From the NCBI GenBank assembly GCA_016873495.1, contig VGXC01000007.1, forward strand, positions 1 through 64,000: a stretch of DNA of 64,000 bases. Reading direction: 5' to 3'. The number at the start of each line of letters is the position of its first letter. Within the stretch, counting starts at the first letter, position 1. The notes below the pieces were generated by a model. It worked only from the letters and a program-made list of their open reading frames with translations, was not told the origin of the DNA and made no database searches. Below, piece after piece: positions 1 through 64,000 of this stretch. This DNA comes from Nitrospira sp. GTDB lineage: Bacteria; Nitrospirota; Nitrospiria; Nitrospirales; Nitrospiraceae. A program made the position numbers and the translations under genes.

Positions 1-45
1 GATCACATAGACGATCTGCTCCTCGGAGAATTTCGACCGCTTCAT
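1..45 (-). CDS. IS3-family transposase OrfA, N-terminal fragment (partial)
   Basis: Read on the minus strand from the ATG at 45, the 15 visible residues are MKRSKFSEEQIVYVI, the characteristic opening of IS3-family OrfA proteins (helix-turn-helix DNA-binding subunit of the transposase). A good Shine-Dalgarno sequence (GGAGGG) lies just upstream of the ATG. The gene continues beyond position 1, so whether the element is intact cannot be judged. Confidence 0.7.
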   Translation of the reverse strand, partial: MKRSKFSEEQIVYVI

Positions 46-128
46 GGGTCCCTCCTTTCGCACAGGACCGTCGAAGCCGTCAGTCTACTCTAGTTTTGAG
101 TTGCCGTCGTTTTCCGGGGAGACGTCAA
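1..128 (-). mobile_element. Left end of an IS3-family insertion sequence, running off the window
   Basis: The first 45 bases encode, on the minus strand, the start of an IS3-type transposase OrfA, with a non-coding end of roughly 60-80 bp before the interrupted neighbour begins. The outer boundary near 110-130 is inferred from where the DUF5677-like protein similarity resumes (around residues W-D-D-A-F). I could not pin down the terminal inverted repeat or a target duplication because the rest of the element lies outside the window. Confidence 0.55.
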
Positions 129-713
129 TGGGATGATGCATTTGTTCTTACAAGATCACATTATGAGACTTTTATTACTTTGGAGTGGATTGCGATCGAT
201 TCAGAACCAAGGGCTCAGTTATTTTTTGATGAATACTCCTTAAAGATGGCACACCTCATAGACTTATTAGGCAATGATGGGAAAGATATAAACCCAAAAG
301 ATCGTATCGAGATTTACAAAGAACGCGACGAAGCTTTGAAACGTCACAAAAGAGGTCCTGGCACCCTGGGCCTGTTGCCAAGTCTTGAGGAAAGGGTTAA
401 GGCATTGGCGGAGCCTCTCAAACACGCCCATCCCAACCTTGTATGGGAATATGATTTCTATTATAGAGATGTATCAGGTTTCGCACATCCGAGTGGTTGG
501 GGGACAGCCCTATCCCTTTCATCAAAAGGAGATGATGTCCCAATGGTGGAATCTTCACCGCGCATTGGCTATAACGCGGTCAATCTAAACGGTGCTTGGC
601 TTTTTCGAATCCTTCAATGCTGGAACAGAGAATTTAGGATTTTGGCGAGCGGCACTATAGACGATTGGCAAAGAGAGTGGGCTCAGAGGTCAGGGCACAT
701 AGAGGAATCATAA
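96..713 (+). pseudogene. DUF5677-like hypothetical protein, 5' end removed by the IS element
   Basis: The reading frame is open through the IS end with no good start; the only nearby start is a TTG at 96 without a ribosome-binding site. From about position 129 the product looks real (DDAFVLTRSHYETF..., then a helical segment rich in charged residues and a Ser/His-Pro segment, FAHPSGWG). This resembles DUF5677-type proteins of unknown function, which normally have an extra N-terminal region. The segment is visibly richer in A+T than its neighbours, which suggests transfer. Probably a non-functional remnant; the family call is moderate. Confidence 0.5.
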
Positions 714-1103
714 TCGACCCACTCTCTCTTATCTATCGGCCCACCTCCTCGCAGAACATGTGAATTGGGGGCAGGCATGAGTATTGACTTCATTCTGGGG
801 AAGAGAAAGTGGGAGCATTGAGAATGATGTGAGCGCCTCCGAGGGTACGGAGGATCGGATCGCCCCCCACCCGCTCCTGCCCTTCGTTTCCTTCCGAAGC
901 TCTGGGCCATTAGCCATACGCCAACAGCTCTTCGGCTATAAGCCATCGGCCATATGCTCTTATCTTTCAAACATCCGCTATGCGCTCTTCACAGAGGCGA
1001 CGCCCCGCCCCCAACCCCATGCCAGCGGCACTCTTGAATACACGGTTCGCTCTGCGCTGGATGGATTTTGCTGTGAGACACGGCGTGCAGCCTCAGCCGC
1101 TGC
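714..1103. other. Intergenic region without a credible gene
   Basis: This 390-bp stretch between the truncated DUF5677-like gene and vapC holds the left copy of a direct repeat (811-881) and a spacer around 898-960 built from degenerate TAGCCAT/CGGCTAT words. The open frames here have no ribosome-binding sites and no recognisable protein features. Confidence 0.6.
811..881. repeat. Direct repeat, left copy (flanks vapBC)
   Basis: Positions 843-881 match 1823-1861 over 39 bp with a single mismatch (a C-rich block ending in CCGCTCCTGCC). A weaker match begins further upstream with the shared word GGGAGCATT (811-819 here, 1788-1796 in the other copy). The left copy also contains a small hairpin CCTCCG...CGGAGG at 836-853. 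The two copies bracket the vapBC pair. Confidence 0.75.
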
Positions 1104-1493
1104 TCACCACGCTTCGACGGGAAGGTTCTCGATCTCTTTAAAGTGCTGATCTCGTGAAATGACTGTCAGCCCATGTTGCTGAGCCTGGGCTGCAATCCAG
1201 ATATCGTTCTCCGGCAACGGTCTTCCTTTCTCCCTCAAAGCTCTCTTGATTCGACCATAGTGCGCGGCCGTGACTGCGTCACAGACCAAAACGGCACTAG
1301 TCGCAACAAATTCTTCAAGGCGGCGAACGTTTTGCTCGGAATGGGCAGACTTGTAGGCCCCGAAATACAGCTCCCCTAAGACTATGCTGGAAATGAAAAT
1401 ACGGTTTGTCTGGGAAAGGCGGGATAGAACAGCTTGGTCACTGGCGAACAGGCCAATTACGATATTGGTATCGAGAAGGACGCTACCATTCAC
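1104..1493 (-). CDS. vapC: VapC-type PIN-domain ribonuclease toxin
   Basis: A 129-residue single PIN domain. The four acidic metal-binding positions typical of VapC are visible: D8 (LLDTN), E41 (LGELYFG), D97 (ENDIWIA) and D115 (SRDQHF). Members cleave RNA (tRNA or rRNA in characterised cases) when not held by the cognate antitoxin. The start overlaps the end of the upstream antitoxin gene by 11 bp, the usual translationally coupled arrangement. Length is normal for the family and no catalytic residue is missing, so the toxin looks intact. Confidence 0.9.
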   Translation of the reverse strand: MNGSVLLDTNIVIGLFASDQAVLSRLSQTNRIFISSIVLGELYFGAYKSAHSEQNVRRLEEFVATSAVLVCDAVTAAHYGRIKRALREKGRPLPENDIWIAAQAQQHGLTVISRDQHFKEIENLPVEAW

Positions 1494-1707
1494 TCTGGTC
1501 TATCCTCTCGCACCCCTCCTCGATTGCCTTGGCCATCGCCTGCAAGTCAGCCGGCTCGATAGCGCCCGAAAACTTCAGTAGATCTTGGCCAGCCACTCCC
1601 CCCCCCACAGGCACAAGGCCTTTCACAAACGCCAAGACCCGCTTCTGCTGCTCTTCCGGCAGCCGCGCCATCTGCTGAAGCAGTTCCTCTTGTAGTTTAG
1701 GGCTCAC
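1483..1707 (-). CDS. vapB: VapB-like antitoxin
   Basis: A 74-residue acidic, helical protein encoded immediately upstream of and overlapping vapC. The N-terminal part is helical (LPEEQQKRVLAFVKGL) and the C-terminal part (KFSGAIEPADLQAMAKAIEE) matches the toxin-binding tail seen in small antitoxins paired with PIN toxins. The coding strand carries a run of nine G (plus-strand C9 at 1598-1606) that encodes three Gly in mid-protein, so slippage there would frameshift the antitoxin. Function is inferred from position and sequence style. Confidence 0.8.
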   Translation of the reverse strand: MSPKLQEELLQQMARLPEEQQKRVLAFVKGLVPVGGGVAGQDLLKFSGAIEPADLQAMAKAIEEGCERIDQSEW

Positions 1708-1787
1708 GGCAATTGCCTCCGCTCACGCAAGCATTATCATACCCTTTCAACGCTCCGTCAAGCAGCGCTCGAATCATTAAAGCAGAT

Positions 1788-1861
1788 GGGAGCATTCAAA
1801 TTTTCATGAAACGGCCCGACAGGGGTACGGAGGAGCGGATCGCCCCCCACCCGCTCCTGCC
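1788..1861. repeat. Direct repeat, right copy (flanks vapBC)
   Basis: Right-hand partner of the repeat at 811-881; the best-conserved part is 1823-1861. It lies between vapB and the truncated outer-membrane protein gene and is followed directly by sequence with no gene. The pair could mark an insertion of the vapBC unit, or be two members of a larger dispersed family sharing the CCGCTCCTGC word. Confidence 0.7.
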
Positions 1862-1981
1862 GACGACGACCAACGCGTCCGGATTGACACGAGGCCCGGC
1901 GCAACGAAGTCTGCCCACTGATTCCACCCGGTACCGCGACAATTGGCAAAAGGCAACAGTGCTGCTGAGGCCGTTGTGTAG

Positions 1982-2701
1982 AGGATTGTTCTTCTCGGCG
2001 ATGATCGGGCTGCTGGCCTCATTAACGGCACCATCGTCCAGAACGGGACGGCGTTCCTGAGCAGCGGGGCCTTATCCGTCAGCGCGGTCGGCAAACCTAC
2101 CGACAGTGCGGCGATGGTCGGCGGGCTGCACCTGGGCTATGAATGGCCAGGGCGGCGGCTCGGCAAGGAGGGTTCGGGGCGGGGACTGCTTCCCGCCGCC
2201 GAGTTGGAAGGCTACTATCTCGGGACCACCCAGAGCGGGCGATTGGACAACGCCACCCCCAGGATTCCCGGACACGCGTTCGACAGCACCTTTCCCTTGA
2301 ACATGGGGGTCTTCCTAAGCAACGCGGTCCTGACCCTCCACACACCCTACCAAGTCCATCCCTACGTCGGCGGCGGGGTGGGAGCCGCCGACGTGTCTGT
2401 CTCGGGAGCCGATGCCATGCAGGTGACTCCGGCCGAGCCGGGCATCAACCATTTCAACTCGAATTCGAACGCCTCCAGCTGGGCCCTCGCCGCGCAGGCG
2501 AAGGCCGGCCTCCGCGCCGATATTGTCCCGGGCTGGTGGCTCTTCACCGAGTATCGACTTCTCTATGTCGGACCGACCAATTACACCTTCGGCAGCACGG
2601 TCTATCCGGCCCACGCCACCACGACCCCGTGGAACGTGACTTTCGGCAGCATGTACCACAACATCGCTTTGGCCGGCGTGGGATTCAGCTTCGGCCGATA
2701 G
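1982..2701 (+). pseudogene. Outer-membrane beta-barrel protein, 5' end missing
   Basis: The frame is open from 1982, right after an in-frame TAG at 1979-1981, and gives DDRAAGLINGTIVQNG followed by alternating hydrophobic/polar strands typical of small 8-10 strand barrels (VGGLHLGYEW, YYLGTTQSG, YVGGGVGAAD, WWLFTEYRLLY). It ends with an aromatic barrel-type terminus, GVGFSFGR. No signal peptide and no plausible start precede the mature-looking part; the first ATG, at 2114, is internal. I therefore call it a truncated gene; the missing signal peptide was probably lost when the repeat/vapBC unit arrived. Confidence 0.6.
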
Positions 2702-2834
2702 GACGACCCCGGTCAGGGACGTCCCGAAACCCGGCCGGTTGTCGTCCGCTCGGATGTTGACAAGGCCGGCGGGGAGCGTATCATTGGGCCCACACTGGCT
2801 TTTCGTTCGCCCACCCTGAGCAAGGAGGGATGCC

Positions 2835-2957
2835 ATGTCGCTGATGTGTTCCCTGCAAGTCTGCAAAGCGCAAGAAGGTCCGTGCGGGCATGAGAAAGTG
2901 ATGGCGGTCGTGGCTCTGCTCCTGCTCGCCGGCGGCGCCTACTTTTTCCTCGCGTAA
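2835..2957 (+). CDS. Small membrane peptide of 40 residues with one TM helix
   Basis: ATG at 2835 follows an excellent ribosome-binding site (AAGGAGG, 8 nt upstream). The product starts MSLMCSLQVCKAQEG, carries a Cys/His-containing N-terminal part (C5, C10, then PCGHEK) and ends in one hydrophobic helix (VMAVVALLLLAGGAYFFLA). It sits between the truncated barrel gene and a lipoprotein gene. It is too short for most gene finders but the ribosome-binding site and the clean TM segment argue that it is translated. Function unknown; the Cys/His cluster could bind metal. Confidence 0.6.
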   Translation: MSLMCSLQVCKAQEGPCGHEKVMAVVALLLLAGGAYFFLA

Positions 2958-3187
2958 CGTCGGCCCGTTCGTTTGCTGCTTCGTGCCCTTCGCGCATCGG
3001 TTCGCACCTGCGCCGCCTCTCCCCTGTGCAAAGGAAGGTGGAGCAGGGATCGTCTCCTCCCCGAAGCGCTCCTCCGCTCGCGCAAACCGTTTCCTCCCTG
3101 ACTATTTGCTTGATTGCCGCCCGGTTCGAGCCTATTCTTCTCCCGGCTTGCAGCATCTTCACGAAAACCGAACAACAAGGAGACCTC

Positions 3188-3739
3188 ATGCGTTGGACGT
3201 CTTCGCTCGCTTTACCCCTTGCCATGCTGGGGCTGCTCGGCTGGCTCTCCGGCTGTACGGTCCCCCCGCTCATGCACCGGGGCGGCATCATGGTGGACAG
3301 TTGGGCAGACGTGAAGGTCGACAACGCTACTGCCGCCGGCATCCTGGCCTCCTTCGACCGGGCGGAGGCGGGCCTCCAGGCAGGTAACCTGGACGAGGTC
3401 ATGAGCCTTTACTCCGAAGAGTACAGCTACCATGGGTTGGCGAAACAAGAGCTGCGCAAGCTCTGGGGCGAACTCCTGCAACAGCATCGGGAGTTCCGAA
3501 GCAACCACATTCTCTCCCGCTTTGTCTCGGTCCCGGGTGAGCCGCAGACTGTCGAGGTCACCTGCACGGAGAGCCTGTGGGCCGTCTCGAAAGAGACGGG
3601 GGAGCAGGTGAGCATCGACAGCTGGTACGGCGAGGTGCACCACATGGTCAACGAGAACGGCACGTGGCGTGTGCGCGGGCATCGCGGGAAAGCTCCCAAG
3701 ACGCAGGCGTTTGGCGCAGCGCCGCACCCCTTCTTTTAG
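3188..3739 (+). CDS. Lipoprotein with an NTF2/SnoaL-like (DUF4440-type) domain
   Basis: I start at the ATG at 3188, preceded by AAGGAG, because it opens a clean lipoprotein signal peptide: positively charged start, hydrophobic stretch LALPLAMLGLLGWL, and lipobox LSGC with Cys23 as the lipidated residue. The rest (183 residues in all) has the helix-helix-sheet pattern of the NTF2-like fold (ILASFDRAEAGLQAGNLDEV, LYSEEY, WYGEVHHMVNENGTWRVRGH). These domains often bind small ligands or act as accessory subunits; no activity can be assigned. It is likely anchored in the outer or inner membrane facing the periplasm. Confidence 0.7.
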   Translation: MRWTSSLALPLAMLGLLGWLSGCTVPPLMHRGGIMVDSWADVKVDNATAAGILASFDRAEAGLQAGNLDEVMSLYSEEYSYHGLAKQELRKLWGELLQQHREFRSNHILSRFVSVPGEPQTVEVTCTESLWAVSKETGEQVSIDSWYGEVHHMVNENGTWRVRGHRGKAPKTQAFGAAPHPFF

Positions 3740-3764
3740 CCGGGGGCAGAACAGGAGGTCATTC

Positions 3765-3796
3765 AAAGTTTTGTGAAGAAAAAGTTTTGTGAAGAA
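3765..3796. repeat. Perfect 16-bp tandem duplication
   Basis: AAAGTTTTGTGAAGAA occurs twice in direct succession (3765-3780 and 3781-3796), downstream of the lipoprotein stop codon. The A+T-rich unit stands out from the GC-rich surroundings and looks like a recent slippage or repair duplication. Confidence 0.9.
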
Positions 3797-3866
3797 AAGG
3801 GGTCGGGATGAGCTCGCCTGGGTTTGACGGACATCGGGGGAAATGACCCATAGCCCCAAGAGGTGT

Positions 3867-3910
3867 GCCATGGGCTGGTGCTGCATCACCTTATAGATCG
3901 AGCCCATGGC
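3867..3910 (+). promoter_or_regulatory. Long inverted repeat in the leader of the histidine decarboxylase-like gene
   Basis: GCCATGGGCT (3867-3876) and AGCCCATGGC (3901-3910) form a perfect 10-bp stem. Nested within it, GGTG (3877-3880) and CACC (3887-3890) can pair. The structure ends 36 nt before the ATG of the next gene, so it could be a leader-RNA hairpin or an operator. No T-run follows it, so a terminator is unlikely. Confidence 0.6.
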
Positions 3911-3946
3911 TCAGACACATCACCGGACAGCGCGAGGAGGTTTGTC

Positions 3947-4945
3947 ATGCATGTGCTGCGATGCCTCTTGGTCGCCTCCGTGGCAGTTTCAACTCTGAGC
4001 TACGCGGCCGAACCGCAAACAGGTAGCCCCGGCCGGCCTTCCTCCACGACGAGACCCTCGTTTGAAATACCGGCGACCAAGATCGTCGCGGGAGCCGTGG
4101 GCCCCTTTGCGAGGCACTCGGACGGTTACGGTAATCCTGGTGCAAGCGGTCTTGGGTACATATCGGTGTTGACCCTTTCGACCGGGAAAGCCAAGAAGGA
4201 GCTCAACGCACCGATCAATAATATTCTTCCTTTTGACGAGGCGGAAGCGGGGATTGGCGACAAGGGCGGCAACGCCTATATCGGACAGATCAATTTGCTT
4301 CAGGCATCCTCATTTTCCGGCCCGAACGGGCTTGTGTGGGGCTATCACATTGCCGAGGCGGAGGCGCGGCAAGCCAAGACACTGAAACCCCTCTTCCATC
4401 AAGACACCCCTGATGGAGGCAAGATACCCGTGTATGACGCTGAGCCTCTGTTGAATGCCGGCCGGCGGCTCTTTGGCACCAGGGACAATCCGCGCTATCC
4501 CATGCTTCCCGGCTCCCACATCATCGCCGCCTACAAGGATCATACGGCCGAGGGACCGGCCACAGTGTGGTGCGTACTCGGAGTGGCCATTTCCTCCGAC
4601 CCCGCCACTAATGCCAACTTGTTTATGGAGGCATGCGATGAGATCAAAAAAGAAGCGCCTGTCCCGGAGGCATTTTTTGATGGAGTATTGAAAGACCTTG
4701 CGAAGAGCATGGTTCGCGTCGGTGAGAATCAACATGTTGTCTACAAAGAGATATTCCTCGGCTATAAATCCGAATTCGTCCCACCAGGCATGCTCGGAAC
4801 GGCATTGGCTGCAGTACCCTACATTGTGTTGGCAAAAACCGCCGTCCCCAAAGGAGGCCCGACCAAGCTCCTGAAGATGTCGATCGCTCAGTGGGAACAG
4901 GAGCTTGGCTTGACGCCGCTGCCTCCGTTGGAACAGCGCCGCTAG
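3947..4945 (+). CDS. Exported homologue of pyruvoyl-dependent histidine decarboxylase
   Basis: The 332-residue product aligns by eye over its whole length with the HdcA proenzyme of Gram-positive bacteria: NAYIGQINLLQASSFSG matches the self-cleavage region, with Ser121-Ser122 as the expected serinolysis site that makes the pyruvoyl group. PGSHIIAAYKDHTAE and NLFMEACDE (E228, equivalent to the catalytic Glu of HdcA) are also present, as are D97 and E100 of the substrate pocket, though the pocket Tyr is Phe96. Unlike the known cytosolic enzymes it begins with a signal peptide (about residues 1-21, ending SYAA). The ATG at 3947 is chosen because GAGGAGG precedes it and the signal peptide starts there. 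Known members convert histidine to histamine; the substrate here is unproven. Confidence 0.82.
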   Translation: MHVLRCLLVASVAVSTLSYAAEPQTGSPGRPSSTTRPSFEIPATKIVAGAVGPFARHSDGYGNPGASGLGYISVLTLSTGKAKKELNAPINNILPFDEAEAGIGDKGGNAYIGQINLLQASSFSGPNGLVWGYHIAEAEARQAKTLKPLFHQDTPDGGKIPVYDAEPLLNAGRRLFGTRDNPRYPMLPGSHIIAAYKDHTAEGPATVWCVLGVAISSDPATNANLFMEACDEIKKEAPVPEAFFDGVLKDLAKSMVRVGENQHVVYKEIFLGYKSEFVPPGMLGTALAAVPYIVLAKTAVPKGGPTKLLKMSIAQWEQELGLTPLPPLEQRR

Positions 4946-4966
4946 CGGATGTTGAAAAAGTCCGCC
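4946..4966. repeat. Truncated copy of the ~125-bp palindromic repeat
   Basis: CGGATGTTGAAAAAGTCCGCC directly follows the TAG at 4943-4945 and matches the terminal part of the larger elements at 15243, 43699 and 57677 (consensus GGATGCTGAAAAAGGCC). Only one end is recognisable here. Its ends (GCGGA/TCCGC) can also form a short hairpin that might act as a weak terminator. Confidence 0.55.
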
Positions 4967-5143
4967 AGGGGCGACAACCGACGGAGACGATGAAAGCAGT
5001 GACAATTGCGCACCCTGCGCCGAGGACGACGGTGGGGCCCGCGCCATCCTGCTCCCCGCGTCGACGTCCGGCTTGCCCTCAAGAGATTCGATGGGCTATG
5101 CTTTCCGTCGCGACGCTATTCCTCGGAGGGAGCGGATCCCTGT

Positions 5144-5162
5144 CCGGAGCCGTTGGCTCCGG
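5144..5162 (+). promoter_or_regulatory. Perfect 8-bp hairpin upstream of the PH-domain gene
   Basis: CCGGAGCC (5144-5151) and GGCTCCGG (5155-5162) pair around a 3-nt loop. The hairpin ends 38 nt before the ATG at 5201, with no T-run after it. It may affect mRNA stability or translation; nothing further can be said. Confidence 0.4.
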
Positions 5163-5200
5163 TCGAACCGCCGGCTTCGAGCTCACGGCGAGGCGATCCC

Positions 5201-5803
5201 ATGAGCGACGGCCCCAAGGTCTGCCCGGTCTGCGCGGAGACGATCAAGGCCGCCGCCATCAAGTGCCGGTTCTGCAATACCGACCTGGCCGTCTACGCAG
5301 TCGCGCGCGAGGCGGATCAGGAACGGCAGCTCTTCACCGGCCACCCGATGGCGATCTACACCCTGGGCCAGTGGGTGGCGGTCTTGTTCACGCTCGGCCT
5401 CGCCTACTTGATCTATTGGCGGAAGAGCCGCGCCACGACCTACCAGATCACGACCCAGCGCATTCGCGTGGAGCGGGGCCTCTTTTCCAAGTCGAAAGAC
5501 AATATCGAGCTGTTTCACATCGATCATCTCGATCTTCACAAACCGCTGGGCATGAGGCTGGTCGGACCATGTATGGTGTACCTACGCTCGTCCGATCCGA
5601 ACGTTCCCACCGTGACCCTCCACGGTATTCCGAACCTCGAGACGCTCGCAACCAGCTTCGCGACTGCTCCCTGCAGGAGCGGGCCAGGCGCAAAGGTACC
5701 ACGCTCGTGCAGGCGTGAAGAGCGCCGACGACCCTATCACAGGCACATTTTTACTTTTCTCGTTCCGATACGGCAAGATGGCCGCCTCCAGGAGGTGATG
5801 TGA
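5201..5803 (+). CDS. Zinc-ribbon plus bacterial PH-domain (bPH2) membrane protein, probable 3' frameshift
   Basis: The N-terminus is a zinc ribbon with C8-x2-C11 and C22-x2-C25. It is followed by a membrane segment (LGQWVAVLFTLGLAYLIYW) and the bPH2 pattern (TTYQITTQRIRVERGLFSK, IELFHIDHLDL, VTLHGIPNLETL). The last ~50 residues in frame are not protein-like. One frame over, directly after IPNLETL, the sequence reads QLRDCSLQERARRKGTTLVQA and stops at 5718, which is what this family looks like. A single-base deletion near 5645-5650 (real or an assembly error) explains both. The likely true end is 5718 rather than 5803. Confidence 0.65.
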   Translation: MSDGPKVCPVCAETIKAAAIKCRFCNTDLAVYAVAREADQERQLFTGHPMAIYTLGQWVAVLFTLGLAYLIYWRKSRATTYQITTQRIRVERGLFSKSKDNIELFHIDHLDLHKPLGMRLVGPCMVYLRSSDPNVPTVTLHGIPNLETLATSFATAPCRSGPGAKVPRSCRREERRRPYHRHIFTFLVPIRQDGRLQEVM

Positions 5804-6903
5804 ATAGTCTCTCGCTCCACCTCCGATTCTCGTGGCGACGGTACCCCTGTTACTACCGGCCGATGATTTTGACCGTCACGGCGCTCGTGCTGATGGGCGG
5901 GTTTTGGTCCGCGACGCGCTATCCGCAGTTGCTGGCCAAGGCGGAGCATGTGGGGCAACCGCTGCCGAGCATGGCCTACAGCAGCGAAGTCCTCCACGTG
6001 ACGGAGAGCGCCCCAGTCTGGCAGCGTATCCTTGCCGGCGCCGCAAACTGGCTCGACAGCATGGCCCTCGGCATGACCTTTGGGGTGCTGTTTGGCGCCT
6101 TGTTGCATACGATCCTGCGGTACTACCCGCTGAACATCGGCAGGAATCTCTATCTGAATTCTCTGAAAGGCGCCTTGGTCGGGGTACCGATGGGTGTCTG
6201 CGCCAATTGCGCGGTGCCCGCGGCTTGCGGGGTGACCCGCGGACACGGACGTATCGAAGTGGCGCTGGGCTTTCTCTTCAGCTCGCCGAATTTCAACCCC
6301 GTGGTCGTGATGATGACGTTCATGGCCCTGCCCTGGACTATGAGCGTGACCAAGTACGTCCTCCTGCTCCTGGTCATTCTCATCGTCGCCCCGGCCTTGA
6401 TCGCATGGCTGGAACGCGGCAAGCCTTTCGATGTGTTCACGGCCGATGAGGAAGGAGCCTGTGCGATTCCGCTCGCGTCAACGGATTGTACGGAACCATT
6501 TTGGGCTGTGGCCCAAGAGTTGGCCCTGGACTACGCCAAAAATGCGCGGATGTTGGTGAAGCCTACCCTCGCCATAATGCTGCCGGCCAGTGTGTTGGCG
6601 GCTGCGATGCTGACGTTGATCCCCTGGACGACGCTGTTAGCCGAGGTCACGCCGGCGCGGCTGGCCTTGGTCGGCCTGGTTGCAGTAGCGATGCCCGTGC
6701 CCATCGCGCTGGACGTGATGTTTGCCGCGCAATTGCAGCAGCAAGGCCTGCCCTCCGGCTACGTGATGCTCTTCGCCATAACCCTGGGAACCTACAGCAT
6801 CATTCCCAGCCTGTACCTGTGGCGTGAGGTCTCGAAACTCCTGGCGATAATTCTGTTCCTGCTCTTTTGGACCCTGGGATGGATCACCGGCTTGCTGTTC
6901 TAA
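5800..6903 (+). CDS. Polytopic permease of the ArsP/DUF318 (PF03773-like) family
   Basis: A 367-residue membrane protein with about eight hydrophobic helices and the signature of this permease family between the first helices: GVPMGVCANCAVPAACG, with C134, C137 and C143. Related proteins export organoarsenicals or other thiol-reactive compounds; the substrate here is unknown. The start is a GTG at 5800 with GGAGG close upstream; an internal ATG at residue 22 (MILTV) is an alternative. The gene follows the PH-domain gene closely and precedes a flavoprotein gene on the same strand. Confidence 0.75.
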   Translation: MNSLSLHLRFSWRRYPCYYRPMILTVTALVLMGGFWSATRYPQLLAKAEHVGQPLPSMAYSSEVLHVTESAPVWQRILAGAANWLDSMALGMTFGVLFGALLHTILRYYPLNIGRNLYLNSLKGALVGVPMGVCANCAVPAACGVTRGHGRIEVALGFLFSSPNFNPVVVMMTFMALPWTMSVTKYVLLLLVILIVAPALIAWLERGKPFDVFTADEEGACAIPLASTDCTEPFWAVAQELALDYAKNARMLVKPTLAIMLPASVLAAAMLTLIPWTTLLAEVTPARLALVGLVAVAMPVPIALDVMFAAQLQQQGLPSGYVMLFAITLGTYSIIPSLYLWREVSKLLAIILFLLFWTLGWITGLLF

Positions 6904-6962
6904 CCGTGACCGCATGATCGCCTGCGAGATACTGCATACGACCATCTGAGAAAAGTTGACCT

Positions 6963-8195
6963 ATGGAAACGATCGCGACGCGCTGCTGTGTCGTCGGTGG
7001 AGGGCCGGCCGGGATGATGCTGGGCCTCCTGTTAGCCAGGGCCGGGGTGGATGTCGTCGTTCTGGAAAAGCATGCGGACTTCCTCCGGGATTTCCGCGGC
7101 GACACAATCCACCCGTCCACCCTCGAGCTGATGCATGAGCTCGGGGTCCTGGACGAGTTCCTGACGCTGCCGCACGAAAAGGCCCGCCTGCTGAAAGTCC
7201 AGGTCGGCGAGACGTCTATACCTCTCGCCGACTTCAGCCACTTGCCGGCCAAGTGCCAATTCATCGCCCTCATGCCCCAGTGGGACTTTCTGAACTTCCT
7301 CGCCAAGCAGGGCACCCGTTACCGAACCTTTCACCTGCGGCAGAGCTGCAACGCGACCGGCCTGATCGAGGAGTGGGACCGGGTCGTCGGGGTCCGCGCG
7401 ACGGGACCGGAGGGAGAGCTTGAAATCAGAGCGGATCTCGTCGTCGGGGCGGACGGGCGCCATTCCGTGGTCCGGGAGAAGGCCGGCTTTCACGTGCAGG
7501 AGCTCGGCGCGCCCATGGACGTCCTCTGGTTCCGCATCTCCCGGAAGGCCGGCGATCCGGAAGAGACGATGGGGCACTTCGACGCGGGACGCATCCTGAT
7601 CATGATCAACCGGGGCTCGCACTGGCAGTTCGGCTACATCATCATGAAGGGTTCGGCCGAGGAGAACCGCAAGCGCGGGCTCGACGCGTTCCGCGAGGAT
7701 GTGGCGAAACTCGCGCCCTTCTCCGCCGACCGGCGGGCCGAAATCCGTAACTGGGACGACGTCAAGCTGCTCACCGTCCAGGTGGACCGGCTGCTCCATT
7801 GGTACAAGCGCGGCCTGCTCTGCATCGGCGACGCGGCCCATGCCATGTCGCCGATCGGCGGCGTCGGCGTGAATCTCGCCGTCCAGGACGGCGTCGCCGC
7901 CGCCAACCTGCTGGCCAAACCCCTGCGCGAGGGCACGCTCACCACGGAACACCTGCGGCAAGTGCAGCAACGGCGGCTCCTGCCGACGAAGATTATCCAA
8001 GGCATGCAGGTGATGGCCCAGAAACAGATCGTCGCCAAGGTCCTGGGCGAGACAGGCCCCATGGAGCCAGCACTGCCGCTCAGACTGTTCGCCAGATTCC
8101 CCGTCCTGCGGCGCCTGCCCGCCCGCCTGATCGGCGTCGGCGTCAGACCAGAGCATGTAAAGACGCAGGCTATTCCCGTCGACGCCAGCCCATGA
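6963..8195 (+). CDS. FAD-dependent monooxygenase (UbiH/PheA-TfdB superfamily)
   Basis: A 410-residue class A flavoprotein. The N-terminal Rossmann motif is CCVVGGGPAG (residues 8-17) with an acidic end to the second strand (VVVLEKH). The middle motif DLVVGADGRHS and the ribityl-binding GD motif LLCIGDAAHAMSPIGGVGVN are complete. Such enzymes hydroxylate aromatic or quinone-like substrates or oxidise halogenated compounds using NAD(P)H and O2. No neighbour points to a pathway, so the substrate is open. The gene ends 25 bp before a hairpin terminator. Confidence 0.8.
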   Translation: METIATRCCVVGGGPAGMMLGLLLARAGVDVVVLEKHADFLRDFRGDTIHPSTLELMHELGVLDEFLTLPHEKARLLKVQVGETSIPLADFSHLPAKCQFIALMPQWDFLNFLAKQGTRYRTFHLRQSCNATGLIEEWDRVVGVRATGPEGELEIRADLVVGADGRHSVVREKAGFHVQELGAPMDVLWFRISRKAGDPEETMGHFDAGRILIMINRGSHWQFGYIIMKGSAEENRKRGLDAFREDVAKLAPFSADRRAEIRNWDDVKLLTVQVDRLLHWYKRGLLCIGDAAHAMSPIGGVGVNLAVQDGVAAANLLAKPLREGTLTTEHLRQVQQRRLLPTKIIQGMQVMAQKQIVAKVLGETGPMEPALPLRLFARFPVLRRLPARLIGVGVRPEHVKTQAIPVDASP

Positions 8196-8219
8196 CTCAC
8201 CGCGAGGGCAAGAACGAAA

Positions 8220-8243
8220 CAGGCCACCCCTGCGGGTGGCCTG
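8220..8243. terminator. Bidirectional hairpin terminator between convergent genes
   Basis: CAGGCCACCC (8220-8229) pairs perfectly with GGGTGGCCTG (8234-8243) around a 4-nt loop. On the minus strand it is followed by TTTCGTTCTT, so it most clearly serves the cytochrome gene; it can also stop transcription from the flavoprotein gene. Confidence 0.8.
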
Positions 8244-8274
8244 TTGGTGTTCCTGCGGCTTCTCTGACGTACGA

Positions 8275-9024
8275 TTACTTGACCGGAAGCTTGACGCTGA
8301 CGGCGCCGCCCAAGTCCCCTTCCTTGGCCCCTTCCTTCTTGTAGCCGGAGACGTCGGTCTCGCCCTTGGGTTCCCCGTGACAGCCCAGGCAGCCTTTCCC
8401 GTAATAGAGCGGGAGCAGCACCCGAACGGCCTTCCCGCCATCGACGGTTTCATTGAGAATTTTGTCGCCCTGCCTGGGATAGGAGGCATCGGAAAATTTC
8501 TTGAGGATGCCGGCCTCGAAGTCATCGGCCTTGTTCTTGGGGTTCCGCAGCAGGGAGTCCTGCGTGGTCTGTTTGAGGTAAATGCCGGTCTTGGCGCTGA
8601 ACTCGGCGGCCGCCTGGGTGCCGAAGTGCGCCGGCGTAAAGCCCTTGTAGGCAACGCCGGGGCGGTTGATGTTCGCCTGATTGTCGGCGACGGTCTTCTT
8701 GGAGGCCGCGACCAATTCCGGCAGCAACCCCTTCGCCGCCTCCGGCACGCCGGCCGCCTTCAGGTTCGCCAGGTCCACGCCGGACCGGGCCTTGAACTTC
8801 TCGGTCAACTGCTTCTCGAAGACCTCGGGCGTGAAGCCCTTGTCCCCCTTGCCGGCATCGTTGATGAGCGGCTGGTTGGCCCCGACCGTGCCCCGACCGG
8901 CATCCAGCAGGATGGCCAGCAGGCGCCCCGTCTCGACCAGGTCCTGGTTCGCCAGCACGGGCGCCGGAGTGATGCCGAGGAAGAGGGCAGAGAGGGCGAG
9001 CGAGACGACGATGCTTCTGCTCAT
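8275..9024 (-). CDS. Periplasmic c-type haem protein with DUF3365 domain
   Basis: The 249-residue product has a signal peptide (residues 1-26, ending PVLA-N) and one haem-c attachment motif, C212-LG-C215-H216, near the C-terminus. This is the layout of DUF3365 proteins, single-haem sensors or electron carriers often found near respiratory genes. The body contains two similar helical segments with GFTPEVFEKQ and GFTPAHFGTQ, suggesting an internal duplication. It is monocistronic, with the terminator at 8220-8243. The natural partner is unknown; a role in signalling or electron transfer is an inference. Confidence 0.8.
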   Translation of the reverse strand: MSRSIVVSLALSALFLGITPAPVLANQDLVETGRLLAILLDAGRGTVGANQPLINDAGKGDKGFTPEVFEKQLTEKFKARSGVDLANLKAAGVPEAAKGLLPELVAASKKTVADNQANINRPGVAYKGFTPAHFGTQAAAEFSAKTGIYLKQTTQDSLLRNPKNKADDFEAGILKKFSDASYPRQGDKILNETVDGGKAVRVLLPLYYGKGCLGCHGEPKGETDVSGYKKEGAKEGDLGGAVSVKLPVK

Positions 9025-9233
9025 CGCGACCTCCTGGAGAATAGAGGGTGAGAAACGAGGGCTCTAGGGATGGAGATTGAGAGCCCGAGGCGATGCGGTC
9101 AGTATAGCTCCCGCCGGACAATGACGCCAGCTATTTCCTGGCGCATGGGTCCCGATATGGAGGGCACCGTCCGGAACCGATTTGCGCCGGACGCTGTGCC
9201 TTCCCGGAACTCCGCCATGAACGGGGATCGAGC

Positions 9234-9986
9234 CTAGCGGCCGGACGAAACCGGCAGGCGCGCGGTGAGGATGGCGCTCATCGGGTTTTCGATCAGGTCG
9301 CGCCAGTAGCCCGGGCCGAATTTGGCCAGGCCTTCGGGGGAGACTTCAAACGGGTGCCACCGGAGGTCGGCGAACCCGGCCGACCGGACCGCCTCATCGA
9401 ACACCGCCCTGGCCCAATGCCGGTACTCGATGGAGAAGGGCGGGTTCGTATGCACGTCCGCATGGACCAGCCGCCAGTCTTTATCCGACGCCACGAGTCG
9501 GTAGGTGAAGCCATACCGTTCCGTATCGCCCCTGCCCATCACATAGTCCGGCTCAGGCAGGAGGGCCATCAACAGACCGCCCGGCTTGAGGTTGGCCGCG
9601 ATATTCCGGCACATCCGACTCATAGTCTCCGGGGTCTCCGCGTAATGGAGCAGGTAGGTCGCCGTCGCCAGGTCGAACGAGCCCACCTGCGGCAGATCGG
9701 CAACGTCCGCGACCCGGTATTCGATGCCGAGGGGGGCTCTGGCCTCCGCGTCGCGGGCCGCGGCGACCATGGTTTCCGACACATCCACCCCGACGACCCT
9801 GGCCGCCCCCCATTGCGTGAACAGACGGGAGTAGTAGCCGGTTCCGCAAGCCAGGTCCAGGACGCTCCGCCACTCGATCCGCCCGGCCAGAAGTTTCCGC
9901 ACGCTCGGCACTTCCGCGTAGGTGGGAACCGGCGTGTCCTTCCACCCGACATACTTCGCCCCGATGGCATCGTACTGTGCGCTCAT
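9234..9986 (-). CDS. Class I SAM-dependent methyltransferase
   Basis: A 250-residue protein with the SAM-binding glycine motif VLDLACGTG (residues 42-50), the acidic end of strand 2 (GVDVSETMV), and motif IV (SFDLATATYLLHYAETPE). The ATG at 9984-9986 is chosen because it opens the conserved N-terminal helix (MSAQYDAIGAKY). Family members of this type methylate small molecules; the target is unknown. It diverges from the VIT-family gene and shares its short upstream region. Confidence 0.8.
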   Translation of the reverse strand: MSAQYDAIGAKYVGWKDTPVPTYAEVPSVRKLLAGRIEWRSVLDLACGTGYYSRLFTQWGAARVVGVDVSETMVAAARDAEARAPLGIEYRVADVADLPQVGSFDLATATYLLHYAETPETMSRMCRNIAANLKPGGLLMALLPEPDYVMGRGDTERYGFTYRLVASDKDWRLVHADVHTNPPFSIEYRHWARAVFDEAVRSAGFADLRWHPFEVSPEGLAKFGPGYWRDLIENPMSAILTARLPVSSGR

Positions 9987-10057
9987 GACCCGGCATGATA
10001 CCGGCCCCGCCCGTTCAGCACAACCGCCGCCCGGCGTACGCCGGCGCCGATCCCTGC

Positions 10058-10063
10058 TATAAT
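10058..10063 (+). promoter_or_regulatory. Extended -10 promoter element just before the ferritin-like/VIT gene
   Basis: TGCTATAAT gives a perfect -10 with an extended TGN motif. The predicted transcript would begin within a few bases of the ATG at 10071, so the message would be leaderless or nearly so. No good -35 is visible. Confidence 0.55.
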
Positions 10064-10070
10064 CCCACCC

Positions 10071-11033
10071 ATGTCCTCGGCCTCCCAGCATGACCCCGAA
10101 CTCGCCCGCACGCTCATCCTGGATGAATTGTTCGACTTGTCGCTGTACAAGGCCCTCCGCGGGGTCACCAAGCCGGACACGCGGCACGTGCTGGACGAGC
10201 TGATCGTCGTCGAAGCCGGGCATCTGGCCTTCTGGCAGCAATTCTTCGACAGCCGGCTGGACCGCCTCGACGTCGGGCGGCGCATCAAACTGCAACTAAT
10301 CATTCTCGTCTGCCGCCTATTCGGCGAGACCGGCGTGCACCTGGCCCTGGAAGCGATCGAGGTCTATGGGGTCAGGAAGTACCTGTCCCTGTGGCGCAGC
10401 TACAAGGGCCAGCCGTTAGGGAAGGCGCTCGAGGGAATTTTACGAGACGAGCTCCAGCACGAGGATGTCCTGGTCACGCGGCTGACTGAGCGAAAGATCA
10501 ACCCGGAGCGGATCAGGAACATTTTTCTGGGGCTGAACGACGGGCTGGTGGAGATTCTTGGGGCCGTCAGCGGCTTCTTCGGGGCCTTCGGGAACCCGGT
10601 CATGGTCTTGATGGCGGCCAGCACGACGGCCGCCGCCGGATCGCTTTCCATGGCCGCCGGCGCCTACGCCGCCATCAGCTCGGAGCGGGAAGTGCAGGCA
10701 ACGGAGGCGGCCAAGAAGGAGTTCCTGGGAGACAAGAGCGGGGGAGCGAATCTGCCGGACCGGCCGCTCGGCTCGGCCCTGGTGGTGGGCGCCAGTTACT
10801 TTGTCGGAGCCATGGTCCCCGTCCTGCCGGTCCTGTTCGGCGCGAAGAGCGCGGTCGTCTCAATGGTCGCGGCCGGCAGCGTGGCCATTCTGGTGTCCAC
10901 CCTGCTTGCCTTCCTGTCCGGCATGGACATCAAGCGACGCATCCTGCTGAACCTGGCGATTATCGCCCTGGCCGTCAGCGTCACCTACCTGATCGGGATG
11001 GTGGCCAACCAGCTCTGGGGGATTTCGGTCTAA
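10071..11033 (+). CDS. Ferritin-like domain fused to a VIT-type iron/manganese transporter
   Basis: Residues 1-140 form a ferritin-like four-helix domain with carboxylate/His pairs (LDELIVVEAGHLAFWQQF and LRDELQHEDVLV). Residues 145-320 are a five-helix VIT1/CCC1 domain (GLNDGLVEILGAVSGFFG, SLSMAAGAYAAISSERE). This is the arrangement of MbfA-like membrane ferritins, which bind Fe(II) and export it, protecting against iron and peroxide stress. No ribosome-binding site precedes the ATG, consistent with the near-leaderless promoter at 10058. The 3' end overlaps the convergent radical SAM gene. Confidence 0.85.
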   Translation: MSSASQHDPELARTLILDELFDLSLYKALRGVTKPDTRHVLDELIVVEAGHLAFWQQFFDSRLDRLDVGRRIKLQLIILVCRLFGETGVHLALEAIEVYGVRKYLSLWRSYKGQPLGKALEGILRDELQHEDVLVTRLTERKINPERIRNIFLGLNDGLVEILGAVSGFFGAFGNPVMVLMAASTTAAAGSLSMAAGAYAAISSEREVQATEAAKKEFLGDKSGGANLPDRPLGSALVVGASYFVGAMVPVLPVLFGAKSAVVSMVAAGSVAILVSTLLAFLSGMDIKRRILLNLAIIALAVSVTYLIGMVANQLWGISV

Positions 11034-12669
11034 GTAGCGAACCGACGCCATCGGCAGTTCCCGCGAGCCTTCCGCCTCCTGCTGAATACGAAGCCGTTCG
11101 GCCCTCGATTCCTGCAGCACCTTGTCCAAACACCTCGTCGGTGAGCTGGGTGAAGTTGGCCGCCTGGTCCTTCATGGCGCCATGCTCGACGGCGCGCGAC
11201 AAGACCTCGGCCTTGGTCGCTCCCTTCTTCTGCCCGAGGAACGGCTTGACGATGAGATAGACCACGTCGCGCACCGGCATAAAGCGGAGGAACCGGCGGA
11301 GCAGCCGGAAGGTTTGCACCGGATAGTGCAGCACTTTGTAGACGAACAGCTTGCGCAACCCGGCCTGGCGCACGGCATTGATCACCGGACCGGGCAGGCA
11401 GGTGGGATCGATCTCCGAACACTTGAAATACTTGTACCAGTCCGTCTGTTCGCTGACCAGACCCCGCTTCACATACTCCTGCCAGAGCGGCGTGCCACGA
11501 TAAACGCAGAGCCGGTTGAACCCGAAGGTGTCCAAGGGGAGCTTCGCCGCCAGGTCGAAGGTGGCCTGCATGTCCTCCACCGTCTCGTCCGGGTTGCCGA
11601 CCGTGAAGAACCCGTGCACGATCTCGATGCCCGCCTGTTTGGCGTTGACCACCGCGGTCTCCACCTCTTTGAGCGTCTGTTCCTTTTTCAGCCGATCCAG
11701 AATCTTCTGGCTCCCGCTTTCGACGCCGAACATGAGGGTGCGGCAATGGGCCTTGGCCATGACCGGGAACAGGTGCTGGGCCACCGAATCCACCCGCCCC
11801 TCGCAGCCCCACTGGATGGTGATGCCGTTGTCCACGACGCCTTTGCAGATCGCCTCGATGCGCTTGGGCTGCAACAGGAAATGGTCGTCCACGAAATAGA
11901 CCGACCCGTAGCCCGATTCCTGGAGATGCTTGAATTCTTCCGTGACGTGCTGCGGGCTCCGGGAGCGCCATTTGCCCTCGTTGAAGATCGGAATGTCGCA
12001 GAACACGCAGGGCCAGGGGCAGCCCCGAGACGTCTGCATGGTCGTGAACCGCTCCATCGACAGCACCGCCGGGACATCCAAGGGCATGGACTCGACGAAG
12101 TCCAGCTCCAGACTCTCCCGGTCCGGAAAGGGCCATTGGTCGAGGTTCCGCTCCATGGTCCGATTGGCGTTGCTGACGACCCGGCCGTCCCTGGCCCAGG
12201 TGAGCCCGCCGACGTCCTGCGGATCGTCCAGGCGTTCGAGGAGATCGAGGATGAGCTGCTCGCCGTCGCCGCGGCACACGAAGTCCACTTCGGGACATTG
12301 CAGTTTGACGAGCGAGGCGTTGAGGCTGGCGAACACGCCGCCGAAGGCCAGCCTCACCTTTTGGTTGGCCGCCCGAATCTGGCGCGCGAGGATCTTGGCA
12401 TAGGGATAGCTGGTCGTGCTGAGAAAACTCAGGCCGATGAAGGCCGGCTGTCGTGCCTTGATGGCCTCGAGGATCACGTCGTTCGGCGTGTCCGGATTGG
12501 CCTGGTCGAACATCACGCATTCATGGCCGGCTCGTTTGAGCACCGAGGACAGCGACATGATGCCGATGGGGGGAAACCCCATGACCCGGATACGTCCGTT
12601 CTTGGCGCGGGTTTTAGCCGGCAAGGCGTAAAACTGGGGATCGCGGACGTGGATCAGGAATACCAACAT
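10981..12669 (-). CDS. B12-binding-domain radical SAM protein, probable 3' frameshift
   Basis: Residues 1-165 form a cobalamin-binding-like domain (PPIGIMSLSSVLKRAGHE..., FIGLSFLSTTSYPYAK), followed by the radical SAM core with C217-x3-C221-x2-C224 (RGCPWPCVFCDI) and a C-terminal helical region. Such proteins methylate or rearrange lipids and other substrates; this one is not assignable further. The last ~45 in-frame residues are Gly/Ser/Arg-rich and overlap the convergent gene by 53 bp. In another frame from about 11130 the sequence continues DKVLQESRAERLRIQQEAE, which looks more natural and implies an extra base at 11125-11126. Confidence 0.75.
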   Translation of the reverse strand: MLVFLIHVRDPQFYALPAKTRAKNGRIRVMGFPPIGIMSLSSVLKRAGHECVMFDQANPDTPNDVILEAIKARQPAFIGLSFLSTTSYPYAKILARQIRAANQKVRLAFGGVFASLNASLVKLQCPEVDFVCRGDGEQLILDLLERLDDPQDVGGLTWARDGRVVSNANRTMERNLDQWPFPDRESLELDFVESMPLDVPAVLSMERFTTMQTSRGCPWPCVFCDIPIFNEGKWRSRSPQHVTEEFKHLQESGYGSVYFVDDHFLLQPKRIEAICKGVVDNGITIQWGCEGRVDSVAQHLFPVMAKAHCRTLMFGVESGSQKILDRLKKEQTLKEVETAVVNAKQAGIEIVHGFFTVGNPDETVEDMQATFDLAAKLPLDTFGFNRLCVYRGTPLWQEYVKRGLVSEQTDWYKYFKCSEIDPTCLPGPVINAVRQAGLRKLFVYKVLHYPVQTFRLLRRFLRFMPVRDVVYLIVKPFLGQKKGATKAEVLSRAVEHGAMKDQAANFTQLTDEVFGQGAAGIEGRTASYSAGGGRLAGTADGVGSLLRPKSPRAGWPPSRSGR

Positions 12670-13117
12670 AGGGATATCCTTTCCGGACGGGAGACTCGGC
12701 GGTGAGAATCACGCTGTCCCCTCCTGGCAGAAGCAGGTATGCGGGCGACGGGGCCAGGATGGAGGCTTTTTTACAGACGGTCGGTTTGAAAGATGTCGAC
12801 GGCCCCAGGAAGAAAAGACCGCAAGGTCCTATCTGCAGCGGGACCGGAGGGCAGATAGTGGAGGGAGCTTTCTTATGGGTACTGGAAGTGTACCACGGTC
12901 ATGAGAGGGATGGAAGACAAATACCGCGCCGCCATCGTACAGACACTCGGGCCACAAAGGCCCCTGTGGCGACTGACGGCAACGATAGGGATTCGTGAGC
13001 GATCGAGGGACTGTCCGTGGATCGTCGGCATGCCCCGTGAGACGCGGACAAATCCGCACCGAACGGCGATCCGGCCAGGACCTGGGGCAGGTTCGCGCAG
13101 ACAATAAGGCCGGCGGA
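12670..13117. other. Intergenic region with no recognised gene
   Basis: A 448-bp gap between the divergently placed start of the radical SAM gene and the end of the sucD gene. I see a small inverted repeat GCCACA...TGTGGC (12951-12970), but no T-run, no tRNA-like structure and no reading frame with a convincing ribosome-binding site or protein-like composition. It may hold the radical SAM promoter and the end of the rTCA transcript. Confidence 0.5.
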
Positions 13118-13990
13118 TTACAGACCGAGGGCGGCCTGGACCGTCGCGCCGATTTCGGCGGGATTCTTACAGACGCGCACCCCGGCTGCCTCGAGCGTCT
13201 TCATTTTTTCCGAGGCGGTGCCCTTGCCTCCGCTGATGATCGCCCCGGCATGGCCCATGCGGCGCCCCGGAGGCGCCGTGATGCCGGCGATGAAGCTGAC
13301 CACCGGCTTGCGCACGTGCTGCTTGATGAAGTCGGCGGCCTTTTCCTCCGCGTCGCCGCCGATTTCGCCGATCATCACGATGGCCTCGGTCTCCGGATCT
13401 TTCTCGAAGAGGGCCAGCACGTCCACAAAGTTCGTCCCGTTCACCGGATCGCCGCCGATCCCGACGCAGGTGGTCTCGCCCAATCCCAGGTTGGTGAGCT
13501 GGTTGACCGCTTCGTAGGTCAGGGTGCCGCTGCGGGACACCACGCCGACGCGGCCCTTCTTATGGATGAATCCCGGCATGATGCCGATCTTGCACTCGTC
13601 CGCGGTGATGACGCCCGGGCAGTTGGGCCCGATCAGCCTGGTGTCCCGGCCGCGCAGCGCCCGTTTGGCCCGCACCATGTCGTTCACCGGAATCCCCTCG
13701 GTGATGCAGATGATGAGCGTGATGCCCGCATCGGCGGCTTCGAGAATCGCGTCGGCGGCGAAGGGCGGGGGCACGAAGATCAAGGACGTATCGCACTCCG
13801 TCTTCTTCACCGCATCTCGGACCGTGTTGAACACCGGAATGCCTTCGACTTCCTGCCCGGCCTTGCCCGGCGTGACGCCCGCCACGACTTTGGTCCCGTA
13901 GGCTTTGCACTGGGTCGCGTGGAAGGAGCCTTCCTTGCCGGTGATCCCCTGCACCACCACCCGCGTATTCTTGTTGACGAGAATGCTCAT
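13118..13990 (-). CDS. sucD: Succinyl-CoA synthetase alpha subunit
   Basis: A 290-residue CoA-binding/ligase subunit. It has the Rossmann CoA-binding start ([17 protein letters not shown]), the ligase motif [14 protein letters not shown], and [17 protein letters not shown] with the phospho-accepting His. In the reductive direction it forms succinyl-CoA from succinate, CoA and ATP, feeding the 2-oxoglutarate synthase step. Only 1 bp separates it from sucC upstream; the two subunits form the enzyme. It is the last gene of the rTCA cluster. Confidence 0.97.
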
Positions 13991-13991
13991 G

Positions 13992-15203
13992 TCAGTGCCC
14001 CGCCTCCCCGGCAGCCGCCCGTTTCTTGCGCGCCTTGCCCGTCATCGCCACGATCTTTAGCGCCGCTTCCCAGAGGTCGTTGGCGACGTCCAGCTTCAGC
14101 CCCGACTCCTTGAGCAGCTTGCGGCCCTCCTCCGCGTTGGTCCCCTGCAAGCGGACGACCAGCGGCACGTCGATCTGCACTTCCTTCGCCGCTTCGATGA
14201 CGCCGTGGGCGATCCGCTCGCAGCGCACGATCCCGCCGAAGATGTTGATGAAGATGCCCTTGACGTTCTTGTCCTTGAGCAGGATCCGGAAGCCCGCCGC
14301 GACGGTCTCCTTGGTCGCGCCCCCGCCCACGTCCAGGAAGTTGGCCGGCTCGCTGCCCGCCAGCTTGATCACGTCCATCGTGGCCATGGCCAGACCGGCC
14401 CCGTTCACCATGCAGCCGATGTTCCCGTCCAGCTTCACGTAGTTCAGGTTGTTGGCCGTCGCCTCGATCTCCAGCGGCTCCTCTTCGTGCAGATCGCGCA
14501 TCGCCTGCACATCCGCATGCTTGAACAGGCCGTTGTCGTCGAAGGAAACCTTGCCGTCCAGCGCGATGAGCTTCTTGTCCGTCGTGATCACGAGCGGGTT
14601 GATCTCGACCATCGCGGCGTTCTTGTCCATGAACAGCCGGTAGAGGTTGCCGAGCATCTGCACGAAGGGGTTCAGGACCGCCGGCTCCATGCTGTTGAGG
14701 CCGATGCCAAACGCGATGTTCCGCCCGTTGTACCCTTGGAACCCGACCGCCGGATCGATCAGTTCCTTGATGATCTTCTCCGGCGTATGCGCGGCGACTT
14801 CCTCGATTTCCATCCCGCCTTCGGTGCTGGCGATGAAGACCGGCCAGCCGGAATCGCGATCCACGAGGAGGCTCAGATACAGTTCCTTGGCGATGCCCGC
14901 CCCTTCCTCGATCAGGAGCCGGCGCACCTTGCGGCCTTTCGGGCCGGTCTGGTGGGTCACCAGCTTCTTGCCGATCAGTTCCTGCGCCAGTCCCGGCACC
15001 TCCGCCTGATTCTTGGTGATCTTGACGCCGCCGGCCTTGCCGCGCCCGCCCGCGTGGATCTGGGCTTTGACGACGTAGACCGGACTGTTCAGCTGCGCCG
15101 CCCACTTGGCCGCCGCCTTGGGGTTCTTGATCTCTTTTCCCCTCGGCACGGGCACGCCGAACTGGGCGAACAGCGACTTGGCCTGGAATTCATGGATGTT
15201 CAT
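13992..15203 (-). CDS. sucC: Succinyl-CoA synthetase beta subunit
   Basis: A 403-residue ATP-grasp subunit starting [20 protein letters not shown], typical of SucC, with [15 protein letters not shown] (nucleotide binding), VEINPLVIT and the C-terminal flavodoxin-like domain ([44 protein letters not shown]). It provides the nucleotide and succinate site and pairs with sucD downstream. A palindromic repeat element separates it from frdA upstream, so read-through from frdA may be reduced. Confidence 0.97.
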
Positions 15204-15242
15204 AGCCGTCCTCTATTAGCGATTAGCAAGCTTCCGACCCAA

Positions 15243-15367
15243 CAGGATGATCAAAAAGTCCATCCAGCGCGGCCGCATGGAGCGAGGGCTCCGAGGCGTA
15301 CCCGGAGGGGTACGTTGAGGGGAACGAGCGACCGAGAACAAAGCTGGGGGGCTTTTTCATCATCCTG
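15243..15367. repeat. Dispersed ~125-bp palindromic element, copy 1
   Basis: The element runs from CAGGATGATCAAAAAG to CTTTTTCATCATCCTG, a near-perfect terminal inverted repeat, with an inner hairpin around GCGTACC...GGTACG. It ends at the base before the frdA stop codon (complement 15368-15370). The two other full copies (43699-43824, 57677-57801) share the ends, the inner ACCGAGAACAAAG-like block and the length. It may act as a terminator or processing hairpin between frdA and sucC. Confidence 0.85.
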
Positions 15368-16948
15368 CTAGTCTTTTTTGGCGTAGGCGGGAAAGAGCAT
15401 CGGCGAGACGACGGAGGCCGAGGCGCCGTGCTTGCGCGCCACCTCGCGGAACCGCTTGAGATGATCCAGCGTCAGCTTGCCCTGGGGTTCGGCCTTGGAT
15501 CGGGCGGCGGCGGTGAGACCGGACCGTTTCCCATAGACCATCAGGTCCAGCAGGGAATTGCCCATCAACCGATTGCGTCCGTGTAGACCGCCGGAGGCTT
15601 CGCCGGCGACGAACAGCCCCTTGACCCCGGACTCCCCCTGGGTATCGATCTGCACGCCGCCGTTTTGGTAGTGCAGGGTGGGATAAATCAGCACCGGGTC
15701 CTTCGAGATATCGACCCCGAACCGGTCGTATTGCATCACCATCGCCGGGAAATGCTTCTCGATCGTGCCCGGTCCCTGCTCGGCGTCGAGGAGCGGCGTA
15801 TCCAGCCAGACCCCCACGCGCCCGGCCATGGTCCGGATGCCCCGGCCCTCTTTGCATTCCCGGATGATGGACGAGGACACCACGTCGCGGGTGTCCAGCT
15901 CGTTGACGAACCGCTCGCCTTTCGCGTTGACGAGATGCCCGCCTTCGGAGCGGATGCCTTCCGTGACCAGCGCGCCGGCCAGCTGTTCCGGATAGACGGC
16001 GCCGGACGGATGATACTGGAACGTGTCGATGTGCATGAGCTTGGCGCCCATCCGATAGGCCATCGTGAGGCCGTCGCCGGTCGCCCCGTAGTGGTTGCTG
16101 GTGGGGAACCCCTGGATGTGCAGCCGGCCGATCCCGCCCGTGGCCAGAATCACGGTCTTCGCCGCCACGACGATGAAACGCTTGTTGTCGAGGTCCTGCA
16201 GCACGGCGCCGGTGCACCGGCCCTGCCCGTCGCTGAGGAGCTCGACCGCGGCGGAAAACTCCAGCATCCGGATCTTCCGGTTGAGGACCTCGTCCTTCAA
16301 CACCCGCATGATCTCCAGGCCGGTGTAATCCGAGCAGGTCAGGAGCCTCGGCTTGGAGGAGCCGCCGCCCTTCTTCACATGCAGGTTGCCGTCTGCGTCC
16401 CGGTCGAACAACACGCCGAGATCGAGCAGCCACTGGGCGACGGACGGCCCCTCCTCCACCATGACCTTGAGCAGGGCATGGTCGTTTTTCATGTGCCCGC
16501 CCTTGAGGGTGTCCAGGAAATGCGTCACCGGCGAATCCTCGGCGGCGACCGAAATCTGGATGCCCCCCTGGGCCATAACCGTATTGGAATCGCCCAGGCG
16601 GAGCTTGGTGGCGAAGAGCACCGAGGCGCCCTGCGCATGGGCGTGCAAGGCGGCGGCGCAGCCGGCCCCGCCCCCGCCCACCACGAGCACGTCGCAGGTG
16701 TGGGTGGGCGTCAGATCCAGGTCGGCCGGAACAGGACTGTCTCCTTCGAGCAGCGCGGCCAATTCACGGACGGTCTTTTCGCCCTCGTTCGGGCCGAACT
16801 TGATGGGGCGGTAGGCGTTCTCGCGAAAATCCGGGTGGTATTTCTTGATCAGCTCATCCCGCTCAGCCGTGGAGAGCTTGGGCATGGTCTGCTTCCGCCG
16901 GGCATCGCGGGTCTTGTGGACGATTTCTTGAAGTTTATGAATGTCCAT
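15368..16948 (-). CDS. frdA: Fumarate reductase/succinate dehydrogenase flavoprotein subunit, atypical
   Basis: A 526-residue flavoprotein. After an unusual ~80-residue N-terminal extension comes the FAD motif VLVVGGGGAG (about 87-96). Catalytic residues of the family are kept: TRDVVSSS (Arg), QYHPSG and PTLHYQNGG (His). The His that covalently binds FAD in membrane FRD/SDH (S-H-T-V motif) is Asn122 here (DSNTVMAQGG), so FAD should be non-covalent; in E. coli FRD, replacing this His abolishes succinate oxidation but leaves fumarate reduction. That fits an enzyme working in the reductive TCA direction. It is shorter than typical FrdA because the C-terminal domain is reduced. Confidence 0.85.
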   Translation of the reverse strand: MDIHKLQEIVHKTRDARRKQTMPKLSTAERDELIKKYHPDFRENAYRPIKFGPNEGEKTVRELAALLEGDSPVPADLDLTPTHTCDVLVVGGGGAGCAAALHAHAQGASVLFATKLRLGDSNTVMAQGGIQISVAAEDSPVTHFLDTLKGGHMKNDHALLKVMVEEGPSVAQWLLDLGVLFDRDADGNLHVKKGGGSSKPRLLTCSDYTGLEIMRVLKDEVLNRKIRMLEFSAAVELLSDGQGRCTGAVLQDLDNKRFIVVAAKTVILATGGIGRLHIQGFPTSNHYGATGDGLTMAYRMGAKLMHIDTFQYHPSGAVYPEQLAGALVTEGIRSEGGHLVNAKGERFVNELDTRDVVSSSIIRECKEGRGIRTMAGRVGVWLDTPLLDAEQGPGTIEKHFPAMVMQYDRFGVDISKDPVLIYPTLHYQNGGVQIDTQGESGVKGLFVAGEASGGLHGRNRLMGNSLLDLMVYGKRSGLTAAARSKAEPQGKLTLDHLKRFREVARKHGASASVVSPMLFPAYAKKD

Positions 16949-17040
16949 AAATCAGGCACGAGGCGAGTGGCTAGGGGCTAGAGGAGGAATATGGCCGGTC
17001 TTCGGTCCACTTGCCCCTTGCCTCTCGCCCCTCGCCATCT
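16949..17040. repeat. Degenerate-word palindromic spacer between frdB and frdA
   Basis: The spacer contains GAGGCGAGTGGCTAGGGGCTAGAGG near its left end and its approximate reverse complement (CCCCTTGCCTCTCGCCCCTCGCC) near its right end. It is one of several spacers in this window made of degenerate short words in inverted orientation. It could fold into a long imperfect hairpin in the frdBA message. Confidence 0.55.
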
Positions 17041-17754
17041 TCATTTCAATTCGGCGCAGGCCTTGGTCAGTTCCTGTTCGTTCATCGCGAGCACCCGGTT
17101 CCACTCGTCGGCAAACCGGCCGTCTTCGATTTCCTTGATCCGATGGGCCAGCCGCGAAGGCTTCTCGGTGAAATGGACGCCCTGGGCCCGGCTGGCATAG
17201 ACCGCCACCAGGCTGGGCGCGATGTCGGCGATGCAGACCGGCGCGCACATGCCGCACATCACACAGTCCATAAACATCTCCGACACGGCCTTGAAATCCC
17301 CGAACACCGCCCGCCAGACCCCTTCCCGCACGTCGATTTTCTGCGGGCAGGCTTCGGTGCAGGCGTTGCAGTTCCGGCAGAGCGGGGCTTCGGGATAGAG
17401 GTTGAACAAGTCCTGCTTGGGATCCGTGAGGACAGCCAGATCGTAGGTGGCCTTCCGCGCCGGGAACGGGGGCATCATCGAGAAGGACATCCCGTCGTGG
17501 ACGGATGTCTGGCAGGCCAGGCAGGTCTTCACCTTGGGATCGTCTTTGGTCCGGTAGTAGGTCGCGCAGGCGCCGCAGAACCCGCCCAGGCAGCCGACCC
17601 CGCGGATGACTTCCTGGCCCGTGTACCAGAGGGCTTTCAGCATGGTGATGCCCTCCGGTACCTGGTGCTTCTTGCCGGCGATCTCCACCGTCACCATCTT
17701 CGGGTGGAGCACCTCTTCCTGATCGACGACGTTGTCTTTGTCGATGTCGGCCAT
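17041..17754 (-). CDS. frdB: Fumarate reductase iron-sulfur subunit, atypical
   Basis: A 237-residue iron-sulfur protein. The [2Fe-2S] ligands are C55, C60, C63 and C78. A first ferredoxin-type motif C126-x2-C129-x2-C132-x3-C136-P follows. The second is C164-x2-C167-x2-C170-x3-C174, which has four Cys, where membrane-bound FRD/SDH has a C-x5-C pattern that holds [3Fe-4S]; a second [4Fe-4S] cluster is therefore likely. No membrane-anchor gene lies in the cluster, so the FrdAB complex may be soluble or use an unlinked partner. It lies upstream of frdA in the same direction. Confidence 0.87.
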   Translation of the reverse strand: MADIDKDNVVDQEEVLHPKMVTVEIAGKKHQVPEGITMLKALWYTGQEVIRGVGCLGGFCGACATYYRTKDDPKVKTCLACQTSVHDGMSFSMMPPFPARKATYDLAVLTDPKQDLFNLYPEAPLCRNCNACTEACPQKIDVREGVWRAVFGDFKAVSEMFMDCVMCGMCAPVCIADIAPSLVAVYASRAQGVHFTEKPSRLAHRIKEIEDGRFADEWNRVLAMNEQELTKACAELK

Positions 17755-17856
17755 CCGTTACCGAACCTGCCTCAGCCTTCGGCCGTCAGCATTCAGCTTG
17801 CGAGAGAAGACCCCTCGCCATGCCGAACGCCGACGGCCGATGACGTTCCCGCTTAT

Positions 17857-22366
<4,510 letters not shown>

Positions 22367-22440
22367 AGCGTTCTCCCTCAAAGCGTTATCAGTTTTCAGT
22401 GATCAGTTTGAAGCGAGAACTGACAACTGTCACTGACAGC

Positions 22441-22521
22441 TATTTCAACGGCGGAACTTCCCGCGCCTATTTCAGCGGCGGGACCTCCCGCGACTACTTC
22501 AATGGCGGCACTTCCCGCCGT
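22441..22521. repeat. Three tandem 27-bp units at the aclA 3' end, each with a stop codon
   Basis: Units lie at 22441-22467, 22468-22494 and 22495-22521. On the minus strand each encodes REVPPLK followed by TAG, so the end of AclA is triplicated together with its stop codon. The first unit in reading order is the functional end of aclA; the other two lie in frame downstream. Substitutions between units are mostly synonymous (AAG/AAA, CCA/CCG), which suggests past selection on the peptide or simple divergence. Confidence 0.9.
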
Positions 22522-24320
22522 TTGGGTGCCGCATAGTTAACCAGGTAATCGAAGAGGCGGATCAGGCGGCTGTCCTGGCGCTTCTGGTCCACCCAATGGC
22601 CGATCAAGCCGATCGTCCGGGCCAGGATGAAGAACCCGTTCAAACTGTCCACCGGGAAGCCGATGTCCACCAACACGGCGGCCATGGTCCCGTCCACGTT
22701 CAGAATCAGGTTGTCCTTCTTCGCCGCGGTGACCTGCTCCACCTGCAACGCGAAGTCCAGACAGGGCGTCTTGATGTTCAGGCTCTTCACGTACCCGACC
22801 AGTTCCTTGACCCGCTTGTCCGGGTTGCGAAGGCTCTTGACCCGGTGGCCGATGCCGGGGACCGGCCCGACGTTCTTCTTCATGTAGGCCAGGAACTCGT
22901 CCACGGTCATTTTGTTGTCGACCGCGTACTTGAACCAGCGACCGGCGTCGGTCACGGCCCCGCCGAACCGGGGACCGATCATGATCATGCCGGCCGCCAC
23001 CGCCTGGGACAGGCCAATGCCGGCGCAGGCCGCCAGGATCGTGGCGTAGGCGCCGCTCACGCAGGGACCATGGTCGGCCGAGAGCATCAGAATGCGCTTG
23101 ACGATCTCCGCTTCCTGCTTGGAGATCAGCCGCTTGTCCCAGAGCAACCCGATGATGTGCGGAATCTCATAGCCCTTGTTGATGAGCTCGGAGGCGGGAT
23201 AGCCGTCGTAGCAGGGCTCGTCGCCCCGATCGTCGCTGATCGTGGTGCGGATCAGCGGCGCGACGGTGACTTCGTTGTCCCTCATCGCCTGTTCGACGGT
23301 CTTCGGCAGCTTCGGCACTTCCGAGGCCGGCACGTCAGGAATCGGGACGATCTGCCCGCTCTTCACAAACTCTTCGTAAGTCTCCTTGATGGCCGGCCCG
23401 AGTGCGCCGAAGGTGGGCGGGACGATGGCCCCGGCCTTCTTGAGCGCATCTGACTTGGACCGGGCCGAGCCCTCGCCCTTCATCCCTTCCTTGGCGCCGG
23501 CATGGCCGAACTTCATGCCCTTGGGGAGGCTCTCCTGGCAGAAGCCTGAAACCACGGCCAGCAGCTTGATCCGCCGCTTCTTGGCCCCGTACCACTCGGC
23601 CGCCCGCTCTTCCAAATCGCCGCCCATCTCGCCGACAATGACGACCGCCTTGGTCTTCGGGTCGTTCTCGAACATTTCCAGGTAGCTGACGTAGTCCGTG
23701 CCGGGATAAGCGTCGCCGCCGATGCCGATCGCCGTGGTGATCCCGTCCGCGAACTGGGAACAGATCCAGATGATCTCGTTGGAGAGGCCGCCGGACTTAG
23801 TGATGACGCCGAAGGAACCCTCCCGGTAGAGCTTGCAGGAGACCAGATTGTCAAACGCGCCGCCGATCACGCCCAACCGGCAGGAGCCGGCCGAAATGAT
23901 CCCGATGGAGGAGGGGCCGTTGAAAGTCTTGCCCAGCTTGGTGGCCTGACGGGCCAGCAGCTTGGCGTCCTTCTCCGGCACGCCCTCGGTGATCATGGAG
24001 ACCAGCTTGATGTGGGGATCGTTCAGCGCTTCCATCGTGCCGGCGCAGGCCCGATCCGCGCCGATGTAGACGAGGCTCGTGTTGATGCTCGGATGGTTCT
24101 TGGTCGCCTCGGCCACGGTCTTATATACGGGAATGGCCAGCAGGCCGCTGCCGTAGGGCACTTCGTTGGTCTTGCCCGCGTCGGGCGGATAGACGAAGGC
24201 CTCAACGTAGAGCGACTTCTTGTTGAGATAACAAAACTCGGCCATGCGACGCGCGGCATTCACCCCCGCGACTCCGCCCTGGATCACCACGCGTGTGTCC
24301 TTATTCGCCAGAATGCTCAT
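22494..24320 (-). CDS. aclA: ATP-citrate lyase large subunit (AclA)
   Basis: A 608-residue subunit with an N-terminal succinyl-CoA-synthetase-alpha-like part (VVIQGGVAGVNAARRMAEF, GVITKSGGLSNE, KFGHAGAKEG with the phospho-His near 273) and a C-terminal citrate-synthase-like domain (SADHGPCVSGAYATILAACAG, GIGHRVKSLRNPDKR). With AclB it cleaves citrate with ATP and CoA into acetyl-CoA and oxaloacetate, the defining step of the reductive TCA cycle. The stop lies in the first of three 27-bp tandem units. It follows aclB with a 93-bp spacer of ATGAATG-type words. Confidence 0.96.
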   Translation of the reverse strand: MSILANKDTRVVIQGGVAGVNAARRMAEFCYLNKKSLYVEAFVYPPDAGKTNEVPYGSGLLAIPVYKTVAEATKNHPSINTSLVYIGADRACAGTMEALNDPHIKLVSMITEGVPEKDAKLLARQATKLGKTFNGPSSIGIISAGSCRLGVIGGAFDNLVSCKLYREGSFGVITKSGGLSNEIIWICSQFADGITTAIGIGGDAYPGTDYVSYLEMFENDPKTKAVVIVGEMGGDLEERAAEWYGAKKRRIKLLAVVSGFCQESLPKGMKFGHAGAKEGMKGEGSARSKSDALKKAGAIVPPTFGALGPAIKETYEEFVKSGQIVPIPDVPASEVPKLPKTVEQAMRDNEVTVAPLIRTTISDDRGDEPCYDGYPASELINKGYEIPHIIGLLWDKRLISKQEAEIVKRILMLSADHGPCVSGAYATILAACAGIGLSQAVAAGMIMIGPRFGGAVTDAGRWFKYAVDNKMTVDEFLAYMKKNVGPVPGIGHRVKSLRNPDKRVKELVGYVKSLNIKTPCLDFALQVEQVTAAKKDNLILNVDGTMAAVLVDIGFPVDSLNGFFILARTIGLIGHWVDQKRQDSRLIRLFDYLVNYAAPKRREVPPLK

Positions 24321-24413
24321 TGTCCGTCCCTCAATGATGAATGATGAGTGATGAATGCTGAATGGTCCGAAGAAGAGCGCGTTCGTTCATCATTCATCGT
24401 TCTGCGTTCAGCG
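24321..24413. repeat. Degenerate ATGAATG-word spacer between aclB and aclA
   Basis: The spacer contains repeated words such as GATGAATGATGAGTGATGAATGC on the left and the inverted form CATCATTCATCG on the right. It can fold into an imperfect hairpin and may separate the stabilities of the aclB and aclA parts of the message. Confidence 0.6.
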
Positions 24414-25613
24414 TTATTTGTTCTGCAGCGCCATGTCGACAATGTCGGTCAGCGGCAGGTTTCGATCGAAGACGTTGATGTCGAAGCCCTCGTCCTTCAG
24501 CTTCCGCATGAGTTCTAGGCCTTCCTTCTCGTTGGGCCCCCCCCGGCGCACCCAGATCTTGACGCCCTTGAGCTTGCCCTCGCCCTTGGCCTTGCGGAAC
24601 CCGGCGATGATGCCGCCGAAGGTCTTCTTGACGTCGGTAAAGTTGGCGATCGCGCCGCCGACGATGATGTGCTTGATGTCGGGCAGGGACGCGACTTTCT
24701 CGGTGAGGACTTCCACGGCCCAATCGGGTGGATCGCCGGAATATTCGGCGTAGTTGGCAAGCTTACCGCCGCGGGCCACCACCGCATCCGAATAGTAGAC
24801 GCTGGCGCCACCCCCGGCCGGCAGCATGGCGATGTTGCCCCCGGGAATCTGGATGAACTTGACGGACCCCTTGATCTTGGAGTCCACCGCCATGACCTCG
24901 ACCTCGTCCTTGGTGTAGGCCCGGCCGAATTCCGCGGCGAACTGGAAGTTCCAGTCCGGATGGCGGAACTTGGCGTCCCCGTCGAGGAGCGTCACCGCAT
25001 CCAGCGCGATCAACTCCCCGTCGCTCTCGCGGACGACCACCGGGTTCACTTCCAGGTATTGCGCATCTTCATTGTCGAAGCAGGTAAAGAGTTTGTTGGC
25101 AAACTCGGCCATCTTCTTGGCCACCGGACCGGAAAATCCCGCCTCCTTGGCCAATTTGTCCAGATCAGCAGCGGCCGGCTTCTCACCGACCTCCACCGCC
25201 AGCTTCTTGACCCGGTCCCAATTGGATTCCACTTCGATCCCGCCGCAATTGGCCAGGAGAATCTCGCACCCGATCCTCGTGGACTTGACGGAGGCATAGT
25301 ATTCCTCTTTGTGCGGAATCATTTCCGACACGATAACCTGGGACACGGTGATGCTGCCCACTTGTTTTCCGAGCATCTCCTTGACCGCCGCCTCCGCCCC
25401 CTTCCGGTCCAAATCCACCTTGACCAGGCCGAGCTTGAAGCGGGAGCCGAGCGCCTCGTGGGCCTTGGCCACCAGCTTGCCCTTTTGTATCCAGTCGTTC
25501 ACCTTGGCGAGTTCATTGAACTGCTCGACCGAGGTCACGACCACATAATTGGGAACCGTGATGCCCCACTTCTTCATCAGGCCCATCCCGGGCCCTTCAA
25601 GCACCTTCGCCAT
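24414..25613 (-). CDS. aclB: ATP-citrate lyase small subunit (AclB)
   Basis: A 399-residue ATP-grasp subunit similar to succinyl-CoA synthetase beta. Recognisable parts are the start MAKVLEGPGMGLMKKWG, the ATP-grasp region (LVAKAHEALGSRFKLGLV), LEVNPVVV, IPGGNIAMLPAGGGASVYY and the C-terminal IIVGGAIANFTDVKKTFGG. It forms the enzyme with AclA and is the first gene of the rTCA cluster. A strong promoter candidate lies at 25810-25839, giving a leader of about 190 nt. Confidence 0.96.
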   Translation of the reverse strand: MAKVLEGPGMGLMKKWGITVPNYVVVTSVEQFNELAKVNDWIQKGKLVAKAHEALGSRFKLGLVKVDLDRKGAEAAVKEMLGKQVGSITVSQVIVSEMIPHKEEYYASVKSTRIGCEILLANCGGIEVESNWDRVKKLAVEVGEKPAAADLDKLAKEAGFSGPVAKKMAEFANKLFTCFDNEDAQYLEVNPVVVRESDGELIALDAVTLLDGDAKFRHPDWNFQFAAEFGRAYTKDEVEVMAVDSKIKGSVKFIQIPGGNIAMLPAGGGASVYYSDAVVARGGKLANYAEYSGDPPDWAVEVLTEKVASLPDIKHIIVGGAIANFTDVKKTFGGIIAGFRKAKGEGKLKGVKIWVRRGGPNEKEGLELMRKLKDEGFDINVFDRNLPLTDIVDMALQNK

Positions 25614-25809
25614 GGGGTGTCCTCTCTTTAATGAGTGACTGAACCAGACCGCGCCGAAACGGCGGCTGATTCTTACTGGAAGCGCTGGATTCTAGAGAGA
25701 TTGTCGTCTCTTGGCAATCAACCAAAAGGCCTATTTTTTCAGAACAATAGCCCTATCGCAGCTGGTCACGAGGGGATTGCCTGTTTCCACAGCCCGAAAG
25801 GGAGTGGTA

Positions 25810-25839
25810 ACTATAGGGAAAATCAGGCGATGGTGTCAA
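25810..25839 (-). promoter_or_regulatory. Sigma-70-type promoter of the rTCA cluster
   Basis: On the minus strand TTGACA (25834-25839) and TATAGT (25810-25815) are separated by 18 bp. The -35 overlaps the last codons of the upstream gene (stop at 25836). It is the best promoter candidate facing aclB and could drive the whole aclB-to-sucD series. Confidence 0.65.
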
Positions 25840-26582
25840 GGGTTGAGCGGGCGTGGATAAGCGCCTGGGCCATCTTCCGGTTCCAGCCCTATCACCATCA
25901 AGAACCGGTGCCAGGGCATCTGCCCTCTGGCCCGGGAAAAGCTGCGCCTGAAGACGCCCTGGACATCCTGGAAGTAGCTGATATAGGAAACCCCGCCGAG
26001 CAGTTCCGGAGCCTGTCCTCGCTGCCTCAACCGTTCCGGATGCTTGAAATCATCGATCGTGGCGATCTGTCCGGACTCCGTCTCGAACCAGCCGCCGTTC
26101 CAGACATCAAAGACCCACCACTTGCCATTCGACTTGACGAAGCACAGGGCAACCCGCCCTTTGGCTCCCGGAAGCCTATAGGCTTCCCAACGTCCCTCAT
26201 TCCCAGTATAGGTGGTCAGGGCCGTGAAGACCTCGGAGAGTTGACCGTCATTGCCGTAATGACGAAGCACGATGTGCGAAATATGGTCGTCTACAAAGGG
26301 AAACCCCGTGGGGATCGGCTTCACCTGGCTTCTGGTCCATTCCATCAGCCGGAGAACCCTTCGTTGCGGATCGGTTTCACCGCTGGCCGCCTCCTCCGCC
26401 CATTGTTGGAACTCCCGGTGCCGGATGTAAAACTTGGTCGCCTTCTCCCAGAGGGGCATCCGATGGACAATCATCCGATCATCCACCCCCTCCAAGCCGG
26501 TAGTCGGAATCTGCCCGACCAAGAACAGGAACAGCACAGCACCCAGGGCCCCGACGATAAGGCCGGTCGAAAAACGTTTCAT
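25836..26582 (-). CDS. Membrane-anchored protein with a transglutaminase-like region, possibly inactive
   Basis: The 248-residue product begins with an uncleaved-looking signal anchor (GLIVGALGAVLFLFLVGQIP). The middle (IVLRHYGNDGQLSEVFTALTTYTG, then a WWVFDVWNG strand) resembles the order of a transglutaminase/cysteine-protease-like fold: a short motif before a helix, then a central strand and an Asp strand. The catalytic Cys is not in the expected place, so I would not claim enzyme activity. It overlaps the upstream peptidoglycan-binding gene by 4 bp (ATGA), so the two proteins probably act together at the cell envelope. Confidence 0.5.
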   Translation of the reverse strand: MKRFSTGLIVGALGAVLFLFLVGQIPTTGLEGVDDRMIVHRMPLWEKATKFYIRHREFQQWAEEAASGETDPQRRVLRLMEWTRSQVKPIPTGFPFVDDHISHIVLRHYGNDGQLSEVFTALTTYTGNEGRWEAYRLPGAKGRVALCFVKSNGKWWVFDVWNGGWFETESGQIATIDDFKHPERLRQRGQAPELLGGVSYISYFQDVQGVFRRSFSRARGQMPWHRFLMVIGLEPEDGPGAYPRPLNP

Positions 26583-27544
26583 CCAGCGCTCCCCGTAAGG
26601 CCAAGCCCATACTGCTCAGCTAGGTTGTAATATCGGCCGTGCACGGTGCCCTCGCCAGTCGCAATGGTCAGCTTGCGCCTGCGGACGTCTTCCATCCACT
26701 CGCTCTTCGCTGCTTCGGCGCGACGATTGGCGACGATCTTCATCCGCTCCACTTCGAGTTGCTCCGCTGGAGGCACCGGATTGAGCGAGGCGAAATCGGC
26801 CTTGATCTGGGCTTCCGTGATCGAGCCGATGCTGCCGTTCTGGACAAGGATATCGAACATCAGCGCCGCCGCGCGATCGGACGTCAAGGAATACTTTTTG
26901 CGCAACGCCAGGCCCTTTTTGAACAGACGGTCTGCCGCGGCCGTCTGAATCTGTTGGAATTCCTCGGTCCGCCCCAAGGCCTTGAAGTAGCCTCGCCAGG
27001 GCTCATCCAGACGATGGCGGGGATCCTGCCGCCCTCGTATCCATTCCAATTGTGCCTCCCGCTCTTCCTGCAACCAGGCGGCAAAGACCGGATAGTCGTC
27101 GTGAAAGATGCCCTTCACCACCTCACGATGTTCTTCATCCATTTTCTTCAGCAAGGGTTGAAGACTGCCCTGTCCGATGTTCCACTGGCACACCCCCATG
27201 CTCATCCCCTGCCCGTCGAAATCACCGGAGAGACCGGCAAAACAATCCGGAACCGGTGCATTGGTCTCGAATGAACCCGTCAGGGCCAGACATTTGAACG
27301 CCACCGGCTTCGCATGGATGGCTGGGGCTGGAATCGCCTCCTTGGGAAAGAGCTTGGCCCAGGTGGCCGGGCCGACCACTCCATCCAGGGTAAGGCGCTT
27401 GCTCTTCTGGAAAGACTTGATCGCACTCTCCGTCCCGCCGCCGAAATCCCCGTCTACCAGCCCGGTATAGAAACCGAGTTCCTTCAGCCGGGACTGAATC
27501 TGTCTGACCTCGTTCCCTTTGGAGCCTCGTTGATAACTGGGCAT
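26579..27544 (-). CDS. Peptidoglycan-binding domain plus lysozyme/chitosanase-like domain protein
   Basis: Residues 5-65 form a PG_binding_1 domain (GSKGNEVRQIQSRLKELGFY, DGVVGPATWAKLF). Residues 85-300 contain ALTGSFETN and LSGDFDGQGMSMGVCQWNIG with GQGSLQPLL, resembling the lysozyme-like/GH46-type domains found in phage and bacterial wall enzymes; E94 in GSFETN is a candidate acid catalyst. No signal peptide is visible, so export would need another route. It is translationally coupled to a membrane-anchored partner. Origin from a phage endolysin-like module is an inference. Confidence 0.6.
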   Translation of the reverse strand: MPSYQRGSKGNEVRQIQSRLKELGFYTGLVDGDFGGGTESAIKSFQKSKRLTLDGVVGPATWAKLFPKEAIPAPAIHAKPVAFKCLALTGSFETNAPVPDCFAGLSGDFDGQGMSMGVCQWNIGQGSLQPLLKKMDEEHREVVKGIFHDDYPVFAAWLQEEREAQLEWIRGRQDPRHRLDEPWRGYFKALGRTEEFQQIQTAAADRLFKKGLALRKKYSLTSDRAAALMFDILVQNGSIGSITEAQIKADFASLNPVPPAEQLEVERMKIVANRRAEAAKSEWMEDVRRRKLTIATGEGTVHGRYYNLAEQYGLGLTGSAG

Positions 27545-27636
27545 GGGGCACCCCTATTTCATAGTGATTGAACTCTGGCCTGGTCGCCGACGACTAGAAC
27601 GATCACGCCTCTTTTCCTGCTGCAAGAAGAGCCAAG

Positions 27637-28470
27637 TCACGCGCGCTGACAACCGGGACAGTAAAACGAGCTGCGCTGGCTGGTGTCCACCATGCGCCTG
27701 ATGGTCTTGCCGCAGCCGGAAGGGCAGGGTTGGCCTTCCTTCCCATACACAAGATGTTGTCGCTTGTACCGGCCTTCGCTCCCGTCCGGCGCGAAAAAAT
27801 CCCGGACGCTGGAGCCGCCCGCCTCGATCGCCTCGGCCAGTACCAGCTTCATCACGTCATAGAGACGCCGGATCGCCGGCAGACTCACCCGGTTGGCCTG
27901 CCTGGCCGGGTGCAGCCTGGCCCGGTAGAGAATCTCGTTCGCATAGATGTTCCCGATGCCAGCGATCACCTGCTGGTGCATCAACAGGGCTTTGAGCCGG
28001 CCGCGCCTCGCCTGCACCAGGTCGCGAAATTCTTCCCACGTCACCGTCAGAGGATCGCATCCAAACCGGCGGGTGAGGTACCGGTCCAACCCTGCCCGAT
28101 CCAGGAGCGACATCCGCCCGAACCGACGCGGATTCCAATAGAGTAGCTCCCGTTCCCGCCCCCCATCCAGCGTCAGCCGCACATGAATGTGTTTTTCAAA
28201 CGACGGAGCGTGAAGACGAAACAACAGGAGTCCGGTCATGCCGAGCTCCGCCACGAGATACCGGCTCTCCCCTGTTTTCGTGCAAGTCAGGACGACGCTC
28301 TTGCCCTTCCGCTCGATCCCCGTAATCACGGCGCCCTGATACCAGGCCAGCGTCGGGAACCCTTCGCGGATGATGTCCCGGCGCCCCACCCAGCAATCCT
28401 TCAGGGTGGCCCCCATGATCCGCTCCCGGAGCCGGCGAGCGACCACCTCTGCTTCCGGCAACTCAGGCAT
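27637..28470 (-). CDS. mutM: Formamidopyrimidine-DNA glycosylase (Fpg/MutM)
   Basis: Starts MPELPEAE, which supplies the catalytic Pro2 and Glu3; I therefore use the ATG at 28470 rather than upstream codons. The helix-two-turn-helix (GIGNIYANEILYRARLHP), Lys in ERKGKSVVL and the C-terminal zinc finger (four Cys, C-P-S-G-C ... C-P-G-C) are intact. It removes 8-oxoguanine and formamidopyrimidines from DNA. It overlaps the uracil-DNA glycosylase gene by 8 bp, giving a small base-excision repair operon. Confidence 0.96.
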   Translation of the reverse strand: MPELPEAEVVARRLRERIMGATLKDCWVGRRDIIREGFPTLAWYQGAVITGIERKGKSVVLTCTKTGESRYLVAELGMTGLLLFRLHAPSFEKHIHVRLTLDGGRERELLYWNPRRFGRMSLLDRAGLDRYLTRRFGCDPLTVTWEEFRDLVQARRGRLKALLMHQQVIAGIGNIYANEILYRARLHPARQANRVSLPAIRRLYDVMKLVLAEAIEAGGSSVRDFFAPDGSEGRYKRQHLVYGKEGQPCPSGCGKTIRRMVDTSQRSSFYCPGCQRA

Positions 28471-29083
28471 CGCGGCGCCTTTGCTCAAGCCGCTTGATGA
28501 GCGTGTGAAACGTGCCGGCGATGGCCAACTCGAAGGCTGCCATAGACGGATAGGCCTGAAGGATCGTCCGCTGGTTGCGCGGCGACGGATGGGGAAAGGT
28601 CACGTGCCGGACCAAGCCCTGCAATCCGGCCTCCTGCCCGATCGCCACCGCCACGGCCCGCTCGGCTTCTTTCCCGAACGTCACGACGACCGTCGGCCGC
28701 AGAATCGCCAATTCTCGGTTCAGATAGCAAGCGCAAGCGCGCACCTCGGTCCGTCTCGGCGACCGGTTGGCGGAGGCATTGGCGCGCGCGGCCGGATGAC
28801 ACTTGACCGTATCGGTCATGTAAAAGAGGTCTTCCAGGTCCCGGTAGCGAGGATGCCCGACTTGCCGCAAAGCCCGCCTGATCAACTGCCCGGCCGGACC
28901 GGTGAACCGCCGGCCCTGCTTCCAACTGACATACCCTGGCGCTTCCCCCACGAGCAGATAGCCGGTACCAATGGTGCCGGAGGCATCGGGGCCGAACTGC
29001 CGCCAGGGATTCATGGAGTCGCAGGTGGTGCAGCGAGCAATCTCTTGTTGAAGAAGCAGGAGGCTTGGAGAAAGGCGGGGCAT
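28463..29083 (-). CDS. Iron-sulfur uracil-DNA glycosylase family protein (family 4/5-like)
   Basis: A 206-residue UDG-superfamily protein with the FeS Cys pairs of family 4/5 (C18-x2-C21 at the N-terminus, then two more Cys in KCHPAARANA... and ACACYLNRE). The catalytic-loop motif is LLVGEAPG and the C-terminal DNA-insertion motif is HPSPRNQR. It excises uracil (or deaminated bases) from DNA. The segment between the third and fourth Cys is longer than usual and rich in Ala/Arg. It is encoded 10 bp after a phosphatase gene and overlaps mutM. Confidence 0.88.
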   Translation of the reverse strand: MPRLSPSLLLLQQEIARCTTCDSMNPWRQFGPDASGTIGTGYLLVGEAPGYVSWKQGRRFTGPAGQLIRRALRQVGHPRYRDLEDLFYMTDTVKCHPAARANASANRSPRRTEVRACACYLNRELAILRPTVVVTFGKEAERAVAVAIGQEAGLQGLVRHVTFPHPSPRNQRTILQAYPSMAAFELAIAGTFHTLIKRLEQRRRDA

Positions 29084-29093
29084 GGGGCGCCCC

Positions 29094-29504
29094 CTAACCG
29101 GCTTGCCTCATCAGCTTGACCTGCTCGATCGTTTCCTGCAGATGGGGAATCGGGGTGGCGCCGGGCCGCCTCGCCTTTAGGAGCTTTTCCGCATTCGCGT
29201 AGCTCATGCCCTTCACGCAGACCAGGTAGGCCATGACCATGGAAACCGACCGCCCCATGCCGGCCCGGCAACAGACCAGCAGCTTGTTAGCCGAGGGCTG
29301 TTGGGCCAGCCAATCCACGGCGGCCTTCACGTCCTTCGGGTCGGCCTGGCCGAATTCCTTCAGCGGGATATAGTGGTAGGCCACTCCTTTGGGCGGCTGG
29401 ATAGCATGTTCCCCCGAGACAAACAATACGCTGTCGACGAAGGGAGGCGGCTTCTGCGCATCATCGATGTTGCCGACCATCAGTTGTTCGTTCACGAAAT
29501 GCAT
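29094..29504 (-). CDS. Dual-specificity protein phosphatase-like protein
   Basis: A 136-residue cysteine phosphatase with the P-loop C-x5-R-S (CCRAGMGRS, where the residue before the catalytic Cys is Cys rather than His). A general-acid Asp region precedes it (EFGQADPKDV). Such small enzymes dephosphorylate Tyr/Ser/Thr residues or small phosphorylated molecules. It is the first gene of an apparent three-gene operon with the UDG and mutM, and a role in DNA-damage signalling is only a guess from that position. Confidence 0.85.
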   Translation of the reverse strand: MHFVNEQLMVGNIDDAQKPPPFVDSVLFVSGEHAIQPPKGVAYHYIPLKEFGQADPKDVKAAVDWLAQQPSANKLLVCCRAGMGRSVSMVMAYLVCVKGMSYANAEKLLKARRPGATPIPHLQETIEQVKLMRQAG

Positions 29505-29549
29505 GGGGAGGGAATATATCGCAAACGCCCCGAAACCGTCAAAGCCTCA

Positions 29550-29579
29550 TTGCGGGACCGGGATCGGAGCCGGTATACT
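29550..29579 (+). promoter_or_regulatory. Promoter of the zinc-ribbon gene
   Basis: TTGCGG (29550-29555), an 18-bp spacer and TATACT (29574-29579). The predicted start is about 29586, leaving a ~35-nt leader with TAGGAG before the ATG at 29620. The promoter lies between divergent genes. Confidence 0.6.
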
Positions 29580-29619
29580 CCATCAACAGTCGAGAACCGA
29601 AGACTAGGAGTCAGGACTC

Positions 29620-29979
29620 ATGCCGTCCCTCACCGTCGAACAGGTGGAAGCCCGATTGAGTTCGGTCCGCTGCGCCATCTGCAAAACCAACGGGTTCACG
29701 ATTGACCGCCGAACCATGCAGGCGGACGGCGACTGGAAAGGCGCCTGCCAGAAATGTCGCTACAGCTTTCCCGTCTATACCAACATGGAGTTCTATCTGC
29801 GGACCCAGCCGGACGTGCCCTACCGGCTCAAAGAGATCCCCTGCCCCGCCTGCGAACACCGGGGCGTCGACCTGGACTTCCGCATCGTCATGTCGGTCCG
29901 GGAATCCATCTATCTCGTCACCTGCAAGGCCTGCGGGCACAAGTTCTCGGAACAGTCTTCGCTGGAAGCCTTCGAATAA
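29620..29979 (+). CDS. Two-zinc-ribbon protein of unknown function
   Basis: A 119-residue soluble protein with two consecutive zinc-ribbon-like units: C18-x2-C21 with C43-x2-C46 (GACQKCRYSFP), and C75-x2-C78 with C102-x2-C105 (VTCKACGHKFSE). Both look complete for metal binding. It resembles no characterised family that I recognise; proteins of this style bind nucleic acids or other proteins. It is followed 37 bp later by a short acidic protein gene. Confidence 0.65.
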   Translation: MPSLTVEQVEARLSSVRCAICKTNGFTIDRRTMQADGDWKGACQKCRYSFPVYTNMEFYLRTQPDVPYRLKEIPCPACEHRGVDLDFRIVMSVRESIYLVTCKACGHKFSEQSSLEAFE

Positions 29980-30004
29980 CCAAACACGCGCCAGCCGATT
30001 GGTG

Positions 30005-30010
30005 TATACT
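30005..30010 (+). promoter_or_regulatory. -10 element giving a nearly leaderless transcript
   Basis: TATACT at 30005-30010 lies 7 bp before the ATG at 30017, so transcription would start at about the start codon. No convincing -35 is seen. Confidence 0.4.
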
Positions 30011-30016
30011 GTGCCC

Positions 30017-30190
30017 ATGGATACGCCCAAGACCCAACAGCCGCCGGAAGCAGAGCCGAAATCCCGCAAAGAGATTCCGCTCATTTCCGTCCCCAACGAC
30101 CGCGACATGATCGCGGACGAGATGGAAGAACTCTTCGACGAGGACAAGGTCACCCACAAGCACGGCTCATCCGAGCCGGAAGCCGACTAA
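30017..30190 (+). CDS. Small acidic hypothetical protein (57 residues)
   Basis: The ATG at 30017 opens a 57-residue hydrophilic product rich in Pro, Glu and Asp (MDTPKTQQPPEAEPK; MIADEMEELFDEDKV). It has no signal or membrane segment and is probably disordered at the N-terminus with a short acidic helix after it. The TATACT element 7 bp upstream suggests a leaderless message. It may be an interaction partner of the zinc-ribbon protein encoded just before it, but that is only proximity. Confidence 0.5.
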   Translation: MDTPKTQQPPEAEPKSRKEIPLISVPNDRDMIADEMEELFDEDKVTHKHGSSEPEAD

Positions 30191-30538
30191 GCCCCCTCGT
30201 ATCCTTTTCAAAACAAAGAACGCGGCTGACGAACGGCGGGCCCCGTCGCGTCCGGCCTCGATGTCGGCCTTAGCCCCACGGCTATTTCCTTCTTTCCTTT
30301 TTCCCGCTGCACCGAGAAGATAACCGGATGGCGCAGCGTAAACCTTCCGGCCTTTGACATCTCTCGCCCCGCAGGAGGCCGACCACTCCCTGCCCTTCCG
30401 TTCCATCCGCTTTAATAAAAGGTTGGCGTGGACAAATCGCTTGTAGATTTGTCACACGCTAAAGGTGGCTCACGCTATTGAATGGATTAGTTTTCCGAGG
30501 CAGGCCCTTCGAACATCCGCTCGAGTCTGCGCCAAAGC
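30191..30538. other. Gene-free region with a strong inverted repeat
   Basis: No credible gene. At 30426-30459 GCGTGGACAAATC pairs with GATTTGTC-A-CACGC around a 7-nt loop, a 13-bp inverted repeat with one bulged A. It lies past the stop codon of the minus-strand PIN-like gene, so it may be its terminator, although no T-run is evident; a protein-binding operator is also possible. Confidence 0.55.
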
Positions 30539-31123
30539 CTATCCCCAGCCATACAGCTCTTTGAGCAAACCTACCAACTCCGCTGGAGACAGCACCCAAA
30601 TTCCTACTGAGGCTAAGGTTGCTTGGCGTCCTCGCGTAATGAAGTCATTCGGATTCATGGTGACAAAGATATCGCCGCCTGTACGCACATGAAGACGAAG
30701 ATGTTCCACATCAAATCGCTGGTTTCCCGTTAGCGCGTTCGCGGTCGGGAAAAGAATTTGTTGTAAATCCTCGAAAAGGTCTGGTCCCGCAAGAACACCA
30801 GGACCATCAAGGACACTGACCCCTATTGTGAAAAGATTGGGATGTACCCCGAGCGACTTAGCTTTTGCGACGCGAGTTTCCCCCTTTAGCTCCTCCAACA
30901 TGGCCGACGAACGTTGGAGTTCAAGATTGCCACTCGACGCCCATCTTTCTAGGGCATTCAGATCCTGATCAAGTTGTTTCGCGTTAATGCAGCCAGTGTC
31001 CAAGGTAATGCGCCGTATTTGATATGTAGTGCGTTTCCACGCATTCCGGCTATATGGCCAAGTGCAAGCACCGCAAGCAGGGTCATCCTGCAGATTCTCG
31101 AATCCGCACCGGACACATTTCAT
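30539..31123 (-). CDS. Zinc-ribbon protein with a PIN-like domain
   Basis: I start at the ATG at 31123 because it opens a zinc ribbon (MKCVRCGFENLQDDPACGAC; C3-x2-C6 and C17-x2-C20). The following region begins with strand RRITLDTGCINAKQLD, the pattern of PIN-like nucleases (conserved Asp after the first strand), then LERWASSGNLELQRSSAMLEEL (conserved Glu), and later GGDIFVTMNPNDF (Asp). Such proteins are often RNases, in some cases toxins without a linked antitoxin. Base composition is lower in GC than neighbours, suggesting transfer. Confidence 0.55.
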   Translation of the reverse strand: MKCVRCGFENLQDDPACGACTWPYSRNAWKRTTYQIRRITLDTGCINAKQLDQDLNALERWASSGNLELQRSSAMLEELKGETRVAKAKSLGVHPNLFTIGVSVLDGPGVLAGPDLFEDLQQILFPTANALTGNQRFDVEHLRLHVRTGGDIFVTMNPNDFITRGRQATLASVGIWVLSPAELVGLLKELYGWG

Positions 31124-31269
31124 GAGTATAAGCTCGCTCAGAATCCACTCGCCTAATAGCTTCCGGGAACGTATAAACCTAATTGGTTTTTGAGCACATA
31201 TCAAGGATGTTTAGGCCTGCGCAATGATATGCAACCGTCGACTCCTGTTTTAGATATGGATCAATGGCG

Positions 31270-31635
31270 GAGCCACCGTTAGCAGGTACGGGTCCATTGG
31301 CGACGCGTACCTGCCAACAGTGTTTTTTACCTTGAGCGAGGGTCTAAAAGGAGGCAGGCGGCAGGGAGTGACTTCGCCGGGAGCGGCGGGGTCCCCGCCC
31401 GCCGTTTGAGGACGGAAAGCCGGTACTGACCAACGCCACATGGTCGAAGACCATGGCGGCGGGAATACCGGAAGTCCCTTCCGGCTCAAACGGCGTGGAG
31501 GGGGTGCCTGGCGGGAGGCGCGGAGCGACAGGCCGCATGCCTCCGCCATCCGATTCTCGGTCAGCCGCGCCTCTTTTTGTTCGAGCCGCAGCCACTTGAG
31601 CAGCGCAGGAGCGGTCAGGTCGTCTATCACAGTTT
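31270..31635. repeat. Long repeat, copy A, with conserved ends and variable centre
   Basis: The first 50 bp (31270-31319) match 32953-33002 with one mismatch and contain the hairpin GCAGGTACG...CGTACCTGC. The last ~55 bp (31581-31635) match 33180-33238 (TCGAGCCGCAG...AGGAGCGGTCAG). The centre is different in the two copies and contains its own inverted repeats (CCGCCCGCCGTTTGAGGACG against CTCAAACGGCG). Together the copies bracket a barrel protein gene and a decayed methyltransferase gene. Confidence 0.8.
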
Positions 31636-31675
31636 ATGCATCAGCCCGGATGGACACGACGGGGTGCACTGTTCG

Positions 31676-31914
31676 TCAGCTGCGTTGCTTACTTCCCCCA
31701 TGCTCGATGCGGTAGGCGCATTCCAGCAGACGCGTAAGCCCCTTCTCGAGAAAGCGCGGATTCTCGGCGAGTATATCCTGGGCGTCCAGCCGCTCAATGC
31801 GTGCACCGGCGAACAATCGCTGGACCTCATCCTCAGCCACCGAGAAATGACCTGGCCTTCATGAAAGCCGATCTGCCTGGATTCCCAACGTTGATGCCAG
31901 AATTCCGGTTCCAT
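31676..31914 (-). pseudogene. Thiopurine S-methyltransferase gene with a large internal deletion
   Basis: The start MEPEFWHQRWESRQIGFHEG is the N-terminus of TPMT-family proteins. After about position 31855 another frame reads GHFSVAEDEVQRLF and ends RFLEKGLTRLLECAYRIE, the family C-terminus, with the stop at 31676-31678. Roughly 130 middle residues, including the SAM site, are missing and the two ends are out of frame. It begins 4 bp after the stop of the barrel gene on the same strand. Confidence 0.75.
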
Positions 31915-31918
31915 GCGA

Positions 31919-32797
31919 TCAGAACGGAAACCCGAAGTTGGCCCGAAAGCCTTCCAGGCCGTCACCAAAACGATAACTCACGCCAATGTAGGGGTTTTCG
32001 AATATCCAGAGCTTGGTCGGCTTGGCAAAACCAAGGCTGGTTCCGAATTCGAACTGATTGTGAACTACCATTGGGCGTTGTCCGGGTATGGAGAATTCGG
32101 CCCCGGGAAAAAAGTAGTAGTAGGTGAAAGATCCCCCCAAATCGAGCTCCCGGCCGTTGAGACTGAGGCCGATCGGATGCCGGACTTCCAGGCCGTTCTC
32201 CAATGCTCCGAGTCCCTGGCCGACTCCTGCGCCAAGGGGGATCGCTTCAGCCCATCCGACTCTGTTGCCGATACTGACGGTAAACTCATCCTCCAACTGG
32301 GCGACATACAGACTGCCTATGCCTGCCGCATAGAGGAGGTCATAGGTGTCCTGAAGTCGTTGTTCACGCCCTTCAAACTTGAAGGACCCGTTGAACGCCA
32401 AACCGGCTCCCATTGCCACATAAGGCTTGAGGGTCCAGCCTTTTGCCAAGGGGATGAGCAGCTCCACCTGAGGCAAAGCGAAAATATAATCCTGGGACGC
32501 GGTAAGTTTGGGGCCAACGACGCTGGTCTCCAAGTCCGCATGGCTGTAACCGAGATACCCGGTGAATTGCAACTTCAATGGGTCCGGTCCCGACCCCAGA
32601 TCAAAGGTGTGCGGGATCGGGATGCGGTAGGTGTTGGTCGTCAGTCCGCCGACCTCATAGGAGCCGAACCCGTACTGCACGACATAAGGAGTGTTGACCT
32701 GCGCTTCGACTACCTGAGCCGGCACTTCCGGAGCAACAGCCAGCAGGATGAGAGCGACGCACAATATGAAGTACAACAACCGCAATCGACTAGGCAT
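31919..32797 (-). CDS. Outer-membrane beta-barrel protein
   Basis: The 292-residue product has a signal peptide (hydrophobic LLYFILCVALILLAV, cleavage after VPA-Q near residue 27). Long amphipathic strands alternate with short turns, and the C-terminus GFRANFGFPF ends in Phe as outer-membrane barrels do. Size suggests 10-12 strands. No pore class can be assigned. It lies with the tpm remnant between two copies of a long repeat, so it may have been acquired as part of a cassette. Confidence 0.7.
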   Translation of the reverse strand: MPSRLRLLYFILCVALILLAVAPEVPAQVVEAQVNTPYVVQYGFGSYEVGGLTTNTYRIPIPHTFDLGSGPDPLKLQFTGYLGYSHADLETSVVGPKLTASQDYIFALPQVELLIPLAKGWTLKPYVAMGAGLAFNGSFKFEGREQRLQDTYDLLYAAGIGSLYVAQLEDEFTVSIGNRVGWAEAIPLGAGVGQGLGALENGLEVRHPIGLSLNGRELDLGGSFTYYYFFPGAEFSIPGQRPMVVHNQFEFGTSLGFAKPTKLWIFENPYIGVSYRFGDGLEGFRANFGFPF

Positions 32798-32952
32798 GCT
32801 TCGATTCTCCGGCCCGATGACGCTATCGAATGTTTCGAAGAGAGGCGCTTGCCGCCTGCCACTCGATTCTTACGTTTTTAGACATGTTTACACCGGAAGA
32901 GCCGCTGTTTGCTAGGAATGGCAGGGAGCGAATTCGCCGATCTGGTCAATGC

Positions 32953-33238
32953 GAGCCACCGCTAGCAGGTACGGGTCCATTGGCGACGCGTACCTGCCAA
33001 CACTTTTAAAGCTTCAAGACGGGCTGGCCGCTCCTGCGTCGCGAATCGCGGAGGCGAGGGCACCGGGAGTTAGCGAGCAGATGCGGTCGGCAGAGCCGAC
33101 GCCGAGGACTGTTTGAAGTTGGCTTCGCAGAGCCTGAAGCCAGCAAGATCCGCAGGCGAGCAGATGCGACGCTTTGCGGTCGAGCCGCAGCGTCTGAGCA
33201 GGGCAGGAGCGGTCAGATCGGCTATCCAGTTGCTGTTT
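32953..33238. repeat. Long repeat, copy B
   Basis: Second copy of the element at 31270-31635, shorter (286 bp) but with the same two ends. The hairpin halves are at 32965-32973 and 32989-32997. The centre carries GCGAGCAGATGCG twice (near 33078 and 33158). Its right end runs into the stop codon of the Rsm22-like gene (complement 33237-33239). Nothing protein-like is encoded. Confidence 0.8.
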
Positions 33239-34457
33239 AAATCGACCGGATGATTTCGACCTTAGCTTCCGCGGGGATGCGGCCAAGAGTGGACTGGTTG
33301 GACTCGCGGCCACCATGTTCCTTGCGGACGATCTGATCAAGGCGCACGATCGCACCGCGATGCCAATCGTCGAAGGCCTCGTTGCTGGGTGACTTGAGCC
33401 GATCTTGCCGCCCGACTTCTGGCCTGCCCGTCTGGTTGCACAGCCAGGCCCGCTTTTCCCCTTTCATCACCCGCAACTCGCTGACTACTCGGTAAACGTT
33501 GGGCTCGTCCGGCGCAAGCCGCTCGCCGTCCTTCCGGAGCAGCAGATAGGCGAACTTCAGCGCGTCCTTGATGAAGCCCACCTCCTTGTCGATGGCGGCC
33601 ACCAGTGCCGGCGGCGTCCAGGGTCTTTCCTCGTGGCACCAATCCGTCTCCTTGACCAGCGCCGGGCAGGGGCGTCCATGTAGGCAGGGGCTATAGACGT
33701 TGCAGGCTCCATCCCCCACCAACTGGTCCCTGAGCTGAAGCAAATGCCTGGAGGTGTCGCGCAAGGCCGGTTCCACGATCATCATGGTGCCTTGCGGATG
33801 CAGGAGGCCGAGGAGGTCGCGGAGCAATTGAATCCGTCGTGCGACCGGATCGCGGGTGTCCGAAAACAGTTCGTTCACGACGTTCCCCAGGACGATCAGA
33901 TCGTAGGTTCCATTGGCCACGCTTGTCGGAAACCTGCCTGCACTCCACTTGCCCATGTCGCCCTCGACCGTGACCAGACGCGAGCCCGGCTTGGGCTCAA
34001 CGGCCTTGTAGGCCTCCCACAGCCGCTCATACAGGCCCAGAGCCAGAGCCGACCGTTCTACGGTCACAATCTCGCCCTCGACCTCGCGCAGGGCCTCAGT
34101 GGAGTTCAGCCAGTCCAAGACCGCAAGCCCCGTGGTGCCGATCCCTCCGCCGAGATCCAGGACCTTGAATCGTCCGCCCCACCCTTGTCCGGCTGCCGCG
34201 GGCTGGGGCATTTCTTCCAGCAGGGCTTGGACTTTGGCGAGGTTCACCGGGAGGTAATAGGCCAGGTAGGCGGCCCGAAGCTGGTCCTGGTCCAGGTAGG
34301 AAGTCCGGAGGTCTTGCCGGTCCCTGGTGAAGAGCTGCGAGAGCGATTCCACGCCCTGGCACAATTGCGGCAATCGGGCCTTGATCGTCTGTGGGTCGGT
34401 CAACCCGGACGCAGCCGCCAGGACGTTCACAAGAGATGCTGAGAGGATTCGGGCCAT
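33237..34457 (-). CDS. Rsm22-like methyltransferase-fold protein with a Cys cluster
   Basis: The 406-residue product has the SAM-type motif VLDLGGGIGTTGLAVLDW, then LIVLGNVVNELF and MIVEPALRDTSRHLLQLRD, as in Rsm22/METTL17 proteins associated with the small ribosomal subunit. The family's Cys cluster follows: YSPCLHGRPCPAL and DWCHEERPW, with another Cys in AWLCNQTG. In the eukaryotic members this binds an iron-sulfur cluster and the protein aids small-subunit assembly. A bacterial role in ribosome biogenesis is inferred. The upstream neighbour is divergent. Confidence 0.8.
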   Translation of the reverse strand: MARILSASLVNVLAAASGLTDPQTIKARLPQLCQGVESLSQLFTRDRQDLRTSYLDQDQLRAAYLAYYLPVNLAKVQALLEEMPQPAAAGQGWGGRFKVLDLGGGIGTTGLAVLDWLNSTEALREVEGEIVTVERSALALGLYERLWEAYKAVEPKPGSRLVTVEGDMGKWSAGRFPTSVANGTYDLIVLGNVVNELFSDTRDPVARRIQLLRDLLGLLHPQGTMMIVEPALRDTSRHLLQLRDQLVGDGACNVYSPCLHGRPCPALVKETDWCHEERPWTPPALVAAIDKEVGFIKDALKFAYLLLRKDGERLAPDEPNVYRVVSELRVMKGEKRAWLCNQTGRPEVGRQDRLKSPSNEAFDDWHRGAIVRLDQIVRKEHGGRESNQSTLGRIPAEAKVEIIRSI

Positions 34458-34528
34458 GCAGCCGGTTGACCGTTAGAAAGGTCGTAGTGTATCTTGAACT
34501 ACCCTTGACCGACTAGGGAGCCACGACG

Positions 34529-34777
34529 ATGACAGATCCGATCATGCAAGCCTATCTCGCGGTCGAACGGGCCATGGACCAATACAACCAGGCGCTCGAA
34601 GACCATGTCAACGCCCTGCGGACGGCCGAGTCCGCCGATGCCACCAAACTCGAGCGGATGACCCATGGGGCCAAGGCCATGCGGGACAGCAGCTCGATCT
34701 ATCTCTCCTACGCCAAGTTCATCGCCTACGGCATGCCCGACAGCGAGGAGATGATCCAGGACGATCTGCAATCGTGA
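34529..34777 (+). CDS. Conserved-looking small helical protein (82 residues)
   Basis: A soluble, all-helical, acidic protein (MTDPIMQAYLAVERAMDQYN; LERMTHGAKAMRDSSSIYLSYAKFIAYGM) with no signal peptide. An AGGGAG ribosome-binding site lies before the ATG at 34529. The two helices separated by a short loop suggest a helical hairpin dimer. I do not recognise a family. Confidence 0.6.
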   Translation: MTDPIMQAYLAVERAMDQYNQALEDHVNALRTAESADATKLERMTHGAKAMRDSSSIYLSYAKFIAYGMPDSEEMIQDDLQS

Positions 34778-34781
34778 AGAG

Positions 34782-34853
34782 CTGTCAGCCGTCAGCCTTC
34801 AGCCGTCAGGTTTTGGCTGAGTGCTGAGAGCTAAAAGCTGAACACCAGCCGGC
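34782..34853. repeat. Degenerate TCAGC-word spacer
   Basis: The words GTCAGCCGTCAGCCTTCAG, then TTTTGGCTGAGTGCTGAGAGC and AGCTGAAC, repeat a TCAGC/GCTGA unit in both orientations. Similar spacers made from other words occur elsewhere in this window. Confidence 0.6.
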
Positions 34854-34863
34854 GGAAAAACAA

Positions 34864-34895
34864 AAGAGCCCAATCCTCTGCAGGATTGGGCTCTT
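34864..34895 (-). terminator. Strong intrinsic terminator of the 2-oxoacid oxidoreductase operon
   Basis: AAGAGCCCAATCCT (34864-34877) and AGGATTGGGCTCTT (34882-34895) form a perfect 14-bp stem with a 4-nt loop. On the minus strand it is followed by TTGTTTTTCC, a terminator tail. It lies 25 bp after the porA stop codon. Confidence 0.88.
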
Positions 34896-34919
34896 CACTT
34901 TTCAGGCTTCGCCGGCCGC

Positions 34920-36266
34920 TCAGATATTCTGCATGAAGTGGGACACGGCACCCTGATCCACGTCCGTGCCCATGATGGCCGACAGCGCCACGTTGGTGGA
35001 CTTCTTGCCGGTCAACCCGGACTCGACTTCGTCCACGATCAACTCCACCGGCATGGACTGGCCGCCGTAGACGTGCGGTCCAGCAATGATCTTGGCCTTG
35101 GAGTGGCCGTAGATGGCCGTCGCCACTTCCCGGGCCAGCCATCCCACGTAGTTGAACTCGGGGATCACGATCAGCTTGGTGTTCTTGCACAACTGCCGCA
35201 GTTCTTCCGTCGGGAACGGACGCAGGGACCGGACCTTGATGAGGCCGACCTTGATGCCCTTGTCGGCACAGAGCCGCACCGCTTCGCGGGACTGAGCCGC
35301 CGCGCTGCCCGCGGCGATGATCACGGCGTCGGCGTTCTCCATGTTCTCGGCGGAACACAATCCGCCCATGAACTTATTGATGTACTTGCGAGACCGCTCC
35401 ACCGCGGCCCAAACTTCCTGCTGCCAGACCGCGTGGATGTTGTAGGCCATGAAGTTGGACTTCTGCACGGGCGCGTCGCGGGACAGCCGGGCCGGCGGGT
35501 TCTCCGCGTCCAGCACCGGTACCGCGCCCCGCCACGCCTCCCTGGGCGGCAGCTTAATGCCCTTTTCCTGCATGTGCACATAGCCGCGCGCGTGGGTCAC
35601 GAAGAAGCCGTCGCAGCAGACGCCGACCGGCAGGGTCACGTCGTTCATTTCGCTGATGATGAACCCCTTCATGATGAAGTCGAACATGTCCTGCTGGTTT
35701 TCGGCGTGAAAGACGATCATCCCGCAGTTCAGCAGGTAGGACACTTCGATGTTGTCCGGCTGGATGGCCAGCGGGGCGTTGACCACGCGGCAGGTGAACA
35801 TGCAGACGGCCGGCAGTCGGTGACCAGGCCAGGAGGCGATCGGTTCGATCCCCCGCAGCGTTCCGGGGCCGGCGGTCGCCGTGAAGCACCGCACGCCCGC
35901 ACGGGAGGCGCCGGCGATCGCGGACATCACGCCGTATTCCTCTTCGCCCCGGTAATACTCCTTCACGTACCCTTCGCCATAGAGCACGCCGATGAGCTGC
36001 ATGGTTTCGCTCTGGGGCGTGATCGGATAGGCGATCGACAGGTCCACATTGGCGCGCCGCACCGCTTCCTTGGCCGCTTCGCTCCCCGTGATGAATTCCT
36101 TGGTCCGCGGCGCCTCGAAGAACATGTATTCGGGCGTGACTACGCGCTGCTTCTTGGCCTCCGCGTGCGGGTCCTTCTTGACCTCGGCCTTCGGAGCCGC
36201 CGCGACGCTGGTGATCGGGTCGCCCTGCGGATTGGTTTTGACTTCGGTGTCCAGGGATTCGCTCAT
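34920..36266 (-). CDS. porA: 2-oxoacid:ferredoxin oxidoreductase alpha subunit
   Basis: A 448-residue subunit with the pyrimidine-binding-type domain of PorA/KorA (DLSIAYPITPQSETMQLIGV, YGVMSAIAGASRAGVRCFTATAGPG) and the C-terminal domain (DAVIIAAGSAAAQSREAVRL, IKVGLIKVRSLRPFP). The ~60-residue N-terminal extension rich in Lys and Pro is unusual. It catalyses ferredoxin-linked reductive carboxylation of acetyl-CoA or succinyl-CoA. The motifs do not tell pyruvate from 2-oxoglutarate specificity. It is the last of five genes in its operon. Confidence 0.92.
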   Translation of the reverse strand: MSESLDTEVKTNPQGDPITSVAAAPKAEVKKDPHAEAKKQRVVTPEYMFFEAPRTKEFITGSEAAKEAVRRANVDLSIAYPITPQSETMQLIGVLYGEGYVKEYYRGEEEYGVMSAIAGASRAGVRCFTATAGPGTLRGIEPIASWPGHRLPAVCMFTCRVVNAPLAIQPDNIEVSYLLNCGMIVFHAENQQDMFDFIMKGFIISEMNDVTLPVGVCCDGFFVTHARGYVHMQEKGIKLPPREAWRGAVPVLDAENPPARLSRDAPVQKSNFMAYNIHAVWQQEVWAAVERSRKYINKFMGGLCSAENMENADAVIIAAGSAAAQSREAVRLCADKGIKVGLIKVRSLRPFPTEELRQLCKNTKLIVIPEFNYVGWLAREVATAIYGHSKAKIIAGPHVYGGQSMPVELIVDEVESGLTGKKSTNVALSAIMGTDVDQGAVSHFMQNI

Positions 36267-36304
36267 CGTTGCACCTCTCTGTGTATCGGTGAGGTCTTGC
36301 GACC

Positions 36305-37069
36305 TTACCCTTCGCGCTTCATCTGTTCCGGACTATGACCAAAGGCTGCAGCGCCGGCCGTCCCGCCCGGCGTGGGCATGAACACCAGCGGATTCGTGTG
36401 GGTCTTGCCCCCGTGCACCTTCGATTGGGTGCCGGTGAAGCGGACGTTTTCCCCGTTCGCCGGCAACTTGAGGCCCATGCTCTCGCGCACCCGCTTGAAA
36501 ATCTGGGCGACCTTCTTGAGCTTGGCCGTGTCCGAATCACGGACCGTGAGCATCGCGTCTTCGTGGCCCTGCTCCGCGCAAATGGCGCTGGTGCAGCAAT
36601 TGGTGCCGGCCCGAATCATCTTCAGCGTCAGGTTGGCATAGTGGCAATGGACGCCGATGAAGATGCAGGCTTCGATCTTGTTGCCCCAGATCGTCAGGTT
36701 CGGATGGTTCGGGTTAATCACCTCTTCCGGATCGATCTTCGGATACTTGGGCCGGTAGTCCGGCATTGGGATGATCAGCACGTCCGGGATCTGGGCCGCA
36801 ATCTCCAGCACCGCCTTAGCCTTCTCCACCGCGTGCTCGTTCCAGGCCCAGAGCACCATCGGGCCGGGAAAGAGCGTGGCGTTCGGGCTCGTCAACATCT
36901 TCCGCGCCATCTCCTCGATCACCAGGTCTTCGTTGGGCTCCAGCAACCCATACATGAGCCCCTCCCCGGGATCGGGCAACATCACGCCCAACTGCGCTGC
37001 TGAGGGAGGATGGAACCCGGCAGGGCCGGGCACGATGATCCGTTCTGGCTTCTGTTCCGTCGTCTTCAC
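36305..37069 (-). CDS. porE: 2-oxoacid:ferredoxin oxidoreductase accessory (epsilon-type) subunit
   Basis: The 254-residue product (GTG start at 37069, preceded by AAGGGAG) has the signature of the extra subunit found in five-subunit 2-oxoacid oxidoreductases of rTCA bacteria such as Hydrogenobacter: LVIEEMARKMLTSPNATLFP, YPKIDPEEVINPNHPNLTIW and GVHCHYANLTLKMIRAGTNC. Its role is not established; it contains Cys and His (HCHYA, CCTSAICAEQGHE) that might bind metal. Position between the ferredoxin-like and alpha subunits supports membership. Confidence 0.8.
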   Translation of the reverse strand: MKTTEQKPERIIVPGPAGFHPPSAAQLGVMLPDPGEGLMYGLLEPNEDLVIEEMARKMLTSPNATLFPGPMVLWAWNEHAVEKAKAVLEIAAQIPDVLIIPMPDYRPKYPKIDPEEVINPNHPNLTIWGNKIEACIFIGVHCHYANLTLKMIRAGTNCCTSAICAEQGHEDAMLTVRDSDTAKLKKVAQIFKRVRESMGLKLPANGENVRFTGTQSKVHGGKTHTNPLVFMPTPGGTAGAAAFGHSPEQMKREG

Positions 37070-37088
37070 GCGTTCTGTCTCCCTTAAA

Positions 37089-37412
37089 CTAGCCGACGGC
37101 CGGACCGGCCAGCACGGCGGTGGTGCTCTTCTCGCCGTATACGATGTTGTCGGTGATCGCCGCATTCGGCAGCTGGTCGATCATGATCATCTTGATCGCG
37201 TTATGTTTGGCCATGTTGTCGCAGACCCATACGCACTGGGCGCAGCCCTTGCACCGGTCCACCGCCACGTAGGCCGCGCCATACTTATAGCCTTTGTCTC
37301 TCCCGGCCTGGTCGTTGTAGAGGATTGTGTTCGCCTCGGGACAGAACTGGGTGCAGAGCTTACAGCTCGTCTGGGCACAAATGTCAACGTTGATATCGGC
37401 CACAAGATACAT
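37089..37412 (-). CDS. porD: 2-oxoacid:ferredoxin oxidoreductase delta subunit (ferredoxin-like)
   Basis: A 107-residue protein with two cluster-binding regions: C12AQTSC17KLC20TQFC24P, where the first spacing is unusually long, and CKGCAQCVWVC, a regular C-x2-C-x2-C-x3-C motif. It relays electrons between the catalytic core and ferredoxin. It lies 19 bp upstream of the epsilon gene and 24 bp downstream of gamma. Confidence 0.9.
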   Translation of the reverse strand: MYLVADINVDICAQTSCKLCTQFCPEANTILYNDQAGRDKGYKYGAAYVAVDRCKGCAQCVWVCDNMAKHNAIKMIMIDQLPNAAITDNIVYGEKSTTAVLAGPAVG

Positions 37413-37436
37413 GGAGGTTCCTCTTTTCTATAGCGG

Positions 37437-38156
37437 TCAGACTCGCGCCGCAGCAGTCGCTTCCGCCTTCTTGGCGGCCTTGCTGATTTCGTCCCAGCCG
37501 TGCTCGGCCGCAAAGTCCCAGCCGGCCTTGATCACCGCCACGTTCTTATCGATCAGCTCCTGCTTCTTCTTAAACTTCCGCTCGACCACGCTGTCCAGGG
37601 CCGCAGTGCCGCCCGACACGACAAACCCCTTGCCGAGGAACCGGTCCTTCACCGCCTGCTCCAAGGCGGCGATGGTGGTCAGACCGGTGATACAGCCGAT
37701 CGCGCCCATCAGCGCCATATTGGTCGCCAGGTCCATCCCGGCCACTTCCAACGAGAGCTTCGTTGCGGGCAGGTAGTAGAGCTTCGCGCGGCGCTCCTCC
37801 AATTCGCGGGCCTGATCCTTGTGCAGCTTCATCGGCCCGTCGTTGTTGATCAACGCGACTCCGTCCTCTTTCAGCCCGAAGTAGAAGGGCATCGTGTAGG
37901 ACTTGCCGTGCGTGATGACCTGCGGGTGGAAAATGATGATGATGTGCGGGAACGTGATTTCCCCGATCTCGTAGATCGGTTCGTCGGACACCCGTACGTA
38001 GCTCTCCACCGGCGCCATCCGCTTTTCGGATCCGTAGAACGGGACGATCGTGCTTTCCCCGCCCGCGTTGATGACCGCCGTGCTCAGGATGTGCGAGCCG
38101 GTAACGACCCCCTGTCCCCCGACGCCGGCCATCCGAATGTTGAAGCGTTTCGCCAT
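37437..38156 (-). CDS. porG: 2-oxoacid:ferredoxin oxidoreductase gamma subunit
   Basis: A 239-residue gamma subunit starting IRMAGVGGQGVVTGSHIL, the classic glycine-rich entry of the PorG/KorC fold, with YGSEKRMAPVESYVRVS and PATKLSLEVAGMDLATNMALMGA. The Lys/Ala-rich tail (AAKKAEATAAARV) is likely a flexible end. It is separated from porB by a 106-bp spacer that carries a hairpin repeat. Confidence 0.93.
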   Translation of the reverse strand: MAKRFNIRMAGVGGQGVVTGSHILSTAVINAGGESTIVPFYGSEKRMAPVESYVRVSDEPIYEIGEITFPHIIIIFHPQVITHGKSYTMPFYFGLKEDGVALINNDGPMKLHKDQARELEERRAKLYYLPATKLSLEVAGMDLATNMALMGAIGCITGLTTIAALEQAVKDRFLGKGFVVSGGTAALDSVVERKFKKKQELIDKNVAVIKAGWDFAAEHGWDEISKAAKKAEATAAARV

Positions 38157-38165
38157 CGCATCCTC

Positions 38166-38220
38166 CCTACCGAGCTTACTAAGCCGACCCCTTCGATCAA
38201 ATGGGGTCGGAGAGGTTTCT
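38166..38220. repeat. Hairpin repeat, copy 1 (second copy at 62482)
   Basis: TACCGAGCTTACTAAGCCG is followed by CCGACCCC (38184-38191), an 11-nt loop TTCGATCAAAT, and GGGGTCGG (38203-38210), then AGAGGTTTCT. The same layout recurs at 62482-62536 with a different stem sequence but the same loop. It lies between porB and porG and may tune expression or act as a weak terminator. A further AGCTTGCT fragment is seen near 38241. Confidence 0.75.
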
Positions 38221-38262
38221 CACTCCACTTTTCACGTTCCCGAGCTTGCTACACCGGCCCGC

Positions 38263-39153
38263 TTACGCCTTGGTCACCGCCGGAGCCGGCTTCGGCAGGA
38301 ACTCCTTGTACCCATAGCGTTCGGCGAGGAATTGCTTGGCTTCATCGGTCACGTACTCGGTGAACTGGTAGCGATCGCCTTCGACGTTCTTGGCGTCTTC
38401 CATGACTTTGTCCGTAGGGATCGCGTACTCGATGTTGCAGGAGGTATAGGCCTGGATGTAGGTGGGACCGATCTCGCGGGCGATCAGCACCGCCTTCTTG
38501 ATCACCGCTTCGACCCGCCGCGGGTTGTTCGGCACGACGGTGGCGACGTAGGCGCAACCGGCGCTCTTGGCCATGGCGAGCATGTCCATCTTCTCGAACT
38601 TCTTGCCGAGCGGCGCCATCTTGAGCACCGCGCCCTTGTTGGTCATGCCGCTTTCCTGGCCGCCGGTGTTGCCGTAGACCTCGTTGTCCAGCATGATCGT
38701 CGTGAACTTCTCTTTCCGGAACCAGGAGTGGAGCGTGCAGGAGAAGCCGATGTCGGCCATGCCGCCGTCGCCGGCCATCACGACCACATCCTTGGGCTTG
38801 TCGCCAAAGCGCAGCCGAAGCCCGCGCGAGAGCCCGCTCGCCACGCCATTCTGGTCACCGTAGTTGCCGTAGACGAAGGGAATGGCGGCCTGCGAGATCG
38901 CCAGGCGGCCGCATCCGGCCGTGCCGACCGTGATCGTGTCTTCCGGATTCGGGAAGGAGATCATGGCCAGACGGATAAAAAGCGTCATAGCGCAGCCGGC
39001 ACACATTGGATGCTCCTCCAGAATCTCCTTGAAGCTCCCCATCTGCGATACGGTCGTCTTCTTCCCGAAGGGACCGTGTTCAACCATATCCTTGTATTCC
39101 TTGGGCATGAATTTGTCGAAGCCCGGCGAGAACTTCACATAATCGAGACTCAT
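38263..39153 (-). CDS. porB: 2-oxoacid:ferredoxin oxidoreductase beta subunit (TPP-binding)
   Basis: A 296-residue TPP subunit. HPMCAGCAMTLFIRL carries conserved Cys ligands and GTAGCGRL another. The TPP motif GDGGMADIGFSCTLHSWFR ... LDNEVYGNTGGQ is complete. I start at the ATG at 39153 (MSLDYVKFSPG), preceded by GGGAGGTG. It is the first gene of the operon, in order beta-gamma-delta-epsilon-alpha, with the promoter candidate at 39332-39361. Confidence 0.93.
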   Translation of the reverse strand: MSLDYVKFSPGFDKFMPKEYKDMVEHGPFGKKTTVSQMGSFKEILEEHPMCAGCAMTLFIRLAMISFPNPEDTITVGTAGCGRLAISQAAIPFVYGNYGDQNGVASGLSRGLRLRFGDKPKDVVVMAGDGGMADIGFSCTLHSWFRKEKFTTIMLDNEVYGNTGGQESGMTNKGAVLKMAPLGKKFEKMDMLAMAKSAGCAYVATVVPNNPRRVEAVIKKAVLIAREIGPTYIQAYTSCNIEYAIPTDKVMEDAKNVEGDRYQFTEYVTDEAKQFLAERYGYKEFLPKPAPAVTKA

Positions 39154-39565
39154 GTGGACACCTCCCAATCTATACTGACCGCCAGACTTCTGCCGGCCGG
39201 CCACCAGTCTTGTGTAATCAACCCTCTGAACCGATCGTTCACCTAACGGCACCCACGATGCGTGATCCACGGTGGGCCTGTCCGTGGAAATGACCTAAAA
39301 CCTCGTCTTCCCACAGACTTGGACGTGGCCGAGTCTAGCAAAGCACCCCGAAGATTGTCAATCGGTAAAGTCCCTCCTTGGAGGGCTAGCCGCAAGCGTA
39401 GCCGGACCGTATAACATCTCGGATATTCATGCAACTTGGCAGAAGACCCACCCAGGGCGAAAGAAGGCCTAGTGGCCCCTTTTTACGCTAGGCCATTTGG
39501 GCTAAACCAGCGGTGCAGAAACCGTAATAAATTCGTAAAAACCAGGTAAAATCACCCACATTGGC
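39154..39565. other. Divergent regulatory region between the por operon and tldD
   Basis: No gene. It contains the por promoter (39332-39361), a ~170-nt por leader with CACC/GGTG-type partial pairing, and an inverted repeat GGCCTAG (39466-39472) / CTAGGCC (39488-39494) midway between the two divergent promoters, a plausible operator or hairpin. Confidence 0.55.
39332..39361 (-). promoter_or_regulatory. Sigma-70-type promoter of the por operon
   Basis: On the minus strand TTGACA (39356-39361) and TAGACT (39332-39337) are separated by 18 bp. The predicted start near 39325 gives a leader of about 170 nt before porB. Confidence 0.65.
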
Positions 39566-39595
39566 TTGACGCTCCGGACAGCCATTCCCTATAAT
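39566..39595 (+). promoter_or_regulatory. Strong sigma-70-type promoter of tldD-tldE
   Basis: TTGACG (39566-39571), an 18-bp spacer and a perfect TATAAT (39590-39595). Transcription would start near 39602, about 98 nt before the tldD ATG. Confidence 0.75.
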
Positions 39596-39699
39596 GACGA
39601 GACTTTGCAGGCTGTACCTACGTTTGGCCACCTATTTGATATGGGAAAAAGCGTGGTCGGTTCCTGAGCACCGCACACTGACTCGAGAAGGCCGTCGGC

Positions 39700-41280
39700 A
39701 TGGCTCGTACGTTGGGCGTCAAGCCGCTCACAGTCGAAAGCCTCGACAAGATCAAACGCACCGCGTCTGATCTTGTCCGCCATGCCAGCAAGAACCTGCG
39801 CCACTGCCATTACGCAGACCTGCGCATCGAACTCGTCGAAATCAAATCAGCCCGCTCCGAGAACGGATCCGGAAAATCTGCGTCCGACGACTATGTCTTC
39901 GGCTTCGGCATCCGGGTTCTGGCCGGCGATCCCCTGCCGGCCCCTGGATATTTCGGCCACCGCCTGGGGAGCGCAGACCTGCCTAAATTGACACCCCTCC
40001 TCAAGGCCGGACTGAAGCAGGCCTATGATCGGGCCTTGGCCAATGCACGCTACAAGGCCGAGATGCGCAAGCGCTTCAAGGAGTTGGGCGAGAGCCTTGC
40101 CGGCTTGCCCCTGGCGCCGATCGAAACCCACCAGGATACCGTCAAGGCCGAGTATGGGATCGACCCTCGCTCCGTCTCACTGGCCGAGGTCGCCCGGTAC
40201 ACGACCGAGGTGTCTCGGGCCGTGAAAGGCCTGGGCCAGCGCATCCGGTTCAATGCCATCGCGACCAGCACGAGCTTCAGCCGCGAACTCTTCGCCAGCT
40301 CGGAAGGAACCCTAATCGACCAGTCCTTCGCCACCACGTTGGGCTTCTGCTCCGTGGTCGCGGAAAACGACCAGGCAGAACAGTCCCTCTACGATTACAT
40401 CGGCCACCAGCGCGGCTGGGAAGTGGTCACGGAAGGAACCAGGACCGAGTTGATCCGCCACTTGGATCTGCTCACATTCTCGACCAGCTTGGCCCATGAC
40501 TGCCTCAAGCTGATCGACGCGCCGCCGCTCAAAGCCACGGACAAGGATGTGGTGGTGGTCACGGACCCGCACTACAACACACTGAAGGCCCATGAAATCA
40601 TCGGGCACCCGACCGAGCTGGACCGTGCCCTCAAGATGGAAACGGCCTATGCCGGACGCAGTTGGTTGCTGCGGTCGCTGAAAGAAACCCAACTCGGCAA
40701 GTCGGTGGCCTCTCCGCTCGTCACCGCCTATTCCGATCCAAGCCTGCCGGGGCTCGGCCATTATGCCTATGACCATGAAGGGACTCCGGCGCGCAAAGTC
40801 ATGCACATCGAGAAGGGGGTGTTCAAAGGATTCATGAACAGCCGCCAGACCGCGGGCATCCTGGGCGTGGAGCCCAACGGCTCGTACAAAGCCATCGAGG
40901 CGTCCCTGGTCCCGTTGATTCGGATGTCCAACACGGTCTTCGGCGCCGGCCAGCAGGATCCCCAGAAAATTATCGGCGAGGTGGACCGCGGCTACTACCT
41001 GGTGGGGCACCGGAACCCGTCCATCGCCGAGTCCCGCGAAAACTTCAGCATCTCGGCCCAAAAGGTGTACGAGATTCGGAACGGACAGATCGGCCAACTC
41101 TATCGCGGCGGAGGCATGACCGCCGATACTAAAGACTATTTGATGAAGGTGGACGCGGTCGGAAAGGACTTCCGCCTTTTCCCCATCCCCAATTGCGGCA
41201 AGGGGCAACCCATGCAGACGAAGCGGCTCGGCAATGGAGCCCAGACCATGCGCAGCCGTGCCCGCCTGACCGGCCTATGA
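39700..41280 (+). CDS. tldD: TldD-family metalloprotease subunit
   Basis: A 526-residue protein with the zinc-protease motif HEIIGH (residues 298-303) followed by TELDRAL, as in TldD, and the C-terminal region with GGGMTADTKDYLMKVDAVG. The TldD/TldE heterodimer cleaves unfolded or modified peptides; in E. coli it processes microcin B17 and CcdA. GAGAAGG precedes the ATG. The stop overlaps the start of the partner gene (ATGA). Confidence 0.9.
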   Translation: MARTLGVKPLTVESLDKIKRTASDLVRHASKNLRHCHYADLRIELVEIKSARSENGSGKSASDDYVFGFGIRVLAGDPLPAPGYFGHRLGSADLPKLTPLLKAGLKQAYDRALANARYKAEMRKRFKELGESLAGLPLAPIETHQDTVKAEYGIDPRSVSLAEVARYTTEVSRAVKGLGQRIRFNAIATSTSFSRELFASSEGTLIDQSFATTLGFCSVVAENDQAEQSLYDYIGHQRGWEVVTEGTRTELIRHLDLLTFSTSLAHDCLKLIDAPPLKATDKDVVVVTDPHYNTLKAHEIIGHPTELDRALKMETAYAGRSWLLRSLKETQLGKSVASPLVTAYSDPSLPGLGHYAYDHEGTPARKVMHIEKGVFKGFMNSRQTAGILGVEPNGSYKAIEASLVPLIRMSNTVFGAGQQDPQKIIGEVDRGYYLVGHRNPSIAESRENFSISAQKVYEIRNGQIGQLYRGGGMTADTKDYLMKVDAVGKDFRLFPIPNCGKGQPMQTKRLGNGAQTMRSRARLTGL

Positions 41281-42836
41281 TTTCTCTCGCCACATTGAAA
41301 AGCGCCGTCCAGCGCGCACTTCGGCAGGCCGCCCAGGCCAAGGACATCCAGGAGGCAGAGGTCTATGCCTCCAGCACGGGGCATCTGCTCTGCCGGCTGA
41401 ACTATACCTCCGCCATCCCCTGTAACGGCGTTGAGGAGCCGAAATCGTCCGAGGCCTTTGGCCTCGGCATCCGGGCAGTCTTCTCCGGAACGGACGGCCC
41501 GCGTATCGGCTTCGGCAGCGAGGCCAGGGACCTCTCGCCGGCCGCCATCAAACGGGCGCTGGAGAAGGCCCGGCAGAATGCCGTGCCCGACCCGGAATTC
41601 ATGTCCTTTCCGGCTCCGCCACAGGCCCAGCCTCCGAAGCTTCCCGCCTCCCATGACCGTGCGATCATGGACCTCAAAGACGGCACGCTCGTGGAAGCCG
41701 GGTGGACGGTTCTCCGGGAAGCGTTGAAGACCTTCGAATCCTCGGAACCGCTCGCCAAACTGGCTGGCTCCAAGGAGAAGCTGGCCAACCTGGGCCTCAT
41801 CGTGGGCGGGGACGTCAGCCTCTTCCGGCAACGCATCGCCATCGGCTCCACCCGGATGCCCAAGGTTCAGACCGACGAATCCACCTATATCACGTCGGCT
41901 GTCACCTCCATGGTGGAACGGAAAGCCGCCAAGGGCAGCGGCTATGCGGCGACTACTCATCTGGCCAAGTTCAAAGGAGAGGCGGGCGCCGACGCGGCCC
42001 GCAATGCCATCCTCGGCGCGGGTGGCCAGCGACTGCCCAGCGGCACCTACAACGTGGTCCTCGGCCCGCAGCCGGTGGCGGACCTCATGACGAACCTCAT
42101 CCTCCCCAGCTTGAGCGCCGACGCTTTTTACAGCTGTAAATCGGCCTTCCTCGGGGAAGTGGGTCGCCCCGTGGCCGCCGATCTCCTGACCATCTACGAC
42201 TATGGAGCCGCCAAGGGCTTTGTCGGCACCAAACGCCTCACCTGCGAAGGCCTGCCGACCGGCCGGACCAACCTCATTCAGGCCGGCGTTCTGCACGGCC
42301 TGCTCTCGAACCACTATGAAACCCAACGGCTGCTGAAGGACCCGCGGGCGCGGGAAAAGCTGGGCCTGAACCCGCAGGAACACCAGGACGTGCTGATCCC
42401 GCGCAACGGCTTCCGCCTCTCCAACAGCGGCGGGCGACAGTTCGATGTGCCTCCTTCGATCGCCGCGACCAACCTATTCATCGAAGGCTCCACGCCCCAC
42501 AGCCAAGAGAGCCTGCTGGCGTCGGTCGGTAACGGGGTCTACATCGGCCGCATCTGGTACACCTACGCGATGAACGGGCTCCGGGCCGGGGACTTTACCT
42601 GCACCGTCGTGGGCGATTCCTTCCTGATTCAAGACGGGCGTCTGACCGCCCCCTTACGCGGCAATACCATTCGCATTACGGGCAATATCCGCTCCCTCCT
42701 GCGGCAGGTGACCGGCGTCACGAAGCAGGCCAAGCCGATCGTCGGCTGGTCGGCCGACGAGGTCATCTACGCCCCCGAGATCGCCGTCCGCGGCCTTCAA
42801 CTCGCCGAGATTGCCCAATTCATGGAATCCGTGTAA
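41277..42836 (+). CDS. tldE: TldE/PmbA-family protein, partner of TldD
   Basis: A 519-residue TldE-type protein lacking the HExxxH motif. It has ALEKARQNAVPDPEF near the N-terminus, LPSGTYNVVLGPQPVADLM and LIEGSTPHSQESLLASVGNG-like segments of the family (NLFIEGSTPHSQES). The ATG at 41277 overlaps the tldD stop by 4 bp, so translation is coupled and the heterodimer is expected. It contributes the substrate-channel half of the protease. Confidence 0.88.
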   Translation: MISLATLKSAVQRALRQAAQAKDIQEAEVYASSTGHLLCRLNYTSAIPCNGVEEPKSSEAFGLGIRAVFSGTDGPRIGFGSEARDLSPAAIKRALEKARQNAVPDPEFMSFPAPPQAQPPKLPASHDRAIMDLKDGTLVEAGWTVLREALKTFESSEPLAKLAGSKEKLANLGLIVGGDVSLFRQRIAIGSTRMPKVQTDESTYITSAVTSMVERKAAKGSGYAATTHLAKFKGEAGADAARNAILGAGGQRLPSGTYNVVLGPQPVADLMTNLILPSLSADAFYSCKSAFLGEVGRPVAADLLTIYDYGAAKGFVGTKRLTCEGLPTGRTNLIQAGVLHGLLSNHYETQRLLKDPRAREKLGLNPQEHQDVLIPRNGFRLSNSGGRQFDVPPSIAATNLFIEGSTPHSQESLLASVGNGVYIGRIWYTYAMNGLRAGDFTCTVVGDSFLIQDGRLTAPLRGNTIRITGNIRSLLRQVTGVTKQAKPIVGWSADEVIYAPEIAVRGLQLAEIAQFMESV

Positions 42837-42887
42837 ACTCTGCTCCCCTAATTGATTCGATTTCCATGAGCAACCCGAACTAACCCC

Positions 42888-43145
42888 ATGCCATTGCGCG
42901 TTATCATTCCCGGCGAAGAGGACGGTGCCAACCACGTGGGCGGGGTGCACAATCGCCCCCCGATCCCAATCGTCCCGGACGGCGTCCCAAAGGCGGAGTG
43001 CCCCAAGTTCATGAGCCACGGGCCCTGCGGCGGGGTGCGCAAAGGCGGCTTCTGCGAGGTCTATCCGGAGATGATGTGCCCTTGGGTCACCATGTATTTT
43101 CAACTGGAGAAAATCGGCCAGGTCGAGTGGATGACGAAAGTGTGA
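42888..43145 (+). CDS. Stand-alone MetV-like zinc protein (MTHFR C-terminal domain family)
   Basis: The 85-residue product has the Cys pattern of the MTHFR_C domain: C38-P-K, HGPCGG (C47), GFCEVYP (C56) and CPW (C64). In acetogens this domain is the MetV partner of MetF and is also found fused to methylenetetrahydrofolate reductases. The window's metF (46552-47439) lacks it, so the two proteins may form one enzyme despite being 3.4 kb apart. It sits 51 bp after tldE. Confidence 0.75.
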   Translation: MPLRVIIPGEEDGANHVGGVHNRPPIPIVPDGVPKAECPKFMSHGPCGGVRKGGFCEVYPEMMCPWVTMYFQLEKIGQVEWMTKV

Positions 43146-43159
43146 CACCTATGAAACGT

Positions 43160-43240
43160 GAAAGACCGTAATGCTCAATGTGCATTGTTGAATGTTCAAT
43201 TGAGCATTGAAAATTGAACATTGCCCGATTACACGAGATA
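43160..43240. repeat. Palindromic AATGTTCAATT-word spacer
   Basis: The region has repeated, inverted words: AATGCTCAATG, TGCATTGTTGAATG, TTCAATTGAGCATTG, AAAATTGAACATTG. It can form several alternative hairpins and is far more A+T-rich than its surroundings. It lies between the MetV-like gene and queF. Confidence 0.65.
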
Positions 43241-43268
43241 TGAGCGACGAAGCGGCGAGGAGTTGTGA

Positions 43269-43670
43269 GTGAAGCGCAAGGCGAACAAGACACGGCTCGG
43301 CTACTCAGAGCGGCATGCCCGAAGCGGCGTATCGGCCAAACTGCCGAAGATCGAAACCTGGCCTAACCAATATAAGGGCTACGAGATCACAATCGAGATT
43401 CCTGAATATACGGCCATCTGCCCAAAGACCGGCCTGCCGGACTTCGGAACAATCCGCCTTCGCTACATGCCGGACAAGACTTGCCTGGAACTGAAATCGC
43501 TGAAGATGTACATCCATGCCTACCGGAACCTCGGCATCTTCTACGAAAACGCAGTCAACCGCATTCTCCAGGACGTGGTCACGTCCTGCCGGCCCGTCTG
43601 GGCCGTCGTCACCGGAGAATTCACCGCCCGCGGCGGGCTCAACAGCAGGATCGAAGCGAAGTACCCCTGA
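43269..43670 (+). CDS. queF: NADPH-dependent 7-cyano-7-deazaguanine reductase QueF
   Basis: A 133-residue unimodular QueF with the catalytic Cys in YTAICPKTGLPDFG (C51) and Asp58 nearby, plus the substrate-binding ELKSLKMYIHAYRN. It reduces the nitrile preQ0 to preQ1 in queuosine biosynthesis. The start is a GTG at 43269 following AGGAG. No other queuosine gene is in the window. Confidence 0.95.
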   Translation: MKRKANKTRLGYSERHARSGVSAKLPKIETWPNQYKGYEITIEIPEYTAICPKTGLPDFGTIRLRYMPDKTCLELKSLKMYIHAYRNLGIFYENAVNRILQDVVTSCRPVWAVVTGEFTARGGLNSRIEAKYP

Positions 43671-43698
43671 CCGCTCCTGGATCATTGCCCTCTTCCTG

Positions 43699-43824
43699 CG
43701 GAATGCTCAAAATGGCCGCCCAACGAGGCCGCAAGGAAGCGAGACCCCGAGGCGTACTTTAATTGCGTACGTTGAGGGGGCGCAGCGACTGAGAACGAAG
43801 TTGGAGGCCTTTTTCAGCATTCCG
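43699..43824. repeat. Dispersed palindromic element, copy 2
   Basis: 126 bp from CGGAATGCTCAAAATGGCC to GGCCTTTTTCAGCATTCCG. The centre contains CCGAGGCGTAC...GTACGTTGAGG and the block CGACTGAGAACGAAGTTGG shared with the other copies. It starts 28 bp after queF and ends 4 bp before the apaH ATG. Confidence 0.88.
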
Positions 43825-43828
43825 TCCT

Positions 43829-44656
43829 ATGGCGATCTACGCGATCGGCGACGTACAGGGCTGTTTTTTGGCACTGACACGTCTCGTCGAACAGATCCGG
43901 TTCGATCCGTCCCGCGACCGACTCTGGTTCGTTGGCGATTTAGTCAACCGGGGCCCCGACTCGCTCTCGGTCCTACGCTACATCAAGGGGCTCGGCCAGG
44001 CAGCCGTCACAGTGCTCGGCAACCATGATCTGCACCTACTGGCCATCGCTGCCGGCGTCACCAAGCTAGGCCGCAAAGACACGGTCCAGGACGTCTTGGA
44101 GGCGCCGGATTGCGGCGAACTGATGACCTGGCTCCGCCATCGGCCACTGGTCCACGCCGCCGACGACCATATCCTCGTGCACGCAGGACTCCTGCCCCAA
44201 TGGACAATCGCCCAAACCCAGCAACTCGCGCGGGAAGTGGAAGCCGTGCTGCGCTCGCCTCGCTATCCTGAATTTCTGGGTTACTTGTACGAAGTGGGAT
44301 ACAGGGAGAACAGCGGACCTCGCCGCTGGACCGACAGCCTGGCCGGCCGCGAACGTCTCGGCGTCATTGCCAATGCCTTAACCAAGCTGCGGGTCTGCTC
44401 CGCGGAAGGAGACATGGGGCTCTCGTATAAAGGCGCCCCGCAGGCCGCGCCACCGGGGCTCATCCCCTGGTTTCACGTCCCGGACCGGAAAAGTCGCGAG
44501 GCCATCGTCGTCTGCGGCCACTGGGCCGCTTTGGGATTGCACATCCAAGACAACCTGGTCGTGCTGGACAGCGGCTACGTTTGGGGACAACAGCTGACGG
44601 CAGTCCGGCTCGAGGATCGGCAGATCTTTCAGGTCCACAACAGGGGGCCGGCGTGA
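43829..44656 (+). CDS. apaH: Symmetrical bis(5'-nucleosyl)-tetraphosphatase (ApaH)
   Basis: A 275-residue metallophosphoesterase with MAIYAIGDVQGCFLAL, WFVGDLVNRGPDSL and VLGNHDLHLL, the calcineurin-type metal motifs of ApaH. It hydrolyses Ap4A to two ADP and can remove Np4 caps from RNA. The ATG at 43829 lies only 4 bp after a repeat element, with no clear ribosome-binding site, so translation may depend on the structure of that element. Confidence 0.93.
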   Translation: MAIYAIGDVQGCFLALTRLVEQIRFDPSRDRLWFVGDLVNRGPDSLSVLRYIKGLGQAAVTVLGNHDLHLLAIAAGVTKLGRKDTVQDVLEAPDCGELMTWLRHRPLVHAADDHILVHAGLLPQWTIAQTQQLAREVEAVLRSPRYPEFLGYLYEVGYRENSGPRRWTDSLAGRERLGVIANALTKLRVCSAEGDMGLSYKGAPQAAPPGLIPWFHVPDRKSREAIVVCGHWAALGLHIQDNLVVLDSGYVWGQQLTAVRLEDRQIFQVHNRGPA

Positions 44657-45174
44657 TCCAACCGCAACCGCCCGATCCTTCCTGGCCCCGCTACACCGCC
44701 ATTCCTTTTCCTCTGTACCGGTTTGTGCCGGGCCGACATCCGCACCCGCGACGCAATCCTCTCGGTCATTCCTATGGACGGCCGGAACCGCATGTCGCAC
44801 CATTTTTGCCGGACGCCTGGCGGCAAGCCGAGGGGTACCTCTATGGCATCGATTTGTACAACTATGCCTACTGGTGGGAATGCCATGAAGTTTTCGAAAG
44901 CTACTGGCATGCGGTCGGGCCCAAAACCGAACAAGGCAATTTCTTTCAAGCGCTGATCCAACTCGCCGCGGCCCACCTGAAACAGGCAGTCGGCGAGGTC
45001 CGGGCCGCCGACAATCTGATGGAGCGAGGATTGATCCGGCTCGAGAACGTACCGGATCGCTACATGGGAGTGGATGTCCTGGGCTTGCGCGAGGATGTCC
45101 GCCGGCACGGCATCGGCCAGACCCAACGGCCGGTTCTGATCCGATTGGACGGACCAATCGAGCCGCCGGCCTGA
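44653..45174 (+). CDS. DUF309 family protein
   Basis: A 173-residue protein with the DUF309 core YNYAYWWECHEVFESYW and a second helix FFQALIQLAAAHLKQAVG. The GTG at 44653 overlaps the apaH stop (GTGA), so translation is coupled. The Trp-Glu-Cys-His-Glu motif suggests a metal or ligand site, but no biochemical function is known for the family. Confidence 0.8.
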   Translation: MIQPQPPDPSWPRYTAIPFPLYRFVPGRHPHPRRNPLGHSYGRPEPHVAPFLPDAWRQAEGYLYGIDLYNYAYWWECHEVFESYWHAVGPKTEQGNFFQALIQLAAAHLKQAVGEVRAADNLMERGLIRLENVPDRYMGVDVLGLREDVRRHGIGQTQRPVLIRLDGPIEPPA

Positions 45175-45187
45175 TGCAGCAGCCCCG

Positions 45188-45565
45188 CTACTTCTCCGGA
45201 CACTTGTAGGCGATGCCCGTGTAGGTCACGTTCGTCTGCTCGGTACTCCCGCCGCCTGTCCCGCCCGACAGGCTCATGCTGCCGGTTTGACCGGCTCGAT
45301 TCGTCAGCATCTGTACGACGTTGGCGCCCAGCTTGGCCGCCTCGTTCTTCATCTCGTTGCGGGCGCCGGTTTCCAGATTCGCATTGCTCGTGAAGCTGCC
45401 GGTAAAGAAGTTCCCCTGATTCCCCGTCACCTCGCCCAGATATTTGCAGCCGGTCGGCTCGTTGGTCACGATCCTGACCTGGTGCGCCTCGGGCATGAGC
45501 GGGGCCGCGGCACAGCCGGCCAGCAGGCCGGCATACATGAGCGTCCATAGCACTTGCTTCCGCAT
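45188..45565 (-). CDS. DUF4156 lipoprotein
   Basis: The ATG at 45565 has GGAGG at a 6-nt spacing and opens a lipoprotein signal with lipobox LAGC (Cys18). The mature part (VRIVTNEPTGCKYLGEVTG, ARNEMKNEAAKLGANVVQM) matches the DUF4156 family of outer-membrane-associated lipoproteins of unknown function. It is convergent with the DUF309 gene. Confidence 0.8.
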   Translation of the reverse strand: MRKQVLWTLMYAGLLAGCAAAPLMPEAHQVRIVTNEPTGCKYLGEVTGNQGNFFTGSFTSNANLETGARNEMKNEAAKLGANVVQMLTNRAGQTGSMSLSGGTGGGSTEQTNVTYTGIAYKCPEK

Positions 45566-45733
45566 CGGCATCCTCCGATTTGCGCCCTGCGTGGACGTTG
45601 GCAGAACTATGCAGAACCGTTCTTGTGGAGTCAAGACGCCGCCCACCGCCAGCCCGGCCTGGGTCCGCCGTTCGTCAGCCGCGGCCTCACCAATGCTTTT
45701 CTTTAGTAAAAATGATGAAAGGCGGGAGGAGAC

Positions 45734-46525
45734 TTAGTGATAGCTTTCCGAGTCCGATGGAAACTTGCCCTGCTCGACCTCTTCTTTGTACCGACGCAAG
45801 GCTTGTAAGGCGTCGGCCTTGAGGTGGGCGTAGGGCTTCACGAACTTGGGGGTGAAGTCGTCGAAGAGGCCGAGCAGATCGTAAAGGACCAGCACTTGTC
45901 CATCGCAGTGCGGGCCGGCGCCGATGCCGATCGTCGGGATGGTCAGGGCCTCGGTCACCGTCTTAGCCAGTTGCGCCGGAATCGCTTCCAGCACGATGGA
46001 GAAGGCGCCGGCCGCTTCCAGGGCTTTCGCATCCTCGATCAGCGCCTCCGCCTGGTCCTTCTGCTTTCCTTGCACTTTGTACCCGCCGTAGCGGTGGACC
46101 GACTGCGGCGTCATGCCCAAGTGCCCCATTACGGGAATGCCGAAGCGGGTCATGGCCTCCACCCGACCCAGAACCGCCGTGCCCCCTTCCAGTTTCACCG
46201 CTGCCGCACCAACCTTAAGAAATCGGCCCGCATTCCGGACCGCCTCCTCTATGCTGGCCTGGTAGGAGAGAAAGGGCATGTCGGCGATCACCAGCGACCG
46301 CTGCGCGGCCCCGGCCACCAGTTTCGTGTGGTAGAGCATCTGCTCCATCGTGACGGCCAGGGTGTCCTGCTTCCCCTGCACCACGACGCCGAGCGAATCC
46401 CCGACCAGGATCGCCTCGATCCCCGCCTGTTCCACGATCCGCGTGAACAGGGCGTCGTAGGCCGTCACGACGATCAGCTTCTTGCCGTCCGGCTTGTGGC
46501 GCTGAAATTCAGGGACTGTCATCAT
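45734..46525 (-). CDS. panB: 3-methyl-2-oxobutanoate hydroxymethyltransferase (PanB)
   Basis: A 263-residue TIM-barrel enzyme with VTAYDALFTRIVEQAGIEAILVGDSLGVV, VGAAAVKLEGG and PTIGIGAGPHCDGQVLV. It makes ketopantoate from 2-oxoisovalerate and methylene-tetrahydrofolate for CoA synthesis. It lies 26 bp after metF, which competes for the same one-carbon donor, so a folD-metF-panB one-carbon operon is plausible. Confidence 0.96.
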   Translation of the reverse strand: MMTVPEFQRHKPDGKKLIVVTAYDALFTRIVEQAGIEAILVGDSLGVVVQGKQDTLAVTMEQMLYHTKLVAGAAQRSLVIADMPFLSYQASIEEAVRNAGRFLKVGAAAVKLEGGTAVLGRVEAMTRFGIPVMGHLGMTPQSVHRYGGYKVQGKQKDQAEALIEDAKALEAAGAFSIVLEAIPAQLAKTVTEALTIPTIGIGAGPHCDGQVLVLYDLLGLFDDFTPKFVKPYAHLKADALQALRRYKEEVEQGKFPSDSESYH

Positions 46526-46551
46526 GGTTTATTCTATCCGATGCTCCGCCC

Positions 46552-47439
46552 TTAGCCCAATCCCGCCTTGGAGAGAATTTCCGGCAGCCGCTCCACGGCC
46601 TTGATGGCCATGATATGGACGCCATCGCACTGGGGCCGCACCTCCTTGATCGTCCGCACCGCGATCTCCACCCCCACATCCAGCGCCCTCTTGTCTCCGG
46701 CTGCCCGCAGTTCCGCGATCATCTCTTCCGGCACCGACACGCCAGGAATGTTGGCGTTCATGAATTCGGCCATCTTGGCGGAGCGCAAGAGGAGAATTCC
46801 CGCCAGCACTTTCACCTTGTACTTTCGCACGGCGCCCATGAAAGAGCCGAACGACTCGGGGTGATAGATCGCCTGCGTCTGGAAGAACTGTGCGCCTGCA
46901 TTCACCTTGGCCTCGAACTTGGCCAGCATCGGCCCCTGCGGGTCCATTTCCGGCGTGACCGCTGCGGCGATCGTATAGTCCGTCGCCCCATCCAGCTTAT
47001 TGCCGGCCAAGTCCTGCCCTTGGTTGAGCTTCTGGACCAGTTGCATCACCTGGACCGAGTCCAAGTCGTAGACCGGCTTGGCATCCTTGTGATCTCCGAC
47101 CGTGGGATAGTCGCCGGTCAGACAGAGGATGTTTCTGATCCCCAGGATGTGCGCGCCCAGCAAGTCCGACTGCATGCCCAGGCGGTTCCGGTCGCGGCAG
47201 GTCATCTGCATGACCGGATCGTGGCCCATCTCATAAAGCATGCGGCAGACCGAGAGGGAACTTGCGCGCATGACCGCCGCCGTGTTGTCCGTGACGTTGA
47301 CCCCGTGCACGCGCCCCACCAATGACTTGGCATTGGCCAGCAGCGCCGCAATATTGGTGCCCTTTGGGGGATTGTACTCGACGGTGACGGCAAACTCGCC
47401 TCGGTCCAATGCCTCTTTTAACCGTCGCGGACCGTTCAT
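46552..47439 (-). CDS. metF: Methylenetetrahydrofolate reductase (MetF-type)
   Basis: A 295-residue TIM-barrel flavoprotein with FAVTVEYNPPKG, HGVNVTDN, VMQMTCRDRNRLG and ILCLTGDYPTVGDH. It resembles the short MetF forms of acetogens and autotrophs rather than E. coli MetF and lacks the Cys-rich C-terminal MTHFR_C domain, which exists here as a separate gene. The ATG overlaps the folD stop by 4 bp. Confidence 0.9.
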   Translation of the reverse strand: MNGPRRLKEALDRGEFAVTVEYNPPKGTNIAALLANAKSLVGRVHGVNVTDNTAAVMRASSLSVCRMLYEMGHDPVMQMTCRDRNRLGMQSDLLGAHILGIRNILCLTGDYPTVGDHKDAKPVYDLDSVQVMQLVQKLNQGQDLAGNKLDGATDYTIAAAVTPEMDPQGPMLAKFEAKVNAGAQFFQTQAIYHPESFGSFMGAVRKYKVKVLAGILLLRSAKMAEFMNANIPGVSVPEEMIAELRAAGDKRALDVGVEIAVRTIKEVRPQCDGVHIMAIKAVERLPEILSKAGLG

Positions 47440-48302
47440 GTCGCCTTCGTTCCCGCCGTGCGCTTGGCCGACTCCAGCGTGTTGGCCAGGAGCATCGTAA
47501 TCGTCATCGGCCCGACCCCGCCGGGAACCGGTGAAATCCACCCGGCCCTTTGGCTCACGGGCTCGAAATCCACGTCGCCCACGAACTTCCCGTCCGCCAG
47601 CCGGTTAGTACCCACATCGATCACCACGGCTCCGTCCTTGACCATGTCGGCCGTGACAAATTTGGCCTTGCCAATCGCCACGACGAGAATATCGGCCTCG
47701 CGGCACACGGCAGGAAGATCCTTGGTCTTACTGTGACAAACCGTGACGGTGGCGTGCCGGTGGAGGAGCATCAACGCCACCGGCTTGCCGACGATATTGC
47801 TCCGCCCCACCACGACTGCCCGTTTCCCCTCGATCCCCACCCCGGTGGAGTCGATCATCGCAATTATACCCTTCGGCGTGCAGGCCTCGAACACCGGGCT
47901 CCCTTCCACCAGACGCCCGAGATTGTATGGGTGAAACCCGTCAGCATCCTTCATCGGAGTCACGGCATTCAACACCACCTGGGTGTCGATCTGTTTCGGC
48001 AGGGGAAGCTGCACGAGGATGCCGTGAATTTTCGGATCATGATTCATCTTCTCTACCAGGGCCAGCAGCTCGGCCTGACTGGTCGTGACCGGGAGCTTGA
48101 AGTCCTCGATATAGATCCCCGCCGCTTCGCAGGCTTTCTGTTTGCTGCGCACATACAGGGCCGAAGCCGGATCCTCGCCGACGAGAATCGTCGCCAATCC
48201 CGGCCTGACGCCGGTCTTGGCCTGCAAGTCCTTCGTCTCTGCCGCGATCCTCTCCCGGATGGTCTGCGCCAATGCCTTCCCGTCGATTACTCGTGCCGCC
48301 AC
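47436..48302 (-). CDS. folD: Bifunctional methylene-THF dehydrogenase/cyclohydrolase (FolD)
   Basis: A 288-residue FolD with YVRSKQKACEAAGI (catalytic Lys), GILVQLPLPKQID, the NADP-binding VVVGRSNIVGKPVALMLL and the C-terminal PVPGGVGPMTITMLLANTL. It interconverts methylene-, methenyl- and formyl-THF. It is the first gene of the folD-metF-panB series. Confidence 0.97.
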   Translation of the reverse strand: MAARVIDGKALAQTIRERIAAETKDLQAKTGVRPGLATILVGEDPASALYVRSKQKACEAAGIYIEDFKLPVTTSQAELLALVEKMNHDPKIHGILVQLPLPKQIDTQVVLNAVTPMKDADGFHPYNLGRLVEGSPVFEACTPKGIIAMIDSTGVGIEGKRAVVVGRSNIVGKPVALMLLHRHATVTVCHSKTKDLPAVCREADILVVAIGKAKFVTADMVKDGAVVIDVGTNRLADGKFVGDVDFEPVSQRAGWISPVPGGVGPMTITMLLANTLESAKRTAGTKAT

Positions 48303-48622
48303 AGGTCCCTCCTCCTCAACAAAGCATGCAGAATGATGAGTCCTGACCGCTCGATCTTCTCACAGACGCTCAGCATTTATCCTGCATCATTCCACATTGG
48401 TATAATCGCGCCGCAGAATAACAATGCTTTTGAACGTCCGTCAAGCGATTCGAGCCTTGACCAACGACGGCGATCCGGCTCGAAATCGGCTCGGACCGCG
48501 GGCGCCGTTCCTTGACAGGCTAACAAACGGTCCTTTACCATCGACGCATAGCTCTTCGGCAGGGACTGATTGCGCTCTTTCCCTTTGGGTCCATACCTCC
48601 GCACGAGAAAGCTTCGATCCTC
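48303..48622. other. Upstream region of the NHL-repeat gene
   Basis: No credible gene. An extended -10 (TGGTATAAT, TATAAT at 48401-48406) faces the plus strand and is the likely promoter of the next gene, with a leader of about 210 nt. The rest is GC-rich sequence without clear hairpins. Confidence 0.5.
48401..48406 (+). promoter_or_regulatory. Extended -10 promoter element
   Basis: Perfect TATAAT preceded by TGG (TGN extension). A matching -35 is not evident. It is the best candidate promoter for the two overlapping genes at 48623-50376. Confidence 0.5.
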
Positions 48623-49663
48623 ATGCAATCTCCCAAACTCTTGCGGCGCCGACTCCGACAGCCCTGGTTGTTCGGTTGCGCGATCATCGGCGCCGTCATC
48701 GGAGGGAGTGCCGCCCTCTCACTGCTGCCTCTCCCGGCACATGCCCTGCAGGTCACCGGCCTGCAGACCCCCCAGAGTTTCCTAGCCGACCCGGCCGGCA
48801 ACGGGTATTTCATTTCGAATGCCAACGGCGATCCGGAGGCGAAAGACAACAACGGATTCATCACCAAGCTGGACAAGGCAGGGGCCATCGCCACATTGCA
48901 GTTCATTAAAGGAGGCGAGGGAACAACGGTGCTCCACGCGCCGAAGGGCATGGCCATCGTCAACAACACCCTCTACGTGGCCGATCTGGATTCCTTGCGC
49001 GCCTTCGATACGGTGACCGGCCAGCCCTTGCTCACCCTTCCTTTCCCTAACCGGCAGAATGGACAGACGACGGCCTTGGCCGACGTGGCCTACGACGGAC
49101 ACAGCCTGTTGTATGCCTCGGACACCGTCGCCAACACGATCTATCGCATCGACATGGCCAAGCAGCATGCGATCTCCGTCCTCGCGCGGGACCAGGCCCT
49201 GGCCGGTCCTCGCGGGCTGGCGGTCCACCCCAAGACCGGCCACCTAATCGTGGCCAGTTGGGACAAGGGCAAGATTCTCGACGTCACGCCGGACGGAACC
49301 ATCAGCGAGCTGGTGTCCAACGGCTTCTTCACGGCCCGCTTCCACAATCTGGACGGCGTGGACTTCGACAGCTGGGGCAACCTCTACGTCTCCGACTTCA
49401 CGGCCGGCAAAGTCTGGCGCATGAGGCCCGACCGGCATTTCGACGTGATCGCCGAATACCTCCCCTCTCCGGGCGACATCGGCGTGGACCGGGAGAACCA
49501 TTTGATCCTCGTTCCTTACCATTATGGCAACGCCGCGGAGATGAACGGGCTGGAGGCGCCGGTGAAGGCCACCCAGAAGAAACGCACGCTGGCCGACTAT
49601 GGCTTCAGCGGGTCGAGCAGCCTGCAGGAATCGCAAGCGAAGAAAGGACAAGCGCCGAAATGA
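48623..49663 (+). CDS. Exported NHL/SMP-30-like beta-propeller protein
   Basis: The 346-residue product has a signal peptide (LFGCAIIGAVIGGSAALSLL, cleavage near AHA-L). Repeated propeller blades follow: GLQTPQSFLADPAGNGYFIS, APKGMAIVNNTLYVADLDSL, GPRGLAVHPKTGHLIVASWD, LDGVDFDSWGNLYVSDFTAGKVWRM. Such six-blade propellers bind ligands or act as lactonases. No catalytic metal site was identified. Its stop overlaps the next gene. Confidence 0.75.
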   Translation: MQSPKLLRRRLRQPWLFGCAIIGAVIGGSAALSLLPLPAHALQVTGLQTPQSFLADPAGNGYFISNANGDPEAKDNNGFITKLDKAGAIATLQFIKGGEGTTVLHAPKGMAIVNNTLYVADLDSLRAFDTVTGQPLLTLPFPNRQNGQTTALADVAYDGHSLLYASDTVANTIYRIDMAKQHAISVLARDQALAGPRGLAVHPKTGHLIVASWDKGKILDVTPDGTISELVSNGFFTARFHNLDGVDFDSWGNLYVSDFTAGKVWRMRPDRHFDVIAEYLPSPGDIGVDRENHLILVPYHYGNAAEMNGLEAPVKATQKKRTLADYGFSGSSSLQESQAKKGQAPK

Positions 49664-50376
49664 CCAAGTGCGTTTATTGTCACGAACGCAAGGGCAAGCG
49701 CCCCTGCCCCGCGTTGGGCGGGTCCATCTGCAGCCAGTGCTGCGGCGAACACCGGATCGTGCGGGTAACCTGTCCGCCCGATTGCTCATACCTGGAGGCC
49801 AACAGCGAGTACCAACAAAAGCGGACCGGGGATCGGTTTGCGTTGGCGCGGCGGGACTTCTACAGGGAACTGTTCGAAATCGGAGGCGACAAGGCCGCGG
49901 CCCTGTTCAACCTGATCGAGGTCGTCTCGTTCAGTTATTTCCAGGGCCGGCGCGACGGGCAAGACGGCGAGATCATCGCCGCCATCCAGGCGCTCCGGCG
50001 GACCCTGAGCCCCTTGCACATCCCGGCCGCGCCGCTCCCTGTTTTTGCCGAACACCTCAAAAAGGAATACGACACGTTCGTCAAGCAGCAGGGCCAGCAG
50101 GCAATCGACCAGCAGGCGGCGCCGGAGGTGCTGGATCGCGCCATCAAGTTTGTGACGGAGTTTTCAGGGGGAGGGTTGCAGGCCCAGCGGTTTCTGATGG
50201 GCCTGGTCGGGTACATCAAGACCCACCATCCGGAAGTCGCCGAGCACCTGGCCAAGCAACAGGAAGGGGGCCGGATCGTGCTCCCCGGCCAGCTCACACC
50301 CGGGCAAGGACTCGCGCAACCGCCGCAGCATCTTCAGGGCCACCAGCACACCCACGGCCCCGACTGCCGCCACTGA
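49660..50376 (+). CDS. Cys-rich zinc-binding protein of unknown function
   Basis: A 238-residue cytosolic protein with a dense N-terminal metal site: C4-x2-C7, then KRPCPALGGSICSQCCGEHR and VTCPPDCSYLEAN. The rest is helical (two bundles around residues 60-200) and the end is His/Gln-rich (QHLQGHQHTHGPDCRH), perhaps a second metal-binding tail. The ATG overlaps the stop of the propeller gene. The N-terminal pattern recurs in uncharacterised proteins of deltaproteobacteria and Nitrospirota; function unknown. Confidence 0.65.
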   Translation: MTKCVYCHERKGKRPCPALGGSICSQCCGEHRIVRVTCPPDCSYLEANSEYQQKRTGDRFALARRDFYRELFEIGGDKAAALFNLIEVVSFSYFQGRRDGQDGEIIAAIQALRRTLSPLHIPAAPLPVFAEHLKKEYDTFVKQQGQQAIDQQAAPEVLDRAIKFVTEFSGGGLQAQRFLMGLVGYIKTHHPEVAEHLAKQQEGGRIVLPGQLTPGQGLAQPPQHLQGHQHTHGPDCRH

Positions 50377-50395
50377 CAGGCCGGAGTCCGACGGC

Positions 50396-50659
50396 CTATC
50401 GGCTGAACTCGCAGAGGCTCAGAAACCGGCAACGGAACTCTCCGTTTTCACTGCTCTCGATGATTCGCTGGGTCCGTTTGTCGATGACGACCCAGTTTCT
50501 ATCTGCCCCTTCTCCCCAGGTGGCGGTGATCGTTTTCTCATCATGGGTGATTTCGGAGGGCCGACCGTTGCGGGCCACGATTCTGTCGTACGATTCCTGG
50601 TGTATGCACCCGCTCAGCAGCCCCGCCAAGCACACGCCAAGCGTCATTGATTTCCACAT
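50396..50659 (-). CDS. Small lipoprotein
   Basis: The ATG at 50659, after AAGGAGG, opens a lipoprotein signal with LSGC (Cys18). The mature part (YDRIVARNGRPSEITHDEKTITATWG) resembles small SmpA/BamE-like or DUF-type lipoproteins, with a Cys pair near the end (FRCRFLSLCEF). Length 87 residues. Function unknown. Confidence 0.7.
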   Translation of the reverse strand: MWKSMTLGVCLAGLLSGCIHQESYDRIVARNGRPSEITHDEKTITATWGEGADRNWVVIDKRTQRIIESSENGEFRCRFLSLCEFSR

Positions 50660-50742
50660 GCGCCACCCCTCCTTGCGATGCCGGATGGCATTCCCACCCA
50701 CCGTTGGACCCCGGAATGAACAGGCGCCCAGGCGCGCCACGG

Positions 50743-51396
50743 CTACTCCACAATCTTGACCGTCATCTCGATCCGGTTCAACGGGTTGTCCTGCGCGTCG
50801 CGGGGTTCGTTCACGATCTTGTCGGCCACGCCCATTCCGCGGATCACCTCGCCAAACACCGTGTACTTGCGGTCCAAGAATCGCGAGTCTTCTACCACGA
50901 TGAAGAACTGGGAGCCGGCCGTGTCCGGATCGTTGGCCCGGGCCATGGATACGATGCCGCGCTTGTGCGGCGTATCGCTGAACTCGGCCTTGATCATGTA
51001 GCCGGGGCCTCCCTGCCCGTATGCCTCCTTCTTCCTGGTATCCTTGGTATTCGGGTCCCCGCCCTGAATCATAAAATTCGGGATGACGCGGTGGAAAATC
51101 GTGCCGTCGTAAAAGCCCTCTTTGGCCAACTTGATGAAATTCTCGACGTGCTTGGGCGCCAGCTCCGGAAAGAACTTGATCTGTATCTCGCCGTGCTTGG
51201 TCTTAATGATTGCCCTGAGGCCCTTGGGCTCCTCCATCTTCGGCGGTTGGGCGGGGGGCTGGGCCTTGGGATCCGGCGCCTGCTTGGCGGCCAAAGCCGG
51301 GCTCGCCATCACATTCAACAACCCACACAACAAGGCCGACACGCCGATCATGATTGTCGGCCGCACACCGTGCCTACTTGCGTTCCTAGACGACAT
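50743..51396 (-). CDS. Periplasmic cyclophilin-type peptidyl-prolyl isomerase
   Basis: The 217-residue product has a signal peptide (GVSALLCGLLNVMASPALAA) and a Pro/Ala/Gln-rich linker. The cyclophilin core follows: IKFFPELAPKHVENFIKLA, FYDGTIFHRVIPNFMIQGGD and SQFFIVVED, with the catalytic Arg in FHRV. It assists folding of exported proteins. It lies downstream of rnc with a 25-bp gap and may be co-transcribed. Confidence 0.92.
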   Translation of the reverse strand: MSSRNASRHGVRPTIMIGVSALLCGLLNVMASPALAAKQAPDPKAQPPAQPPKMEEPKGLRAIIKTKHGEIQIKFFPELAPKHVENFIKLAKEGFYDGTIFHRVIPNFMIQGGDPNTKDTRKKEAYGQGGPGYMIKAEFSDTPHKRGIVSMARANDPDTAGSQFFIVVEDSRFLDRKYTVFGEVIRGMGVADKIVNEPRDAQDNPLNRIEMTVKIVE

Positions 51397-51421
51397 GGCC
51401 CCCTCCTACCGTAATGACTGG

Positions 51422-52126
51422 TCAGGTTCGTTTGACGATTTGTTCCACCGCCTGCTTGGCGGCCACTTGCTCCGCTTCTTTTTTCGTCCGCCCCGCGCCT
51501 TCGCCCGCGATGTCGCCCTGGATCGTCACCTGCACTTCGAAGAGCTTCTGGTGGTCCGGGCCCAACTCCCGCACCGTGACATACTGGGGCAAGGTCTCAT
51601 ACCGCTTCTGGCACCATTCCTGGAGCTGCGTCTTGTAGTCTCCCTGCGACTCCGCGGCATTGCCAACTTGCGCCAATTCGCCCGCACAGGCGCGGACGGC
51701 GAAGGCGCGCGCGGCCTCCAGGCCCCCATCCAGATAAATCGCCGCGAGCACCGCTTCAAAGGCGTTCGCCAGCAACGAATCCTTGTCGTGCCCTTGGTTA
51801 CGTTCTTCCCCCCGGCCAAGCCGCAACAGGAGCCCCAATCCCAGGCTTCGCGCCGCCTTGGCCAAGGACACTTCGCTGACAAGTCTGGCTTTCAGTTTCG
51901 AGAGCTCGCCCTCGGAGGCGTCGGGCAAAGCCGCCACGACATGCTCGCTGATGATCAACGACAGGACGGCGTCGCCGAGAAACTCCAGCCGTTCGTTGTC
52001 CTGGCTGTCCTTGTCCTTCCGTTCGTTGACGTACGATTTGTGGGTGAGCGCTTCGCCGAGGAGGGCCGGACGGTTGAACCGATAGCCGATCGCCTGCTGC
52101 GCGTCGTTGGGAAACAACCGCCCCAT
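51422..52126 (-). CDS. rnc: Ribonuclease III
   Basis: A 234-residue RNase III with the signature NERLEFLGDAVLSLII and the second acidic site (ANAFEAVLAAIYLDGG). A C-terminal double-stranded RNA-binding domain follows (DYKTQLQEWCQKRY; GAGRTKKEAEQVAAKQAV). It processes rRNA and other structured RNA. The gene follows fabF, as in many bacteria (fab-rnc linkage). Confidence 0.97.
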   Translation of the reverse strand: MGRLFPNDAQQAIGYRFNRPALLGEALTHKSYVNERKDKDSQDNERLEFLGDAVLSLIISEHVVAALPDASEGELSKLKARLVSEVSLAKAARSLGLGLLLRLGRGEERNQGHDKDSLLANAFEAVLAAIYLDGGLEAARAFAVRACAGELAQVGNAAESQGDYKTQLQEWCQKRYETLPQYVTVRELGPDHQKLFEVQVTIQGDIAGEGAGRTKKEAEQVAAKQAVEQIVKRT

Positions 52127-52155
52127 CGTGCCAGCCCCCGATCCTGCGCGCGGGA

Positions 52156-53406
52156 TCAGACGTCGTACCGCTTGAACAGGACACAGGCATTGACGCCGCC
52201 GAATCCGAAGGAGTTGGACAGGGCCACCTGGACCTTCGCCTCCCGCGCTTTGTTGGGAATGTAGTCGAGGTCGCATTCCGGATCGGGTTGTTCGAGGTTG
52301 ATCGTCGGGGGCAGTATTCCGCGATGCAGGGCCAGCACGCTGAAGACGGCTTCGATCCCGCCGGCCGCCCCGAGCAAGTGGCCGGTCATAGACTTGGTCG
52401 AGCTCACGGGAATGCGATAAGCCCGCTCTCCGAATACTTGTTTGATGGCTCTGCTTTCGATGGCATCGGCCATGGTCGAGGTGCCGTGCGCGTTGATGTA
52501 CCCAACCTCGTCTTTGGACACGCCGGCATCCTTGATCGCCAGGTCCATGCAACGGACGGCTCCCTCGCCGTTTTCCGAGGGCGCCGTAATGTGGTAGGCG
52601 TCGGCCGTCATCGCATACCCGACGATTTCAGCATAAATTCTGGCGCCGCGTCGTCTGGCGGATTCCAATTCCTCCAGCACCACCACGCCGGCCCCTTCTC
52701 CCAGCACAAACCCGTCCCGATCCTTGTCGAAGGGACGGCTGGCCCGCTCGGGTTCGTCGTTCCGCCGGGACAGCGCGCGGGCCGCCGCGAATCCCGCCAC
52801 GCACAAGGGCGTCAGCGCCGCCTCCGTCCCGCCCGCCACCATCGCATCCGCTTCGCCCCACTGGATCAGGCGAAACGCGTCGCCGATGCAGTGGTTGCCG
52901 GTGGCGCAGGCAGTCACCGCGCAGGAATTGGGGCCCCGCGCGCCGATTCGGATGGCCACCTGTCCGGAAGCCAAGTTGATGATCACCATCGGGATGAAAA
53001 ACGGCGAGACCCGATCGGGCCCCTTCTCCTTGAGCACATCGTGGTAATGTTCGATTCCCGGCAGGCCGCCGATCCCGGCGCCGATATAGACCCCGACCCG
53101 ATCCGCATTGTCGGGGCCGATTTTCAGCTCCGCGTCCTCCACGGCCATCTGGCTCGCGCCGACGGCATAGTGGATGAACGTATCCATCTTCTTGATTTCT
53201 TTTTTCTCGATAAAGTCGGCGGGGTCGAAGTCGCGGACTTCGCCGGCGATCTGCACCGGCAGGTTGGCGGGGTCGAACCGCGAGATACGGTGGATGCCGG
53301 AGGTGCCCGCGCAGATCGCCGGCCAGGTCTTCTCAAGGCCGGTCCCCAGAGGTGTAATCACCCCGAGGCCGGTCACCACTACCCGTCTGCGCGTGCGTTC
53401 ATTCAT
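52156..53406 (-). CDS. fabF: 3-oxoacyl-ACP synthase II (FabF)
   Basis: A 416-residue ketosynthase starting MNERTRRRVVVTGLGVITPLG, with active Cys in SCAVTACATGNHC and the two His in YINAHGTSTMADAI and STKSMTGHLLGAAGG. It elongates acyl-ACP by condensation with malonyl-ACP. The ATG at 53406 fits the family start. Confidence 0.97.
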   Translation of the reverse strand: MNERTRRRVVVTGLGVITPLGTGLEKTWPAICAGTSGIHRISRFDPANLPVQIAGEVRDFDPADFIEKKEIKKMDTFIHYAVGASQMAVEDAELKIGPDNADRVGVYIGAGIGGLPGIEHYHDVLKEKGPDRVSPFFIPMVIINLASGQVAIRIGARGPNSCAVTACATGNHCIGDAFRLIQWGEADAMVAGGTEAALTPLCVAGFAAARALSRRNDEPERASRPFDKDRDGFVLGEGAGVVVLEELESARRRGARIYAEIVGYAMTADAYHITAPSENGEGAVRCMDLAIKDAGVSKDEVGYINAHGTSTMADAIESRAIKQVFGERAYRIPVSSTKSMTGHLLGAAGGIEAVFSVLALHRGILPPTINLEQPDPECDLDYIPNKAREAKVQVALSNSFGFGGVNACVLFKRYDV

Positions 53407-53425
53407 CGTCCAGCAGACAACCTCG

Positions 53426-53656
53426 TCACATCTTTTCCTTGATGTACTCCATGGCCCGCCCGACCGTGAGAATCTTCTCGGCATCCTCGTCGGGGATCTC
53501 AATGTCGAATTCTTCCTCGAACGCCATCACGAGCTCGACGGTGTCGAGGGAGTCGGCCCCGAGATCGTCCACAAAGGAGGCCTCCGGCACCACTTCTTCT
53601 TCCTCCACGCCCAGTTGCTCGGCGATGATTTTCTTGATTCGATCCTCGGTCGCCAT
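53426..53656 (-). CDS. acpP: Acyl carrier protein
   Basis: A 76-residue ACP with the phosphopantetheine attachment Ser36 in [13 protein letters not shown] prefer the ATG at 53656 ([14 protein letters not shown]) because it matches the usual ACP N-terminus. An in-frame ATG at 53680 (MGEEVKKP...) has its own good ribosome-binding site (AAGGAGG) and would add eight residues. It carries the growing acyl chain for the fab enzymes around it. Confidence 0.95.
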
Positions 53657-53766
53657 CGGTTTTTTTACCTCCTCGCCCATGCTCTTCCTCCTTTATGTAT
53701 GCTGGAAACGCGCCATTGCGAAAGGGTCTCGGCCCTCCGCCCGGCGATTGTGCGTCTCGATCTGCG

Positions 53767-54510
53767 TCACGCCATCAACATGCCGCCGTTGACGTGCAGC
53801 ACGTGCCCGGTAATATACCCCGCCGCATCGGACGCCAGGAAGCTGACCGCTTCCGCCACGTCCGACGGTTGTCCCAAACGTCCCAGGGGAATCTGCTTCT
53901 GCAAGGTTTCCTTCACATCCGCCGGGAGCCCCTGGGTCATGGCCGTATCGATAAACCCCGGAGCGACTGCATTGACGGTCACCAGCCGGCTGGCGTATTC
54001 GCGCGCCACCGTCTTGGTAAAGCCGATCACCGCCGCCTTGGACGCGGCGTAGTTGGCCTGGCCGGCATTCCCCATGGCCCCGACGATCGACGCGATGTTG
54101 ACGATTCGGCCGTAGCGTTGTTTGGTCATCGGCGACAGGACAGCCTTCGTGCAGTGAAAGGTGCCGTTCAGGTTCACCTGCATGACCAGGTTCCAATCCT
54201 CTTCTTTCATCCGGAGCAACAGCCCGTCGCGCGTGATCCCGGCGTTGTTCACCAGAATGTCGATCTTCCCCCATTCCTTCATGACCTGATCGACCATGGC
54301 TTTCACGTCGGCAAAATCGGCTACGTTCACCTTAACATTGAGCGCCCGTCGGCCCAGCTTAGCGACCGCCGCGACCGTGTCTTGGGACCGGCCCGGGTCG
54401 AGATCCGCGACGGCGATATCCGCCCCGTGTTGCGCCATTCTCTCGGCGATGGCCCGGCCGATGCCTTGGGCCGCGCCGGTGACAATAGCCGTTTTACCCT
54501 CTAGTAACAT
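53767..54510 (-). CDS. fabG: 3-oxoacyl-ACP reductase (FabG)
   Basis: A 247-residue short-chain dehydrogenase with the NADP motif VTGAAQGIGRAIAERM, NNAG, the catalytic Tyr-x3-Lys (NYAASKAAV) and VAPGFIDTAMT. It reduces beta-ketoacyl-ACP. It lies between fabD and acpP. Confidence 0.97.
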   Translation of the reverse strand: MLLEGKTAIVTGAAQGIGRAIAERMAQHGADIAVADLDPGRSQDTVAAVAKLGRRALNVKVNVADFADVKAMVDQVMKEWGKIDILVNNAGITRDGLLLRMKEEDWNLVMQVNLNGTFHCTKAVLSPMTKQRYGRIVNIASIVGAMGNAGQANYAASKAAVIGFTKTVAREYASRLVTVNAVAPGFIDTAMTQGLPADVKETLQKQIPLGRLGQPSDVAEAVSFLASDAAGYITGHVLHVNGGMLMA

Positions 54511-54535
54511 TCGCTACGCCCTCATCGTTGATGAA

Positions 54536-55498
54536 TCATATCTCGTCTTGCGCTTCACGCTTCACGCTTAACGCATTCAGCGTCGCTTCGAGCGACTTGG
54601 GGTCCTGCACGTTCATGAGCACCGCGTCCGGCAGGATCCGTTTAATCAGCCCCGTCAGCACGGTACCAGGCCCCACTTCGATGAAGGTCGTGACCCCCAT
54701 CCCGCCCATCGCCCGGACCAAGTCCTCCCACAAGACCGACGAAGGCAGCTGTCGGATCAACGAGGCCTGGACCTCTGTGGCCGTGCGCAAGGCCCGCGCC
54801 TCCGCATTATTGACTAGCGGCACGGCCAGATCCGACCAAGCCGTCGCCGCCACATCCTTCGCCAGACGATCCGCCGCCGATTGCATGAGCGGCGTATGCA
54901 CCGGCACGCTGACCGGCAGGAGAATCGCCTTCCGGCATCCCTTGGCCTTGGCCAGTTCGATCGCTCGCTCGACCGCCGCCTTTTCGCCGGCGATTACAAC
55001 CTGGCCGGGACTATTGAAATTCGCGGCGGCGACCACGCCGACGGTTCCGGCTTCCCGGCAGGCGGCCTTCACCGCCTCGCCGTCCAACCCCAGAATGGCC
55101 GCCACCAACCCGCTGCCCGGTGGAACCGCCTCGGCCATGTAGCGGCCGCGCTTCTGCACCAGCGCCACGGCGGCGGCGAAACTCACTCCACCCGCCGCCA
55201 CCAGCGCCGAATATTCGCCGAGACTGTGACCGGCCACCGCCACAGGCCGCAGACCAACTGGTTCAAGAAGGCGATAGGCCGCGATACTGGCTGTAAGCAA
55301 GGCGGGCTGCGTGTACTCGGTCAGGTTGAGGCGGTCAGCCGGTCCGTCGAAGCACAGCGCGGCGACGTCGTAACCGAGGATCGCCCCCGCTTCCTCGTAC
55401 ACCATCCGGACGGCCGGGTGGGCCTCGTACAACGCCCGTCCCATCCCGACCGACTGGGACCCTTGGCCGGGAAACACCAATCCGATTCCGGACGCCAT
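54536..55498 (-). CDS. fabD: Malonyl-CoA:ACP transacylase (FabD)
   Basis: A 320-residue acyltransferase with IGLVFPGQGSQSVGMGRAL, the catalytic Ser in AGHSLGEYSALVAAG and the C-terminal His in VPVHTPLM. It loads malonyl groups onto ACP. I start at the ATG at 55498, the family start; an earlier ATG exists but adds a non-conserved stretch. Confidence 0.97.
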   Translation of the reverse strand: MASGIGLVFPGQGSQSVGMGRALYEAHPAVRMVYEEAGAILGYDVAALCFDGPADRLNLTEYTQPALLTASIAAYRLLEPVGLRPVAVAGHSLGEYSALVAAGGVSFAAAVALVQKRGRYMAEAVPPGSGLVAAILGLDGEAVKAACREAGTVGVVAAANFNSPGQVVIAGEKAAVERAIELAKAKGCRKAILLPVSVPVHTPLMQSAADRLAKDVAATAWSDLAVPLVNNAEARALRTATEVQASLIRQLPSSVLWEDLVRAMGGMGVTTFIEVGPGTVLTGLIKRILPDAVLMNVQDPKSLEATLNALSVKREAQDEI

Positions 55499-55635
55499 GG
55501 CGGGGTATGATATGAGGGAATTGGTTTCCATTGTCAACGAGAAAAAGAGCCGTCAGGCCTGAGCAATTCGCCTTCAGCAAACGGCAAAACATTCGCTCCC
55601 GATACCCACAGGCGGATCGCTGACAGCGTCCTTGG

Positions 55636-56610
55636 TCACCAGCGGACGACCGTCGAGGCCCAGGTCAGCCCCGCCCCGAAGGCTTCCATCAAGACCAGAC
55701 TTCCTTCGGTGATGCGCCCCGCCTTGACCGCTTCATCCACCGCCAAGGGAATGGAGGCGGCCGAGGTGTTGCCATACCGCTCCAGATTCAACATGACCTT
55801 CTCCAGCGAAAGCCCCAATCGGGAGGCCACAGCTTTGATGATCCGCATGTTCGCCTGGTGCGGCACCAACAAGTCCAGATCGGCCACCGTGAGATTGTTG
55901 GCCGTCAGGGCTTCGCGGACGCTGTCCTCCAAGGTCTTCACCGCCACCTTGAAGGTCTCGTTCCCCTTCATCTTGATGTACTGTTGCCGCTCCGCCACCA
56001 TTTTTTCAGAGGGAGGCATCCGCGAGCCGCCGCCATGCACCGCAATCAAGTCCCAGAGCGCGCCGTCGGAATGGAGGTGAGACGAGAGGATGCCCCGATC
56101 GCCTTCCGAGGGACCCAACACCGCGGCCCCGGCTCCGTCGCCGAACAGCACACAGGTATTCCGGTCCGTCCAGTCCGTCACAACCGACATGACCTCCGCC
56201 CCGATGACGAGCACGTGCCGCGTCCCGGTCCTGACGTAGGCGTCGCCCACGCCCAGCCCGTAGAGAAACCCACAACAGGCCGCCGAGAGATCGCAGGCCG
56301 CCGCGCGGGCGGCGCCCAACCGGTGTTGAACCAGACAAGCCGTGGATGGCAGAGGGTAATCGCCGGTGCAGGTCGCCAAGAGAATGAGGTCCAGATCGGC
56401 GGCCGCGACACCGGCCGCCGTCAGCGCCCGTTCCGCCGCCTTCACGGCCAAGTCGGAACAGGCCTCGCCCGGGGCCGCGAGGCGGCGCTCGCGGATGCCG
56501 GTCCGCTCCATGATCCAGGCATCCGACGTCGCCACCATCCGCTCCAGATCGGCGTTCGTCAAGATCCGCTCCGGCACGTAAGACCCGGTGCCGAGGATGC
56601 GGGCCCTCAC
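55636..56610 (-). CDS. fabH: 3-oxoacyl-ACP synthase III (FabH)
   Basis: A 324-residue KAS III with RILGTGSYVPERILTN at the start, active Cys in DLSAACCGFLYGL, LDLLVPHQANMRII (His) and YGNTSAASIPLAVDEA (Asn). It starts fatty-acid synthesis from acetyl-CoA and malonyl-ACP. The GTG start at 56610 overlaps the plsX stop by 4 bp (GTGA). Confidence 0.95.
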   Translation of the reverse strand: MRARILGTGSYVPERILTNADLERMVATSDAWIMERTGIRERRLAAPGEACSDLAVKAAERALTAAGVAAADLDLILLATCTGDYPLPSTACLVQHRLGAARAAACDLSAACCGFLYGLGVGDAYVRTGTRHVLVIGAEVMSVVTDWTDRNTCVLFGDGAGAAVLGPSEGDRGILSSHLHSDGALWDLIAVHGGGSRMPPSEKMVAERQQYIKMKGNETFKVAVKTLEDSVREALTANNLTVADLDLLVPHQANMRIIKAVASRLGLSLEKVMLNLERYGNTSAASIPLAVDEAVKAGRITEGSLVLMEAFGAGLTWASTVVRW

Positions 56611-57641
56611 TCGGGCGCTCCTGAATTGGTGGTCCGCTCGTGCTGGGCCAGGCTCTCTTCGATGTCGCGCTGGATGAGCTGATTCACGGAGCTGTCCACC
56701 AGGCTTTTGGCCCGGCGGATGGCATTTTTGATGGCCTTGGACGAAGAGCGTCCGTGGCAAATGATGGTGATCCCGTTGACCCCCAGAAGGGGTGCTCCGC
56801 CGAATTCCGCATAATCCATCCGCCGGCGCAGACGCAGCAACGGCGCGGCGATGAACGGATACGAGAGTCGCCCCAGGAATGAGCCGCCGATCTCTTTCAG
56901 CAACAACTTCTTGATCGTGTCCGCCAGCCCTTCGGAGATCTTGAGCGCGACGTTGCCGATGAACCCGTCGCAGACGATCACGTCGGCGCCGCCGCTGTAC
57001 ACATCCCGGCCTTCCACGTTTCCGACGAAATTAATCGGGCTGGCCTTCAACAACTTAAAGGCCTCCTTGGTGACTTCGTTGCCCTTGCTGTCCTCCTCCC
57101 CGATGCTGAGCAGACCGATGCGCGGATTGGGCGTGCCGAACACGGACTTCCCATATTCGTTGCCCATTAGGCCGAACTGGTGCAAGTGTTGCGCGTTGCA
57201 GTCCACGTTGGCGCCCACATCCAACATAATGGCGCTGCCGTCCAGCGTAGGCAGACTGACGGCGATGGCCGGCCGTTCCACGCCTTTGATCACGCCCAGA
57301 ACGAAGAAGGCCGCCACCATGCTGGCCCCCGTATTGCCGGCGCTCACGACCGCGCTGGCCTCGCCTGCCTTGACCAACTCCGTAGCCACCCAAATCGAGG
57401 AATCCCGCTTCTTGCGGGCCACCAAAGCCGGCGATTCGTGCATGCCGACGGTTTGCGGCGCATGGGCGACGGTCACCCGCCGATCATCGGACGCCCCCAA
57501 CCGGCGCAACTGGTCCCGGATCTGGGGCTCGTCCCCGACCAGGACCACGTCGAGGGCCAGCTCCTTGGCCGCTTGCAGGGCGCCTTCGACGTTCGGAGCC
57601 GGTCCGAAGTCCCCGCCCATCGCATCTATGGCGATTTTCAT
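56607..57641 (-). CDS. plsX: Phosphate acyltransferase PlsX
   Basis: A 344-residue protein starting MKIAIDAMGGDFGPAPNVEG, the PlsX signature, with NTGASMVAAFFVLGVIKGV, DVYSGGADVIVCDGFIGNV and LGVNGITIICHGRSSSKAI. It converts acyl-ACP to acyl-phosphate for phospholipid synthesis. It follows rpmF with a repeat element between them. Confidence 0.97.
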   Translation of the reverse strand: MKIAIDAMGGDFGPAPNVEGALQAAKELALDVVLVGDEPQIRDQLRRLGASDDRRVTVAHAPQTVGMHESPALVARKKRDSSIWVATELVKAGEASAVVSAGNTGASMVAAFFVLGVIKGVERPAIAVSLPTLDGSAIMLDVGANVDCNAQHLHQFGLMGNEYGKSVFGTPNPRIGLLSIGEEDSKGNEVTKEAFKLLKASPINFVGNVEGRDVYSGGADVIVCDGFIGNVALKISEGLADTIKKLLLKEIGGSFLGRLSYPFIAAPLLRLRRRMDYAEFGGAPLLGVNGITIICHGRSSSKAIKNAIRRAKSLVDSSVNQLIQRDIEESLAQHERTTNSGAPE

Positions 57642-57676
57642 GGCATCAACACGTGAAATGTGCCCGGGATTTGAGG

Positions 57677-57801
57677 GGGATGCTCAAAAAGGTCGGCCAA
57701 CAAGGCCGCAGGAAGTCCGGCGACTGAGGCGTACGTTGTTCGGTACGCCGCAGGGAGACGGACGACCGAGAACAAAGTTGGAGGCCTTTTTCAGCATCCC
57801 G
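57677..57801. repeat. Dispersed palindromic element, copy 3
   Basis: 125 bp from GGGATGCTCAAAAAGGTC to GGAGGCCTTTTTCAGCATCCCG-type ends, with the inner hairpin GGCGTACGTTG...CGGTACGCC and ACCGAGAACAAAGTTGG. It ends at the base before the rpmF stop codon (complement 57802-57804), the same placement as copy 1 beside frdA. Confidence 0.88.
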
Positions 57802-57987
57802 TTAGGACTCTTCGACGGCGATGACCGCGTTGCCCTTGTAGGTCCCGCAGTTGAGGCAGGTATAGTGTGGGCGCTTGGGTTCATGGCACTGCGGGCACAC
57901 CGACAAGCCGGGAGGCGTGATCTTGGACTTACTCGTCCTCCGCTTGTCCCGCCTGGCTCTGGATAGCTTATGTTTTGGATTTGGCAT
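57802..57987 (-). CDS. rpmF: 50S ribosomal protein L32
   Basis: A 61-residue L32 starting MPNPKHKLSRARRDKRR with the zinc-binding pairs C-P-Q-C and C-L-N-C. It is part of the large ribosomal subunit. The yceD-rpmF-plsX order is conserved in many bacteria. Confidence 0.96.
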   Translation of the reverse strand: MPNPKHKLSRARRDKRRTSKSKITPPGLSVCPQCHEPKRPHYTCLNCGTYKGNAVIAVEES

Positions 57988-58027
57988 CGTCGCTCCTCAT
58001 TCGTTGCGCTGGCGTGGATTCATCACA

Positions 58028-58618
58028 TCACACACTCGGACGTTTGGGTGTCCGTTCGGTCAGTTTCCGAAGCGACAGGAACGGACTGTCCTGCTGCTCC
58101 TCGGGGCACGCGCACCGGCGTTCGTTGAGATCTTGCCCGCAGGTCGGGCAAAGTCCACGGCAATCTTCGCGGCAGAGCGGCTGCATAGGCGTCGCCAAGA
58201 TAACCTGTTCCCGCAGCATCTCGGCCAGCTCCAGCCGATCCCCCACCAGCGAGTAGGGCTCCTCTTCATCCTCGATCGTCGCATCGGCCTCGGATTCCTC
58301 TTCCTCGCTGCGCGGCTTCGCCCGCTTCGTTTGCGGCTTCGCCGGTGGCGCTTCGCCCAGATAGTCGGCCGTAAACGGAATGCGGGCCGGCTCGTCGTAA
58401 TCGTTCAGGCAGCGGACGCACTGGCGCACGAACGTCCCGGCCAACAGGCCGCTGACATGCACGGCGCGGCCGACCTTCGCGATGTCGATCGCCAGGTCGA
58501 ACTCCCCGCGCACGCGGGCGTCGTCGGGTTCCAGATGCAGCTCATCAGGCTGCGCCGTGCAGCTCACCTGCAACCCTTCAGCCGGAATCTCTGAGAGGTG
58601 CGGGCTGGGTAACGCCAT
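58028..58618 (-). CDS. yceD: YceD/DUF177 family protein
   Basis: A 196-residue DUF177 protein with the conserved Cys pair QCVRCLNDY and, at the C-terminus, a second Cys-rich part (LCREDCRGLCPTCGQDLNE) that probably binds zinc. The middle is unusually acidic (EEEESEADATIEDEEE). In bacteria and plants this family is linked to 23S rRNA accumulation, in keeping with its position before rpmF. The start is taken as the ATG at 58618; a GTG four codons upstream is possible. Confidence 0.88.
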   Translation of the reverse strand: MALPSPHLSEIPAEGLQVSCTAQPDELHLEPDDARVRGEFDLAIDIAKVGRAVHVSGLLAGTFVRQCVRCLNDYDEPARIPFTADYLGEAPPAKPQTKRAKPRSEEEESEADATIEDEEEPYSLVGDRLELAEMLREQVILATPMQPLCREDCRGLCPTCGQDLNERRCACPEEQQDSPFLSLRKLTERTPKRPSV

Positions 58619-58719
58619 GGGACTCGTCACGCCTCCTCGACGCACCGCGACCGGTCTATACCCGGTCGCCATCGAGAAGTCAAACCACAGCAGGGCGCAC
58701 GCCCCGCCGCTGATCGTGC

Positions 58720-58947
58720 CTACCGCTCCTCGGCGAACGCCAGCATGGCGATCGAGCGCGCGCGCTTGATCGCGATCGTCAACTCCCGCTGGTGCCCCAT
58801 GCAGTTGCCGGAAATCCGGCGCGGGACGATCCGGCCACGCTCTGTGAGAAAGTTTCGCAACAGGCCGATGTCTTTGAAATCAATCGGCATCTTCTCGTGG
58901 CAGAACCGACAGACTCGCCGGCGCTGAAATAACCGTCCTCGCTCCAC
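58720..58947 (-). CDS. rpsR: 30S ribosomal protein S18
   Basis: A 75-residue S18 with the zinc-type N-terminus [11 protein letters not shown] and the conserved [25 protein letters not shown]. It forms a heterodimer with S6 on the small subunit. It is the third gene of rpsF-ssb-rpsR. Confidence 0.97.
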
Positions 58948-58981
58948 TCGATCCCTCCGTTATCAATCCAATGACAATCAA

Positions 58982-59374
58982 TTATTGGGGAATGTCTTCT
59001 TCGAAGCCCGGCTCTTCCGGATGCGCCGCCTCTCCGCCCGCCTCTTGTCGCTTGGGCAAGAAGTTGACGGTCTGGGCCACGACCTCGTGCTTGCTGCGCT
59101 TTTGTCCGTCTTCCGTTTCCCAGCGACGCTGCTGCAGCCGGCCGTCCACAATCACGCCGCTGCCCTTGCTCAAGTACTGCCCGCAGTGTTCCGCCGACTT
59201 GCCGAACACCACGATGTCGATGAAACAGACTTCCTCCTTAAGTTCCTCGCCCTGGCGAAACTTGCGATTGACGGCCAAGCCGAAACTGGCCACCGGCGTC
59301 CCGCTGGGCGTATAGCGAAGCTCGGGATTTTTCGTCAGATTCCCGATCAGGATGACCTTGTTGAACCCGGTCAC
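58982..59374 (-). CDS. ssb: Single-stranded DNA-binding protein
   Basis: A 130-residue SSB with the OB-fold start NKVILIGNLTKNPELRYTPSG and the tetramer region (CFIDIVVFGKSAEHCGQYLSKG). The C-terminal tail is acidic (EEPGFEEDIPQ) but lacks the usual final Phe of the DDDIPF tip that recruits partner proteins. It overlaps the rpsF stop by 4 bp. Confidence 0.95.
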   Translation of the reverse strand: MTGFNKVILIGNLTKNPELRYTPSGTPVASFGLAVNRKFRQGEELKEEVCFIDIVVFGKSAEHCGQYLSKGSGVIVDGRLQQRRWETEDGQKRSKHEVVAQTVNFLPKRQEAGGEAAHPEEPGFEEDIPQ

Positions 59375-59703
59375 GCCGCCGGTTCCTTGACGTCGCTCGC
59401 CGGCTTGTTCGCGGCGCCCAAGTCCTGCTTGACCGTCAAGAACTTGAGAATGGAGTCCTCGAGTCGGTAGGACCGTTCCAGCTCGTTCACGACCCCGCCC
59501 GCAGACTTGAAATGGAAATAGACGAACGTGCCCTTGCGCTCGCGCTTGACCTCATAGGCAAGCTTCTTCTTGCCCCAATTCTCAAGCTTGAGGAGCTGGG
59601 CCCCGGATTTCTCCAGGACGCTTTTCATCTTTTCGATGAGCTTGTTGGTATCTTCGTCGGAAAGCGTGGTGCGAACGACAAAAATAGACTCGTAGATCGA
59701 CAT
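59371..59703 (-). CDS. rpsF: 30S ribosomal protein S6
   Basis: A 110-residue S6 (MSIYESIFVVRTTLSDED; WGKKKLAYEVKRERKGTFVYFHF). It pairs with S18. It is the first gene of rpsF-ssb-rpsR; the leader at 59704-59792 contains a stable hairpin and may be the site of S6:S18 feedback control. Confidence 0.96.
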   Translation of the reverse strand: MSIYESIFVVRTTLSDEDTNKLIEKMKSVLEKSGAQLLKLENWGKKKLAYEVKRERKGTFVYFHFKSAGGVVNELERSYRLEDSILKFLTVKQDLGAANKPASDVKEPAA

Positions 59704-59764
59704 ACTCAGACCTCCTCATGGACCATTGCGCACATGGGCCCCAGGACCGGGCCTGGAGCGAGGG

Positions 59765-59782
59765 GCACGGGGAGTCCCGTGC
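59765..59782 (-). promoter_or_regulatory. Hairpin in the rpsF leader, candidate autoregulatory site
   Basis: GCACGGG (59765-59771) and CCCGTGC (59776-59782) form a 7-bp stem with a 4-nt loop in the predicted 5' leader of rpsF. Many bacteria carry an S6:S18-binding RNA element in this leader; the exact conserved features of that motif were not verified here. Confidence 0.4.
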
Positions 59783-59792
59783 AGCGGACCGG

Positions 59793-59822
59793 ACCCTACC
59801 ACAGCCCCGGAGAAGCTGTCAA
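59793..59822 (-). promoter_or_regulatory. Promoter of rpsF-ssb-rpsR
   Basis: On the minus strand TTGACA (59817-59822), an 18-bp spacer and TAGGGT (59793-59798). The -35 is perfect and the -10 weak. The leader would be about 80 nt. Confidence 0.55.
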
Positions 59823-59843
59823 ATACAGCACCCAGAGCGTCCC

Positions 59844-60935
59844 TCATACGTTGAAGCGGAAATAGACAATGTCGGCTTCCTTGATCACATAATCTTTGCC
59901 TTCCAGCCGGAACAGGCCCTTTTCTTTGACGCGGGCCTCCGAACGGCAGGCGAGCAAATCGTCGTAGTGGTAGACCTCGGCGCGGATGAAGCCTCGCTCC
60001 ATGTCCGAATGGATCTTTCCCGCCGCCTGCGGGGCCTTGGTCCCGGTCACGATCGGCCAGGCGCGGGACTCCGTTTCCCCGGCGGTGAAGAACGTCGTGA
60101 GGTTCAACAGCGCGTACGCTTCGCGCGTCAGCCGCACGAGGCCGGACTCCGTCAAACCCAGTTCTTTCAAATAGTCGACCCGCTCCGCCTCTGGCAGGGA
60201 CGCCAGTTCCGCCTCCAGTTGGCCGCAGATCGTCACCACCCGCGCCCCACGCTTGGCGGCATACTCGCGCACCTCGCTCACAAGCGGCTCGTCGGCCACG
60301 GTCTGTTCCGATACGTTCGCCACAAACAACACCGGTTTGGCGGCGAGCAACTGACAGTCGTCGAGCATGGCCCGCTCGTCCGGCGTGAAGGACAAGTTGC
60401 CAAGCCATTCCCCCTTGTCCAACCGCTCTATGAGCGTCTGCATGAAGGCCATCTCGGCCGCCGCCTTCTTATCGCCCGCCCGAACCTTCTTCTCAGTCTT
60501 TTGCTTGCGGCGATCGAGGGTGTCCAGATCGGCCAGGATCAATTCGGTTTCAATCGTGCCGATATCGCGGAGAGGATTGACGCTGCCGCTCACATGCACC
60601 ACGTCGGTGCCTTGAAAGCACCGGACCACGTGCACCAGGGCATCCACTTCCCGAATATGCCCCAGGAACTGATTGCCCAACCCCTCCCCCTTGCTCGCCC
60701 CCTCGACCAGGCCGGCGATGTCGCGCACTTCCAAGGTACTGGGCGTCGTTTTCTTGGAGGAAAAGATCTCTGTAAGTTTGAGCAGGCGCGGGTCCGGCAC
60801 CGGCGCGATCCCGGTATTGGGGTCCACCGTCGCGAACGGATAATTGGCCGCGAGCGCAGTGCCGCCCACGAGGGCGTTGAAGACGGTCGTCTTCCCCACG
60901 TTCGGCAGTCCGATCATTCCGCAACACAACCCCAT
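59844..60935 (-). CDS. ychF: Redox-regulated ATPase YchF (Obg-related)
   Basis: A 363-residue P-loop protein with GMIGLPNVGKTTVFNAL (Walker A) and the DPNTGIAPVPDPRL, RDIAGLVEGASKGEGLGNQFL and YFRFNV end typical of YchF. It prefers ATP to GTP. It associates with ribosomes and acts in stress responses. It follows pth on the same strand. Confidence 0.97.
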   Translation of the reverse strand: MGLCCGMIGLPNVGKTTVFNALVGGTALAANYPFATVDPNTGIAPVPDPRLLKLTEIFSSKKTTPSTLEVRDIAGLVEGASKGEGLGNQFLGHIREVDALVHVVRCFQGTDVVHVSGSVNPLRDIGTIETELILADLDTLDRRKQKTEKKVRAGDKKAAAEMAFMQTLIERLDKGEWLGNLSFTPDERAMLDDCQLLAAKPVLFVANVSEQTVADEPLVSEVREYAAKRGARVVTICGQLEAELASLPEAERVDYLKELGLTESGLVRLTREAYALLNLTTFFTAGETESRAWPIVTGTKAPQAAGKIHSDMERGFIRAEVYHYDDLLACRSEARVKEKGLFRLEGKDYVIKEADIVYFRFNV

Positions 60936-60961
60936 GGATGCTCCTGAGCTCCGCCTATCAG

Positions 60962-61606
60962 CTATTCGCCATCAGCTATCGGCTCTTTGGCATTAAATTG
61001 ATTCATGGCCGCCGCCACGCCCTCGGTCAGCAGGCACTCCAACGCCAGCACGGCTTGTTCGACCATCGCGTCGACTTGAGGTACTTCGTCCGGCAAAAAG
61101 GGAGCCAGCACATAGTCGGCCGCCTCGATCCCGATGGGCGGGCGTCCGACGCCGAGCTTCACCCGACAAATCTCGTCCGTGTCCAGGGTGGTGATGAGGG
61201 AAAGGATGCCGTTATGGCCGCCGGGGCCTCCGCGGCGCTTGATACGCAGGCGCCCCAGCGGCAGATCGAGGTCGTCGTGGACGACGATCACGTGGTCGGG
61301 CAATTGCTCGGCGGAAAGGCCGAGGGCGTCCGCTATCGCTTTGACGGCGGGCCCGGATTGATTCATCCAGGCGAGGGGCAAGGCCAGGTTTACGTCTATC
61401 TGCCTGTCCGGCGGCCCGACCAGGCCGCGGCCCTGGCGTGCACCTCCGACCGGCTTGAGAGGGATCGCCCAGCGTGCCGACGCACGTTCCAACGTTCGAA
61501 ACCCGACATTGTGCCGGGTCTCTGCGTAGCGATCGCCGGGATTGCCGAGCCCTACAATCAGGCATGAAATATCGGGGCTTTGACCTTTTCCGGCTTCGAG
61601 GTTCAC
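60962..61606 (-). CDS. pth: Peptidyl-tRNA hydrolase
   Basis: A 214-residue Pth with CLIVGLGNPGDRYAETRHNVGF (catalytic His), MNQSGPAVKAIADAL, VVHDDLDLPLGRLRIKRRGGPGGHNGI. It releases peptides from stalled peptidyl-tRNA. The start is a GTG at 61606 in front of an N-terminal extension of about 14 residues; a later start cannot be excluded. Confidence 0.95.
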   Translation of the reverse strand: MNLEAGKGQSPDISCLIVGLGNPGDRYAETRHNVGFRTLERASARWAIPLKPVGGARQGRGLVGPPDRQIDVNLALPLAWMNQSGPAVKAIADALGLSAEQLPDHVIVVHDDLDLPLGRLRIKRRGGPGGHNGILSLITTLDTDEICRVKLGVGRPPIGIEAADYVLAPFLPDEVPQVDAMVEQAVLALECLLTEGVAAAMNQFNAKEPIADGE

Positions 61607-61679
61607 TGCACGCTGTATGGGTGAGCGAGCGCCTGTTGGTTAAATGCCAATGCCCCGGCCACGAGCTAGGACAGCAAGT

Positions 61680-62468
61680 CTACTTCTTCTTTTCCTCCTT
61701 GCCCCCTTCTTTCTTTTCACCGGCCTTGGCGCCGGCGGCCGCTTCCTTCTTCTCGCCCTTCTCGCCGGCCTTGACTTCGCCACCGGGCGCAGCCGCCTTC
61801 TCCGCCCCTTCCGCCCCTTCTTCCTTGCCCTTGCCGATGACTTCCGGCTCCTTGCCTTCTTCCACGCCGACGCCGCTGGTCAATAGCGCTTCCAACTTAG
61901 CTTCGGAGATCGGCGCGGCCACGCTTACTACCATCTGTTCGGCCTCGTCCAGAATCTTGACCCCTGCGACCGCCGTCAATTCCTTCACGTGCACTCCCTG
62001 GCCGATGGCCAGGTTCGAGGCATCCACTTCGATCGCGTCCGGCAGCGCGGCGGGCAAGCACTCAATGTGCAACTCGCGCAAGTTGTGGTGCAGCACCCCG
62101 CCTTCCTTTACCCCGGCCGGCATGCCCCCCACGACACTGACCGGCACCTTCACCCGGATCGGCTTGGTCATGGAGATTTCGAACAGGTCGACATGCAACA
62201 ACTCGCCCGACACCGGATCGACTTGATATTCCCGCAGGAGCGCGGTCCGATTGGGTTTGGACGCAGCCCCGGTGAGGCTCAGGTTGATGAGCGCCGTGCT
62301 GCCGGCATGGCCGCGCAGAACCTTGATCACCGACGTCGGATCCACCGTCAGCAGGAGACACTCCCCTTCACCGTAGAGCACGGCCGGCACCTTGCCGTTC
62401 CGCCGCAACTGCCGGGCCGCGCCCTTGCCCGCCTTTTCTCTGACCTCTGCCGTCAAATCGAATTTCAT
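61680..62468 (-). CDS. rplY: 50S ribosomal protein L25 (CTC/general stress form)
   Basis: A 262-residue long-form L25 starting MKFDLTAEVREKAGKGAARQ, with VPAVLYGEG and the C-terminal TL5 domain (VKVPVSVVGGMPAGVKEGGVL). The last ~60 residues are low-complexity (E, K, G and A only), far longer than the usual tail. It binds 5S rRNA. It is encoded between prs and pth, the usual order. Confidence 0.96.
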   Translation of the reverse strand: MKFDLTAEVREKAGKGAARQLRRNGKVPAVLYGEGECLLLTVDPTSVIKVLRGHAGSTALINLSLTGAASKPNRTALLREYQVDPVSGELLHVDLFEISMTKPIRVKVPVSVVGGMPAGVKEGGVLHHNLRELHIECLPAALPDAIEVDASNLAIGQGVHVKELTAVAGVKILDEAEQMVVSVAAPISEAKLEALLTSGVGVEEGKEPEVIGKGKEEGAEGAEKAAAPGGEVKAGEKGEKKEAAAGAKAGEKKEGGKEEKKK

Positions 62469-62481
62469 GATCTGTCTCCAT

Positions 62482-62536
62482 ACCAAGCTTGCTTGAGCCG
62501 CCCGCTTCGATCAAATGCAGGCGGAGTGGTTTTTTG
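62482..62536. repeat. Hairpin repeat, copy 2
   Basis: TACCAAGCTTGCTTGAGCCG followed by CGCCCGC-TTCGATCAAAT-GCAGGCGG and GTGGTTTTTTG. It has the same flank and loop as 38166-38220 but a different, less perfect stem. It lies between prs and rplY; a T-run follows on the plus strand. Confidence 0.7.
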
Positions 62537-62597
62537 TTTCCTGGAACTATCCTTCAAGCCCATAATCAATTGCCGGCAGCGGTTCGCATTCGCTTAT

Positions 62598-63539
62598 TTA
62601 CGCAAAGAGCGAGCTGACCGATTCCTCCGCGTGGATCCTAGTAATGGCTTCGCCCAGCAGCGGCGCCACCGACAGGACCCGCAGCTTGGGGCATTGCTGC
62701 TCTTTCCCGTTCAACGGGATCGTATTCGTCACGACGATTTCCGTCAGGCACGAGGCCCGCAGCCGCTCCAACGCCGGACCCGACAGGACCGCATGGGTAC
62801 AGCCGGCCCAGACATTGCGGGCGCCTTTGTCTGCACAGGCCTGGGCGCCTTGCACGATCGTGCCGGCCGTGTCGATCATATCATCCAGCAACAAGGCATT
62901 GCGTCCCTCGACGTCGCCGATGATATTCATGACCTGCGCGTTGTTCGGCCCCTCGCGCCGCTTGTCGATAATTGCCAGTTGCGCCTGCAGGCGCTTGGCG
63001 AAGGCTCTCGCCCGCTCCACTCCGCCGGCGTCCGGCGATACTACGGTCAAATCCTCCCCCCCATGATTGCTGATGTAATCCAGCAAGACTGGCAGGGCAT
63101 AGAGATGGTCCACCGGGATGTTGAAAAATCCCTGAATCTGCCCCGCGTGCAGATCCATCGTCAGCACACGATCGGCTCCCGCCGTCGTGATCAAGTCCGC
63201 CATCAACTTGGCGGTGATCGGCACCCGCGGCTGATCCTTGCGGTCCTGCCGGGCATAGCCGAAGTAGGGAATCACTGCCGTGATCCGGTAGGCCGACGAG
63301 CGCTTGAGCGCATCGATCATGATCAAGAGTTCGAGGATCGACGTATTGACCGGGGGGCAGCAGGACTGCATGACGAACACGTCGGCGCCCCGGACGTTTT
63401 CCTCGATCCGGACCCGGATCTCCCCGTCGCTGAAGGAAGACACCGTCGCCTCGCCGAGCGCGATGCCCAGATACCCGCAGATTTCCTTAGCTAAAGCCGG
63501 GTTCGAGTTCCCGCAAAACAGCTTCAGCGCCTTTTCCAT
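62598..63539 (-). CDS. prs: Ribose-phosphate pyrophosphokinase
   Basis: A 313-residue Prs with [54 protein letters not shown] and the PRPP loop [14 protein letters not shown]. It makes PRPP for nucleotide, His and Trp synthesis. The ATG at 63539 gives the usual length. ispE lies upstream, as in many bacteria. Confidence 0.97.
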
Positions 63540-63672
63540 GACACCCCTCCTCCAAATCGGCGCACCAAAGCCGCCCTCCCTCAATGGGTGGTCATGACAA
63601 GAATCGCCACTGTATCGGAAAAGAAAGGAGCCTGTCAACCGACGACAGACCGACGGGCGATTCGGTCAGAAA

Positions 63673-64000
63673 CTAGCCGCAGGTCAGCGGGCCGGTTCCG
63701 GCCGGAGCCGCAAACGCCCGGCGGCCCTCGGACCCGCCCACCAGATCCCTGGCGCGAACCGCCGCCGCCTCGTCATGGAAAATACCGAAGACGGTGGCGC
63801 CGCTTCCGGACAGCAGGGCCCCCTCCGCCCCGGCGAGCAGCAACTCCGTCTTAATCGCGGTGAGCGCCGGATGGACCGGGGCCAGAGCGCCTTCAAAGTC
63901 ATTCTCCATCAGCGGGACCACCTCGTTCCAGGACAGCCGGTCGCGCCCCACGAGCTTGACGAGTGACGCCGAAAGCGGCCGCACCTCGCGGCGCGACTCG
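63673..64000 (-). CDS. ispE: 4-diphosphocytidyl-2-C-methyl-D-erythritol kinase, C-terminal part (partial)
   Basis: The visible ~108 residues are the GHMP-kinase C-terminus: NDFEGALAPVHPALTAIK, LLAGAEGALLSGSGATVFGIF (the glycine-rich third GHMP motif) and an alpha/beta end. The frame stays open to the window edge, so the N-terminal ATP-binding part lies beyond 64000. It phosphorylates CDP-methylerythritol in the MEP isoprenoid pathway, and its ispE-prs-rplY-pth context is typical. Confidence 0.92.
   Translation of the reverse strand, partial: ESRREVRPLSASLVKLVGRDRLSWNEVVPLMENDFEGALAPVHPALTAIKTELLLAGAEGALLSGSGATVFGIFHDEAAAVRARDLVGGSEGRRAFAAPAGTGPLTCG

Follow-up and report, generated by a model that had tools for sequence, protein, structure and literature searches.

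A probably exported pyruvoyl decarboxylase-family protein in a Nitrospira-type genome and in methane-oxidizing bacteria

What might a pyruvoyl-dependent decarboxylase be doing outside the cytoplasm? Bacterial amino-acid decarboxylases are generally seen as cytosolic and antiporter-coupled, an arrangement that generates proton-motive force and raises internal pH. The window analyzed here, a 64,000-nucleotide stretch of a Nitrospira sp. genome (contig VGXC01000007.1), carries a gene whose product the initial annotation took for an apparently secreted homologue of the pyruvoyl-dependent histidine decarboxylase (HDC) HdcA, and an exported decarboxylase with no antiporter would run counter to the usual reading of these enzymes. 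We put the probability that this is an exported, self-processing pyruvoyl amino-acid decarboxylase at roughly three in four, judging from the sequence and a structural model. The relevant features are collected in Table 1.

Table 1. Features of the decarboxylase-family gene and its product, with positions in the window
Feature	Position	Strand	Details
Gene for a putative exported pyruvoyl decarboxylase-family protein	3947..4945	+	332 aa + stop; PF02329, TIGR00541 and PDB HdcA matches
Ribosome-binding site AGGAGG	3935..3940	+	6-base spacer to ATG 3947; read in the sequence
Predicted Sec-type signal peptide, residues 1-20 (MHVLRCLLVASVAVSTLSYA)	3947..4006	+	h-region hydropathy 2.8; obligate extension
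Pro/Ser/Thr-rich linker, residues 22-42	4010..4072	+	Translation; pLDDT about 61-72 over the first 20 residues
HDC (PF02329) catalytic domain, residues 43-324	4073..4918	+	Pfam match; fold like 1pya
Substrate-pocket segment F96, D97, E98, A99, E100	4232..4246	+	Alignment to HdcA Tyr62, Asp63, Glu66
Predicted serinolysis site Ser121-Ser122 (HdcA Ser81-Ser82)	4307..4312	+	Ser122 would become pyruvoyl
Cys209, proposed disulfide partner, hairpin strand 1	4571..4573	+	7/7 clade; model residue 188, strand 184-195
Glu228, predicted catalytic acid (HdcA Glu197)	4628..4630	+	E in 7/7 clade, 74/74 others
Ala229, replacing otherwise invariant Asp198	4631..4633	+	A/L in 7/7 clade, D in 74/74 others
Cys230, proposed disulfide partner, hairpin strand 2	4634..4636	+	7/7 clade; model residue 209, strand 203-212

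The family assignment is straightforward. A Pfam search matches the protein to PF02329 far beyond chance (E 2.9e-60; 204.3 bits against a gathering cut-off of 25 bits), and homology to HdcA, as first proposed, is upheld by an NCBIfam search (TIGR00541, pyruvoyl histidine decarboxylase; E 7.4e-55) and by a PDB search that returned the HdcA chains of Lactobacillus 30a at E 1.1e-23 and 4.8e-6. The name “histidine decarboxylase” cannot simply be carried over: at 186.2 bits the protein falls short of the 346.65 bits curated as the TIGR00541 equivalog cut-off, and the equivalents of HdcA Tyr62 and Asp198 are lost. Because both the equivalog score and Tyr62 are wanting, we do not file the protein as an HDC. 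PF02329 was the sole Pfam family reported at E 0.01, with no match to the profile of the pyruvoyl arginine decarboxylase PvlArgDC (1N2M/2QQD), which shares the fold core and self-cleavage chemistry but is shorter, about 20% identical, and not in the Pfam family matched. The window protein is a PF02329 member and very probably works like a pyruvoyl decarboxylase.

The predicted structure agrees with this. An AlphaFold2 monomer model built on a 56-sequence alignment (pLDDT 93.2, pTM 0.90) superposes on the Lactobacillus HdcA alpha chain 1pya_B with Z 23.3 and an rmsd of 1.4 Å over 207 residues, and so reproduces the chain that bears the counterparts of Ser122 and Glu228; pyruvoyl arginine decarboxylase comes next in the fold comparison (Z 14, rmsd 2.3-2.5). 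Rows for influenza haemagglutinin in the fold search, with low probability and TM-scores under 0.2, were set aside as noise.

Where does the protein sit within its family? A genome scan for PF02329 gave 78 loci across many phyla, and further searches by class and order brought in four more, all from the order of Methylococcus. In a maximum-likelihood tree of 57 taxa, the window protein, on a long branch, falls in a seven-member clade with a Methylocystis plasmid copy, Methylococcus capsulatus, and four further genomes of the Methylococcus order (support 99/96; monophyletic in 100% of bootstrap trees). This small clade, shared with methane-oxidizing bacteria, appears to be previously undescribed. 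Its other members (L010, L002, and L102-L105) resemble the window protein in having a signal peptide, Phe at position 62 of HdcA, no Asp198, a C209/C230 pair, and neither C152 nor C228; they differ in carrying Thr for Ile59, in their gene neighbours, and in lacking a GIGDKG insertion after Glu100 that is found in the window protein only. The residue counts given here compare, by alignment, these seven proteins with 74 other family members.

Would such a protein still be a working enzyme? The initial annotation stated that the self-cleavage serines, the catalytic Glu228, and the pocket acids D97 and E100 are retained and that the pocket Tyr has become Phe96, and alignment to HdcA confirms every one of these points (F96=Y62, D97=D63, E100=E66, S121/S122=S81/S82, E228=E197); Lys197 is also kept. 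In HdcA, Ser81/82 is the cleavage pair and Tyr62/Asp63 are ligand-binding (PMC8465708). Both serines are present in all seven clade members, and in 73 (S121) and 74 (S122) of the 74 others. Compared with HdcA of Lactobacillus 30a / L. saerimneri (1PYA, 1HQ6, 1IBT; TIGR00541), the window protein has the same fold, and the whole clade keeps the HdcA-position residues Asp63, Glu66, Ser81, Ser82, Phe83, Lys155, and Glu197. It differs from HdcA in its signal peptide, in Phe for Tyr62 and Ala for Asp198, in its sub-equivalog score, in the loss of C152/C228 and gain of a new Cys pair, and in neighbours that include no antiporter, HdcB, or hisS.

The pocket is more equivocal. Asp63 and Glu66 touch the imidazole in HdcA; all seven clade members keep both, as do 74/74 (Asp63) and 73/74 (Glu66) of the others. 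The Tyr62 position, however, is F in 7/7 of the clade and Y in 71/74 of the others, and further changes include I59T (6/7) and F195I (5/7). Asp53-Asp198 forms the pH bridge of HdcA, with Asp198 part of its pH switch (PMC8465708). With the catalytic residues kept and Tyr62 and Asp198 swapped, catalysis is probably intact across the clade, while the fit of the substrate and the response to pH have probably changed; given these replacements and a score well under the HDC equivalog cut-off, function could have drifted. For the same reasons (score, Y62F, D198A) we go no further than calling L-histidine a plausible substrate, at perhaps even odds.

The alternative that we take most seriously, while still placing it clearly below even odds, is an exported pyruvoyl decarboxylase that acts on an amino acid other than histidine, its pocket remodeled by Y62F, D198A/L, I59T, and F195I. 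These changes are clade-specific and largely fixed against unchanged catalytic residues, the score falls under the HDC equivalog, and specificity seems to vary within PF02329, since its Rhizobium members do without Glu66; the retention of Asp63 and Glu66 in 7/7 clade members speaks against it. The Rhizobium plasmid proteins themselves (L004 5956-6948, L005 5956-6948, and L007 4956-5948) keep Ser82 and Glu197 but have Tyr62 replaced by Gly, Glu66 by Arg, and Ser81 by Thr, and are probably a divergent, non-histidine branch.

Downstream of the gene lie a bacterial-PH-domain protein and an ArsP_1-type permease (Pfam), and no amino-acid (histidine/histamine) antiporter adjoins it; the initial annotation had noted no transporter next to the gene. 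Maturation of S. thermophilus HdcA requires HdcB according to an account in PMC4410942 that cites Trip 2011. HdcB genes were seen only at Firmicutes, Aeriscardovia, and phage loci, so the Gram-negative members have no linked maturase; a search of the window's own genome, run without a positive control, gave no HdcB match, and a search of that genome for aspartate 4-decarboxylase gave only generic aminotransferases, below the cut-off. The nearest cytosolic part of PF02329, at about 42-48% identity to the window protein, comprises homologues from Chlamydiae CG10_35_9 (L009), Acidobacteria (L016), Acidimicrobiaceae (L017/L018), and Bacteroides (L030). Unlike the window protein, these have no signal peptide and lie beside GadC-like or other APC antiporters, often with an arginine decarboxylase adjoining. 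Antiporter-linked homologues of this kind were surveyed in PMC8465708, whose search demanded an adjacent transporter.

A different kind of neighbour is seen in Planctomycetota. At L008, the gene for a signal-bearing PF02329 homologue precedes, by about 79 bp, one for a 566-aa aspartate 4-decarboxylase (NF006755, 709 bits). The latter protein starts with MNRRDFGAVSLG, which resembles a twin-arginine signal, so that two exported amino-acid decarboxylases apparently stand side by side. The locus (6900-11620) is operon-like, running from an MFS sugar porter through the HDC homologue and the aspartate 4-decarboxylase to a C45 hydrolase with a signal-like N-terminus. PF02329 occurs in 1/392 planctomycete genomes, and no further exported pair was found among them.

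Could the protein be a periplasmic acid-stress device, one that takes up protons and sets base free in the periplasm instead of supplying an antiporter? This would be compatible with an exported decarboxylase, and the idea draws on the cytosolic relatives, which sit in antiporter/arginine-decarboxylase clusters of the acid-resistance type, and on the second exported decarboxylase coupled to the L008 copy. Nothing in the window links the gene to acid stress, however, and Asp198 of the HdcA pH switch (PMC8465708) is lost; we consider this role unlikely.

The distribution of the gene is patchy. PF02329 was found in 1/296 genomes of the window's phylum and 0/3 congeners, which points to horizontal transfer, and a signal-peptide label mapped on the PF02329 tree requires at least four changes. 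We rejected a viral or phage origin, the IMG/VR and phage relatives all being of Firmicutes type. We recognized no neighbour common to the whole clade. As the clade-mates are methanotrophs, we also looked for a methane/ammonia monooxygenase link; the PF02461 search was unmatched even in Methylococcus and hence uninformative.

A singleton in a phylum-wide sample, with no operon partner, a long branch, and heterogeneous lower-GC surroundings, might simply be a dead or decaying relative kept by chance after horizontal transfer. We think this improbable: all catalytic and cleavage residues are intact in seven diverged sequences, dN/dS among the clade-mates is 0.09-0.47, indicating purifying selection, and the window gene has an intact ORF and a strong ribosome site. 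An active, exported pyruvoyl decarboxylase is probably the better description. Upstream, 1104-1707 holds a PIN-domain (VapC-like) toxin gene with a likely antitoxin on the minus strand; the lower GC content (0.49-0.57) of the tract in which they lie is consistent with acquired DNA. Near the toxin gene is a 39-bp direct repeat (GGGTACGGAGGATCGGATCGCCCCCCACCCGCTCCTGCC), its copies 97% identical and 980 bp apart (843-881 and 1823-1861).

Does the protein leave the cytoplasm? Three things led us to call a signal peptide: hydropathy, presence throughout the clade, and cysteine content. The N-terminus reads MHVLRCLLVASVAVSTLSYA followed by AEPQTG, with small residues at -3/-1 and a likely cut after Ala20 or Ala21, and its best 9-residue Kyte-Doolittle mean is 2.8. 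For cytosolic homologues, taken from their best-supported starts, this mean does not exceed about 1.7, except in Rhizobium (2.1), where the stretch lies inside the conserved domain. In-frame starts occur solely at or before residue 12 and none from there to the domain; the extension is therefore obligatory, and a mis-called start was ruled out. All seven clade members have a hydrophobic N-terminus, weakest in Methylocystis (h-region 1.8), whereas most of the 80-odd relatives gathered begin at the domain without one.

The cysteines, we would argue, are the strongest new evidence for export. An oxidizing compartment selects for the loss of free thiols and for facing cysteine pairs. The equivalent of HdcA C152 is lost in 7/7 of the clade and kept in 73/74 of the others, that of C228 lost in 7/7 and kept in 71/74; the clade also lacks the cysteines that nearer relatives commonly have at residues 285 and 289 (numbering of the window protein). 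C209 and C230, by contrast, occur together throughout the clade and in 1/74 of the others (L013, which has eight cysteines). They are the only domain cysteines in the window protein and three clade-mates, the remaining three having one more (position 58), so that each domain in the clade has 2-3 cysteines, where 40 other proteins from outside the HDC-grade branch average 7.5. In the model, the two lie on adjacent strands of one hairpin in near-opposite register, from which we read their proximity, and may form a disulfide.

Signal peptide and cysteine swap are two independent lines of support, and the protein probably works outside the cytoplasm; the “clear” signal peptide of the initial annotation stands, and its non-cytosolic location is supported. 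That the enzyme is cytosolic after all, its apparent signal peptide being due to a wrongly assigned start or to an N-terminal tail that stays unprocessed, could appeal to most PF02329 proteins, which begin at the domain and look cytosolic, and to an upstream in-frame GTG at 3863 that would bury the hydrophobic stretch, but we find it very improbable given the AGGAGG before ATG 3947, the lack of any in-frame start from residue 12 to the domain, the hydrophobic N-terminus of all seven clade members, and a loss of free cysteines with gain of a pair that is typical of exported proteins.

Against the three refuting conditions of the initial annotation, each checked at least approximately, stand the strong profile match, a model that reproduces the HdcA alpha chain with Ser122 and Glu228, and localization evidence in favour of export. 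The picture of an unusual exported enzyme is supported, but it is not a one-off: its traits are shared across the clade, and other PF02329 branches bear signals separately. Five HDC-grade homologues from Bacteroidales, Thiodictyon, Desulfuromonadales, and other proteobacterial MAGs (L023, L025, L035, L045, and L078) have the PF02329 domain, an N-terminal signal peptide, and the catalytic residues. They differ from the window protein in keeping the Tyr62, Asp198, C152, and C228 equivalents and form a separate branch of the tree. Their domains score 394-425 bits, above the 346.65-bit cut-off, so signal-bearing proteins that pass NCBI's histidine decarboxylase rule do exist.

How would an exported decarboxylase of this kind work? 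From the residues, fold, and N-terminus, we infer export, disulfide, cleavage, activity, substrate, and role as follows. The precursor would leave the cytoplasm unfolded via Sec and, once outside, fold, form one C209-C230 disulfide, and assemble like HdcA. Self-cleavage between Ser121 and Ser122 would separate a beta chain of about residues 21-121 from an alpha chain (122-332); the first residue of the latter, to judge from the invariant motif and the fold, would become the pyruvoyl group. This group would form a Schiff base with the amino acid, CO2 would be lost, and Glu228 would serve as proton donor. Because Asp97 and Glu100 are kept, the likeliest substrate would be L-histidine or another cationic amino acid, with Phe96 and Ala229 suggesting a changed substrate fit or pH response. 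The outcome would be an amine made and a proton consumed outside the cytoplasm, with no antiporter and no proton-motive force. Since the cofactor is formed from the protein's own chain, no cytoplasmic loading is needed, and an enzyme of this type lends itself to export through Sec. The same cofactor rule would cover the L008 partner, which uses PLP and bears a Tat signal: enzymes that depend on PLP would be exported already folded.

An exported decarboxylase neither makes proton-motive force nor raises internal pH, and so must serve some other purpose; local amine release, periplasmic pH control, and nitrogen or carbon salvage are candidates. Searches that require a transporter (e.g., PMC8465708) would miss such enzymes, and bacterial amine production may in consequence be under-counted. 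We found no paper on a periplasmic, secreted, or extracellular decarboxylase, nor any joining Nitrospira with a pyruvoyl HDC, in a literature search that was thin on subscription journals. A broader proposal, which we hold tentatively and at somewhat less than even odds, is that methanotrophs and this Nitrospira-like bacterium share a lineage of pyruvoyl decarboxylases, not described before, that are periplasmic and disulfide-bonded and make an amine outside the cytoplasm, either from histidine and some further substrate or from another substrate altogether. If so, this lineage, the HDC-grade relatives with signal peptides, and the L008 pair would all belong to a broader physiology in which amino acids are decarboxylated outside the cytoplasm. 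As one clade-mate, Methylococcus capsulatus, is culturable, the idea is directly testable.

Some other contexts of PF02329 genes deserve mention. Roseobacter-type cytosolic homologues (L003, L026, L031, L033, L036-L038, L041, and L044) adjoin a very long AAA/transcriptional-activator-like protein (cluster C6), many of them also a second protein (C9); no antiporter was detected at these loci, which represent a different, unstudied context. A phospholipase-B/C45-like hydrolase lies near PF02329 genes at three unrelated loci (L022 9676-11016, L078 9161-10804, and L008 10211-11620), two of which have signal-bearing homologues. Finally, the deep-branching proteins of L077 (976-2684) and L079 (6042-7831), from Parcubacteria and an Actinomycetota MAG, have an upstream neighbour family in common (cluster C96), which suggests another module.

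What the first reader, a model, noticed from the sequence alone, without database searches (positions are those of the whole stretch)
15368..17754. Non-canonical fumarate reductase: Asn in place of the flavin-linking His, extra Cys in FrdB, no anchor gene
FrdA has Asn122 where membrane FRD/SDH enzymes have the covalent FAD His, plus an ~80-residue N-terminal extension. FrdB has C164-x2-C167-x2-C170-x3-C174, suiting [4Fe-4S] in place of [3Fe-4S]. No cytochrome b or anchor gene is near. Covalent FAD is needed for succinate oxidation but less so for fumarate reduction, so this may be a soluble, one-way fumarate reductase tuned to the reductive cycle.
Basis: partly seen in the sequence, partly recalled or inferred. 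Interest (0 to 1): 0.7.

Follow-up and report, generated by a model that had tools for sequence, protein, structure and literature searches.

The report
Soluble fumarate reductase in carbon-fixation operon
A nitrifier-like bacterium carries, inside its gene set for fixing CO2 by the reverse Krebs cycle, an unusual two-part fumarate reductase with no membrane anchor and no built-in attachment for its flavin; it belongs to a widespread, little-studied enzyme family that probably works mainly in one direction.

Summary
FrdA (15368-16948, -) has Asn122 at the flavin-His position and a ~82-residue N-terminal extension. FrdB (17041-17754, -) has C164-x2-C167-x2-C170-x3-C174, and no anchor gene is near. 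The pair lies between isocitrate dehydrogenase and succinyl-CoA synthetase in a reverse-Krebs (rTCA) operon.

New here: FrdA also lacks the C-terminal domain (PF02910) of SdhA/FrdA, and FrdB falls far below the SdhB/FrdB model (18.9 bits, cut-off 88). The pair belongs to a large family in many bacterial phyla and some archaea. Asn, the catalytic residues and FrdB's 12 Fe-S cysteines are essentially invariant. Elsewhere the family often sits beside Hdr/MvhD genes (55 of 80 loci); the Nitrospirota rTCA clade lacks them. The same genome has a His-bearing SdhA and a type-E-like SdhB, so the extra Cys is not distinctive.

Best reading: a cytosolic FrdAB with non-covalent FAD, mainly reducing fumarate for the rTCA cycle from a soluble donor. 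Donor and one-way behaviour are unproven. Prior art is substantial: anchor-less frdAB in Leptospirillum (2008), non-covalent FAD without succinate oxidation in Wolinella MFR (2009), tfrAB with flx-hdr in tubeworm symbionts (2019). New variant of a known kind.

The parts
15368..16948 (-). FrdA flavoprotein, 526 aa (P0001), FAD_binding_2 at residues 86-466, no PF02910 C-terminal domain
16703..16948 (-). FrdA N-terminal extension (residues 1-82), motif HPD..GPN.G
   Evidence: invariant R14, R17, H38, P39, D40, G52 in 47 aligned rows; block pLDDT 87-95
16583..16585 (-). codon of Asn122, position of the FAD-linking His
17041..17754 (-). FrdB iron-sulfur protein, 237 aa (P0002)
17512..17592 (-). FrdB C55-C60-C63-C81, predicted [2Fe-2S] site
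   Evidence: 89 of 90 FrdB
17347..17379 (-). FrdB C126-x2-C-x2-C-x3-C136, first [4Fe-4S] motif
   Evidence: 90 of 90 FrdB
17233..17265 (-). FrdB C164-x2-C167-x2-C170-x3-C174, second predicted [4Fe-4S] motif
   Evidence: 90 of 90 FrdB
13992..15203 (-). SucC, succinyl-CoA synthetase beta, downstream of FrdA
   Evidence: conserved order
13118..13990 (-). SucD, succinyl-CoA synthetase alpha
17857..20085 (-). monomeric isocitrate dehydrogenase, upstream of FrdB
   Evidence: PF03971, 1343 bits
20120..22381 (-). aconitase
   Evidence: PF00330/PF00694
22494..24320 (-). ATP-citrate lyase large subunit (AclA)
   Evidence: phylum search
24414..25613 (-). ATP-citrate lyase small subunit (AclB)
   Evidence: PF16114 citrate-binding

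Best explanation
FrdBA is a cytosolic two-subunit fumarate reductase of the reverse Krebs cycle. Shown by sequence: FrdA has the complete fumarate/succinate active site but neither the flavin-linking His nor the C-terminal domain, and FrdB can ligate one [2Fe-2S] and two [4Fe-4S] clusters. Inferred: FAD is bound tightly but non-covalently, so its potential is lowered and the enzyme mainly reduces fumarate; electrons enter FrdB from a soluble low-potential carrier (ferredoxin, shared with the 2-oxoacid:ferredoxin oxidoreductase encoded about 9 kb from the cluster, or NAD(P)H through a separate diaphorase) rather than from quinol through an anchor. Succinate oxidation is left to the separate His-bearing, type-E-like SdhAB(E). 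The family elsewhere is often coupled to Hdr/Mvh/Flx modules; the Nitrospirota rTCA clade mostly works without them.
For: Operon and phylogenetic link: rTCA order AclBA-Acn-(IDH)-FrdBA-SucCD repeats across Nitrospirota; FrdB in 184 of 196 genomes of the order; in 295 phylum genomes FrdA-family and AclA occur together in 114, FrdA alone in 26 (20 of them one family whose two examined clusters carry citryl-CoA synthetase/lyase-like genes), AclA alone in 10, neither in 145. Active site: H313, E330, R333, R354, H426, R460 in 101 of 101 and T329 in 100 of 101. No His. No PF02910. FrdB 12 Cys, 18.9 bits to dhsB against cut-off 88. No PF01127 anchor; no clear membrane helix: highest 19-residue hydropathy means 1.63 (FrdA) and 1.80 (FrdB, inside the Fe-S motif), against 1.66 for the genome's SdhA and 2.68 for the membrane ORF of L074. 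Canonical SdhA 760 bits against cut-off 567; SdhB over cut-off in 90 of 117 genomes of the order. Nearest solved folds include soluble flavocytochrome c3 fumarate reductases (Z 40.9, rmsd 2.0, 387 aligned) and E. coli FrdA (Z 38.6, rmsd 3.6, 429 aligned). Precedent for non-covalent, reduction-only: Wolinella MFR (PMC2680327). FlpD/MvhD in 0 of 117 genomes of the order.
Against: No biochemistry exists for this family in anything I read. The donor is not encoded in the operon. Energetically, a nitrite oxidiser would pay less by reducing fumarate with quinol than with ferredoxin or NAD(P)H. Seven phylum genomes of one family (f20) have AclA but no FrdA-family gene, so the rTCA cycle does not need this enzyme. 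The Leptospirillum-like clusters carry a membrane ORF near FrdB, which could be an anchor there. In N. moscoviensis a 'complex II' gene cluster was transcribed below the median (PMC6606698); I could not tell whether that cluster is this one. The FrdB model is weak (pTM 0.62), so cluster assignment rests on Cys patterns.
Confidence: 0.66

Rival explanations
1. FrdAB is a quinol-linked enzyme whose anchor is encoded elsewhere: it docks on the HdrB/SdhE-like protein (G000:C25) or on an unknown membrane protein, so it is a type-E-like complex II with divergent A and B subunits.
For: A CCG protein scoring 224 bits to the MFR SdhE anchor model (cut-off 500) exists in the genome; Leptospirillum authors called their frdAB a type E enzyme and proposed orf1 as anchor (PMC2607301); L073 and L074 carry such an ORF. 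Quinol would be the cheapest donor.
Against: The CCG gene lies about 5 kb from the canonical SdhB, not near FrdAB; orf1 was not found in window or genome; FrdB is far below the dhsB cut-off; PF01127 is absent.
Confidence: 0.17
2. FrdAB is reversible or oxidises succinate in vivo (for example with a bifurcating partner in the Hdr-linked relatives), and Asn does not impose direction.
For: Relatives occur beside fumarase, succinyl-CoA synthetase and CaiB-like CoA-transferase genes in lineages outside the reductive cycle clusters, where succinate may be oxidised; MFR A86H shows that flavin linkage alone does not set direction (PMC2680327).
Against: The complex-II enzymes without the covalent bond in the passages read lost or lack succinate oxidation (PMC2680327); the Nitrospirota clade sits with reductive-cycle genes and the genome keeps a separate His-bearing SdhA.
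Confidence: 0.1
3. The flavoprotein acts on another substrate (L-aspartate, another enoate) rather than fumarate.
For: NadB is the second-best NCBIfam model (313.5 bits against cut-off 452.75).
Against: A true NadB over its cut-off (545.5 bits) is present elsewhere in the genome; the gene lies between IDH and SucCD; the dicarboxylate-binding residues are all kept.
Confidence: 0.04

Closest known systems
Leptospirillum ferriphilum frdAB in the ccl rTCA operon (PMC2607301)
   Same: Two genes, FrdA+FrdB, between citrate-cleavage/aconitase genes and sucCD, no known anchor found; loci L073/L074 match that gene content and belong to the family (50-53% identity to the window FrdA).
   Different: The authors filed it under type E and wrote of covalently linked FAD; a neighbouring membrane orf1 is present there and was not found here.
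tfrAB with flxABCD-hdrABC in rTCA clusters of tubeworm symbionts and Thioflavicoccus mobilis (PMC6315080, PMC11636981)
   Same: Anchor-less fumarate reductase pair in an rTCA cluster; the family described here includes clusters with Flx/Hdr genes.
   Different: The Nitrospirota rTCA clade lacks HdrABC/MvhD. I did not compare the symbiont proteins themselves.
Methylmenaquinol:fumarate reductase SdhABE of Wolinella (PMC2680327)
   Same: No His (Ala86), non-covalent FAD, fumarate reduction without detectable succinate oxidation.
   Different: Membrane-bound, exported, has the SdhE anchor; the window FrdA scores 226 bits against the model's cut-off 1100.
Thiol:fumarate reductase TfrAB of methanogens
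   Same: TfrA is the best NCBIfam model for FrdA (363.5 bits); soluble, anchor-less (recalled).
   Different: About half the cut-off of 718; the match ends at model position 407 of 546; TfrB's CCG part is missing from FrdB (29.7 bits against 385).
Soluble flavocytochrome c3 fumarate reductase (Shewanella)
   Same: Highest structural Z of the FrdA model, 40.9; non-covalent FAD (PMC2680327).
   Different: Uses haems in place of an Fe-S subunit; periplasmic.

Membership tests
Membrane complex II (SQR/QFR, types A-D) | His that links FAD covalently | tested here: not met
   Asn122
Membrane complex II (SQR/QFR, types A-D) | C-terminal domain PF02910 in the flavoprotein | tested here: not met
   absent in window FrdA and in L105, L072, L074; present in own SdhA at 142 bits
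Membrane complex II (SQR/QFR, types A-D) | SdhB/FrdB model TIGR00384 over cut-off | tested here: not met
   18.9 bits, cut-off 88
Membrane complex II (SQR/QFR, types A-D) | Cytochrome b or other membrane anchor gene | tested here: inconclusive
   PF01127 0 in genome; other anchor families not searched
Type E SQR/QFR (SdhABEF) | CCG-type SdhE encoded with the enzyme | tested here: not met
   only CCG genes are on C18 and C25, not near FrdAB
Type E SQR/QFR (SdhABEF) | C-x2-C-x2-C-x3-C second motif in the Fe-S subunit | tested here: met
   shared with own SdhB
Thiol:fumarate reductase TfrAB | TfrA model NF004900 over cut-off | tested here: not met
   363.5 against 718 bits
Thiol:fumarate reductase TfrAB | TfrB with fused CCG domain | tested here: not met
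   29.7 against 385 bits; no CCG domain
Methylmenaquinol:fumarate reductase (MFR) | model NF042982 over cut-off | tested here: not met
   226.3 against 1100 bits
Fumarate reductase by function (succinate/fumarate active site) | substrate His, Thr/Ser-Glu and Arg residues | tested here: met
   H313, E330, R333, R354, H426, R460 in 101 of 101, T329 in 100 of 101; residue roles recalled from SdhA/FrdA/Fcc3 work
Fumarate reductase by function (succinate/fumarate active site) | fumarate reduction measured | not testable with these tools
   needs purified enzyme
Five-subunit NADH-dependent fumarate reductase of Hydrogenobacter (FrdABCDE) | FrdCDE partners and sequence kinship | not tested
   no Aquificota sequence was at hand; Aquifex FrdA-E seen only in a table passage of PMC10052474
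L-aspartate oxidase NadB | TIGR00551 over cut-off | tested here: not met
   313.5 against 452.75 bits

The most novel reading that the evidence does not exclude
The family is a distinct class of fumarate reductase (short FrdA with an HPD..GPN.G extension, non-covalent FAD, 12-Cys FrdB) that in most lineages is a plug-in for Hdr/Mvh/Flx electron-bifurcating or confurcating complexes. The Nitrospirota rTCA branch is an Hdr-free version that takes electrons straight from reduced ferredoxin (or NAD(P)H via FlxAB-like proteins, as seen next to the genes in L070), making fumarate reduction an irreversible, low-potential-driven step of CO2 fixation in nitrifiers.
Probability: 0.28. Interest if true: 0.75.

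Novelty: new variant of a known kind. Interest (0 to 1): 0.5.

Why it matters
Fumarate reduction is one of the steps that sets the direction and energy cost of the reverse Krebs cycle. In nitrite oxidisers it has been written as a quinone-linked complex II reaction (for Nitrospina, PMC3578206). If the operon enzyme is instead a soluble, non-covalent-FAD FrdAB with its own donor, the energy budget of CO2 fixation in these organisms changes and the two complex-II-like enzymes divide the labour. The wider family, spread over many phyla and often next to Hdr/Mvh/Flx genes, has no close solved structure (top Foldseek chain 36% identical) and falls below the cut-off of TfrA, NadB and SdhA models, so annotations of fumarate reductase in many genomes may be unreliable.

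Tried and rejected
Idea that the extension is a mis-called start: rejected, conserved motif and ordered model. Idea that the extra Cys marks a soluble enzyme: rejected, own canonical SdhB has the same pattern. Idea that an Hdr/MvhD complex feeds FrdAB in this organism: not supported, PF02662 in 0 of 117 genomes of the order, CCG matches in only two open frames of the genome. Idea that FlxA feeds it: only 33% and 28% partial matches in the genome; the first (read in L161) looks like a general flavin/NAD reductase away from rTCA genes; the second (L162) was not read. Anchor guess orf1 of Leptospirillum: no homologue (the genome search had no positive control). FrdB fold search: 24 chains at E <= 0.001, TM about 0.25, of no use; no complex II Fe-S chain among the 50 rows shown. 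Mapping of N. moscoviensis transcripts to this gene: not possible, locus tags could not be matched. Counts on Hdr neighbours: the HdrB cluster of my script also holds SdhE-like genes that follow a canonical SdhAB in L078, L079, L081 and L082, so the Hdr numbers are upper bounds; many loci are cut short by contig ends. The tree used 92 of 103 sequences: the one under 500 residues and ten rows that I chose to leave out as mostly near-copies were dropped; quick method, SH-aLRT only, long outgroup branches, so the root is unsure.
Full report
What is there. The window is 64 kb of contig C7 of a 3.19 Mb, 89-contig genome. On the minus strand stands a run of reverse-Krebs genes: AclB 24414-25613, AclA 22494-24320, aconitase 20120-22381, monomeric isocitrate dehydrogenase 17857-20085, FrdB 17041-17754, FrdA 15368-16948, SucC 13992-15203, SucD 13118-13990. 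A 2-oxoacid:ferredoxin oxidoreductase lies upstream, 34920-39270. No call named the organism; that the host is Nitrospira-like is my inference from this gene set.

The observation. FrdA is 526 aa with Asn122 in the motif where the genome's own canonical SdhA has the linking His. About 82 residues precede the FAD domain. FrdB has the two C-x2-C-x2-C-x3-C motifs. Two things were missed. First, FrdA has no Succ_DH_flav_C domain (PF02910), which the genome's SdhA has at 142 bits. Second, FrdB scores only 18.9 bits to the SdhB/FrdB model with cut-off 88.

A second complex II. The genome has a SdhA with the His (G000:C40, L009:4193-5857, 760 bits to TIGR01812, cut-off 567), a SdhB at C25:39171-39848 (240.9 bits), and about 5 kb away a CCG protein of SdhE/HdrB type. 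This looks like a type-E-like SQR scattered over two contigs. In the order, SdhB passes its cut-off in 90 of 117 genomes; 22 more have weaker matches and 5 none. So a His-bearing SQR and the Asn-bearing FrdAB coexist, which is what a division of labour would look like.

Distribution. FrdB is found in 184 of 196 genomes of the order. In 295 genomes of the phylum a FrdA-family gene (48-100% identity; the family is well separated from paralogues, whose best E-values lie near 1e-60 to 1e-74) was found in 140 by my reading, and AclA in 124. Both in 114, FrdA alone in 26, AclA alone in 10, neither in 145. Of the 26, 20 belong to one family (f21) whose two examined clusters carry citryl-CoA synthetase- and lyase-like genes instead of AclA (L073, L074), the arrangement reported for Leptospirillum ferriphilum (PMC2607301, passages read). 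Of the 10, 3 are in the order (G006, G111, G117; in G006 and G117 FrdB lies at or near a contig end, so the missing FrdA may be an assembly gap) and 7 are in family f20, which has AclA but not this FrdA. The link with the reductive cycle is strong but not absolute.

The wider family. The 80 come from many bacterial phyla and four archaeal records. One of the two search patterns contains the Asn, so Asn in all 101 sequences is partly circular; the 20 Nitrospirota sequences picked from a whole-protein search are not, and all have it. H313, E330, R333, R354, H426 and R460 are invariant in 101 and T329 in 100. FrdB keeps C55/60/63/81 in 89 of 90 and the eight others in 90 of 90. In the 80 loci, 55 have at least one HdrA/HdrB/HdrC/MvhD-type gene nearby, 20 have HdrA, B and C all together, 11 have Flx-type genes, 13 have Mvh hydrogenase genes, 29 have Suc or 2-oxoacid oxidoreductase genes, 15 have fumarase genes, and 20 show no Hdr, Flx or Mvh gene in the stretch held. 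The HdrB label includes SdhE-like genes in a few loci, so these are upper bounds. Pfam supports the labels MvhD (FlpD), FlxA-like (NAD-binding, DHODB Fe-S), HdrA- and HdrC-like Fer4 proteins and Ni-hydrogenase.

Tree. In a quick ML tree of 92 sequences the Nitrospirota rTCA sequences (16 rows, plus L073/L074 at the base) lie outside a branch of 72 rows supported at 98 that holds all rows that I had labelled as Hdr-linked, including L072, the second copy of a Nitrospirota genome. L072 sits with FlxA, FlxB-like, MvhD, HdrA, HdrB and HdrC genes. Among the 18 rTCA-clade loci tblastn finds no HdrABC or MvhD; one, L070, has FlxA- and FlxB-like genes after FrdBB'A-SucCD, with a weak match to the c7 (FlpD-fusion C-terminal) protein. 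The order as a whole has no FlpD/MvhD (0 of 117). Five of the Nitrospirota clusters carry two FrdB genes in tandem (L063, L064, L065, L069, L070).

Structure. The FrdA model is good (pLDDT 88.1, pTM 0.90) and the extension is ordered. VIA-align puts flavocytochrome c3 fumarate reductases first (Z 40.9, rmsd 2.0, 387 aligned) and E. coli FrdA close behind (Z 38.6, rmsd 3.6, 429 aligned); residues before 64 are not covered by the rows shown. The FrdB model is moderate (pLDDT 82.9, pTM 0.62) and its fold search uninformative.

How it most likely works. Fumarate binds in the conserved pocket against an FAD held without a covalent bond. Three clusters in FrdB bring electrons. Lack of the His is expected to lower the flavin potential (recalled); in E. 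coli QFR and yeast SQR variants and in Wolinella MFR, lack of the covalent bond goes with loss or absence of succinate oxidation, while in MFR adding His restored the bond but not the activity (PMC2680327, passages read). I therefore expect, but have not shown, a bias to fumarate reduction. The donor is the main unknown: ferredoxin or NAD(P)H are my first choices because no anchor, no Hdr and no close FlxA were found. Quinol through an unknown partner remains possible and would be cheaper for the cell.

Relation to print. Anchor-less frdAB in an rTCA operon was described in Leptospirillum in 2008, filed under type E, with FAD described as covalently linked (PMC2607301, passages). tfrAB in rTCA clusters with flxABCD-hdrABC were described for tubeworm symbionts and Thioflavicoccus (PMC6315080, PMC11636981; passages). 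The N. moscoviensis transcriptome reports a complex II cluster below median and a lone flavoprotein gene, NITMOv2_0695, much higher (PMC6606698, section 16 read); I cannot say which of these, if either, is this gene. Nitrospina has type B and type E SQRs (PMC3578206, passages). My searches and the passages read showed no description of the missing His, the missing C-terminal domain or the 12-Cys FrdB in Nitrospira; most subscription papers are not held, so this is weak evidence of absence.

Verdict. The finding is real and correctly read in its main points. It is not a lone oddity: it is one member of a large, apparently uncharacterised class of anchor-less fumarate reductases, here in its reverse-Krebs setting. 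New variant of a known kind; interest 0.5.

Noticed in passing
L072:4916-11500 and loci L077-L156: FrdBA of this family lies beside HdrC-HdrB, HdrABC-MvhD, FlxAB or Mvh hydrogenase genes in many phyla and some archaea, suggesting a widespread Hdr-coupled fumarate reductase.
   Followed up: partly
L063, L064, L065, L069, L070: Two tandem, clearly different FrdB paralogues precede FrdA in these Nitrospirota clusters; the window has only one.
   Followed up: no
L076:7986-12769: FrdAB followed by fumarase beta and alpha genes and a protein with a 4Fe-4S part and apparent membrane segments: a possible quinone-linked version of the family.
   Followed up: no
window 36305-37165 (-): A CO_dh-family (PF02552, CODH/ACS epsilon-like) protein is encoded between the alpha gene (34920-36266) and the ferredoxin-type, gamma-size and beta genes (37089-39270) of the 2-oxoacid:ferredoxin oxidoreductase cluster.
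   Followed up: no
phylum family f20 (G211, G219, G227, G233, G239, G247, G255): Genomes with ATP-citrate lyase but without this FrdA family; which enzyme reduces fumarate there is open.
   Followed up: no
G000:C40 and G000:C25: The canonical SdhA gene is separated from SdhB and the SdhE/HdrB-like gene, which lie on another contig.
   Followed up: partly
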